This document shows, one piece after another, positions 1-33,086 of a stretch of DNA of 33,086 bases. A model generated the notes under the pieces. The model was given only the letters and a program-made list of their open reading frames with translations, was not told where the DNA came from and ran no database searches. The DNA is taken from positions 1 to 33,086 of IMG/VR virus record IMGVR_UViG_3300017776_000077; one strand, given 5' to 3'. A program made the position numbers and the translations under genes. Each line of letters starts with the position of its first letter. The first letter of the stretch is position 1. This stretch comes from a virus.

Positions 1-95
1 ATGAGGCTACCGTTTTAGCTATAGAAATAGATACTGACGCAAGTACACAATCAGATTCTGCATTTGAAATAAATGCACACGGAGATTTAGCCTAA
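1..95 (+). CDS. Small tail protein paralogue, 3' fragment
   Basis: An open frame enters from the window edge (codons in phase with position 3) and stops with TAA at 93-95. The visible 30 residues end in HGDLA. The two complete small proteins at the other end of the window (32124 and 32498) end in LGDLA and HGDLA, so this is the tail of another family member. It may be the missing end of the gene that starts at 32899. Function is inferred from position only: the family follows the tail-fibre gene and probably supplies host-contact or fibre-tip parts. The TAATG overlap with the next gene suggests coupled translation. Confidence 0.75.
   Translation, partial: EATVLAIEIDTDASTQSDSAFEINAHGDLA
81..91 (+). 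repeat. GGAGATTTAGC gene-end repeat, copy 1
   Basis: The same 11 bases recur at 32487-32497 and 32885-32895, always encoding the last residues (GDLA) of a small tail protein. They also supply the GGAG ribosome-binding site of the gene that follows. This copy and the one at 32885 are identical over 15 bases (ACACGGAGATTTAGC). Confidence 0.8.
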
Positions 96-556
96 TGACA
101 ACGACACCTGATTTCAAAGGCACTCACCTATTTGACCGACTATGCTGGGCTAAAGAAAACCTAGACGGTGTGCAGTCTGACTATCGTGTGGTCTATGAGG
201 ACAGCATTGATGAGTGCGCCAAGATACTTGTGCCTGACCCGAACTGGTTGGCTTGCGCTTTACAGGGCGGCATCCTACCGCCAGTGTGGGTGTATTGGGA
301 ACTGGCAAAAGACGAGGCGCAACCGGATTTCAAGAAGCATACTCGCGGCTACCTGTTGCATGAGACGCAACCTATTGAAGCCCTAGACGAAAAGTCAGCG
401 ATTGAATATCTCATTATGAAGGACATCCCCCAGCACGTTTGGCAAAACTGGGATGAGGGCAACCGCCCGAAGATGGTAATCTGCAAGAAAGAGCAACTGC
501 CATCTACAAGAACGTGGCGCAATGCGTGGCGTATATCTGATGAACTAGCCGCATAG
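95..556 (+). CDS. Conserved-type phage hypothetical protein next to tail genes
   Basis: A 153-residue soluble protein rich in aromatic residues and Trp, with no signal peptide or membrane segment. I do not recognise a named family. The C-terminus carries RTWRNAW (residues 139-145), which resembles RDFRGAW in the next gene's product; that short motif is common in small phage tail-assembly proteins. It starts on the TAATG that ends the upstream tail gene and is followed ten bases later by the next gene, so it belongs to the end of the tail operon. A role in fibre assembly is an inference from position and this motif. Confidence 0.7.
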   Translation: MTTTPDFKGTHLFDRLCWAKENLDGVQSDYRVVYEDSIDECAKILVPDPNWLACALQGGILPPVWVYWELAKDEAQPDFKKHTRGYLLHETQPIEALDEKSAIEYLIMKDIPQHVWQNWDEGNRPKMVICKKEQLPSTRTWRNAWRISDELAA

Positions 557-565
557 GAGATACTA

Positions 566-934
566 ATGGCTGTAACAACTTACATTGTAGACAAGGACGG
601 TAATCAGATTGACGCTTCAACTGCAACCGTTCCAGCAAATCGTGACTTTCGCGGAGCGTGGTCACTGTCAGGTGACGTAATTAGCGAAGACCTGACCAGG
701 GCAAAAGAAATATTCAAGGACAAGGTGCGTGAAGTGCGTAAGCCTCTGCTCGAAGCAAAGGACGTAGAACTAATGAAGGCACTGGAAACAAGTGCTGACA
801 CATCTGCGATTGCCACTGCAAAACAATCTTTGCGTGATGCACCAGCCGCGTCTGCCATTGACAATGCAAGCAATATGACCGCATTGAAAGCGGCTTGGGA
901 TACAAACCTACTTGGCGATAGCCCCTACGCATAA
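566..934 (+). CDS. Tail (fibre) assembly-chaperone-like protein
   Basis: 122 residues, start set by TAGGAG eight bases upstream. The N-terminus (IVDKDGNQI, then NRDFRGAW at residues 25-32) followed by a long charged helix (KEIFKDKVREVRKPLLEAKD) resembles the small assembly chaperones placed after tail fibres in many phages. The C-terminal half is Ala-rich and helical. It lies directly downstream of the small tail-protein cassette, which fits a helper role in folding or attaching fibres. The family assignment is from pattern memory, not a search. Confidence 0.65.
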   Translation: MAVTTYIVDKDGNQIDASTATVPANRDFRGAWSLSGDVISEDLTRAKEIFKDKVREVRKPLLEAKDVELMKALETSADTSAIATAKQSLRDAPAASAIDNASNMTALKAAWDTNLLGDSPYA

Positions 935-944
935 GGATTGAGCA

Positions 945-1169
945 ATGGTTATGGGCAGTTTGATTGATGTTCTTATTGGCGTAGTCATTGCTGGCATTGG
1001 GTTCTTTGTTAGTCAATTGGTTAATCGCGTTAACCGTCTTGAGGATAGAGTTAACGACACGAGAGAAAAGTTTGTTCACAAGGAAGAGCTTGAAAGCGTA
1101 ATTGCTAGGTTCAGTGAGGCTTTACATCGGGTTGAAGACAAGATTGACAGGTTGATGGAGAAGAAGTGA
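945..1169 (+). CDS. Membrane-anchored coiled-coil protein
   Basis: 74 residues. One hydrophobic segment (about residues 4-24, LIDVLIGVVIAGIGFFV) is followed by a heptad-like charged helix to the end (NRVNRLEDRVND onwards). AAGGA seven bases before the ATG supports this start; an alternative ATG lies two codons inside. The layout of short N-terminal anchor plus coiled coil is seen in phage lysis accessory proteins such as small spanin-like or holin-partner proteins. It begins the membrane-gene run that leads to the holin and lysozyme, so a lysis role is likely but not shown. Confidence 0.7.
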   Translation: MVMGSLIDVLIGVVIAGIGFFVSQLVNRVNRLEDRVNDTREKFVHKEELESVIARFSEALHRVEDKIDRLMEKK

Positions 1170-1348
1170 CCGAGTTCTTAGTTATCTTTGTGGCGATAAC
1201 AAACGATTTTAGGTTTGTCATTACTCCCATTGATGCTTTGTCTTGTCCTTCCTATGAACAAGCAAGAGAATGGTTTATTAACGCATACCCAATAGAGCAA
1301 ATTCAAAATTGGACGTACAAATGTTGGGATAGAGGCAGTAATGTGTGA
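1166..1348 (+). CDS. Small hypothetical protein in the lysis region
   Basis: 60 residues with a GTG start overlapping the previous stop (GTGA), preceded by GGAGAAGAA. The N-terminus is hydrophobic (FLVIFVAI) but short, so a signal sequence or peripheral membrane contact is possible. The centre has Trp and Cys residues (EWFINAYP, YKCW). Close packing with overlapping neighbours supports it being real. No family is recognised. Confidence 0.5.
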   Translation: MTEFLVIFVAITNDFRFVITPIDALSCPSYEQAREWFINAYPIEQIQNWTYKCWDRGSNV

Positions 1349-1584
1349 TGGGCGAGTGGATAGTAGCATTTTCTTTGGTGATGTATCAGGGTGCTGGCGA
1401 TGTTAGAAGAGAGATACCTACAAATCTTATTTTTTATAGCGTTAGTGATTGCCAGTGGTATGCGAGGCAACTCGCTAGACAGTACGGAAATTACAAGTAT
1501 GTGGATTTAGTTCCAGCTAAAGATAGGCTTACAACATACTGCCTACCAAAAGCTGTAGACCCTAGCAAGACAAAGGTGTTTTGA
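1348..1584 (+). CDS. Small hypothetical protein, possibly exported
   Basis: 78 residues from the ATG at 1348, which overlaps the previous stop (TGATG); a GTG one codon earlier is an alternative. The N-terminus (GEWIVAFSLVMY) is moderately hydrophobic and could be a signal. The rest has two Cys residues (C in SDCQWYARQLA and in TTYCLPKA) and a short helix with a YARQLARQYG pattern. Proteins of this pattern occur in phage lysis regions. I cannot name it. The upstream ribosome site is weak, which fits translational coupling. Confidence 0.55.
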   Translation: MGEWIVAFSLVMYQGAGDVRREIPTNLIFYSVSDCQWYARQLARQYGNYKYVDLVPAKDRLTTYCLPKAVDPSKTKVF

Positions 1585-2012
1585 TGTTAGCCGAATTAGC
1601 CGCCGCAAATGCCGCATTTGCTGTTATCAAACAAGCAGTGACGAACTCTGGTGATTTGGCTAGGGCTGGGACTGCTATTGCTAAGTTTGTTGGTGCTAAA
1701 GAAGATTTAGAAAAGAAGGTGGCTGGAAAAAGCAAGTCATCTGTTGGCGGCTCAGACCTACAAGCGTTTCTTGCATTAGAACAAGTCAAAGAAGCTGAGT
1801 ATCAACTAAAACAAATAATGATATACACTGGTAGACCAAGGCTTTGGTCTGACTGGCAAGCGTTTCAAGCTAAGTGTCGCACAGATAGGCGTGAAGCACA
1901 GAAGAAAGCCAGAAGACGGAAGCAATTCATATTAGAAATGTTCGTAGGTGCAATAGCAGTATTCCTGATGGTCGGGATAGCTGGTACAGTTGCTTATTAT
2001 TTAAGGAAGTGA
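1584..2012 (+). CDS. C-terminally membrane-anchored protein of the lysis region
   Basis: 142 residues from ATG 1584, overlapping the upstream TGA. The Ala-rich N-terminus (LAELAAANAAFAVIKQAV) is followed by a charged helical middle, a basic stretch (RREAQKKARRRKQ) and one strong membrane helix near the C-terminus (about residues 116-139, FVGAIAVFLMVGIAGTVAYY). By the positive-inside rule the body would be cytoplasmic. I recall similar proteins beside holins in environmental podovirus genomes, but their role is not established. It may tether or regulate lysis proteins. Confidence 0.75.
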   Translation: MLAELAAANAAFAVIKQAVTNSGDLARAGTAIAKFVGAKEDLEKKVAGKSKSSVGGSDLQAFLALEQVKEAEYQLKQIMIYTGRPRLWSDWQAFQAKCRTDRREAQKKARRRKQFILEMFVGAIAVFLMVGIAGTVAYYLRK

Positions 2013-2013
2013 A

Positions 2014-2214
2014 ATGTCTTCACATGCAATACTTGAATGGAAAATTTTGCCGCGCATAATGATGTTAGTGATGACGATTATGTACATCCGTGTCATTGAG
2101 TGGGGGATTAGTTTGGAAGATTTAAGCACCCAACAAAGTGCCATGATAAGTGTAGTGTCTGGCGCAATGACAGGTGCTTTTGGTTTGTGGTTAGGCAATG
2201 AGGTGAAAAAATGA
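2014..2214 (+). CDS. Holin-like small membrane protein
   Basis: 66 residues, start supported by AAGGAAG. Two hydrophobic segments (about residues 10-28, ILPRIMMLVMTIMYIRV, and 42-60, MISVVSGAMTGAFGLWLG) and a C-terminal GNEVKK tail match the size and layout of class II-type holins or of the small membrane proteins that accompany them. It overlaps the next gene by ATGA. With the 3TM holin-family gene immediately downstream, the pair could act as holin and antiholin or two-component holin (inference). Confidence 0.65.
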   Translation: MSSHAILEWKILPRIMMLVMTIMYIRVIEWGISLEDLSTQQSAMISVVSGAMTGAFGLWLGNEVKK

Positions 2215-2606
2215 TACAGGCATTAATTGGGCCAGTAACAGGCTTACTTGACAAGTTCATTGAAGACAAAGACCAGAAGGCGCAGTTAGCGCATGACATT
2301 GCAACAATGTCAGAGCGACACATGCAAGAACAGGCGATGGGTCAGCTTGAAATAAACAAGGCTGAAGCGCAACATCGTTCTATCTTTGTGGCTGGCTGGC
2401 GACCCTTTCTGGGCTGGTGTCTTTCTTTCGCAATGCTATGGCATTTTATGCTTGCTCCATTTATAATATTTGGTGCAGGGATGGCCGGGATGGAACTGCC
2501 TGAGTTGCCTGTTTTTGATATGGAGAGTTTGATGACTGTTCTCCTTGGCATGTTGGGGCTTGGTGGTCTTAGAACATTTGAAAAGGCAAAGGGATTAACA
2601 AAGTGA
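2211..2606 (+). CDS. Holin of the 3TM superfamily (GTA_holin_3TM-like)
   Basis: 131 residues. An amphipathic N-terminal half (DKFIEDKDQKAQLAHDIA) leads to the hallmark SIFVAGWRPFLGW (residues 56-68) and then hydrophobic helices (LSFAMLWHFMLAPFIIF and MTVLLGMLGLGGL), ending in RTFEKAKG. This AEAQHRS..AGWRPF..W pattern is typical of the holin family found in gene transfer agents and many alphaproteobacterial phages. The protein would form membrane lesions that release the downstream lysozyme. It starts on ATGA with GAGGTG upstream. Confidence 0.85.
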   Translation: MIQALIGPVTGLLDKFIEDKDQKAQLAHDIATMSERHMQEQAMGQLEINKAEAQHRSIFVAGWRPFLGWCLSFAMLWHFMLAPFIIFGAGMAGMELPELPVFDMESLMTVLLGMLGLGGLRTFEKAKGLTK

Positions 2607-2788
2607 AAAAGAAAGCTAAATCCAGAGTCAATGAAGCTGGAAACTATACGAAGCCTACCATGCGTAAGCAGTTATTCAGCCGTATCAAGGCTGGGGGCAA
2701 GGGCGGCAAGCCCGGTCAATGGTCTGCTCGCAAAGCTCAGATGCTAGCCAAACAATACAAGGCCAAGGGTGGAGGTTATAAAAACTAA
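2603..2788 (+). CDS. Small very basic protein (SARKAQMLAKQY family)
   Basis: 61 residues, GTG start in a GTGA overlap with the holin stop, AAGGGA upstream. About a third of residues are Lys/Arg, with Gly-rich ends: GNYTKPTMRKQLFSRIKAGG then KPGQWSARKAQMLAKQYKAKGGGYK. This sequence type is a recurring uncharacterised family in environmental phages and some large viruses. No enzymatic motif is visible. The charge suggests nucleic-acid binding or virion packing. It is the first of a cluster of six basic proteins. Confidence 0.75.
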   Translation: MKKKAKSRVNEAGNYTKPTMRKQLFSRIKAGGKGGKPGQWSARKAQMLAKQYKAKGGGYKN

Positions 2789-3030
2789 TGCCATTAAAGA
2801 AATCACAAAAGAGCCTGAAGAAATGGACATCGCAGAAGTGGCGCACCAAATCAGCCAAGCCTAGCGCAAAGACAGGTGAGCGTTACTTACCTGAGAAAGC
2901 AATCAAGGCTTTGTCTCCGGCTGAGTATGCTGCCACAACTAGAGCTAAACGCAAGGCTACCAAGGCTGGCAAGCAAGTGTCTAAGCAGCCGAAGCGTATT
3001 GCAAAGAAGACAGCTAAGTACAGGAGATAG
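2788..3030 (+). CDS. Small basic protein, DUF5872-like
   Basis: 80 residues, very Lys-rich. The core WTSQKWRTKSAKPS, then RYLPEKAIKALSPAEYAATTRAK, then QPKRIAKKTAKYR, matches the uncharacterised DUF5872-type pattern as I remember it. There is no membrane segment. It starts in a TAATG overlap with the previous basic gene. Likely role (inference): DNA or RNA binding, perhaps condensation of packaged DNA, since these genes sit in the late rightward unit. Confidence 0.75.
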   Translation: MPLKKSQKSLKKWTSQKWRTKSAKPSAKTGERYLPEKAIKALSPAEYAATTRAKRKATKAGKQVSKQPKRIAKKTAKYRR

Positions 3031-3032
3031 CT

Positions 3033-3155
3033 ATGATGAAGAAGTCAACAAAAGCAAAGGTGCGGAAGGTTGCCTCTGGTTTGCGTAAGGCATCACGGTC
3101 ACATGCAAAGCAAGCTAAGACTTTAACATCTCTTTTGAAGAAAGGTAAAAAGTAA
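3033..3155 (+). CDS. 40-aa basic protein
   Basis: A short frame from ATG 3033 to TAA 3153-3155, preceded by AGGAG at a good distance. The product is about 38% Lys/Arg with a helical SGLRKASRSHAKQAKTL stretch (residues 15-31) and a KKGKK tail. It is bounded by real genes on both sides with a one-base stop/start overlap (TAATG) to the next, so translation as part of the block is likely. It is probably a nucleic-acid-binding peptide; no named family is claimed. Confidence 0.7.
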   Translation: MMKKSTKAKVRKVASGLRKASRSHAKQAKTLTSLLKKGKK

Positions 3156-3271
3156 TGCCATATTCAAAATATTCACCAAAGCAAAAGAAACTTGCCGCTG
3201 TTGCAGCACCACGCAAAAAGATTACTGCGGCTGACATGAAAGCCCTTAGAAAGAAGAAGAAAAAGAAATGA
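3155..3271 (+). CDS. 38-aa basic protein (KQKKLAAVA..RKKIT type)
   Basis: A short frame from ATG 3155 to TGA 3269-3271. The sequence begins MPYSKYSPKQKKLAAVAAPR and ends with eight Lys/Arg-dominated residues. The motif KQKKLAAVA..RKKITAAD recurs in small phage and large-virus proteins as I remember them, so this is a conserved small protein rather than chance. Its stop overlaps the lysozyme start (ATGA), tying its translation to that of lysozyme. Confidence 0.7.
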   Translation: MPYSKYSPKQKKLAAVAAPRKKITAADMKALRKKKKKK

Positions 3272-3717
3272 ATATAGATAAGCTAAGAGAACAGCTAGCT
3301 GAAGATGAGGGGTGCAAGTTTGAGATATATCTTGACCATCTTGGCTATGAAACTTTTGGCATTGGTCATTTGGTTCGTGACCTTGACCCCGAATACGGTG
3401 AACCAGTAGGAACACATGTTTCCGAAGAACGTGTCATTGATGCTTTTGAAGGCGATATTGACATAACTCTGGCTGACTGCCTACTGGTGTTCGATGACTT
3501 TGCTAGCTTTCCTGAAGAGGTGCAGTTAATATTGGCTAACATGATGTTCAATATGGGTATGCCAAGACTGTCTAAGTTCAAGAAAATGATTGCTGCGGTT
3601 GAGGCTGGGGACTACCAAGAAGCTGCCGCCCAGATGAAAGACTCAAGGTGGTATCATCAGGTAACTAACAGGGCTGAAAGGCTCATTAAAAGAATGAAGG
3701 ATGTGAGGGATGGCTAA
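3268..3717 (+). CDS. Endolysin, T4-type lysozyme (muramidase)
   Basis: 149 residues (T4 lysozyme has 164), hydrolysing the MurNAc-GlcNAc bonds of peptidoglycan. The catalytic triad is visible with T4 spacing: Glu14 (EDEG), Asp23 (YLDHLGY) and Thr29 (ETFGIGHL). The C-terminal signature SRWYHQVTNRAERLI (about residues 126-140) is also T4-like, as is NMMFNMG in the middle. There is no signal peptide, so it needs the holin at 2211-2606 to reach the wall. It starts in an ATGA overlap with a basic-protein gene, and the downstream basic protein overlaps its 3' end. Confidence 0.95.
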   Translation: MNIDKLREQLAEDEGCKFEIYLDHLGYETFGIGHLVRDLDPEYGEPVGTHVSEERVIDAFEGDIDITLADCLLVFDDFASFPEEVQLILANMMFNMGMPRLSKFKKMIAAVEAGDYQEAAAQMKDSRWYHQVTNRAERLIKRMKDVRDG

Positions 3718-4012
3718 GACACCAGCTTGGCAACGCAAAGAGGGCAAGAACCCGAAGGGTGGGTTGAATGCTAAAGGCCGTGCATCTGCAAAGAAGCAGG
3801 GTATGAATCTCAAGCGTCCTGTTAAGAAGGGTGACAACCCTAGACGCGCAAGTTTTCTGGCTCGTATGGGCGGTATGAAAGGGCCAGAACGTAAGGACGG
3901 CAAACCTACTAGGTTGCTGTTGTCTCTCAGGGCGTGGGGGGCATCATCAAAAGCTGACGCTAAGAAAAAAGCAGCAGCTATTTCTAAACGCAACAAAGCG
4001 AAGAAAGGATAA
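3710..4012 (+). CDS. Basic protein, DUF6321-like
   Basis: 100 residues, strongly basic. The pattern AWQRKEGKNPKGGLNAKGRASA, then NLKRPVKKGDNPRRASFLARMGGMKG and a LRAW motif near residue 75 matches the DUF6321-type family as I recall it; function unknown. It overlaps the lysozyme 3' end by eight bases and starts after GGATGTGAGGG. Rich in Lys, Arg and Gly, without cysteines or hydrophobic helices. Likely a nucleic-acid-binding or virion-associated protein (inference). Confidence 0.75.
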   Translation: MAKTPAWQRKEGKNPKGGLNAKGRASAKKQGMNLKRPVKKGDNPRRASFLARMGGMKGPERKDGKPTRLLLSLRAWGASSKADAKKKAAAISKRNKAKKG

Positions 4013-4016
4013 AGTC

Positions 4017-4130
4017 ATGCCAATGGGTAAGGGTACATACGGTTCAAAGGTGGGTCGCCCACCGAAGAAAGCAAAGATGATGGCAAAGCCAAGCATGAAA
4101 AAGCCAGCCAAGCCAATGAAGAAGAAATAA
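4017..4130 (+). CDS. 37-aa basic protein (MPMGKGTYGSKVGRPPKK family)
   Basis: A short frame from ATG 4017 to TAA 4128-4130. The N-terminus MPMGKGTYGSKVGRPPKK is a recurring start of small phage proteins; GRPPKK resembles an AT-hook core (GRP flanked by basic residues) that can lie in the DNA minor groove. The rest is Lys/Met/Pro. It is the last gene of the rightward unit, ending directly before a stem-loop. Confidence 0.75.
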   Translation: MPMGKGTYGSKVGRPPKKAKMMAKPSMKKPAKPMKKK

Positions 4131-4164
4131 AAAATACCCAGCGGTGCTTTTGCAACCGCTGGGT
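4124..4164 (-). terminator. Stem-loop between converging operons
   Basis: Arms 4136-4145 (ACCCAGCGGT) and 4155-4164 (ACCGCTGGGT) are a perfect 10-bp inverted repeat with a 9-base loop. On the minus strand the stem is followed by a T-rich run (complement of 4124-4135), so it is a good intrinsic terminator for the leftward operon ending at 4205. The stem may also stop rightward transcripts after 4130, but the plus-strand T tail is poor. Confidence 0.8.
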
Positions 4165-4204
4165 TAGTGGCTTGCACCATATGCAAATGCAAGCTAGGGA
4201 GAAA

Positions 4205-4585
4205 CTAGGCTGTTTCTAAGAAAGCTGCGTCTTCCTCACTTTGCATAACGCGCTCTCGCAAATCCTCATATATTTTACTGTAGTCTGTGTCTAGCTTAAC
4301 GTCAACGCTATTCATAACTGTTGTGTGGTCACGGTTTATAAACCGCCCTATCATTGGATAGCTTGCTTCGGTAAACTCTCCTGCCAGCTTGCAGAATATA
4401 TGCCGTTGTTGGGCTAGTCCGTATGTTCTTCGTTTCATTCTTAGTTGCTTGTATGTTATGCCGTAATGATGTTGCATGATGTGCATAATCTTTTCAAGCC
4501 TTGTGAATCTCTTAGTCATCGAGAGATAGAACGAATCCATCTGCTTGAGATGGTCTATCCTCTGACCGCATGTAGCGCACTTCAT
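4205..4585 (-). CDS. Stand-alone DnaA domain IV (DNA-binding) protein
   Basis: 126 residues from the ATG at 4585, which has AGGAG about eleven bases upstream; a longer frame to 4630 would overlap the previous gene much more. The N-terminus has a CATCG pair of cysteines (residues 3 and 6). The C-terminal half (about residues 42-100) reads like DnaA domain IV: RRTYGLAQQRHIFCKLAGEF, then the DHTTV signature at 86-90 inside RFINRDHTTVMNSVDVKL. The AAA+ ATPase domain of DnaA is absent. It could recognise DnaA boxes, recruit or titrate host initiation, or mark a phage origin. Last gene of the leftward recombination operon. Confidence 0.8.
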   Translation of the reverse strand: MKCATCGQRIDHLKQMDSFYLSMTKRFTRLEKIMHIMQHHYGITYKQLRMKRRTYGLAQQRHIFCKLAGEFTEASYPMIGRFINRDHTTVMNSVDVKLDTDYSKIYEDLRERVMQSEEDAAFLETA

Positions 4586-4733
4586 CAAAACAATTTCTCC
4601 TGTTGCTATAGCAAAGCACTTGCCTTGCACCGTTTACTACCCAACCACCTTCCATAACGTAATGCTTTTTTCCGCAATGTTCGCACGTTGTCTGTCTGGC
4701 TGGGGATGTTTTACTAACTTTCTTCCTTGCCAT
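4512..4733 (-). CDS. Small zinc-finger-like protein
   Basis: 73 residues. A basic N-terminus (ARKKVSKTS) is followed by CEHCGKKH (residues 17-24) and later a single Cys in VLCYSNRRNCF, giving a plausible C-X2-C...C-X7-C metal site. Size and composition fit small phage DNA- or RNA-binding proteins. The C-terminus overlaps the next gene by about 74 bases and the start overlaps the previous gene by 20. No family is recognised. Confidence 0.65.
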   Translation of the reverse strand: MARKKVSKTSPARQTTCEHCGKKHYVMEGGWVVNGARQVLCYSNRRNCFDEVRYMRSEDRPSQADGFVLSLDD

Positions 4734-4887
4734 TTTTCCGCTGATACTCCTGAGACTTGGCTATAAGGTCTTGCGCCATCCACAGTTGTTGCTTAACAGT
4801 CTGATGGTGGAAGTAACTCTTGCCATCTATGGTGATGAGAAGCCCATCATCATAGACAGCAACAAGTATTTCGTGTGCAGCTTCCAT
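4714..4887 (-). CDS. Small hypothetical protein
   Basis: 57 residues from ATG 4887, one base after the stop of the SSB-like gene; an ATG six codons upstream is possible but would run into that gene. The sequence reads as a small alpha/beta protein (ILVAVYDDGLLITIDGKSYF, then KQQLWMAQDLIAKSQEYQRK). No motif or membrane segment identifies it. Position inside the ssDNA-handling operon is the only clue. Confidence 0.6.
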   Translation of the reverse strand: MEAAHEILVAVYDDGLLITIDGKSYFHHQTVKQQLWMAQDLIAKSQEYQRKNGKEES

Positions 4888-4888
4888 C

Positions 4889-5206
4889 TTAGAACGGCAC
4901 GTCATCGTCTAGGCTAAGACCACGGCTGGCACTGAGTGAGTCTGACAGCTTCTTCATGCCACCTTGCTTGAGGTCAGCACCTAAGTTATCAGTTCCCTGT
5001 TGTTGGATAGGGTCAGTGATAGATATGCCCAGTGAGCCATCGCTTTCCTCAAAGACAGACACGCGATACTGCTTGTCACCTCTGAGGATGATATCTCCTG
5101 GTGAGCCATCCTTGTATGGAGTGAACTTACTGTTACCCCACTTAGCTGCGCCCTTGTCATTCAAGAACACTTTGATGTTCATTACTCTTTGATAGTTAGT
5201 AGCCAT
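4889..5206 (-). CDS. SSB-like single-stranded DNA-binding protein
   Basis: 105 residues. The compact beta-rich N-terminal part (NIKVFLNDKGAAKWGNSKF, then GDIILRGDKQYRVSVFEE) is compatible with an OB fold. The C-terminus ends in LDDDVPF, the acidic tip with terminal Pro-Phe that in bacterial SSBs recruits replication and repair partners. It is followed in the operon by small proteins and the DnaA-type protein and preceded by an annealing-like recombinase, so it fits a phage ssDNA-handling set. It is shorter than typical SSB and I cannot confirm the fold without a structure search. Confidence 0.65.
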   Translation of the reverse strand: MATNYQRVMNIKVFLNDKGAAKWGNSKFTPYKDGSPGDIILRGDKQYRVSVFEESDGSLGISITDPIQQQGTDNLGADLKQGGMKKLSDSLSASRGLSLDDDVPF

Positions 5207-5217
5207 GTTTATCTCCT

Positions 5218-5889
5218 CTATGAAAATTCGGCTAGTTTTTCTTGGAACTTGCCAAGAATCTGTTGTGCGGCATCCGCATCTCTGTCACGCAAGTCTTTGA
5301 TGGCTGGCTTCATCTCAACGAAGTACTGCTCAACGGTTGCGCGTGTCTTCTTGTTTATAAGAGCATTGATGATTGTGTACATCAGGTCTTTGTCAGCACC
5401 GCTGTATCGTTCAGGTTGGGATTCCTGAACAGGCGGTGGCGCGTCCGATGAGGGAGGAGTTACATCAGTGCTGCCAACCGCCTGACTGCTCAGGTTCTGT
5501 GACTTACGCCCGACAGCTTCCATCTCATTAGCACTGGCATATTCACCGCCAGACAGACCGATAGACGCTAAGGCACGGCCTACGGCTGATGTCTCACAGT
5601 TCTCAAGGGCAGATGTTTTGTTGACATGCCCTTCACCGCGTATCTCTTCAGCCATACCAGAACCAATAACGATTCCGTTTTGATTAGTAATTATAGCTTT
5701 AACTACCACCCTGTGTCCATCATCAACAAGGACTTGGGTATCAACGCCAAGCTCTAGGCCAAAGACTGTGCGGAATGCTTCCATACGGTGAACGACTTGT
5801 GTGTATTTCTTGCCGCCACGCTGGGTTATTCCGTGTTTGTTATGGAACTCATTAACAAGCCCCATTGCATCCATAATATTAGCTGTCAT
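5218..5889 (-). CDS. ssDNA-annealing recombinase-like protein (ERF/Rad52-type)
   Basis: 223 residues; start fixed by GGAGGA upstream. The N-terminal domain (about 1-130) has the order seen in phage ERF/Sak-like annealing proteins: GGKKYTQVVHRMEAFR, a beta hairpin, then HVNKTSALENCETSAVGRALASIGL (about residues 88-112). A Pro/Ser-rich linker (about 138-162) leads to a helical C-terminal part. It would pair complementary strands together with the exonuclease encoded at the head of the same operon, the classic two-gene phage recombination module. Family name is by pattern; a distant ssDNA-binding role without annealing is possible. Confidence 0.65.
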   Translation of the reverse strand: MTANIMDAMGLVNEFHNKHGITQRGGKKYTQVVHRMEAFRTVFGLELGVDTQVLVDDGHRVVVKAIITNQNGIVIGSGMAEEIRGEGHVNKTSALENCETSAVGRALASIGLSGGEYASANEMEAVGRKSQNLSSQAVGSTDVTPPSSDAPPPVQESQPERYSGADKDLMYTIINALINKKTRATVEQYFVEMKPAIKDLRDRDADAAQQILGKFQEKLAEFS

Positions 5890-6043
5890 ATTCTGTGTCC
5901 TCCAACTTATCCATATAGTTACTCATCATACGCATGGCAAAGAACAGTGTCTCTGATAGTTCTTCCATGCGCTTCTCCAGCTTCTTGATACGCTCTTGTG
6001 TGATGTCAATCATCTGAGCGTGTTCTTGTTCAGTCTCAGTCAT
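5879..6043 (-). CDS. 54-aa coiled-coil protein
   Basis: A frame too short for standard gene lists, from ATG 6043 to TAA at 5881-5879. It overlaps the upstream gene by eight bases and the downstream recombinase by eleven. The product is almost wholly helical, with heptads through ITQERIKKLEKRMEELSETLF (residues 14-34). It fills what would otherwise be a gap in a tightly packed operon. Likely an oligomerising accessory protein; no family recognised. Confidence 0.7.
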   Translation of the reverse strand: MTETEQEHAQMIDITQERIKKLEKRMEELSETLFFAMRMMSNYMDKLEDTEYDS

Positions 6044-6302
6044 TGGTTTGCTCCCTCTTCATTTGCTCATAAATCATTTGCACATTTGCAGAGTATTGCT
6101 TAACAAATGCGCTAGTAACTTTATTTCGCTTACCACCAGCGGCAAGTTTAATTCTTGCCATAACTTGACAAGCCAAAGACATTTTCAGGATTTCATCTGC
6201 ATCCATGTTTGCAAAGTCAGTGTCGCATACATCCCAAAAGCCTTGGCTTGCCCAACTAGACAACAACTCAAATTCTTCTTTAGTCATTTCTAGTTTTATC
6301 AT
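6036..6302 (-). CDS. Early protein ending in a copy of the capsid protein N-terminal segment
   Basis: 88 residues, start supported by AAGGGGGG about eight bases before the ATG. The N-terminal part (about 1-55) is helical and acidic (KEEFELLSSWASQGFW, DADEILKMSLACQVMAR). After a short basic link (GGKRNK) residues 63-81 contain AFV-x-QYSANVQM-xxx-QM. The coat protein encoded at 18553 has the same series at residues 6-24: 14 of 19 identical and four of the rest conservative. Most shared codons differ only at silent positions, so the likeness is kept at protein level. It could bind the coat protein or what the coat N-terminus binds (scaffold or neighbouring coat). No named family is recognised. 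Confidence 0.8.
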   Translation of the reverse strand: MIKLEMTKEEFELLSSWASQGFWDVCDTDFANMDADEILKMSLACQVMARIKLAAGGKRNKVTSAFVKQYSANVQMIYEQMKREQTND

Positions 6303-6627
6303 CTTTACCCCCCTTAAATAGCTGGTTCACATTATTGTTTTTAAGGTTGCATCTTCTGTCTTGTCGGCTGGGTGAGCGAGGCGATATCGTTGGAACTGCC
6401 ATCGTTCTTCTTAGCTTTTCTTTCATTTCATTAAAAGACACGACTGGGTTAAAGCCAGTCATATTAACAGCCTGACCTCTAACAACCGTTCCGTTGTCAA
6501 GGCATTTAGGACAAGCATCAGAAAAATTTTCTTTGCTATTAAGTGCCTTAACAATAGCTATTCTACTCCAGCCACATTTCCATGTGTGTTCACACGCCTC
6601 ACAAATATGTTCAATAACTATACTCAT
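6280..6627 (-). CDS. Zinc-ribbon protein
   Basis: 115 residues from the ATG at 6627, where GGAG lies six bases upstream and the exonuclease stop overlaps (TGATG). Two cysteine pairs, CEACEHTWKC (residues 8-17) and CPKC (about 35-38), form a probable zinc ribbon. The C-terminal half is basic (KEKLRRTMAVP, SPSRQDRRC) and likely disordered. Such small zinc-ribbon proteins often sit beside nucleases or polymerases in phage genomes. Exact role unknown. Confidence 0.7.
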   Translation of the reverse strand: MSIVIEHICEACEHTWKCGWSRIAIVKALNSKENFSDACPKCLDNGTVVRGQAVNMTGFNPVVSFNEMKEKLRRTMAVPTISPRSPSRQDRRCNLKNNNVNQLFKGGKDDKTRND

Positions 6628-7517
6628 CACACTCTCCACGCCTGTTTAGCTATATTAAGTATTTCCTGTCCGTGCCTTGCCCCAATCTGACCATAATCAG
6701 GGGCAACCATACTAAACAACGTCTTCCAATTACCGTATGACGCTTTCATCAGGTTCTGTATGACCAACCAACGCCCTACAATCGTCCTGTAAGCCTCTTC
6801 CAGAGCCTCTGGCCTTAGTGCTGGGCAATTCTCGCCTGTCGCTATGTTGTAGCCGTCAGAGGTTACGAAAAGCAGTGCTGGTTTTAAGCCAGTGGCCTTC
6901 CAGTACACCGCCTGTTGCATAACCTGTTGCTCTGTTGGGGTTGTCTTTGGCTTTGGTACTCGCCATGTCCGCGTGCCATCCTTTCTGGGTGGGTTACGAA
7001 CAGGCAGGGAACACTTCAAGTCAATCTGTTTCTCATCATCAGCGTAATCCAAGAACAGCGTCACTGGCACATCAATATGTTCTTCCCAGTAGAAGCGTTG
7101 GTATTCGCCTTCGATGGGGGCATCACCAAAGAATTGCTTTAGCCCCTCAACAGCGTGTAGTGACATGGCCTCGACATGCTCGATGAACTCTGCCTTTTCT
7201 TCAGCGTCCTTGCCATCATCCCAGTCTTTTGGCTGGTACTGCATAAACTCAGTCCGGCCTTTGGTGATAGCATCTGACATTGGAATGCCTTGTTGCTGAC
7301 CCATAATAGGACTGTAATCATGCAAGCCCAGATGAAGGTCAGCCACCATCTGCACAATCTGACCAGCTTTAGGTCTGGACGAAAACGGAAAGCCCATCTG
7401 GTATTCTTTTCTAAGATACATTTTTAGAATGTGTTCATCGATGGTCTGAGTGCCACCGGAGGCAGAGACATGAATCCTGCCAAACTCTTTTGAATAATCG
7501 GGTACTTCGTATTCCAT
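6627..7517 (-). CDS. PD-(D/E)XK exonuclease (Cas4/RecB-like)
   Basis: 296 residues, first gene of the leftward operon with GGAGG before the ATG. The nuclease core is visible: Glu138 region (EGEYQ), Asp157 (LFLDYADD), Asp166-Leu-Lys168 (QIDLKCS) and the QxxxY motif Gln201-Tyr205 (QQAVYWKATG), as in RecB/Cas4/lambda-exo-like nucleases. It probably resects double-stranded ends so that the annealing protein encoded downstream can pair strands. Its promoter is the perfect TTGACA in the divergent region at 7552-7578. Polarity and iron-sulphur content cannot be read. Confidence 0.8.
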   Translation of the reverse strand: MEYEVPDYSKEFGRIHVSASGGTQTIDEHILKMYLRKEYQMGFPFSSRPKAGQIVQMVADLHLGLHDYSPIMGQQQGIPMSDAITKGRTEFMQYQPKDWDDGKDAEEKAEFIEHVEAMSLHAVEGLKQFFGDAPIEGEYQRFYWEEHIDVPVTLFLDYADDEKQIDLKCSLPVRNPPRKDGTRTWRVPKPKTTPTEQQVMQQAVYWKATGLKPALLFVTSDGYNIATGENCPALRPEALEEAYRTIVGRWLVIQNLMKASYGNWKTLFSMVAPDYGQIGARHGQEILNIAKQAWRV

Positions 7518-7551
7518 GATTCCTCCTCGCTATGCGTTTCAATGCCATACA

Positions 7552-7578
7552 AGTATCATCTGTTTGCCAAGCTGTCAA
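7552..7578 (-). promoter_or_regulatory. Leftward sigma70-type promoter of the recombination operon
   Basis: On the minus strand a perfect -35 TTGACA (complement of 7573-7578) is followed after 15 bases by GATACT (complement of 7552-7557), a 4/6 match to TATAAT. The spacing is short, so strength is uncertain. The -35 overlaps the rightward promoter region of the regulator gene. Confidence 0.6.
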
Positions 7579-7592
7579 TAGTGTGTTATAAA
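7564..7592 (+). promoter_or_regulatory. Rightward sigma70-type promoter of the regulator gene, with overlapping operator-like dyad
   Basis: TTGCCA (7564-7569), 17-base spacer, TATAAA (7587-7592). Transcription would start at about 7598-7600, on the ATG of the regulator. An imperfect dyad TTGCCA-AGC-TGTCAA at 7564-7578 covers the -35 boxes of both divergent promoters and is a likely operator for the adjacent HTH protein. Confidence 0.65.
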
Positions 7593-7598
7593 ATAAAT

Positions 7599-7817
7599 AT
7601 GTTTTTATCTGATTATCTTAAAATGGAGCGGCTGAGTCAGAAGGACTTTGCTACACGTTGTAACATATCAGCAGGGGCTATCTGTCGGCTGCTGAAGGGT
7701 CAAAGATATCCATCGCCTGAGACAGTGCATACCATCTTGCTTGTAACTGATGGGCATGTTCGGGCTGAGGATTGGTTTAGACAAGCGATTGGAGAAGGGA
7801 ATGAAAGAGTGTCTTGA
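7599..7817 (+). CDS. Cro/CI-type helix-turn-helix regulator
   Basis: 72 residues from ATG 7599. A longer frame from 7542 is unlikely, because the promoter lies inside that extension. The HTH is clear: SQKDFATRCNISAGAICRLL (about residues 13-32), followed by KGQRYPSPETVHTILLVTDG, the usual recognition-helix and tail pattern of XRE/Cro-like proteins. It is transcribed divergently from the recombination operon and probably controls both promoters. The message may be leaderless. It overlaps the next gene by 17 bases. Confidence 0.85.
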   Translation: MFLSDYLKMERLSQKDFATRCNISAGAICRLLKGQRYPSPETVHTILLVTDGHVRAEDWFRQAIGEGNERVS

Positions 7818-7968
7818 ATGCGGAGGTAGCGGTGAAGTCGAAGTCGATTACGCTGTCAGAGACTTTGTTCATGGTGGCTACATTAAAACGGAGGTTGAGA
7901 CTTGTCGAGATTGTGACGGGTCAGGAGAAGTTGAGGACTGGGAAGATGAAGAAGAACATGACGATTAG
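7801..7968 (+). CDS. DnaJ-type zinc-motif small protein
   Basis: 55 residues from ATG 7801 (GGAGAAGG immediately upstream). Two CxxCxGxG-like units, CLECGGSGEVE (residues 4-14) and CRDCDGSGEVE (about 35-45), make a two-repeat zinc-binding site as in the DnaJ cysteine-rich domain, followed by an acidic tail (DWEDEEEHDD). Phages often carry such mini zinc proteins in early regions; partner unknown. Confidence 0.75.
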   Translation: MKECLECGGSGEVEVDYAVRDFVHGGYIKTEVETCRDCDGSGEVEDWEDEEEHDD

Positions 7969-8071
7969 GCTAGCCCTGATTGAAGACCCAGTGCCGGATG
8001 GTTGGCATCGTGTTTTGCTTGGTGGTTGGTATGCTGAAATGGGTCGGTGTCTGTGGGTGAAGGATGACTAA
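7946..8071 (+). CDS. Small hypothetical protein
   Basis: 41 residues from ATG 7946, with a second ATG four codons later; a longer upstream frame is probably a shadow of the zinc-motif gene. Contains DGWHRVLLGGWYAEMGRCLW, a compact Trp/Gly-rich stretch. It overlaps the previous gene by 23 bases and the next by eight. Evidence is mainly packing in the operon. Confidence 0.5.
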   Translation: MKKNMTIRLALIEDPVPDGWHRVLLGGWYAEMGRCLWVKDD

Positions 8072-8468
8072 CGGGCGCAACAAAGGGGCTAGCTGGGAAA
8101 GAACAGTTGCCTCAATGGTAAAAGAAAGCCTTGGCGCTGATGTTAAGAGAGACCTTGAGCAATATAGGTCGGGCGACAGGGGCGACTTGGTAGGGCTTGA
8201 TGGGTTTGTCATTGAATGCAAGCGTTACAAGATGGCTAACGGTGGTCATCATCATCAGGATTGGTGGCATCAGGTAGTCAAGGCGGCTGACTCTCAGGGT
8301 TGCCATCCTGCTTTAGTCTATAAGTATGACCGGGCAGAGCCAAAGGTTGTTGTCCGGCTTTCGTTTCTCAACTCAGATTTCGAAGGCAAAGAAGATACTG
8401 TAACGATTAGCTTTGACACATGGTGCATGTTGGTCAGAGAGTTTTGGGCTAGTAATGTACAAGCATAA
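8064..8468 (+). CDS. Hjc-like Holliday junction resolvase (PD-(D/E)XK)
   Basis: 134 residues. The archaeal Hjc-type layout is complete: NKGASWERTVASMVKE with Glu12, then RSGDRGDLVGLDGFVIECKRYK with Asp41 and Glu51-Cys-Lys53. The following helix with WWHQVVKAA fits the same fold. It would cut four-way or branched DNA formed during recombination-dependent replication, or clear branches before packaging. It lies in the rightward unit with the regulator, opposite the exonuclease/annealase operon, so the two units together form a recombination set. Confidence 0.8.
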   Translation: MTNGRNKGASWERTVASMVKESLGADVKRDLEQYRSGDRGDLVGLDGFVIECKRYKMANGGHHHQDWWHQVVKAADSQGCHPALVYKYDRAEPKVVVRLSFLNSDFEGKEDTVTISFDTWCMLVREFWASNVQA

Positions 8469-8601
8469 CCCCGAAAAAATAGCCGCGATGTTTGCCATCC
8501 CAAAGATACCTGAGCCACCGAAACACCGCAAAACTCATACAAAGGTCAGTAAGACTGCCTTTCATAAATGGCTTCCAGCAAGGCCAGTTGACAAGCCTTG
8601 A
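8455..8601 (+). CDS. Small basic protein
   Basis: 48 residues from ATG 8455, overlapping the resolvase 3' end by 14 bases. Pro- and Lys/His-rich (IPKIPEPPKHRKTHTKVSK) with a terminal WLPARPVDKP. No recognised family. It is the last gene before the repeat region. Confidence 0.5.
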   Translation: MYKHNPEKIAAMFAIPKIPEPPKHRKTHTKVSKTAFHKWLPARPVDKP

Positions 8602-8632
8602 AAAATATGTTATCCCCTGCGGTGTTTGACGC

Positions 8633-8779
8633 ATTGCTTAGCAGTATAGCCTAGCAGTACTGCTAAGTTTAGCCGCATTACTAAGCAGTATTGCTTAGCA
8701 GAATAGAAGCTCTCCTATATATATAAAAAAGAAGCAAGGCTAAGTGCATAGCCTTGCTTCATTGCTTAGCAGTACTGCT
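8633..8779. repeat. Cluster of TTAGCAGTA repeats and palindromes
   Basis: ATTGCTTAGCAGTA occurs at 8633-8646 and 8761-8774. TAGCAGTACTGCTA, a perfect 14-bp palindrome, lies at 8652-8665. A near-palindrome, CTAAGCAGTATTGCTTAG, covers about 8681-8698, and a last CTTAGCAG ends at 8701. At least six copies of the core in both orientations sit in about 150 bases between converging genes. No gene is seen here. It could be an iteron-type replication origin, a regulator-binding array or a recombination site. Confidence 0.75.
8725..8760 (-). terminator. Intrinsic terminator of the leftward accessory operon
   Basis: A perfect 12-bp inverted repeat, 8731-8742 (GAAGCAAGGCTA) and 8749-8760, with a 6-base loop. 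On the minus strand it is followed by six T (complement of 8725-8730) and an AT-rich run. It lies just after the Mom-like gene. Confidence 0.9.
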
Positions 8780-8785
8780 CTGTGG

Positions 8786-9361
8786 CTATGCTAGATTTTG
8801 CTTTGGATAGGGAAGTGTTGGGTATCTTAGGCTTTCTAGCAAAACTTTCTTTTCTCTTTTTGAGCCAGTAAACATAACATATCTATGCTTTGCGCTTCTG
8901 TTTACCCTGTTAGTTTTATCACCAGAATGATGCCTAGAGTGTTTACCATCCTTTGCAGCCATATCTGTTCTTGGCTTGGTTGTCCCAGTAAATAAGAAGT
9001 TACAGGCTTGATATACATACCCTAAGTGACCTTGATTTGTGTCAGCATATGATACAATTATTCTTGGTTTTGGAAGCATTTTTATTGCAGCTGACACAAG
9101 CATCGATGCTTCGTTTTTCAGATTGTTTTTAAGGCAAAGTCTGTTTAATTCAAGCACACTTTTGCGAAACTCATCACCACATATGCCCCTACACAAAAAG
9201 GGTGATGCTGGCATCCCAAAGGTTACTACACCTTTTAATTCCCCATACAAAAACAATCCAAAGGCAAACATTACATTAGGCATCCTTTTGGCATAATGGA
9301 TTCCTAGGATGTAAGGTTTTGTTTCCTCATAGCTAATTTGCATTATGCTATATTTATTCAT
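8786..9361 (-). CDS. Mom-like DNA modification / anti-restriction protein
   Basis: 191 residues from the ATG at 9361, which has GGAGG six bases upstream; the longer frame to 9484 runs through the HTH gene and is rejected. Residues about 1-130 follow the phage Mom family layout (GNAT-like fold): ILGIHYAKRMPNVMFAFGLF, FGMPASPFLCRGICG, VLELNRLCLKN, then SYADTNQGHLGYVYQACNF and LFTGTT. Mu Mom converts adenine to a carbamoylmethyl form and blocks host restriction. The C-terminus is basic and probably binds DNA. Last gene of the leftward accessory operon. Confidence 0.75.
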   Translation of the reverse strand: MNKYSIMQISYEETKPYILGIHYAKRMPNVMFAFGLFLYGELKGVVTFGMPASPFLCRGICGDEFRKSVLELNRLCLKNNLKNEASMLVSAAIKMLPKPRIIVSYADTNQGHLGYVYQACNFLFTGTTKPRTDMAAKDGKHSRHHSGDKTNRVNRSAKHRYVMFTGSKREKKVLLESLRYPTLPYPKQNLA

Positions 9362-9410
9362 AATCATCCTCCGTTGGTAAGAGGGTGGCATAACCACCCC
9401 CTTTCTGCCA

Positions 9411-9584
9411 CTATTTCTCCTCCAGTTCCAGAGCAGACAAAGCCATCTCCACGGTGCGTGGTATGTCCGTTGCTCCTGTTTCATAATTGCGGATAGTCCT
9501 TTCTGTGATACAGAACCTATCTGCTAGCTGTTTCTGTGTGAGGTTCATGAACTCACGCTTGCTTCTCAGTTCTTGTGGACTCAT
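9411..9584 (-). CDS. 57-aa helix-turn-helix (XRE) protein
   Basis: A short gene from ATG 9584 to TAG at 9413-9411, overlapping the upstream stop by ATGA. The whole product is one HTH domain: KREFMNLTQKQLADRFCITE then RTIRNYETGATDIPRTVEMA, the typical XRE order. It may repress the promoter of its own operon or that of the Mom-like gene immediately downstream; Mu mom is also tightly controlled (analogy only). Confidence 0.85.
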   Translation of the reverse strand: MSPQELRSKREFMNLTQKQLADRFCITERTIRNYETGATDIPRTVEMALSALELEEK

Positions 9585-9829
9585 TTATCTGCCTCCCAAG
9601 CATCATCTGATTGGGTCTGTGACAGCTCATCCGTCTTCTTTGCCCAGTGTGGTTCGCTAGCTTCCAGTATGTCAGCTATGCTGTAGCAGTACAGCCTATC
9701 ACCATGAATGGATATGATGTTAGTCACTATCTTTCTGGCTTCGTCATAGGTATCTGCTAGCTGATAGTGGTCTTCATAGACAACCTTTGCATCCGATGGG
9801 TAGGCTAGCGTATGGTTTACTATAAGCAT
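9581..9829 (-). CDS. Small hypothetical protein
   Basis: 82 residues, acidic, mixed alpha/beta (VVYEDHYQLADTYDEARKIV, then HGDRLYCYSIADILEAS). The TYDEARK helix after two strands resembles small phage DpnD-like adaptor folds, but this is weak. It overlaps the HTH gene start by ATGA and lies two bases from the previous gene. No confident family. Confidence 0.65.
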   Translation of the reverse strand: MLIVNHTLAYPSDAKVVYEDHYQLADTYDEARKIVTNIISIHGDRLYCYSIADILEASEPHWAKKTDELSQTQSDDAWEADK

Positions 9830-9831
9830 GT

Positions 9832-10110
9832 CTATTTCTCCTCAATGTCAAAATGATTTTGAAATGCCCAGAACGCCTGTTGCATCTTGCGTGGTGTCTC
9901 TGGATTGTACACGTCAAATGATTCTGTCCACTCATTAACAAAGTCTGTTATGACTTCCTTTGCAAGAATGATTGCCTTCTGCTGGTCTTCAGACAGCATG
10001 TTAAATGCTTCCTGTTCTCTCATGTTTCGAGCCTCCCTTTCTCTTTGCCAGTATGCCTCGCGTTCATCTTGGTTCATGTTTTCATAGTGTTTTGGTCTGC
10101 CTCTAGTCAT
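9832..10110 (-). CDS. Small charged helical protein
   Basis: 92 residues. The N-terminal half is a highly charged helix (NQDEREAYWQREREARNMREQEAF), then SEDQQKAIILAKEVITDFVNEW and an aromatic C-terminus (AFWAFQNHF). The start TRGRPKHYEN has a basic GRP motif. No enzymatic motif or membrane segment. Accessory-operon context suggests a host-interaction role. Confidence 0.65.
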   Translation of the reverse strand: MTRGRPKHYENMNQDEREAYWQREREARNMREQEAFNMLSEDQQKAIILAKEVITDFVNEWTESFDVYNPETPRKMQQAFWAFQNHFDIEEK

Positions 10111-10112
10111 AG

Positions 10113-10268
10113 CTATCCTCCGATTTGAACTAAAGTGATATAGACTAGCGCGATGATTGCGCTAGCGATGAATAGCCCAGACAGAATTTCGATGATGATT
10201 TCTGTTCTGCTTCTGGGCTTATATAATGGCCTCGTGTGAAGCCAGTTATATATCCGGTCATTTCTCAT
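10113..10268 (-). CDS. 51-aa single-pass membrane protein
   Basis: A short gene from ATG 10268 (ATGA overlap with the upstream gene) to TAG at 10115-10113. A basic N-terminus (NWLHTRPLYKPRSRTE) precedes one long hydrophobic helix (residues about 24-48, IIIEILSGLFIASAIIALVY), predicting a cytoplasmic N-terminus. Its coding DNA contains a 7-bp inverted repeat (CTAGCGC/GCGCTAG at 10145-10165). Possible superinfection-exclusion or host-membrane function (inference). Confidence 0.7.
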   Translation of the reverse strand: MRNDRIYNWLHTRPLYKPRSRTEIIIEILSGLFIASAIIALVYITLVQIGG

Positions 10269-10495
10269 TGGTCTGTTTCCTTTACGTTTAGAACTTCAAT
10301 GTCACCCAGTGAGTAGCCACTGGAATAAAGGCTAGTCTGCCGCGCTCTGATGCGATTTTCCGCAAGCTCCGCTGCCTCTTCGGGTGACTCTGCCCGAACA
10401 CGCATCTCTTTATAGAAATCCACATACATAGCCACCGTGTAGCTTTCTCTTAGGTACTTGTTTGATTTGGATATTGTGTTGATTGGTGTAGTCAT
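10265..10495 (-). CDS. Small DpnD/PcfM-like hypothetical protein
   Basis: 76 residues. The order beta strand (YTVAMYVDFYKEMRVRA) then ESPEEAAELAENRIRA and a final strand (DIEVLNV) is the small beta-alpha-beta pattern of DpnD/PcfM-like proteins found on phages and plasmids; function unknown. ATGA overlaps at both ends (10492 and 10268) tie it to the membrane protein genes on each side. Confidence 0.6.
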   Translation of the reverse strand: MTTPINTISKSNKYLRESYTVAMYVDFYKEMRVRAESPEEAAELAENRIRARQTSLYSSGYSLGDIEVLNVKETDQ

Positions 10496-10677
10496 TCCAT
10501 TTCCTCCATAACTTTATTGATTGATATTAGCGATAGGCCAGTCAATGCCATGCCTATCAATGCCAGCATGCCACCGATAGCAAGCCATGCCAGACTTGGT
10601 GCTGATGCTATGCCTATTCCTGACATGAGCAGGATAGCACCAGTGATGAATGATAGTAGTCGTGTTATGATAATCAT
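10492..10677 (-). CDS. Two-pass membrane protein
   Basis: 61 residues with two hydrophobic helices (about 5-25, RLLSFITGAILLMSGIGIA, and 29-50, LAWLAIGGMLALIGMALTGL) and a short charged tail (NKVMEEME). Resembles small inner-membrane proteins. Position outside the lysis region makes a holin less likely; superinfection exclusion or membrane takeover are possibilities. Confidence 0.65.
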   Translation of the reverse strand: MIIITRLLSFITGAILLMSGIGIASAPSLAWLAIGGMLALIGMALTGLSLISINKVMEEME

Positions 10678-10687
10678 TATAATCCCC

Positions 10688-11077
10688 CTATGCGTGCGCT
10701 GTATGTAATACCAGCTTGCGCTTGCCTGTTAGCTTCTTAGCTATATCAAAGGCGGCCTCTCTTTGTTTGGTGTCGCCCATGCCGCCCCAGTGTTCGCCCA
10801 TGCTAACACCAGATGAAATAATAGCATCTTCCATTGCCGCGCTTTCTTTGCAACAGCCATATCCGCCAGCCTTGCCATAGCCTGAGCCGTAAGAATCACG
10901 GCCTGATAGCCACGCAATACAATGGATAGTTTGGCCTGTATTATAGAAGCGGAAACGGCACGGTGCGCCATTGTTACCGTCAATGATGGCTATCTCTTTA
11001 TAAAAGCCATGTTGTATCTTGTCGCGCTTATGGCCTATGTTGTCATAGCTGTTTAGGTTTTTAATGTGGATATTCAT
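10688..11077 (-). CDS. Hypothetical protein with Gly/Tyr-rich centre
   Basis: 129 residues. N-terminal half is beta-rich (FYKEIAIIDGNNGAPCRFRFYNTGQTIHCIAWL is the region of residues about 25-57). The centre is Gly/Tyr/Ser-rich with a CC pair (YGSGYGKAGGYGCCKES, about 62-78). The C-terminus is a helix with DTKQREAAFDIAKKLTG. Cysteines and histidines could bind metal. I do not recognise the family. Confidence 0.65.
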   Translation of the reverse strand: MNIHIKNLNSYDNIGHKRDKIQHGFYKEIAIIDGNNGAPCRFRFYNTGQTIHCIAWLSGRDSYGSGYGKAGGYGCCKESAAMEDAIISSGVSMGEHWGGMGDTKQREAAFDIAKKLTGKRKLVLHTAHA

Positions 11078-11147
11078 TTTGTATTCCCCTTTATGGTTAA
11101 TGTTCTGATAAGTTTGGCCTCATCAGCAGTGTATTGAACACTGGACA

Positions 11148-11165
11148 GGCAAGCTTGGCCTTGCC
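11148..11165. other. Small intergenic hairpin
   Basis: GGCAAG (11148-11153) and CTTGCC (11160-11165) pair around a 6-base loop in the 100-base gap between two leftward genes (11078-11177). An outer ACAGGC/GCCTGT pair lies at 11145-11150 and 11173-11178. There is no T run, so it is more likely an mRNA-processing or attenuation element than a terminator. Nothing else is seen in the gap. Confidence 0.35.
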
Positions 11166-11177
11166 CGTTTCGGCCTG

Positions 11178-11444
11178 TTATACTTTTATCGTTTCATATG
11201 TTGCGGCGAATGTATCTTTAGATGGATACTTTTCATAATGCTTATGTTTCTGGAATAAATGATAATCACCGTTATAATCTTGTGTTATCACTTCACTTGA
11301 CCAAGGCCGCGCCAGATTGTTAGCTGTCATTAGCGTTTCGTGTAATCCATCGTAAAGGCCAATGAAGCATCCGTTAGTATGATGGCCTATGATTTGTGGT
11401 GGTGATGCTGAATGATACCAGATTGTCAGTTTTGTTTTGCTCAT
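11178..11444 (-). CDS. Small hypothetical protein
   Basis: 88 residues, His/Tyr-rich, beta-rich start (KLTIWYHSASPPQIIGHH), then LHETLMTANNLARPW and a Lys/His-rich stretch (HLFQKHKHYEKYPSK). No membrane helix or known motif. Second position after the operon's membrane protein genes; likely early host-interaction protein, function unknown. Confidence 0.6.
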   Translation of the reverse strand: MSKTKLTIWYHSASPPQIIGHHTNGCFIGLYDGLHETLMTANNLARPWSSEVITQDYNGDYHLFQKHKHYEKYPSKDTFAATYETIKV

Positions 11445-11455
11445 GATAGTTTCCC

Positions 11456-11704
11456 CTATTTGCTAATTGCACCGATAAACATTGAATTAACATCATTGGC
11501 ATTGTTCATGTTAATTGCCTGGATTCTTACATCGCGGATATTGTGAAACTTGCCAAGATTTACAGCTTGTTTGATACTCTCGATTATTTCCAAAGCTTCT
11601 GCTTTACTGGAAATAAACTCGCCTTGTTTGTTTTTAGTAGCAAGTAATGATTCACTTGAATCATCGCCATAGATTCCCCAGATTGCATATTCGTATCTTT
11701 CCAT
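11456..11704 (-). CDS. Small hypothetical protein
   Basis: 82 residues. Starts YEYAIWGIYGDD, then a helix SSKAEALEIIESIKQAVN, a strand NIRDVRIQAIN and a Met/Asn-rich end. This is a plain alpha/beta mini-protein with no known signature. Four bases separate it from the 55-aa membrane gene upstream, so both share the promoter at 11909-11937. Confidence 0.6.
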   Translation of the reverse strand: MERYEYAIWGIYGDDSSESLLATKNKQGEFISSKAEALEIIESIKQAVNLGKFHNIRDVRIQAINMNNANDVNSMFIGAISK

Positions 11705-11707
11705 TGT

Positions 11708-11875
11708 TTATTCCCCCGCGTTTGTAAGAAAGGTTAAGACAAAAGCCCCCATCGATAGCATGCCAATGAGCATACCGAATGGTGCGATAATAGGAAGGTT
11801 GAAGGCAAAGCTAGCAATCATTCCGGCTGTTGATAGCATTGCTATGATTAGATATGTAAGCATTAAGTAAATCAT
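11708..11875 (-). CDS. 55-aa two-helix membrane protein, first gene of the accessory operon
   Basis: A short gene from ATG 11875 to TAA at 11710-11708, with AAGGGAAC upstream. Almost wholly hydrophobic: about residues 4-26 (LMLTYLIIAMLSTAGMIA) and 28-50 (PIIAPFGMLIGMLSMGAFVL). It would be the first protein made from the leftward promoter, which fits an early membrane effector. No family recognised. Confidence 0.7.
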   Translation of the reverse strand: MIYLMLTYLIIAMLSTAGMIASFAFNLPIIAPFGMLIGMLSMGAFVLTFLTNAGE

Positions 11876-11908
11876 TGTATTGTTCCCTTGTTAGGTTTCG
11901 ATATAACA

Positions 11909-11937
11909 AACATAGGAAAGCATTTCCTGTTAGTCAA
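11909..11937 (-). promoter_or_regulatory. Leftward sigma70-type promoter of the accessory operon
   Basis: On the minus strand TTGACT (complement of 11932-11937), 17-base spacer, TATGTT (complement of 11909-11914). It directs transcription into the gene starting at 11875. Confidence 0.7.
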
Positions 11938-11941
11938 CAGG
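11914..11941. promoter_or_regulatory. Two adjoining palindromes, operator candidates
   Basis: AGGAAA-GCA-TTTCCT (11914-11928) and CCTGTT-AGTC-AACAGG (11926-11941) are perfect dyads with 6-bp arms that share three bases. They cover the spacer and -35 of the leftward promoter, as expected for a repressor. Either phage HTH protein is a candidate binder. Confidence 0.6.
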
Positions 11942-11966
11942 AAAAATGCAAAAAAGTATAAAAAAG

Positions 11967-11996
11967 TTTACACCATGGCAAGTATGACTATATAAT
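11967..11996 (+). promoter_or_regulatory. Rightward sigma70-type promoter upstream of the packaging genes
   Basis: TTTACA (11967-11972), 18-base spacer, perfect TATAAT (11991-11996). Start would be near 12003, leaving a leader of about 280 bases before the small terminase gene. It could drive the late operon. Confidence 0.65.
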
Positions 11997-12281
11997 GCGC
12001 GTAAGCATTATTTGTTGCTGGGTAATGATTTATGGGGAAGATACTAGGCTATGACACTATTCAAAGCATACACATGGTCAATGCGTTTGTGTGGCATTGC
12101 TAGGCAAATCATAACATTGAGTCTGTGCATTGGCAATAGGCAGCGTGACATTTGTGCAACAGTGTGACATTTGTGCCACAGTACATGGTAGGGGGGGGTC
12201 TGCACAGGCCATACACCCCCAGCGCGGGCATGCCTCTTATATATACATTAAATAGCTGTTCTCAACACACACAGGAAAAGC
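11997..12281 (+). other. Long leader before the terminase genes, mostly non-coding
   Basis: No convincing gene. A 38-codon frame from ATG 12051 to TGA 12167 exists, but the ribosome site is poorly placed and the product has no clear character. The stretch holds the tandem repeat at 12145-12180, a G8 run (about 12192-12199) partly complementary to a C5 run (about 12216-12220), and an AT-rich TTATATATACATTAAAT before the TerS ribosome site (AGGA). Position next to the terminase makes it a good place for the packaging start site (inference). Confidence 0.45.
12145..12180 (+). repeat. 17-bp tandem repeat upstream of TerS
   Basis: GTGACATTTGTGCAACA (12145-12161) and GTGACATTTGTGCCACA (12164-12180) differ at one base and are 19 bases apart, about two helical turns. 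Repeats of this kind are used by small terminases to recognise pac or cos DNA, so this is a candidate packaging signal. Confidence 0.6.
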
Positions 12282-12662
12282 ATGACAAAACTAACCAAAC
12301 CTAAAACAGACCTAATCATATCTGGCCTTGCTGATGGGCATACCATTGTCGATGTCTGCGATGGCGTTGGCATATCACGCACTGCCTTCTATAAACGCAT
12401 GAAGAACGATGAGGAGTTTGCTGTAGCTGTCCGTGAGGCGCAACAGTACAGTGCTGAGAAGGCCTTGGAGGAGCTAGACAAGCTATTTGACGATGCGCTT
12501 CATCGAAGAAAGGACTACGATACAGGCGTGCTGAGAGACTATGCACATCATGTGCGGTGGAAGGCTAGCAAGATTATCTCTGACAAGTACGGTGACGCTA
12601 AGAACCGTGCTGGCGTTGAGGTAAGCGATGGCACGGTCAAGATACTGTGGGAAACTGATTAG
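12282..12662 (+). CDS. terS: Terminase small subunit
   Basis: 126 residues, AGGA upstream of the ATG. N-terminal HTH (about residues 18-40: TIVDVCDGVGISRTAFYKRM), then a long helical oligomerisation region (AQQYSAEKALEELDKLFDDA) and WKASKIISDKYGD, ending with DGTVKILWE, the usual end of TerS proteins that contact TerL. It forms a ring that picks phage DNA and passes it to the large subunit. First gene of the late operon. Confidence 0.85.
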   Translation: MTKLTKPKTDLIISGLADGHTIVDVCDGVGISRTAFYKRMKNDEEFAVAVREAQQYSAEKALEELDKLFDDALHRRKDYDTGVLRDYAHHVRWKASKIISDKYGDAKNRAGVEVSDGTVKILWETD

Positions 12663-13123
12663 TGCCGCGACACGGATTCTTTGTGGCTGACAAGGCCCTT
12701 AGTCAAACTGAGTCTGGGCTATCTGGCGAGTATATCGCTGCCGCGTCTGTGATTGCTAGGGGTTGGCGAGTTGCAATGGCTCAACAGGATGCTGTGGACT
12801 TAGTAGCGTGGCATCCAGAGAACAGCAGTGTTCTTAGGATTCAAGTTAAGTCGTGTCAGGCTACTAGAGGTGATGAAGGCAAAAACAGAAAGCGATTGCA
12901 CTTTCAGACAGGTATTGGCGGCAAGAAGCGAATACCTAACAGAGATGACTATGATGTGATGGCTTGCGTAGCTTCTGAACAACGCACAGTCTGGTTCGTG
13001 CCTGTTTATAATATTAAGGGAAAGAAGTTTACTAAACACACTGACTTCTTTGAAGACCTTAACTTAGAGAGTGATAGCTGGGCGTATGCCCTAGATGTAC
13101 TGGGAGTCAATAATGGAAGTTAA
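12662..13123 (+). CDS. PD-(D/E)XK endonuclease-like protein inserted between terminase genes
   Basis: 153 residues, GTG start overlapping the TerS stop by one base. The catalytic pattern fits the PDDEXK_5 group (relatives of I-Ssp6803I): Glu23 (GEYIAAASVIARGW), Asp46 (DAVDLVAW) and Gln61-Val-Lys63 (RIQVKSC), then a basic loop (GKNRKRLHF) and YDVMACVASEQRTVWFVP. It could be a free-standing homing endonuclease, a packaging-site nicking helper, or a weapon against related phages. It overlaps TerL by eleven bases, so it is expressed with the terminase. Confidence 0.75.
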   Translation: MPRHGFFVADKALSQTESGLSGEYIAAASVIARGWRVAMAQQDAVDLVAWHPENSSVLRIQVKSCQATRGDEGKNRKRLHFQTGIGGKKRIPNRDDYDVMACVASEQRTVWFVPVYNIKGKKFTKHTDFFEDLNLESDSWAYALDVLGVNNGS

Positions 13124-14399
13124 GATACCCTATAAGCCTCGGCCTATTCAGGCTGACATGCACAAAGAGTTGAAGCGATGGAATGTGCTAGTCATGCACA
13201 GACGCTTTGGCAAAACTGTCTGGGCAGTTAATCATATGATAAAGAGAGTGTTGACTAATCCTCTTCCTAGACCGCGAGTTGCTTTAGTTGCCCCAACCTT
13301 TACTCAGGCCAAACGAATTGCTTGGGATTATGTTAAATTTTACGCTGGCGTTATTCCGGGCGTTACCTTTAATGAGACAGAACTACGCGCTGACTTTCCC
13401 AATGGGGGGCGTATAACTTTACTGTCTGCTGAGAATCCGGATGCCCTTCGAGGCATTTACCTCGATGATTGTTTTTTTGATGAGTATGGTATGCAGAATC
13501 CAAGGGTGTGGGGGGAGGTTGTGCGCCCAGCCCTATCTGATAGACAGGGGTCGGCAACATTCTTAGGTACGCCAGCAGGGCATAATCATTTTTGGGATAT
13601 GCTAGAAGCTGCGAAGAACCAGTTATCTGAGGGCAGTGATGACTGGTACTACCGGATATGCAAGGCAAGTGAGACTAGCATTGTTAAGGATGAGGAGCTA
13701 AAAGCAGCCAAGGCATCAATGACAGAAGAGCAGTATGAGCAGGAGTTTGAGTGTTCCTTTACAGCGGCTATCATTGGGGCGTATTATGGCAAGCTACTAT
13801 CTGACTTAGATGATAGTGACAAGATTACGCGAGTGCCATATGACCCTGCCTATCCGGTTCATACAGCTTGGGACTTGGGAATAAATGATTCTACGGCTAT
13901 TTGGTTTGCCCAGATATTTCGTGGCGGTGCAGTAAATGTAATAGATTATTATGAGAACAGTGGTGTTGGGCTTGACCATTATGCCGATATTTTACGGCAA
14001 AAAGACTATACATACGGTGACCACCTTGCGCCCCACGACATTGAGGTTCGTGAGTTGGGTAGTGGCAAGTCGCGTTTGGAAACGGCATATACACTAGGAA
14101 TAAAGTTTAGGGTTGTGCCAAAGATGAAAGTGGCGGATGGTATTAATGCGGCTCGTATGTTAATACCTAAGTGTTACTTTGACAGAGACAATACAGCAGA
14201 GGGCTTGGAATGTTTAAGGCAGTACAGGCAGGATTGGGATGAAAAAAGGAAAAGTTTTAGAGATACTCCGAGACATGATTTTACGTCTCACGCTGCGGAC
14301 GCTTTTCGCTATCTCGCGGTTGGCCTCCAAAATCGAGAAACTATGCACAGACCTCCGCAACAAGTTGCGATGAACGAATACAATCCATTTTCGCTATGA
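13113..14399 (+). CDS. terL: Terminase large subunit
   Basis: 428 residues; ATG 13113 has GGGAG upstream and is preferred to the ATG six codons earlier. ATPase: Walker A HRRFGKT (29-35), Walker B about 116-124 (YLDDCFFDE), coupling motif GTPAG (152-156). RNase H-like nuclease: WDLGINDSTAIWF (about 250-262) carries the first Asp, and RHDFTSHAADAFRYL near 395-409 the last acidic residues. It drives DNA into the prohead and cuts concatemers. It overlaps the endonuclease gene upstream and the acyltransferase gene downstream (ATGA). Confidence 0.97.
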   Translation: MEVKIPYKPRPIQADMHKELKRWNVLVMHRRFGKTVWAVNHMIKRVLTNPLPRPRVALVAPTFTQAKRIAWDYVKFYAGVIPGVTFNETELRADFPNGGRITLLSAENPDALRGIYLDDCFFDEYGMQNPRVWGEVVRPALSDRQGSATFLGTPAGHNHFWDMLEAAKNQLSEGSDDWYYRICKASETSIVKDEELKAAKASMTEEQYEQEFECSFTAAIIGAYYGKLLSDLDDSDKITRVPYDPAYPVHTAWDLGINDSTAIWFAQIFRGGAVNVIDYYENSGVGLDHYADILRQKDYTYGDHLAPHDIEVRELGSGKSRLETAYTLGIKFRVVPKMKVADGINAARMLIPKCYFDRDNTAEGLECLRQYRQDWDEKRKSFRDTPRHDFTSHAADAFRYLAVGLQNRETMHRPPQQVAMNEYNPFSL

Positions 14400-14821
14400 G
14401 AGGTTTTAACCCACAGGCTTATTTTGCAGCAGCCAGACTCATTGAGAAGAGTCCGTACCATTGTTATATGGATGACGATGACATCAAACGATGTATATTG
14501 CCACCCTTGGATGAGGGGCTGTTTGTTCTAGGCGTTCTTGACGAGGACTACAACCAACCATTTTTATTTGCGACTTATGCCTTTCCTGAACAGGAACACA
14601 TAGAAGATTATTTAGAAACCAATACTTTTCCGAAAGAAGGCTTCTATGGACAAGGCAATACTCCCTGGGTTATTGATTTTATTTGCTTGACAGGAAAGCG
14701 TGACATTAAAGGTGGCTTCGTGTATCTTAAAGCGATGTTTAAGAATTTGGGTTATGATAAATGTTTTTGGCTAAGAACCGAAACTGGTCGTATTGGCAAA
14801 CACATTATTGAAGGAGACTAG
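14396..14821 (+). CDS. HlyC-like (RTX toxin-activating) lysine acyltransferase
   Basis: 141 residues, ATGA overlap with TerL. It aligns by eye with HlyC: SPYH with His22 (HlyC SPLH, catalytic His23), PFLFATYAFPEQEHIEDYL (HlyC PVAYCSWANLSLENEIKYL), and WVIDFICLTG with Asp94 (HlyC WFIDWIAPFG, catalytic Asp92). Both catalytic residues are kept. Such enzymes move an acyl chain from acyl-ACP to protein lysines. No RTX toxin lies in the window, so the target may be a virion or host protein. Placed among packaging genes, it is made late. Confidence 0.8.
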   Translation: MRGFNPQAYFAAARLIEKSPYHCYMDDDDIKRCILPPLDEGLFVLGVLDEDYNQPFLFATYAFPEQEHIEDYLETNTFPKEGFYGQGNTPWVIDFICLTGKRDIKGGFVYLKAMFKNLGYDKCFWLRTETGRIGKHIIEGD

Positions 14822-14823
14822 GT

Positions 14824-15441
14824 ATGGGCGGTGGAAGAGGTAGTAGTGTTAGCGGAAAAGACCGCATTGGCACAAAAAAAGCCAAGCAGCAGTTATCTGC
14901 TAGGCAAGCCGCATTCCGTGAAAGTGATATTGGCAAGATTCCCGGCATGTCAATGTTAATGGGTAATATTAGTCTTGCTGCTCAACAAAAAGCTCTTGAC
15001 GAGGGAGGCACTGCAATAGCAGTTCCCGGCACTAGGTTTGCTGCACAAGGTCAGCGTTACAGTGAAGAAGCAGGGCAGACACCAGAAAAATTTCAAAGCA
15101 GGATTAGTGCAACCAAACCAGCAAGGGGTTCTGGCGAGGGTTACGTTGGAGATGTTGCTGGCGTAGTTAGCGAAGGAAAATTCCTTGGCATGGACACTAA
15201 AACCTTTACTGGCAGAACTGGATTTACCCCTAGCGGTGAAAAGATAGGCGAGCCTAGAGGCGGTGGCGGTGCGACTAAACTAGCAGAAGCACCACCAACA
15301 GAACCAGAGATAGTACCTGAAGTGACCCCAGAGGTTGTTCCTGATGATACAATATTATCAAGCAAAACAAGACGCACACGTTCTAAGCGTTCTGGTGCTG
15401 GCGGTACATTGATTGAGGGCTATGGAGTGCTTACAGCATAG
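14824..15441 (+). CDS. Hypothetical, largely disordered late protein
   Basis: 205 residues, GGAGACTAGGT before ATG. Gly/Ser/Lys-rich at the start; a helical part with SMLMGNISLAAQQKALDEGG; a Pro/Glu/Val-rich stretch (about 158-180, EAPPTEPEIVPEVTPE) and a basic SKTRRTRSKRSG near the end. Low complexity and position before the portal suggest a virion or assembly protein. No family recognised. Confidence 0.65.
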   Translation: MGGGRGSSVSGKDRIGTKKAKQQLSARQAAFRESDIGKIPGMSMLMGNISLAAQQKALDEGGTAIAVPGTRFAAQGQRYSEEAGQTPEKFQSRISATKPARGSGEGYVGDVAGVVSEGKFLGMDTKTFTGRTGFTPSGEKIGEPRGGGGATKLAEAPPTEPEIVPEVTPEVVPDDTILSSKTRRTRSKRSGAGGTLIEGYGVLTA

Positions 15442-15450
15442 GAGATTATC

Positions 15451-15663
15451 ATGTCATTTTTAACACCAAAAGCACCACCACCTCCACCACCTCCACCTCC
15501 CCCAGAGCCTATCTCTGCTGAGAAGTCAGCAAGAGCCGCTGCTCTTAGTGAAGAGGCATTGATGAAAGAGCGCAGAAAAAGAAAAGGCGCAGGGTCAACT
15601 ATCGTTGCTGGAGCGTTAGGTGAGCAAGTCACTACAACAGGCAAGCCAACATTGTTAGGGTAA
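15451..15663 (+). CDS. Small polyproline protein
   Basis: 70 residues, GGAGATTATC before the ATG. The N-terminus is a run of ten prolines (residues 9-18), then a charged Ala-rich helix (EKSARAAALSEEALMKERRKRKG). The C-terminus (GEQVTTTGKPTLLG) resembles the last segment of small head-completion or portal-adjacent proteins. Three bases separate it from the portal gene. I recall similar proline-led genes before portals in environmental podoviruses; function unknown. Confidence 0.65.
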   Translation: MSFLTPKAPPPPPPPPPPEPISAEKSARAAALSEEALMKERRKRKGAGSTIVAGALGEQVTTTGKPTLLG

Positions 15664-15665
15664 TC

Positions 15666-17255
15666 ATGGATAACTTTATCAAATCATTAGTCTCTCGCTT
15701 TGATTACATCAAGGGCCGTAGAGATAACTGGGACACCCACTATCAAGAACTGGCAGACTACATGCTGCCACGCAAGGCTGACATTGTGAAGAAGCGTTCT
15801 CGCGGTGAAAAGCGCATGGAACTTATTTATGATGGCACTGCGCTTCAGGCTGTTGATTTGTTATCTGCATCCTTGCATGGGATGCTAACAAGTGGGGCAA
15901 CTCCTTGGTTTCATTTAGACATGAAAGATGCTGATATTGGTCGGCAAGATGAGGTTCAGGCGTGGCTAGAAGATACTAGCATGCGTATGATGCGAGCCTT
16001 TAATCAGTCAAACTTTGAGACAGAAGTCCATGAGATGTATGTGGACTTAGTTGTGTTTGGCACTGGCTGTATGTTTGTTGAGATGGAGGGCGACCAGTTA
16101 CGTTTCAGCACAAGACATATCTCTGAGTTCTATGTCCAAGAAAACCAATACGGCATTGTTGATACAGTGTTCCGTAAATATACATCCCCTGTTCGTCAGG
16201 TAGTGCAACGCTTTGGAATTAAGAATGTAAGTAGCTATATTCAGAAAAAGTTTGAAAAGAAGCCGGACGAAGACGTTGATATCTTGCATGTGGTGTTGCC
16301 ACGGATTGACCGTGACGCTGAGAAGCGAGATAACAAGAACATGCCATTTGCATCTTTTTATATTGATGCAGAAACCTCAACACTATTATCAGAAAGTGGC
16401 TTTGAGGATTTACCGTATATTGTTCCACGCTTCCTAAAGGCAACTGGCGAAGTTATGGGCAGAAGTCCTGCTATGACAGCGTTACCAGATGTCAAGATGG
16501 TAAACCTAATGTCCAAGACTATTATTCAGGCGGCTCAAAAACAAATTGACCCACCGTTACTTGTGCCTGATGACGGCTTTATTTTACCAGTGAGAACACA
16601 GCCAGGCGGTCTAAACTTTTATCGGGCTGGCTCACGCGACACAATTACGCCATTAAACACTGGTGCTAACATTAACATTGGTTTGGCTATGGAAGACCAG
16701 CGCAGACTGGCTATCCGTTCTGCGTTTTATGTTGACCAGATTCTATCAGGCGGTGCGCCTAATATGACTGCTACCGAGGTTATTCAGAGGCAGGAAGAGC
16801 GTATGCGTGTCATTGGTCCGGTGCTTGGCAGACTGATGAATGAGATGTTGCGTCCAATGATTGACCGCGTTTTTGGCTTGATGCTTAAAAAAGAAATGCT
16901 GTCCTTACCACCTGAGATACTTCAGGGCAGAGATGTTGATATTGAATATGTATCACCGTTAGCTAGAGCGCAAAAGTCAAGCAGTCTAAACAGCACTATG
17001 AAGGCTCTGGAAATACTGTTGCCGTTGTCACAATCTTTACCTGTTGGCGACCATATAGACCCAGATGGCTTAGTGCGTCACATTACGGATTCACTTGGCG
17101 TTCCAAAGACTACGCTGAAAACACAGCGGCAAGTTAATGAAACTCGTCAGCAACGAGCGCAGCAAGAACAAGAAATGATGGAGCGTCAGCAAACTCAGGA
17201 GGATGTCTATACTGCGGCACAGGCAGCACAGGCAACTAGAATGGTAGGACAATGA
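15666..17255 (+). CDS. Portal (head-tail connector) protein, T7 gp8-like
   Basis: 529 residues (T7 gp8 has 536). Typical N-terminus: FIKSLVSRFDYIKGRRDNWD then THYQELADYMLPRK, followed by YDGTALQAVDLLSASLHGML, WLEDTS and FGTGCMFVE. The C-terminal half has MTATEVIQRQEERMRVIGPVLGR, and the end is Gln-rich and helical. It forms the ring through which DNA enters and on which the tail is built. Overlaps the next gene by ATGA. Confidence 0.95.
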   Translation: MDNFIKSLVSRFDYIKGRRDNWDTHYQELADYMLPRKADIVKKRSRGEKRMELIYDGTALQAVDLLSASLHGMLTSGATPWFHLDMKDADIGRQDEVQAWLEDTSMRMMRAFNQSNFETEVHEMYVDLVVFGTGCMFVEMEGDQLRFSTRHISEFYVQENQYGIVDTVFRKYTSPVRQVVQRFGIKNVSSYIQKKFEKKPDEDVDILHVVLPRIDRDAEKRDNKNMPFASFYIDAETSTLLSESGFEDLPYIVPRFLKATGEVMGRSPAMTALPDVKMVNLMSKTIIQAAQKQIDPPLLVPDDGFILPVRTQPGGLNFYRAGSRDTITPLNTGANINIGLAMEDQRRLAIRSAFYVDQILSGGAPNMTATEVIQRQEERMRVIGPVLGRLMNEMLRPMIDRVFGLMLKKEMLSLPPEILQGRDVDIEYVSPLARAQKSSSLNSTMKALEILLPLSQSLPVGDHIDPDGLVRHITDSLGVPKTTLKTQRQVNETRQQRAQQEQEMMERQQTQEDVYTAAQAAQATRMVGQ

Positions 17256-17458
17256 CGAGCGAAAAAGAAATAGAAAAATTACGGTACATGTATAAAGAAA
17301 CCTACTCATCAGAAAATGGGAAAAAGGTTTTGGAGGACCTTGAGAAACGCTGCAATATGCGTAACTCAAGTTATGTGGCTGGCGATGCCAATGCCACAAT
17401 ATTCGAGGAGGGTAAACGAGCAGTTATCCTTCATATTTACAATATGTTAGAGGAGTAA
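17252..17458 (+). CDS. Bbp19-like small protein
   Basis: 68 residues. The order (FSSENGKKVLEDLEKRC-type start, then SSYVAGDANATIFEEGKRAVILHIYNML) matches Bbp19 of Bordetella phage BPP-1 and its many relatives between portal and scaffold genes. The function in those phages is unknown. The ATGA overlap with the portal and a two-base gap to the scaffold gene fix it in the head operon. Confidence 0.75.
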   Translation: MTSEKEIEKLRYMYKETYSSENGKKVLEDLEKRCNMRNSSYVAGDANATIFEEGKRAVILHIYNMLEE

Positions 17459-17460
17459 TT

Positions 17461-18309
17461 ATGTCAGAAGAAAATGTCGAACAGGTAGCCCAGCCTGAAG
17501 CTGCACCGCTGGAAACTCCAGCAGAAGTAGCGCAAGGTGGGTCTGGTAACGATTTTTTAGGAATGATACCAGAGGAGTTGCGAGAGCATCCAAGTCTTTC
17601 ACCAATCAAAGACGTTGGTAATCTTGCAAGGTCGTACATAAACGCACAGAAGTTAATTGGCGCAGACAAGATACCAATGCCAGTTAACCCATCAGACGAA
17701 GACCTTGACCGTATATATAATCGGCTTGGTCGTCCCGAAACACCAGATGGCTACCAGTTAACTGCTGATGGCAATATCGTAACAGAAGACTTGGTGAAAG
17801 ATTTTGCTGATTTTTCACACAAGTTACGCTTAACGCCAGAGCAAGCCAGTAGCATTATGGATTACTATCGGTCATCTGTAGAGCAAACGAACGCTGGTAG
17901 TGTGGAACAGGCTGAAGCATTTAGGCAAACTACTGAGGAGTCATTGAAGTCAGAGTGGGGTCGGGCTTATGACCAAAAGCTAACTCAGGCGGTCAATGCT
18001 GCTAAAGAGTTTTCTAACCCTGAAATATTTGACTTGCAGTTAAATGATGGTTCACGGTTGGGTGACAACCCGGAGTTTATTAAAACATTTGCAAAAATCG
18101 CAGAGTTTAGGCAAACTGTCACCAGCGAAGATACAATATCTGAGAATGCACAATCTAATGTTATGACACCGAAACAGGCTCAGACAGAGATTGATACAAT
18201 GCTCAGAGATAAGTCCCACGCATATTGGGACAAGTCAAACATCGTTGGGCGGCAACAAGCCATTCAACGGATGCAAGAGTTGATGGGTATGGTTCATGGA
18301 GAGGCTTGA
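17461..18309 (+). CDS. Capsid assembly scaffolding protein
   Basis: 282 residues, GAGGAG upstream. Acidic, Gln/Glu-rich and helical, low in cysteine. It carries SPIKDVGNLARSYINAQKLIG (about 56-76) and NRLGRPETPDGYQL (about 87-100), both hallmarks of T7-like and BPP-1-like scaffolds, and has a C-terminal helix with QQAIQRMQELMG. It directs coat assembly and then leaves the prohead. Lies directly before the coat gene, as usual. Confidence 0.9.
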   Translation: MSEENVEQVAQPEAAPLETPAEVAQGGSGNDFLGMIPEELREHPSLSPIKDVGNLARSYINAQKLIGADKIPMPVNPSDEDLDRIYNRLGRPETPDGYQLTADGNIVTEDLVKDFADFSHKLRLTPEQASSIMDYYRSSVEQTNAGSVEQAEAFRQTTEESLKSEWGRAYDQKLTQAVNAAKEFSNPEIFDLQLNDGSRLGDNPEFIKTFAKIAEFRQTVTSEDTISENAQSNVMTPKQAQTEIDTMLRDKSHAYWDKSNIVGRQQAIQRMQELMGMVHGEA

Positions 18310-18538
18310 TTTTATCCAGACCAGACTTGAGTGTTTGCGTTACGCGGTTGAATATGGAACAGCGCGTGACGTAGTAAATCCGGCCTCACTTGCAGACAAG
18401 TACTACGAGTGGGTCATGCAGGGTAGCGATGAGAATCGTCCTGTTGACAATCGGAAAGACGATGGCCTAAAGGCGGCCTCCAAGCCCAGAAGCGTCCGAA
18501 AGGGTAGCGCATCGAAAGTTGACAACGCAACCGAGTGA
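18296..18538 (+). CDS. Small hypothetical protein between scaffold and coat genes
   Basis: 80 residues overlapping the scaffold 3' end by 14 bases. Helical start (LDFIQTRLECLRYAVEYG), then a YYEWVMQG motif and a basic disordered C-terminus (SKPRSVRKGSASK). Similar small genes sit at this place in related podoviruses. A role in head assembly is inferred. Its stop lies 14 bases before the coat start and includes the spacing for the coat ribosome site. Confidence 0.65.
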   Translation: MERLDFIQTRLECLRYAVEYGTARDVVNPASLADKYYEWVMQGSDENRPVDNRKDDGLKAASKPRSVRKGSASKVDNATE

Positions 18539-18552
18539 CAAAGGAGAATGAT

Positions 18553-19446
18553 ATGTCTACTCAAATTACTACCGCGTTCGTCCAACAGTATTCTGCAAAC
18601 GTGCAGATGCTCGCGCAACAGATGGGAAGCCGTCTGCGTGACACGGTGCGTATTGAGAATGTCGTTGGTAAAAACGCATTTATCGACCAAGTTGGTGTAG
18701 CTACTGCACAACTACGGTCAAGTCGGCATGCCGACACACCCCAGATGGATACGCCACATGCGCGTAGACGTTTAAGCCTAGCATCATACGAATATGCTGA
18801 CCTAATTGATGACCAAGACAAGGTTCGCATGTTGATTGACCCGACCTCATCATACGCTGCTGCTGCGGCTGCTGCTATGGGTCGTTCAATGGATGATGTT
18901 ATCATCTCTGCATTTGATGCAGCATCAAACACTGGTGAAACTGGCTCAAGCAGCACAGCTTTCGATACAAACCAAGATGTTGCTGTTTCAGTAGGCGGTG
19001 CTGATACTAACATGAACCTAACAAAGCTGCGTGAAGCAAAGAAGCTGCTTGACGAAGCTGACGTTGACCCATCAATCCCACGTTACATTGTAATGGGGCC
19101 GAGCCAAATTCACGCTCTGCTTGCTGACACAAGCGTAACATCAGCAGACTTTAACACTGTTAAAGCTCTGGTGCAGGGTGAGATTAATCAGTTCATGGGC
19201 TTCAACTTTGTGATGTCTAATCGCTTGGCAGCGGATTCAAATAATGTCCGTACATGCTTTGCTTGGGCTGAAGAAGGTATGGCTCTTGGTGTTGGTAAAG
19301 ATGTTTCTGCTCGTATTGATGAGCGTGCCGATAAAGGTTACGCAACTCAGGTATACTACTGCATGGACATCGGTGCTACTCGTATGCAAGAAAACATGGT
19401 TGTTCGCATTAAGTGCGATGAAGATGACCTTGATGGCGCAGCTTAG
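18553..19446 (+). CDS. Major capsid protein
   Basis: 297 residues; ATG 18553 has AAGGAG seven bases upstream and is preferred to the ATG six codons earlier. N-terminus TTAFVQQYSANVQMLAQQMG, then GSRLRDTV, DDQDKVRMLIDPTSSYA and MGRSMDDVIISAF, C-terminus with EGMALGVGKDVSARIDERAD and GATRM. It fits the coat family seen in BPP-1-like and similar podoviruses (HK97-like fold). It is expressed upstream of the terminator at 19953. Residues 6-24 are echoed in the early protein at 6036-6302. Confidence 0.92.
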   Translation: MSTQITTAFVQQYSANVQMLAQQMGSRLRDTVRIENVVGKNAFIDQVGVATAQLRSSRHADTPQMDTPHARRRLSLASYEYADLIDDQDKVRMLIDPTSSYAAAAAAAMGRSMDDVIISAFDAASNTGETGSSSTAFDTNQDVAVSVGGADTNMNLTKLREAKKLLDEADVDPSIPRYIVMGPSQIHALLADTSVTSADFNTVKALVQGEINQFMGFNFVMSNRLAADSNNVRTCFAWAEEGMALGVGKDVSARIDERADKGYATQVYYCMDIGATRMQENMVVRIKCDEDDLDGAA

Positions 19447-19461
19447 GAAAGGAAATAGATT

Positions 19462-19941
19462 ATGACTATTAGAAATTCCGATTTAGTTGCAAACCTTGTT
19501 GCACTACCTCAGGTGGCAAATCCTGCCAGCGAACTAGGTGGTGTAAAAAGAATTGCTAGTGGTAACGTAGCATTGTTAGCTGGAGACAGCACTGATGATG
19601 ACATTGTGATGCTTGCACCAATCCCAACCCATGCGAATATTACTTCAATTCGCATTGGGTCTGATGCTCTTGGTGGCTCATGCACATTTAATGTTGGATT
19701 CTACACAAACGACAATGTGGTTGTCGATGAAGACGCATTAGCAACTTCTGTTGCTGATGGTGCTGCCATCGCAGAACTCCGTTATGAAGTGTTGAACCTG
19801 AACACAACAGGTCAGAAGGTTTGGGAACTTGCAGGTCAAAGTGCAGACCCAAGCGACATGTACTATGTTGCTGTTACATTCAACGCTACTGGTGGAACTG
19901 CTGGTGACTTAGCATTTATCATCGAATACGTTGTAGACTAA
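19462..19941 (+). CDS. Putative head decoration / stabilisation protein
   Basis: 159 residues, AGGAAAGGA upstream. Entirely beta-rich with Gly/Ala/Asp turns (NVALLAGDSTDDDIVMLAP, FNVGFYTNDN, MYYVAVTFNATGG). It lies between the coat gene and the post-coat terminator, so it shares the high transcription of the coat gene, which fits an abundant capsid-surface protein. There is no sequence-level family that I can name; a tail or fibre protein is less likely in this place. Confidence 0.65.
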   Translation: MTIRNSDLVANLVALPQVANPASELGGVKRIASGNVALLAGDSTDDDIVMLAPIPTHANITSIRIGSDALGGSCTFNVGFYTNDNVVVDEDALATSVADGAAIAELRYEVLNLNTTGQKVWELAGQSADPSDMYYVAVTFNATGGTAGDLAFIIEYVVD

Positions 19942-19952
19942 ACAATATTGAG

Positions 19953-19978
19953 AGGGGCGGTTCGCTGCCCCTTTCTTC
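19953..19978 (+). terminator. Intrinsic terminator after the coat/decoration genes (UUCG tetraloop)
   Basis: AGGGGCGG (19953-19960), loop TTCG, CTGCCCCT (19965-19972), followed by TTCTTCC. One G-T wobble in an 8-bp stem. It has the same place as the T7 terminator after gene 10 and would lower expression of the tail genes relative to the coat. Confidence 0.8.
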
Positions 19979-19995
19979 CATGAGGGTGGAGGAGC

Positions 19996-20346
19996 ATGGA
20001 GTACAATAACGATTTTAAGTGGGACTTAAAAGTCGGGCAAATGAATGAGGAGTGGCTGGGAGATTTACTCCAGTCGCAGACCATAGAGGTGAAAAGAGAT
20101 TTTATGGCTTCACGAACTGGGAGGGTGTTTGTGGAGTTTTTTTGTAGAAATAAACCGTCAGGAATAGCAACAACACAAGCAAAGTTCTGGGCGTTTATAC
20201 TTGATGACGAAACTGTGGTATTATTACCTGTAAAGAAACTATTAGCCTTGGCATTTGAAGCAGAAGAACAAGGCAACGTAGTTTACGGTGGTGATGATAA
20301 TCTTAGCGTAGGTGCTTTGATAGAGTTGGAAAGGCTAGTAAAGTAA
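19996..20346 (+). CDS. Candidate PD-(D/E)XK-type nuclease in the tail region
   Basis: 116 residues, GGTGGAGGAGC upstream. The N-terminal half reads GQMNEEWLGDLLQ (Glu18/19), QTIEVKRD with Glu31-Val-Lys33, then GRVFVEFFCRNKPSGIATTQAKFW (about 42-65). E...ExK followed by a strand with Glu47 and the PSGI.TT.A.FW stretch is a pattern I associate with small phage nucleases of the restriction-endonuclease fold. A second Asp of the usual motif is not obvious, so the call is tentative. First gene after the coat terminator. Confidence 0.5.
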   Translation: MEYNNDFKWDLKVGQMNEEWLGDLLQSQTIEVKRDFMASRTGRVFVEFFCRNKPSGIATTQAKFWAFILDDETVVLLPVKKLLALAFEAEEQGNVVYGGDDNLSVGALIELERLVK

Positions 20347-20942
20347 TGGCATCCGTAGTTGATATATGTAATGAAGCGATGGACTTGCTCGGTGCGGCAA
20401 CCATTACCGCTTTGACAGAGAACTCAAAAGAAGCAAGGTTGTGTAATAGACGCTTTGAAACGGTGCGCGACTCTGTTCTTAGAGCGCATTCTTGGAACAT
20501 AGCATTAACAAGACGAGAGTTGGCTAAAGACTCTGATGCTCCGGCATTTGGTTTTGCTAGCCAGTTTACGCTGCCAACTGACCCATACTGCTTGCGTGTA
20601 CTATCATTGTTTACATCTAATGTTGATAGCGGAATTGCAGCTTATGATTCACAGGCTATGTTTAAGATTGAAGGCCGAAAGGTTTTAACGGATGAAGGTG
20701 CTTGCCGGATTGTTTACATCGGCAGGATTACTGACACTGAGCAGTATGATTCATTGTTATCTTCTACGGTTGCTACAAAGTTGGCGGCTGAAACAGCATA
20801 TGCCATCACAGGTAGCACCAGTGTATCACAGCAGATGTTTGCTATTTATCAAGAGCGATTGCGCGAGGCTCGTTCTATGGATGCGGCAGAGGGTGTTCCT
20901 GACAAGATTATTGCTGACGACTTTATCAACATAAGGTTCTAA
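20346..20942 (+). CDS. Tail tubular protein A (T7 gp11-like)
   Basis: 198 residues (T7 gp11 has 196), TAATG overlap with the previous gene. Typical features: VVDICNEAMDLLGAATITAL at the start, CNRRFETVRDSVLRAHSWN, then PTDPYCLRVLSL, and KLAAETAYAITGS near the end. It forms the gatekeeper ring under the portal and closes the head after packaging. The next gene for the nozzle follows one base later, as in T7. Confidence 0.92.
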   Translation: MASVVDICNEAMDLLGAATITALTENSKEARLCNRRFETVRDSVLRAHSWNIALTRRELAKDSDAPAFGFASQFTLPTDPYCLRVLSLFTSNVDSGIAAYDSQAMFKIEGRKVLTDEGACRIVYIGRITDTEQYDSLLSSTVATKLAAETAYAITGSTSVSQQMFAIYQERLREARSMDAAEGVPDKIIADDFINIRF

Positions 20943-20943
20943 G

Positions 20944-23337
20944 ATGGCGCGAGTATCAACTATTGTAACCAACTTCAAGTCTGGTGAAATATCTCCGCGC
21001 CTTGAAGGACGGATTGATTTACAGAAATATAACGAAGCAGCACAGACATTAGATAACATGCTTGTGTTTCCGTCTGGTGGTGCAACCCGAAGACCCGGTA
21101 CTTCTTTTGCTGGTAGAAGCAAAGATGGTGGCAAGGTTCGTTTACTTAACTTTGAGTTTAGTGATGAGCAAGCCTACGTCCTTGAGCTTGGGGCAAACTA
21201 CATTCGGTTTTTCAAAGATGGCGGCATACTTACAGAAGCAACTAAAACTATTTCAGCCATAACAAAAGCAAACCCTGCTGTTGTGACAGCCACCTCGCAC
21301 GGATTTTCAAACGGAGACAAAGTTTTTATCAGCGGTGTCGTTGGAATGACCGAAGTAAATAATCTTGAGTTTACTGTTGCAGGGGTTACAACCCATACAT
21401 TTGAGCTTTCTGGAATAAATAGCAGTGCCTTTACAACTTATTCTTCAGCAGGAACGGCTGGTAAAATAGTAGAGGTTACAACAACTTACAGCGTGACTGA
21501 CATATTTGACATCAACTATGCTCAGTCGGCAGACGTTCTTTACTTGGCGCATAAGGACCATGAGCCAGCCAAGCTGACGCGAACGACAACTACTAGCTTT
21601 ACGTTAGCAGATATAGATTTTGTTGATGGACCTTACCTTGATGAAAATATTACCACCACAACAATTACATCAAATGCAAATACTGGCACTGTAACACTGA
21701 CAGCTTCTGCTGATTTATTTGTTGCTGGTCATGTTGGTTCGTTGTTTCAGTTTAGGGAAAGGGTAGAGGTGGGGCATGAGGCCTGGGCTGCAAGTACCAG
21801 CTATGCCCAAAATGATTTAGTTCATCATGGCGGCAATCTTTACAAGAAGACAGATTCCGGTAGTGACAGTAGCGGAACGCAACCTCCTGTTCATTTAGAC
21901 GGCACTGAAACCTATGGAATTATCGATTGGCAGTATCAGCATAGCGGCACTGGGTTTGTAAAAATTACGGCTGTAACAAATGCAACTACTGCGACTGCTG
22001 TTGTGCAAACGCATAACTTTCTTGTTTTGCCAGCGGTTGCAACGGCTGGAACAACTCAATGGTCAGAAGGTGCATTTAATATAAAGAATGGGTTTCCAAG
22101 AGCGGTAGGTTTTTACGAGCAAAGGTTATACTTTGCTGGGACAACTGCCCAGCCACAAAGTGTTTTTGGCTCTGTATCTGCTGACTTTGAAAATCACACA
22201 TCTGGCACAGAAGATGACGCGGCTATAAATATTACTATTGCTTCCGATAAGGTCAATGTTATCAAGCACTTATTGCCAGCACGGTTCTTACAGATACTTA
22301 CGTCTAGCTCAGAATTTACATTATCTGGCGGTGCTGGAACGCAGCCAGTAACTCCGACAAATGTAAATGTGCTTAGAGAAACAACATTTGGTTCATCGAA
22401 TGTAAGACCGCTTCGGGCTGGTAACTCAACCATTCTTATTCAGAAGGGGCAGGAAAAAGTAAAAGAGATTACCTTTGACTTAGATACTGACGGACTGCTT
22501 GGTATTGATTTAACGATTCTTGCAGACCATATTCCGCGTGGTGGGTTGACGGATATGGTATGGCAGCAAGAGCCTGAGTTGATTCTTTGGTTTGTTCATA
22601 CTGACGGCAGACTTATTGGCCTGACATATGACCGAGCAAATGCGGCAATAGGATGGCATACACATTCGGTGGGTGGCTCTGGCATTGTGGAAAGCATAAC
22701 AGCTATTCCATCAGGTGCTGAAGACCAAGTGTATGTTTCTGTAAAGCGTACTATTAATGGCTCAACTGTAAGACATATTGAGTTCTTAAAGTCATTGCAA
22801 TTTGATGGCGAAATTACTGATGCGTTTTTTGTTGATTCAGGTTTAACTTATAGTGGTTCGGCAACTTCTACTATAACTAGCTTAAATCATTTAGAGGGGG
22901 AAACAGTTTCCATACTAGCAGACGGCTCTGCTCACGCTGACAAGACAGTATCTGGAGGTTCAATTACATTAGATAGAAGTGCAAGTAAAGTGCATGTAGG
23001 TTACTCATATACATCAACGATTGAAACGCTAAGACTTGAAGGCGGTGCAAATGATGGTGTGTCTCAGGGTAAGATAAAGCGGATACATGGCGTAACTGTT
23101 CGTTTCCTTGAATCTGTTGGCGCAGAGGTTGGGCCAGACACTAGCAACTTAGACCGCATTCCGTTCCGCGATTCAAGCATGGCTATGGATACGGCTGTTC
23201 CAATCTTTTCGGGCGACAAAGAAATATCTTTCCCATCGGGCTATGACAATGATGCTCGTATTTTTGTAAGACAGACACAACCTTTACCAATGACAGTTAC
23301 TGCAATCATGCGGAGGTCTAACACATTCGATGCTTGA
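20944..23337 (+). CDS. Tail tubular protein B / nozzle (T7 gp12-like)
   Basis: 797 residues (T7 gp12 has 794). Starts TNFKSGEISPRLEGRIDL followed by LDNMLVFPSGGATRRPGTSF, the standard nozzle beginning; long beta-rich middle with an inserted Gly/Thr-rich domain (about 95-200 and 275-345, including VHHGGNLYKKT, a carbohydrate-binding-like Trp/Tyr stretch). It continues with GFPRAVGFYEQRLYFAGT and the usual C-terminal beta domain. It forms the tail tube end that carries the fibres. Its 3' end overlaps the next gene by eight bases. Confidence 0.92.
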   Translation: MARVSTIVTNFKSGEISPRLEGRIDLQKYNEAAQTLDNMLVFPSGGATRRPGTSFAGRSKDGGKVRLLNFEFSDEQAYVLELGANYIRFFKDGGILTEATKTISAITKANPAVVTATSHGFSNGDKVFISGVVGMTEVNNLEFTVAGVTTHTFELSGINSSAFTTYSSAGTAGKIVEVTTTYSVTDIFDINYAQSADVLYLAHKDHEPAKLTRTTTTSFTLADIDFVDGPYLDENITTTTITSNANTGTVTLTASADLFVAGHVGSLFQFRERVEVGHEAWAASTSYAQNDLVHHGGNLYKKTDSGSDSSGTQPPVHLDGTETYGIIDWQYQHSGTGFVKITAVTNATTATAVVQTHNFLVLPAVATAGTTQWSEGAFNIKNGFPRAVGFYEQRLYFAGTTAQPQSVFGSVSADFENHTSGTEDDAAINITIASDKVNVIKHLLPARFLQILTSSSEFTLSGGAGTQPVTPTNVNVLRETTFGSSNVRPLRAGNSTILIQKGQEKVKEITFDLDTDGLLGIDLTILADHIPRGGLTDMVWQQEPELILWFVHTDGRLIGLTYDRANAAIGWHTHSVGGSGIVESITAIPSGAEDQVYVSVKRTINGSTVRHIEFLKSLQFDGEITDAFFVDSGLTYSGSATSTITSLNHLEGETVSILADGSAHADKTVSGGSITLDRSASKVHVGYSYTSTIETLRLEGGANDGVSQGKIKRIHGVTVRFLESVGAEVGPDTSNLDRIPFRDSSMAMDTAVPIFSGDKEISFPSGYDNDARIFVRQTQPLPMTVTAIMRRSNTFDA

Positions 23338-23752
23338 TTTGGTTAAGTTTGATACAAAGCATATAATGGATATTAATACAGCGTTTGAGTTTTCTGCATT
23401 AGCTAGACAAGCGTTTGAAAACAAGGCAGAGGTTTATGGTTACACTCTGTTAGATGATGAAGAGATAATTGTTTGTGGTGGAGTTCACATGATGTGGACT
23501 GGAGTAGGTGAAGGTTGGTTAGTTATGTCAAAGGAAGCGTATGAAAAGCCTATTACTGTTGCGAGATATACACAGAGGCTATTTGATACTATAATGGGCG
23601 ACAATGCTATGTGGCGTGTTCAAGCAAGCGTACATACAAATGACGAACAGTCTGTCAGATTTGCAGAGTGGCTAGGATTTGAGATTGAGGGTGTTATGAA
23701 AAAGTTTGGTCCTGATGGTACGAACTATTTTAGAATGGCGAGGGTTATGTAA
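23330..23752 (+). CDS. GNAT-like internal virion protein A (T7 gp13-like)
   Basis: 140 residues, GGAGG upstream. GNAT fold pattern: beta hairpin EEIIVCGGVHMMW, GEGWLVMSKEAYEKP, WRVQASVHTNDEQSVRFAEWLGF (about 100-122) and FGPDGTNYFRMARVM. T7 gp13 and relatives in this position are also degenerate acetyltransferase-like proteins needed for correct internal core assembly; enzymatic activity is uncertain. Confidence 0.8.
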   Translation: MLDLVKFDTKHIMDINTAFEFSALARQAFENKAEVYGYTLLDDEEIIVCGGVHMMWTGVGEGWLVMSKEAYEKPITVARYTQRLFDTIMGDNAMWRVQASVHTNDEQSVRFAEWLGFEIEGVMKKFGPDGTNYFRMARVM

Positions 23753-24210
23753 TGGACGCAACAGTTATTGCGGCTGGTGCATCAGCAGCTAGCGGATTCT
23801 TAGGATTCAAGGGCAACCAAGCGGCTGCAAAGGCTGCGCGGCAAACGGCTGAGTACAATGCCAAGGTTCGTGAGAATGAGGCTGTGCTTGTTGCTCGTCA
23901 AAAGGTTGAGGAGGAGTCTAATCTCCGCAAACAATCTAAGCGTTTAGTTTCAGCACAGCGTGTAGCGACTGCTGCTTCTGGGATTGCTATGGCTGGTAGC
24001 CCATTACAGGCTTTGGCTGACACATACTTTAACACGGAAATGGATGCGCTTAAAATACAATACTCAGCAGACGTTGCGGCTACTGCTGCTGATGCTGAAG
24101 CAACTCTCGCCAGAGCCGAAGGAAGAGCTAGGGCTGCTTCGTTTAGAACTCAATCATATCAATCTTTGCTTTCTGGCGGTGAAAAAGCAGCCACATTAAT
24201 GTTGACGTAG
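23752..24210 (+). CDS. Internal virion protein B (T7 gp14-like)
   Basis: 152 residues, TAATG overlap. Ala-rich N-terminal segment (VIAAGASAASGFLGF, about 4-18) is followed by a long helix (AARQTAEYNAKVRENEAVLVARQKVEEES) and VSAQRVATAASGIAMAGSPLQ. This size, Ala-rich start and place match gp14, which forms the outer-membrane part of the ejectosome in T7. Confidence 0.85.
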   Translation: MDATVIAAGASAASGFLGFKGNQAAAKAARQTAEYNAKVRENEAVLVARQKVEEESNLRKQSKRLVSAQRVATAASGIAMAGSPLQALADTYFNTEMDALKIQYSADVAATAADAEATLARAEGRARAASFRTQSYQSLLSGGEKAATLMLT

Positions 24211-24218
24211 GATAAATC

Positions 24219-26399
24219 ATGCCAAAGATACCATTATACAATCAGGGAATGGGGTCAGCAGTATCGCTGGAGGCTCAACGCTTATCGCCCAGAGTAGATG
24301 TTGGTGCGTTTACTGCACCGGGACGCGCTTTAGCTGGACTAGCAGAACAGACAGGTGACATTGCTTTTCGTTTTGGGCAAGCGGAAAAGAAAGCCGAGAC
24401 TGACAGAGTATATAATGAGAAGCTACTTGAGTATACGGAGAAGGCAGACCAGTTTATTGCAAACCCTGGGGTTAGAACTATTGAAGGATTTAACTTTAGG
24501 GCTAGGGAGTTTCAGCAAGGTTTAGACCAAGACATTGATGGGTTGGCTGGATTAACGCCCTCACAGCGGCAGAATATTAAACTGAACTTGAACGGTAAGA
24601 TGCAGCAAAGGTTTAGCGTTGGTCGTGCTTCTGTGTTTACAAAACAGCAAGCCGAGCGTACAGACGTTATGAATAAGTCATTGGATATGCACATATCTCA
24701 ATATGCTCAAGCTGAAGACCCAGATATGAAACTTATAATTGATGGGGATATAAAATACTTACTTGATACTGCAAACGAGCAGGGATTAAACATTAAATAT
24801 GACAGAAACTCATTACAGTATGAAGTGTATAAAAAAGAAGCCTTGTTAATGGTAGAAGATGAGTCAATGACTTTAGATGAACTCCAAGAAAAACAAAGAG
24901 AGGCAAGCACAACTTCAGGTCAGTACAAAGAGCTTACAGCCTCCCAAGGGGTTCAGCTATCAAACATATTTAACGAACGTATCAACTTCCTTGAGAATGG
25001 CAGGATTGCAGAACTGAATAGTGAGGCTGATAACGCTGTTATCCTTGCGTCAGAAACAGGTGAAGTTACTGAGCAAACAACACAGATAGGCGATGAATAC
25101 AGAGCCTTGGGGCGGCCTGACTTAGCGGAAACATTTGAAGAGAATATGGCGGTAAGCATTCAGGTTAATGAAAGATTTGAGCCGTTAAGGATAACCAGTT
25201 CTGCTAATGTTGACAAAGTTTTAAGACAGGCTCGAACTGATTACGAAAACAACCCAACGACACAAACGGCTAGAGTCTATCAAGGGCTTGCAAAAAAAGT
25301 GCAAAGTATGCGTGAGGCTATTGCGGCTGACCCTGTTGCTTACTTAGAGGCTGTCGAAAATAGGGAGCTTACTGTAGCCGAGCGTGTTGAGAAGCAAAAA
25401 ATGTTGGGTATTGATGAGGCGCGAATATCACCATTTTCCAAAGCCGAATTTGCAAATGTTAAGGCGCAAGCAGATGGGGCAGATGGCGCGGAGTCAGTTC
25501 AGATATACAATCAGTTTCTGGACCAGTTCCGAAATACTCCTTACGAACAAATGGCTGTTCGCACAATGATGGCTAATGGTATGACATATGCGGAAAATAT
25601 CGCCTTGTTTTCTACCGACATTGCTGCAAGCACAGACCTTGTGAATGCACAAAAGATAGACCAGAAGGAGCTAGATACAGCAATCAAAAACACTGGCGTT
25701 GAAAAGTCTGCGATATTTGGTGCTGTTCAAGAAGAGTTAGGGTCTTGGTCGAGAAGCGTTATAGGCGGGATTACTGATGGCTACATATCAAGGACTGGTG
25801 GTGCTGGTAGAAGCGACTCTGTGTTTGAGGTGCAGAATGCTGTTTTCAAGCTAGCTCAAGTTTATGTGTCTAGAGGTGCAAGTCCGGAAGATGCAGCGAA
25901 AAATGCCGCCAACATTATCACAAACTCATACGACTTCCGTGAGACTGAAAACGGTGGTCAAATACGAATACCTCGCATTTATGATTTTCGGTCTTCTGAG
26001 ATAGCCAACTATTTAGATAATCGCTTAGATGATATGAGCTATCTAAGGGGAACAATTAACACTGATGGCATGAATGAAGTTGAGGCTAATCAATATATAA
26101 ATGAAGTGTCGTCTATGGGGGTTTGGGTAACTAGCTCAGATGATACTGGCGTTTATCTTGTTGATAAATTAGGCACAAAAGTAATGAAGAATGTTCCTGT
26201 TGACGGAGTTATGACACTGTTGCCAATCGAAGTTAAGTATGGCGAGGTTGTTGATATGATAGACATTGGTGCAAGATTGCCTGAAACGACTGAAGCAGAG
26301 CAAGCACCTATTGGTCAGGCTCTCGTTAAAAACATTTTGGGAACACCTACTCCAGTATATAGCCCCACAGCACCCCAGCCTGAGATTAGTGAGGAATAA
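24219..26399 (+). CDS. Internal core protein (T7 gp15-like)
   Basis: 726 residues (T7 gp15 has 747), AGGA upstream. Mostly helical and Glu/Gln/Ala-rich, with IPLYNQGMGSAVSLEAQRLSP at the N-terminus and long tetratricopeptide-like helices (ADQFIANPG, TPSQRQNIKLNLNGKMQQRF). No catalytic motif seen. It would stack with the next two products in the internal core and be ejected with DNA. The gene ends in TAATG with the next one. Confidence 0.8.
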   Translation: MPKIPLYNQGMGSAVSLEAQRLSPRVDVGAFTAPGRALAGLAEQTGDIAFRFGQAEKKAETDRVYNEKLLEYTEKADQFIANPGVRTIEGFNFRAREFQQGLDQDIDGLAGLTPSQRQNIKLNLNGKMQQRFSVGRASVFTKQQAERTDVMNKSLDMHISQYAQAEDPDMKLIIDGDIKYLLDTANEQGLNIKYDRNSLQYEVYKKEALLMVEDESMTLDELQEKQREASTTSGQYKELTASQGVQLSNIFNERINFLENGRIAELNSEADNAVILASETGEVTEQTTQIGDEYRALGRPDLAETFEENMAVSIQVNERFEPLRITSSANVDKVLRQARTDYENNPTTQTARVYQGLAKKVQSMREAIAADPVAYLEAVENRELTVAERVEKQKMLGIDEARISPFSKAEFANVKAQADGADGAESVQIYNQFLDQFRNTPYEQMAVRTMMANGMTYAENIALFSTDIAASTDLVNAQKIDQKELDTAIKNTGVEKSAIFGAVQEELGSWSRSVIGGITDGYISRTGGAGRSDSVFEVQNAVFKLAQVYVSRGASPEDAAKNAANIITNSYDFRETENGGQIRIPRIYDFRSSEIANYLDNRLDDMSYLRGTINTDGMNEVEANQYINEVSSMGVWVTSSDDTGVYLVDKLGTKVMKNVPVDGVMTLLPIEVKYGEVVDMIDIGARLPETTEAEQAPIGQALVKNILGTPTPVYSPTAPQPEISEE

Positions 26400-28066
26400 T
26401 GGTTAACATTTATATTCCTGACCAAGTTCACGAGCCGGGTCTAAGAGAAAATTATTTTGATTATACTACGGCTGGCACACTTGATGTCTTAGCTAAAACC
26501 TTTGACGAAACCTTATACTATAATCCGCTATCATCTATTGGGCGGATGAATGAGTATTACTGGGCAAAGGACAGTGGCAAAAAGCTAACGCAGGAAGAGT
26601 ATCAAAACAGTAAGTTCTATAGAGAAGGTATCGAAGTTGGGGAAGATGGGATTTATACTGGGGCGGCTTCATTATTAGCGGAACGGCACGATGACCGACA
26701 ATCAAGGCAAATCGTTCTAAACCGTTCTAAGGGAGGCTTTGCTGTTGGCGCGGCTCAGTTTGGTGTTGGAATTGTTGGTAGTATGCTTGACCCTATAAAC
26801 ATAGGGGCATCCTTTGTGCCTGTTGTTCGTGGAGCGCAGTTTGCCAGCCTTTCACAAAAATATGGCAAAACAGGAGCAAGGATATTAACTGGTGCTGCTG
26901 AAGGTGCTGTCGGTGGATTGGCTGTAGAACCATTAGCTTTGAGTGCTGCCTATCTTGAGCAGGATAAGGACTATACGTTATATGACTCATTTTTAAATGT
27001 AACTATTGGGGCTGCTTTAGGCACTGGTCTTCATGTAATTGGAGGGAAATGGTCTGACCTTCTTGAGCAAACTCGCCCAGACACCAGAGAGGTTTTGACT
27101 AGAACATCCGTAGCCCAACTTATTGACGACAGACCTGTTGATGTAGAGCCTGTTGCTCAAGCTGACAGAACACTGAGAAACGCAGGGTCAAAGGCGGCAG
27201 AAATAAGCCCAGATACAGTAGGTCAACCAATGCAGGGCAAGGGTAAATCTTTAGAGGAGATACAAGGGGTAAAGCTGCCGAAGCAACTAAGCCAACTAAA
27301 AAACAAGCCTAAAACCTTGACTGATTGGATAAAGGAGCGAGGTGGCATAAACTCTTCTGATGAACGTGTTGCAGAAATTGCTGCTATCATAGAGGGTAAA
27401 GACCCCAGTCTTATTAAGGCCAGCGGTAAAGATTTGGATGAACTAGCTGCCGAAGCGCAAGATGCTGGGTATATAGATATTCCGGGCGATAGCTACACAA
27501 ACAGAGCAACGGCAAAAAATCTTACAGAGGCTATAGAAGCTGACATTGCTTCCAACGGTAGAGTTTTTAGTAAACTGGATGATGCCGCTGTTAAGTTTGA
27601 TGAGGCGCAAGCCTTGTATGAGGAGGCTGTTGGCTACGGCATTGACCCAGAAGGCATGACGGCTAAACAGTTTGACAATGCTATAAAGAAAGCTAGATTG
27701 CAAAATAAACAATCAAAACAAACGGTTCAAAAGCAAAAGGATGGCTTGACCGAGGAGGAGTTTTATCGCTTCAGGGAAAGAAATTATGAGTCAATGAACG
27801 AGTCTGTTGTTGTGGATGAATACAGGGGTCGGGCTGACGAGATTGAGGAAGATGTTGTGGCATTTGATGAGAAAGATGAATTAGCTGTGCTTGCAAAGGA
27901 AAACGAAGATTTACAAGCAGATTTGGAAAGGCTTGAGTCAGAGGGGCTTGTCCCGAAAGACCTATCCGATGATGTTAAGGCGGCTGATGATTTAATTAAT
28001 AAGGCCGACCAATCATATGATGCAGCAACTCGCGCTGGTGCTAATTGCGTACTGAGGAGCTTATAA
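26399..28066 (+). CDS. Internal core / ejection protein, N-terminal partner (T7 gp16-region)
   Basis: 555 residues, GAGGAATA upstream. The first part (about 1-220) contains FDETLYYNPLSSIGRMNEYY and FVPVVRGAQF, with a hydrophobic Gly/Ala-rich region (about 115-215, including GFAVGAAQFGVGIVGSMLDP and EGAVGGLAVEPLALSAAYLE) that could insert in membranes. The rest is charged, helical. I see no lytic transglycosylase motif, unlike T7 gp16. The gene ends in TAATG with its partner, where T7 has a single gene. Confidence 0.75.
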   Translation: MVNIYIPDQVHEPGLRENYFDYTTAGTLDVLAKTFDETLYYNPLSSIGRMNEYYWAKDSGKKLTQEEYQNSKFYREGIEVGEDGIYTGAASLLAERHDDRQSRQIVLNRSKGGFAVGAAQFGVGIVGSMLDPINIGASFVPVVRGAQFASLSQKYGKTGARILTGAAEGAVGGLAVEPLALSAAYLEQDKDYTLYDSFLNVTIGAALGTGLHVIGGKWSDLLEQTRPDTREVLTRTSVAQLIDDRPVDVEPVAQADRTLRNAGSKAAEISPDTVGQPMQGKGKSLEEIQGVKLPKQLSQLKNKPKTLTDWIKERGGINSSDERVAEIAAIIEGKDPSLIKASGKDLDELAAEAQDAGYIDIPGDSYTNRATAKNLTEAIEADIASNGRVFSKLDDAAVKFDEAQALYEEAVGYGIDPEGMTAKQFDNAIKKARLQNKQSKQTVQKQKDGLTEEEFYRFRERNYESMNESVVVDEYRGRADEIEEDVVAFDEKDELAVLAKENEDLQADLERLESEGLVPKDLSDDVKAADDLINKADQSYDAATRAGANCVLRSL

Positions 28067-30606
28067 TGTCTATTAAGAAATGTATCAATGAAATACAAAG
28101 GGCGGCAAAGAGTTCCGGTGTTGAGTTGCTCGAAGATGAAATCCTAGACATACTAGATATACTTGAACGCAGGGTTAAAAGACGCAAGGCTGCTGGCACG
28201 AACAAGTCAGAGTCTGACATTGTTGTTGAGGAGGCTGCTGATATAACAAGGCAAGCCAAAATCAACGCTGCTATTCAAAAAAGAAATAGGCTAATTAACG
28301 CAAAGCGTTACGCCACTGTGAAGCAGCGGCTAAATGCAGAGCCAGCTAATCGTGGTAAAATACTTAGCGAGATTATGGTTGGTTCTTTACGGCATACAGA
28401 GGCTGGGCGATTGAGTATTGACGCTAGAGGTCACTCTATAATGACAGACAGCGTTGGCCTGTTGTTGAACGAACTAGAAAAGCAAGACTTAACAAAACTT
28501 TTTTCAAGTGGTCAGTTTGATGAACTTATTTACAGGGAACTGTTTGACGGTCTTGGAACAAGTGGCAGCAAGGAAGCCGAAAAAATAGCCGCTGCAATCC
28601 AAAGGGTGCAAAAAGGTCTGCTTAGAAGAAAGAACAGGTCTGGAGCAAATATTCGAGAACTAAGAAATTATGTTGTGCGCCAAAGCCATGACCCTATCTT
28701 GTTGAGAGATGCTGGGTTTGAGCAGTGGAGAAATGATATTACGCCCTTGCTTGACCTTGAGGCTACATTTAAGAATGTTGAACCCGGCAAAACTGACGAA
28801 GAGTTTTTACGAAGCGCATATGATGGGTTAGTTACAGGTATTCACCAGAAGACTGAGGCCGTTTATGGGCATGATGGTAAAGTTGACCCATTAACTGCTT
28901 TCAAAGGACCTTCCAACCTAGCTAAGAAGTTAAGTTCTGAGCGTGTCTTGCACTTTAAGGACGGCAAGTCTTCTCATCAGTATTCCAAAAAATACTCAAG
29001 AATGAGGCTTTCTGAGGCTGTTCTAAATGGTATCACACATGACGCGCAATCTATTGCGTTGATGGAAACCTTTGGTAGTAACCCTCGCGCTATGTTTGAT
29101 AGATTGATGAGAGAGATTAGGGAGGAAGCCCCTGATGTAGCAGCACTTGATAAAATCAATAAGCGTAGATTAGAAAATCAATTTGCAGAACTTGATGGCA
29201 CAACAAGGGCTAGGGGTGCTGGCAAGCCTATATTTATGGGTGTTGATTTTGCTGGTATATCTGCTGCTTGGCGCATGATTCAAAACATGGCAAAACTTGG
29301 CTTTGCAACAGTCTCTTCAATATCTGACATTGCAACCAAAGCAGCGTTTATCTCGCAGACTACTGGCAGGGGTGTATTTAGTTCATACGCCAAAGCCTTC
29401 AGTGATATCTTCGCTGGCTTCAATGCAAAGCAACAAAAGGATTTAGCTTACCTATTAAATGTTGGGACGGAAAACTTTATTGGGGACGTTCACGCTAGAT
29501 TTGGCGCAAACGATAGCGGCCCCGGCATGATAGCTAAAGCTCATCAGTTCTTTTTTAAGCTAAATGGCATGCAATGGTGGAACGACAGCCAAAAGACTGG
29601 GCTTGCTAGAATGATGGCGGCTGACCTAGCCATGAATAAAAGCAAAAAGTTTTCTGGGTTACATCAAGATGTACAAAACAATCTGGCGTTGTACGGTATT
29701 GGTGAGCCTGAGTGGGACTTGATTAGAACTGTAAACATGAAAGCGGCTGATGGTCGTGATTATCTTGTTCCATCGGCAGTTAATGATTTAACTCCAGAAC
29801 AAATTGACCCACTTATTCGTGAAAGAACAGGTCGGTTAGAGATATCAGATTCTGCTCGTGAAGAGTTTGTGGATAACCTACGAACCAAGATAGCTACATA
29901 TTATACAGATGCCGCTGACACGGCTATACCAACTCCGGGCGCAAGAGAGCGTGCGATTATGAATCAAGGCACATCAAGAGGTACTGTTCTTGGTGAAGCT
30001 ATTAGAGCATTGATGCAGTTAAAGGGTTTCCCGATTACTTATCTTACAAAGGGGATGGCTAGACAGTATTATGGGGCTAAAGCTGGTGGGCGGTCTGGCG
30101 CAATGGCTATTACGCAAATGGTTACAGGCACAACAATCATGGGATATTTAGCCATGTCCATGAAAGACATTCTCAAGGGCAGAGAGCCAAGAGATGTATT
30201 TAGCAAGGATACTGTCCTAAACACAGATACATTAAAGTCTTCGTTTTTGCAGGGCGGTGGGGCTGGCATTCTTGGCGATTATATGTTTGGTGAATTTAAT
30301 AGATATGGTCAAGGATTTACGCAAACTCTTGCTGGTCCTACATTTGGCAGTATTGACGATGTGTTTAAAATCTTTGCTAAGTTTAGGGATGGCGATGAGG
30401 TTGCGGCAGATGCGGTTAGGTTTGGCATACGAAATACACCATATATTAACTTGTTTTACACTAAAACCGCTATGGATTACCTTGTGCTATACGGACTAAC
30501 AGAGAAGATGAACCCGGGTTATTTAAAACGCATGGAAAGGCGAATAGAAAAAGAGCAGGGGCAAGAGTTTTACTTTCCACCAAGTCGGTATGCGGTAGAA
30601 TTTTAG
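28066..30606 (+). CDS. Internal core / ejection protein, C-terminal partner (T7 gp16-region)
   Basis: 846 residues from ATG 28066, preceded by GAGGAG six bases upstream; an ATG at 28045 is in frame but lies in the previous gene. Helical, with basic start (LERRVKRRKAAG), a central region with FAGISAAWRMIQNMAKLGFATV and a Gly-rich C-terminal domain (GAKAGGRSGAMAITQMVTG, NPGYLKRMERRIEKE). This is the pattern of the C-terminal half of gp16-type ejection proteins. Together with the previous gene it totals about 1,400 residues, close to T7 gp16 (1,318). Confidence 0.78.
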   Translation: MSIKKCINEIQRAAKSSGVELLEDEILDILDILERRVKRRKAAGTNKSESDIVVEEAADITRQAKINAAIQKRNRLINAKRYATVKQRLNAEPANRGKILSEIMVGSLRHTEAGRLSIDARGHSIMTDSVGLLLNELEKQDLTKLFSSGQFDELIYRELFDGLGTSGSKEAEKIAAAIQRVQKGLLRRKNRSGANIRELRNYVVRQSHDPILLRDAGFEQWRNDITPLLDLEATFKNVEPGKTDEEFLRSAYDGLVTGIHQKTEAVYGHDGKVDPLTAFKGPSNLAKKLSSERVLHFKDGKSSHQYSKKYSRMRLSEAVLNGITHDAQSIALMETFGSNPRAMFDRLMREIREEAPDVAALDKINKRRLENQFAELDGTTRARGAGKPIFMGVDFAGISAAWRMIQNMAKLGFATVSSISDIATKAAFISQTTGRGVFSSYAKAFSDIFAGFNAKQQKDLAYLLNVGTENFIGDVHARFGANDSGPGMIAKAHQFFFKLNGMQWWNDSQKTGLARMMAADLAMNKSKKFSGLHQDVQNNLALYGIGEPEWDLIRTVNMKAADGRDYLVPSAVNDLTPEQIDPLIRERTGRLEISDSAREEFVDNLRTKIATYYTDAADTAIPTPGARERAIMNQGTSRGTVLGEAIRALMQLKGFPITYLTKGMARQYYGAKAGGRSGAMAITQMVTGTTIMGYLAMSMKDILKGREPRDVFSKDTVLNTDTLKSSFLQGGGAGILGDYMFGEFNRYGQGFTQTLAGPTFGSIDDVFKIFAKFRDGDEVAADAVRFGIRNTPYINLFYTKTAMDYLVLYGLTEKMNPGYLKRMERRIEKEQGQEFYFPPSRYAVEF

Positions 30607-30607
30607 T

Positions 30608-30632
30608 AAGGCTAGTAAAGTGCCTTTATTTT
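30608..30632 (+). terminator. Weak stem-loop before the tail fibre gene
   Basis: AAGGC (30608-30612) and GCCTT (30622-30626) with a 9-base loop, then TATTTT. The stem is only five base pairs, so termination would be partial. Confidence 0.3.
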
Positions 30633-30657
30633 AGGTATAAAGGATTAGGAGCAAGAT

Positions 30658-32127
30658 ATGACAGTTAGTAGCACAACCAAACGAAATAGTTATTCAGGCA
30701 ATGGTTCAACCACTGTCTTTGCTTACTCGTTCAAAATCTTTGACGATGATGACATCACCGTTATCCTAAGAACAGATTCAACAGGCAGCGAGTCTGTCCA
30801 AACAAAGACTACGCATTACAGCGTTTCTGGCGTTGGCAGTGCTAGTGGCGGTAACATAACATTTGGCTCTGCCCCTGCTAGTGGTATTACTGTGGTGCTT
30901 CTGCGTGAAACAGCGCAGACTCAAGCAACTGACTACACTCCTAATGACCCATTCCCAGCAGCTAGCCATGAAGATGCGCTGGATAAGATTACGCTTATGG
31001 TGCAAGACCAGCAAGATGAGTTAGACCGTTCCCTAAAGCTATCTCGCACTAACACAATGACATCAACAGAGTTTACCGTTGGCGCATCTACTAGAGCTAA
31101 TAAAATTCTAGCCTTTGATTCGTCAGGTGAGTTAGCGGTTACGCAAGAGATTGGCACATTTCAAGGCACTGATGCTACGATAACAACATCAAATTACAAT
31201 CAGCGCGACATTGTCAAATCAACAACAACAGCACAACTAAACAACATTTACATTTGTGTTGCTGACTCTGTAGTTGGTGACACATTAACTGACACAGACC
31301 ACTTTGCTTTATTGGTAGATGCTGTAAGCGCAGCCACATCAGCTACTGCTGCCGCTACAAGTGCCACTGCCTCTGCATCATCTGCTACAGCTAGTGCTTC
31401 AAGCGCGTCAACAGCTTCTGGTCACAAAGACACGGCAACAACGAAGGCTAGCGAGGCGGCAAGTTCGGCTACAGCGGCTGCAAGTTCAGCTACTGCTGCC
31501 GCATCATCAGCAACCGCTGCCGCTGCTGCGCTAGACAACTTTGATGACACTTATCTTGGTGCAAAGTCTAGCGACCCGACTGTGGATAATGATGGTGATG
31601 CGCTAAGTGCTGGTGACTTGTACTTTAATACAAGCAGTGATGAATTGAAATATTACACTGGCAGTGCTTGGGTTGCTATAAACTCTGGCATTGCAAGTTT
31701 AGCGGCAGATACCACGCCCCAACTTGGCGGCAACTTAGATGTTGTTACACATAGCATTGTGTCTACTAGCAATCGTAACATTAGCATTACGCCTAACGGT
31801 ACAGGGAATGTTGCGCTTGGTAACTTTACGTTCAACGCTGACCAAACCGTTGGTGCTGGTCAAGACAACTTCTTGATGACTTATGACAATAGTGCTGGAA
31901 CTATTGGTCTAGAGGCCGCCCCTGCTGGTGGTGCTGGCTTCTTCCAAGGCGACAATGGGAACACTGGTGACACAACTAACGGCAAGAAAGATATTTTCAG
32001 AGTGCATGAAGCACAGCTAGACACAAACACAACGATTGCGGCTGGTGAAAATGCTGGCTGTTTCTTTAGTCTAACCGTTGCAAGTGGCGTTACGTTAACA
32101 CTCAATGGGAACTTGGTGATAGCATGA
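30658..32127 (+). CDS. Tail fibre protein with T7 gp17-type N-terminus
   Basis: 489 residues, AGGATTAGGAG upstream. Residues about 1-135 are the T7-tail-fibre anchor (TKRNSYSGNGSTTVFAYSF, LLRETAQTQATDYTPNDPFP, HEDALDKITLMVQDQQDELD). Residues 222-291 form an Ala/Ser/Thr repeat region with SAT and AASS units, a flexible or coiled shaft. The distal part has GAKSSDPTVDNDGDALSAGDLYFNT (about 301-325) and a short Gly-rich end; no enzymatic domain. Host recognition is probably completed by the small proteins encoded downstream. Confidence 0.9.
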   Translation: MTVSSTTKRNSYSGNGSTTVFAYSFKIFDDDDITVILRTDSTGSESVQTKTTHYSVSGVGSASGGNITFGSAPASGITVVLLRETAQTQATDYTPNDPFPAASHEDALDKITLMVQDQQDELDRSLKLSRTNTMTSTEFTVGASTRANKILAFDSSGELAVTQEIGTFQGTDATITTSNYNQRDIVKSTTTAQLNNIYICVADSVVGDTLTDTDHFALLVDAVSAATSATAAATSATASASSATASASSASTASGHKDTATTKASEAASSATAAASSATAAASSATAAAAALDNFDDTYLGAKSSDPTVDNDGDALSAGDLYFNTSSDELKYYTGSAWVAINSGIASLAADTTPQLGGNLDVVTHSIVSTSNRNISITPNGTGNVALGNFTFNADQTVGAGQDNFLMTYDNSAGTIGLEAAPAGGAGFFQGDNGNTGDTTNGKKDIFRVHEAQLDTNTTIAAGENAGCFFSLTVASGVTLTLNGNLVIA

Positions 32128-32501
32128 GTACATTAAAAGCAGATACAATCCAGAACACATCTGGCGGGGCAGTCACGCTGACTAAGCAACATGCGGCAAA
32201 GGCTTGGGTTTATTTTAGTACCAAGGATAACCCACCGAATGCAGACGGTAGTTTTGGAACATCTAGTTTAACAGACAATACTCAAGAGGTTGAAGTAAAT
32301 CTAACTAATGCAATGTCTGATTTGTTCTTCTGTCCAGTGGCTGGCGGAGGTGGTGGTAACAATCCAGATACAAATCCAAGTAATAGGAATCTTGCAGTGT
32401 GTATTCAGTCAACCACTAAAGTAGATAGCGAGGGTTATTCTACAGCAAACAATCCGGTTGAACTCCAATGTCACATTGCTGTTTTAGGAGATTTAGCATG
32501 A
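32124..32501 (+). CDS. Small tail protein paralogue 1
   Basis: 125 residues, ATGA overlap with the tail-fibre stop. Layout shared with the next two genes: a start of the STLKADTIQ type, a conserved AKAW (about residues 25-28), a Gly-rich loop and a final LGDLA. The Gly/Asn-rich middle (VAGGGGGNNPDTNP) differs from its paralogues, as expected if the middle contacts hosts. It probably attaches to or extends the fibre (inference from position and family layout). Confidence 0.75.
   Translation: MSTLKADTIQNTSGGAVTLTKQHAAKAWVYFSTKDNPPNADGSFGTSSLTDNTQEVEVNLTNAMSDLFFCPVAGGGGGNNPDTNPSNRNLAVCIQSTTKVDSEGYSTANNPVELQCHIAVLGDLA
32487..32497 (+). repeat. GGAGATTTAGC gene-end repeat, copy 2
   Basis: Encodes the GDLA end of paralogue 1 and gives GGAG upstream of the ATG at 32498. 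See copies at 81 and 32885. Confidence 0.8.
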
Positions 32502-32899
32502 GTACCATCCTAGTTGACAATCTCACAGGCAAGACCTCTGCTGGCTCTATTACGGTGACTAGCGAGGGCGGTGCGGCTACTCAGTCCTTGCAACAGGGGC
32601 TGGCGAAGGCTTGGGCTTTTATAGACCAGAAAACGGATAACGCTGTTGACAATTCTTTTGGTGTAACCAGTTTTTCCGATAGCGGAGAGGGTAATGGTAA
32701 TGTTAATATTATAAATGCAATGACATCTTTAATACAGGTTTCGCAGTTAACAAGTTACCGCAGTGGTACTACGGACATTTCTGGTAATGCTGGCGCATCA
32801 ATGACAAGCACTACTGCTGTCGCAATCATCACAAAAACATCTGCTGGGGCGGCTGATGATACTGAATACGGTATGACATTACACGGAGATTTAGCATAA
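32498..32899 (+). CDS. Small tail protein paralogue 2
   Basis: 133 residues from ATG 32498, in an ATGA overlap with paralogue 1; the ATG ten codons upstream is in the previous gene and is rejected. Starts STILVDNLTGKTSAG, has LAKAWAFI (about 35-42), NNSFGV-like and INAMTSL stretches, a divergent middle and ends LHGDLA. The likeness to paralogue 1 is limited to the start, AKAW and the end, suggesting modular divergence. Probable fibre-tip or adaptor protein. Confidence 0.75.
   Translation: MSTILVDNLTGKTSAGSITVTSEGGAATQSLQQGLAKAWAFIDQKTDNAVDNSFGVTSFSDSGEGNGNVNIINAMTSLIQVSQLTSYRSGTTDISGNAGASMTSTTAVAIITKTSAGAADDTEYGMTLHGDLA
32885..32895 (+). repeat. GGAGATTTAGC gene-end repeat, copy 3
   Basis: Encodes GDLA of paralogue 2 and supplies GGAG for the start at 32899. 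Identical to copy 1 over 15 bases. Confidence 0.8.
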
Positions 32900-33086
32900 T
32901 GGCTGGTACAATTATAGCAGATACCCTGACCCACAGCACCGCAGGTTCGGTGACTACGGACTATGTTGTTAATGGTAGTGCGAAGGCTTGGGTTAATGGT
33001 ACAGCTACAGCCTCTATAAATAATAGTTTTAATTGTTCATCTGGGACAGACCACGGAACAGGAGACTATTCAATAACCCTCACAAA
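32899..33086 (+). CDS. Small tail protein paralogue 3, 5' fragment
   Basis: Starts at the ATG of TAATG at 32897-32901 and stays open for 62 codons to the window edge. It has the family start (AGTIIADTLTHSTAG), SAKAW at about residues 27-31 and a DHGTGDYSITLT stretch like the centre of its neighbours. The fragment at 1-95 ends like this family, so the two may be one gene split by the window edges. Confidence 0.75.
   Translation, partial: MAGTIIADTLTHSTAGSVTTDYVVNGSAKAWVNGTATASINNSFNCSSGTDHGTGDYSITLT

Follow-up and report, generated by a model that had tools for sequence, protein, structure and literature searches.

Copies of a capsid N-terminal arm in unrelated small proteins of HTVC010P-type phages may act as a docking tag for the head

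Why should a small accessory protein of a phage carry the N-terminal segment of that phage's major capsid protein? The question arises from the window, the whole 33,086-nucleotide stretch of the metagenomic viral record IMGVR_UViG_3300017776_000077 analysed here, in which residues 61-81 of an 88-amino-acid protein (KVTSAFVKQYSANVQMIYEQM) pair with residues 4-24 of the major capsid protein (QITTAFVQQYSANVQMLAQQM; Table 1). An earlier note, made from the DNA letters alone, had placed both genes correctly (the 88-aa ORF at 6302..6036 on the minus strand, the capsid ATG at 18553), and our recounts agree with its figures: residues 63-81 are identical to capsid residues 6-24 at 14 of 19 positions, the DNA of this stretch agrees at 39 of 57 bases, and different codons are used at 8 of the 14 shared residues. 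The segment is thus a homology kept at the protein level, as that note had concluded, and the remainder of the two proteins is unrelated. An SD-like purine-rich stretch, AAGGGGGG (6308-6315), lies 5 nt upstream of the ATG of the 88-aa ORF.

Table 1. Positions of the window features discussed in the text
Feature	Position	Strand	Basis
88-aa accessory protein (family A); capsid-arm segment near C-terminus	6036..6302	-	ORF listing, translation
Capsid-arm-like segment KVTSAFVKQYSANVQMIYEQM, residues 61-81 of the 88-aa protein	6060..6122	-	alignment, arm profile, AF2 helix
Accessory cassette slot, nuclease to 54-aa gene; L003 lacks it, L083 has another gene in its place	6044..6623	-	contig comparison
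Second protein of the cassette, 119 aa, without a family match	6280..6639	-	Pfam, PHROGs
296-aa protein, nuclease-like (weakly similar to the HTVC028P putative nuclease); bounds the slot upstream	6627..7517	-	
223-aa Sak/ERF-like annealing protein (phrog_11717; putative function)	5218..5889	-	
54-aa protein, coiled-coil-like; bounds the slot downstream and overlaps the last part of the 88-aa gene	5879..6043	-	
282-aa putative scaffolding protein, proposed arm partner	17461..18309	+	position and sequence
Major capsid protein, PF19821 / phrog_3437, predicted HK97 fold	18553..19446	+	Pfam, PHROGs, AF2
Capsid N-terminal arm, residues 4-24, QITTAFVQQYSANVQMLAQQM	18562..18624	+	alignment; predicted helix 3-23 (low pLDDT)

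The shuffles and searches rule out chance similarity as the source of the match. In ungapped BLOSUM62 comparisons the 88-aa protein scores at best 77 with the capsid protein and 33 with the next of the 56 window genes, and the top score in 2000 shuffles is 55. A tblastn search with the whole 88-aa protein against 50,697 phage records (E<=10) returned 21 matches, all 21 on the capsid N-termini of Pelagibacter phages. When a profile of capsid residues 3-34 was run against the six-frame ORFs of 258 loci, the 88-aa family was found at E 5.5e-9, and below E 0.01 the only non-capsid matches were this family and a helix-turn-helix family (E down to 9e-18). The objection that the segment might be a general motif, common in unrelated proteins, also fails: in the searches of phage records, prokaryote genomes and loci it was found in this phage group only, and the sole match of a degenerate arm pattern in 84,980 prokaryote genomes was a capsid gene (L261).

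Only residues 61-81 of the 88-aa protein resemble the capsid protein. It has no capsid match in Pfam or PHROGs, and it has the N-terminal arm sequence without the full HK97-type domain (about 290 residues) of PF19821 Phage_capsid_2. A Pfam match to DUF4046 (E 0.079) fell short of the cutoff and was disregarded. A low-confidence AF2 model (3 sequences, mean pLDDT 65.5) has a helix at residues 61-87, where pLDDT is about 70, and predicts helices, also at low confidence, in residues 1-55, which would be the payload. With a pI of 5.1 the protein is acidic, nothing in it points to nucleic-acid binding, and its neighbours (a nuclease, an annealing protein and an SSB-like protein) suggest that the gene is expressed early.

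The segment comes from the HTVC010P-type capsids (PF19821, phrog_3437), of whose domain the carriers have no other part. The window's capsid gene product matches PF19821 at E 7.4e-99 and is 60-67% identical to the capsids of HTVC010P-type pelagiphages; its residues 1-30 are almost invariant over related contigs. Its AF2 model, of low confidence (mean pLDDT 64.9), is HK97-like with an N-terminal helix at residues 3-23, and the Foldseek PDB matches of the model, among the matches listed, are HK97-type capsids or encapsulins. In P22 the C-terminal helices of the scaffold bind the N-arm helix of gp5, residues 2-30 (PMC9965877), and in SPP1 the N-terminal helix alpha1* is bound by the scaffold, which is stated to be common to P22, T7 and 80alpha (PMC6813328). 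By this analogy, the capsid helix here is expected to be a scaffold-binding arm. A candidate partner is encoded before the capsid gene, from which a single small ORF separates it. Its position and sequence point to a scaffolding protein: it is acidic (pI 4.6) and has a conserved C-terminal helix motif, SHAYWD...RQ.A..R...L....HG. The analogy supports the earlier suggestion that scaffold or coat may be the segment's natural binding partner. Within capsid codons 14-18 (window 18592-18606), codons 14, 17 and 18 are nearly fixed synonymously among 81 distinct genes (TCT in 79, GTG in 79 and CAG in all 81).

The 88-aa gene lies in a slot that varies between close relatives. Contig L083 is 99.9% identical to the window over 3500-6054, beyond which it has another small gene instead, and contig L003 is without the window's 6044-6623. 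The 88-aa gene is therefore a dispensable accessory cassette. We surveyed the slot by collecting relatives of both border genes and listing the ORFs between them. Control comparisons of 27 non-early window proteins with the 243 distinct slot ORFs gave matches for the capsid protein alone, and always through its N-terminus. The region between the nuclease and Sak-like genes (window, L003-L144) is a hotspot of small accessory genes. Three slot ORFs (L037:9424-9666, L039:5523-5771 and L126:672-914) are stand-alone copies of a zinc-type domain (YFTGxxCKxGHxxER), which elsewhere in the same phages is also found N-terminally in 218-296-aa proteins, probable HNH endonucleases. One 64-kb record, IMGVR_UViG_3300025889_000115 (L034, L101, L147, L171), has two capsid genes and two nuclease/Sak loci, and is probably two related phages joined in assembly.

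Sequence search alone found no relative of the 88-aa protein; synteny and alignment were needed. Homologues in L004 and L006 are 47% identical to it in the N-part and keep a recognisable arm, VTTTFMKQYCANVQ, and those in L139-141 and L258-260 have a much decayed one (VVTQFVQHYS). The earlier note had held that homologues lacking the segment would count against a link to the capsid; the link is not refuted on this point, as some homologues keep the segment and others have it in decay. In related phages the same slot between exonuclease (nuclease) and annealase is occupied by family B, a helix-turn-helix-type protein that is unrelated to the 88-aa family (family A) and has a charged, probably coiled-coil tail. 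Family B members with the arm (L049, L062, L066 and L252/L253) contain AFVQQYSANVQMLAQQ(K)G. Those without it (L051, L053, L054, L064 and L068) differ by exactly that 22-aa indel, and the rest is about 83% identical. The core AFVQQYSANVQMLA is identical in L049, L062, L066 and L253, and PHROGs labels residues 71-109 of the L049 protein 'major head protein' (phrog_3437 profile positions 2-40, E 2.4e-6). The arm-bearing family B contigs end short of the capsid gene.

A third slot family, with SKGAFVNHYAAEVRRKAQQ in L093, L095 and L101, was considered as a further carrier and rejected, as its profile match has E 4 and the insert-less L099 already has KAQQL. In this family (L093:1183-1506, L095:9423-9746 and L101:9527-9850 compared with L099:5041-5316) a 16-residue insert, KSKGAFVNHYAAEVRR, is present or absent, and has weak arm resemblance only.

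Outside the slot, the arm recurs in family D, a peptide of 34-49 residues in the lysis cluster, made up of the capsid arm and then a polylysine/arginine tail. It first came to light when the 35-residue arm was compared with about 100 whole contigs: besides the capsid gene, HTVC010P and contig G100 (MSQQIPTMFVSQYSKKKPTLLSQQMGKKKKKKKYKKKK) each had another match, in a short ORF. The HTVC010P peptide, MITKNFAQQYSRKTSMLSQQTGKKKKKKKYKKKK (KC465898.1 24896-25000; L354:897-1001), is unannotated, and its start and stop overlap both neighbours. Orthologues are found in Greip, HTVC024P, HTVC204P, HTVC203P, HTVC035P, HTVC034P, HTVC100P, Lederberg and Skadi (the loci beside L354 are L365-L370, L372-L374 and L388-L391), so that 10 of the 13 cultured pelagiphage records tested have the family, as do 6 contigs. 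It was not detected in HTVC028P, Baldr, Hodr, the window or near-full-length contigs of the window's lineage. In the records whose annotation was read, the genes adjoin peptidase M15 or holin-like genes. Most copies are unannotated, and the one in Greip is annotated as an HNH endonuclease-like protein. Among five close orthologues pS and pN are 0.35 and 0.09 in the arm and 0.99 and 0.06 in the polycation tail. The orthologues with their conserved start, together with the low pN relative to pS in both parts, show that family D is a real gene under purifying selection. In nearly all genomes searched, a profile built solely from family D matches the capsid N-terminus (E about 1e-7 to 1e-11), and the match begins at capsid residue 1. 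The peptide is therefore probably the truncated start of a capsid gene to which a polycation tail was added. The earlier note had described one case; an early protein with the capsid arm is not the common theme, as there are at least three independent carriers and the best-conserved one belongs to the lysis cluster.

The window itself has a basic 61-aa protein (2603-2788) directly after its holin, with a faintly arm-like C-terminus, QWSARKAQMLAKQYK. It was rejected as an arm carrier (E 6-19; phrog_17747 occurs in other phage types) and is probably unrelated. The HTVC010P family D gene likewise follows a holin-like gene.

Judged by sequence, the graft is recurrent: three or more kinds of protein have the coat arm, and one of these kinds is conserved. 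The arm is C-terminal in family A, internal in B and N-terminal in D, and the carriers otherwise share nothing. Between the 88-aa segment and the window's capsid, pS is 0.98 and pN 0.16; between family B segments and capsids, pS is 0.7-1.05 and pN 0.17-0.23, leaving aside L050, in which the arm has decayed. Among L049, L062 and L066, the B segments have pS 0.06-0.13 and pN 0.08-0.10, unlike their flanks (pS 0.26-0.91, pN 0.03-0.07). The near equality of pS and pN in the segment suggests that the B arm was recently gained or exchanged, with no visible constraint apart from the unchanged core. We reject a recent origin from any sampled capsid gene: the DNA pattern of family B, sought in 2.9 million viral contigs, is confined to family B contigs, the best capsid DNA matches are 76-80%, and no exact donor of the B arm was found. 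The donor was possibly a divergent, unsampled capsid gene.

Our preferred reading, tentative and at somewhat less than an even chance, is that the arm may be a transferable docking tag which, by analogy, would bring its carrier to the scaffold or shell as cargo or as a minor head component. On this reading the segment is the predicted N-terminal helix of the capsid protein, transplanted into an accessory protein that is otherwise unrelated to the coat. In the procapsids of tailed phages the C-terminus of the scaffolding protein holds this helix, which later reaches over the neighbouring coat subunit. A grafted arm could use the coat's own contact to hold its carrier on the scaffold or the inner shell surface, and the carrier would be drawn to the growing head. 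In family D, the polylysine tail behind the arm would then tether nucleic acid to the head; in family B, an arm within a helix-turn-helix protein of the DNA-binding type would fit recruitment of the carrier. The sequences of both suggest nucleic-acid binding, and for this reason we favour recruitment over pure inhibition. Docking, recruitment and whatever the carriers do later are what we infer from the helix predicted for both copies, the recurrent grafts, the conservation of family D, the capsid-only matches in the slot and the putative scaffold gene upstream. Against docking, both AF2 models are of low confidence, the 88-aa gene is dispensable and the B segment is not clearly under purifying selection. 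The families also place the arm differently and have nothing else in common, and family A is acidic, with nothing to suggest that it binds nucleic acid. A more specific version, that the HTVC010P-type arm is a head-docking module repeatedly fused to other proteins, the widespread and unannotated arm-polylysine peptide among them, which are built into the head, perhaps on the scaffold or in arm grooves that stay empty around the portal vertex, and so bring parts that bind nucleic acid or regulate into the virion, is rather unlikely.

The effect of the 88-aa protein could equally be competition with the coat for the scaffold. The free arm of a carrier would then occupy the scaffold, or the arm groove of the coat, and delay or block assembly, either as the phage's own timing or as a poison for a related phage or satellite. 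The binding logic is the same as for a docking tag, the arm is near-invariant in the group, so one mimic could hit many rivals, an accessory cassette slot is where inter-phage weapons would be expected, and there is precedent in the capsid and scaffold mimics CpmB and Ccm of SaPIs (PMC5644958, PMC8569155). However, the phage's own capsid bears the same arm, so its own assembly would suffer, and most pelagiphages keep family D in the late lysis cluster, a poor place for an assembly poison. We consider competition unlikely. There is no evidence of immunity or timing, and the purposes that the earlier note had offered for the 88-aa protein (timing of assembly, interference or action against a satellite) are not supported. 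Decidedly unlikely, too, is that the grafts in A and B have no function, illegitimate recombination having moved part of the capsid gene into a linker or tail that tolerates it, where it now decays. This would account for the presence and absence of the segment among close relatives (family B and the window's cassette), for B segment amino acids changing about as fast as synonymous sites, for the decayed copy in L050 and for the divergence of the family A homologues in L004 and L139, and the low pN of family A may merely reflect an unsampled donor capsid. Yet at least two separate in-frame grafts into this one slot took the identical part of the capsid gene, with none from the 26 other proteins tested. 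The pS and pN of the 88-aa segment against the window's capsid, the constant core in the four B proteins and the conservation of the same graft under selection in family D also argue against it.

A third possibility, highly doubtful, is that a host defence sensor reads the capsid arm and that an early carrier titrates the sensor without activating it. Major capsid proteins trigger host immunity directly, as the work on CapRel (PMC9712102) and on a TIR system (PMC11312562) shows, and the 88-aa gene, which occupies a variable place in an early-type operon, is swapped between near-identical phages. On the other hand, the site read by CapRel lies at about residues 113-116 of its capsid, not in the N-arm. 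A free arm might equally trigger the sensor, and the late arm-polylysine peptide would be left unexplained. We know of no sensor of the capsid N-arm. Finally, the shared TAYTCTGCNAAYGTGCARATG might be a DNA or RNA site in both genes, with the protein match a by-product. This 21-mer occurs exactly twice in the window, where 0.03 occurrences would be expected at up to 3 mismatches, and the near-fixed capsid codons 14, 17 and 18 would fit. Synonymous divergence largely refutes it: the codons differ at 8 of the 14 shared residues and pS between the copies is near saturation. In addition, pelagiphage capsid genes read TCT GCT AAC ATT CAA there, the reading frame is kept in all carriers, and family D shares little DNA sequence, which makes such a site hardly credible.

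The docking reading has a parallel in T4, where a short capsid targeting sequence brings otherwise unrelated internal head proteins into the head during assembly. The T4 sequence is N-terminal and is cleaved by the prohead protease; to our knowledge it does not copy the coat protein arm. The carriers described here are alike in having a short tag on otherwise unrelated phage proteins, and head entry would be the counterpart step. Unlike the N-terminal T4 tag, theirs is a homologue of the coat arm, and it is C-terminal in A, internal in B and N-terminal only in D. The satellite mimics offer another parallel: CpmB mimics the scaffold C-terminus, and Ccm, which is homologous to the capsid protein over its full length, becomes part of the shell (PMC5644958, PMC8569155). 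Both resemble a part of the assembly machinery, as the carriers do, and act through the coat-scaffold interface. In contrast to these satellite genes, about 20-26 coat residues are copied here, in the phage's own genome. A satellite of the kind that encodes capsid-size-redirecting proteins (CpmB, Sid, Ccm) would have no structural genes of its own; the window has portal, scaffold-like and capsid genes. As far as we know, neither of these nearest systems, satellite mimics or T4 tags, uses the coat's own arm. In capsid-triggered immunity, by CapRel SJ46 (PMC9712102) or the capsid-sensing TIR system (PMC11312562), a capsid stretch is a ligand outside the shell; the capsid there triggers the host sensor, and a phage-encoded decoy made of a capsid fragment is not known to us from these papers. 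In the open-access literature searched, copies of the coat arm within other phage proteins are nowhere described.

Phages of the HTVC010P type abound in the ocean, and family D has been overlooked in most of the records checked. If the coat arm is a portable docking tag, proteins that associate with the head or modulate assembly could be found by a sequence rule where annotation has missed them, and phages would have a possible route by which to evolve capsid mimics without satellites. A natural ligand of 20 residues would also make the capsid-scaffold contact of this group directly testable. Elsewhere in the window, a basic 100-aa protein (3710-4012) matches several large phage proteins at their C-termini (phrog_727 and phrog_3477 among them), which suggests that this module also moves between proteins.
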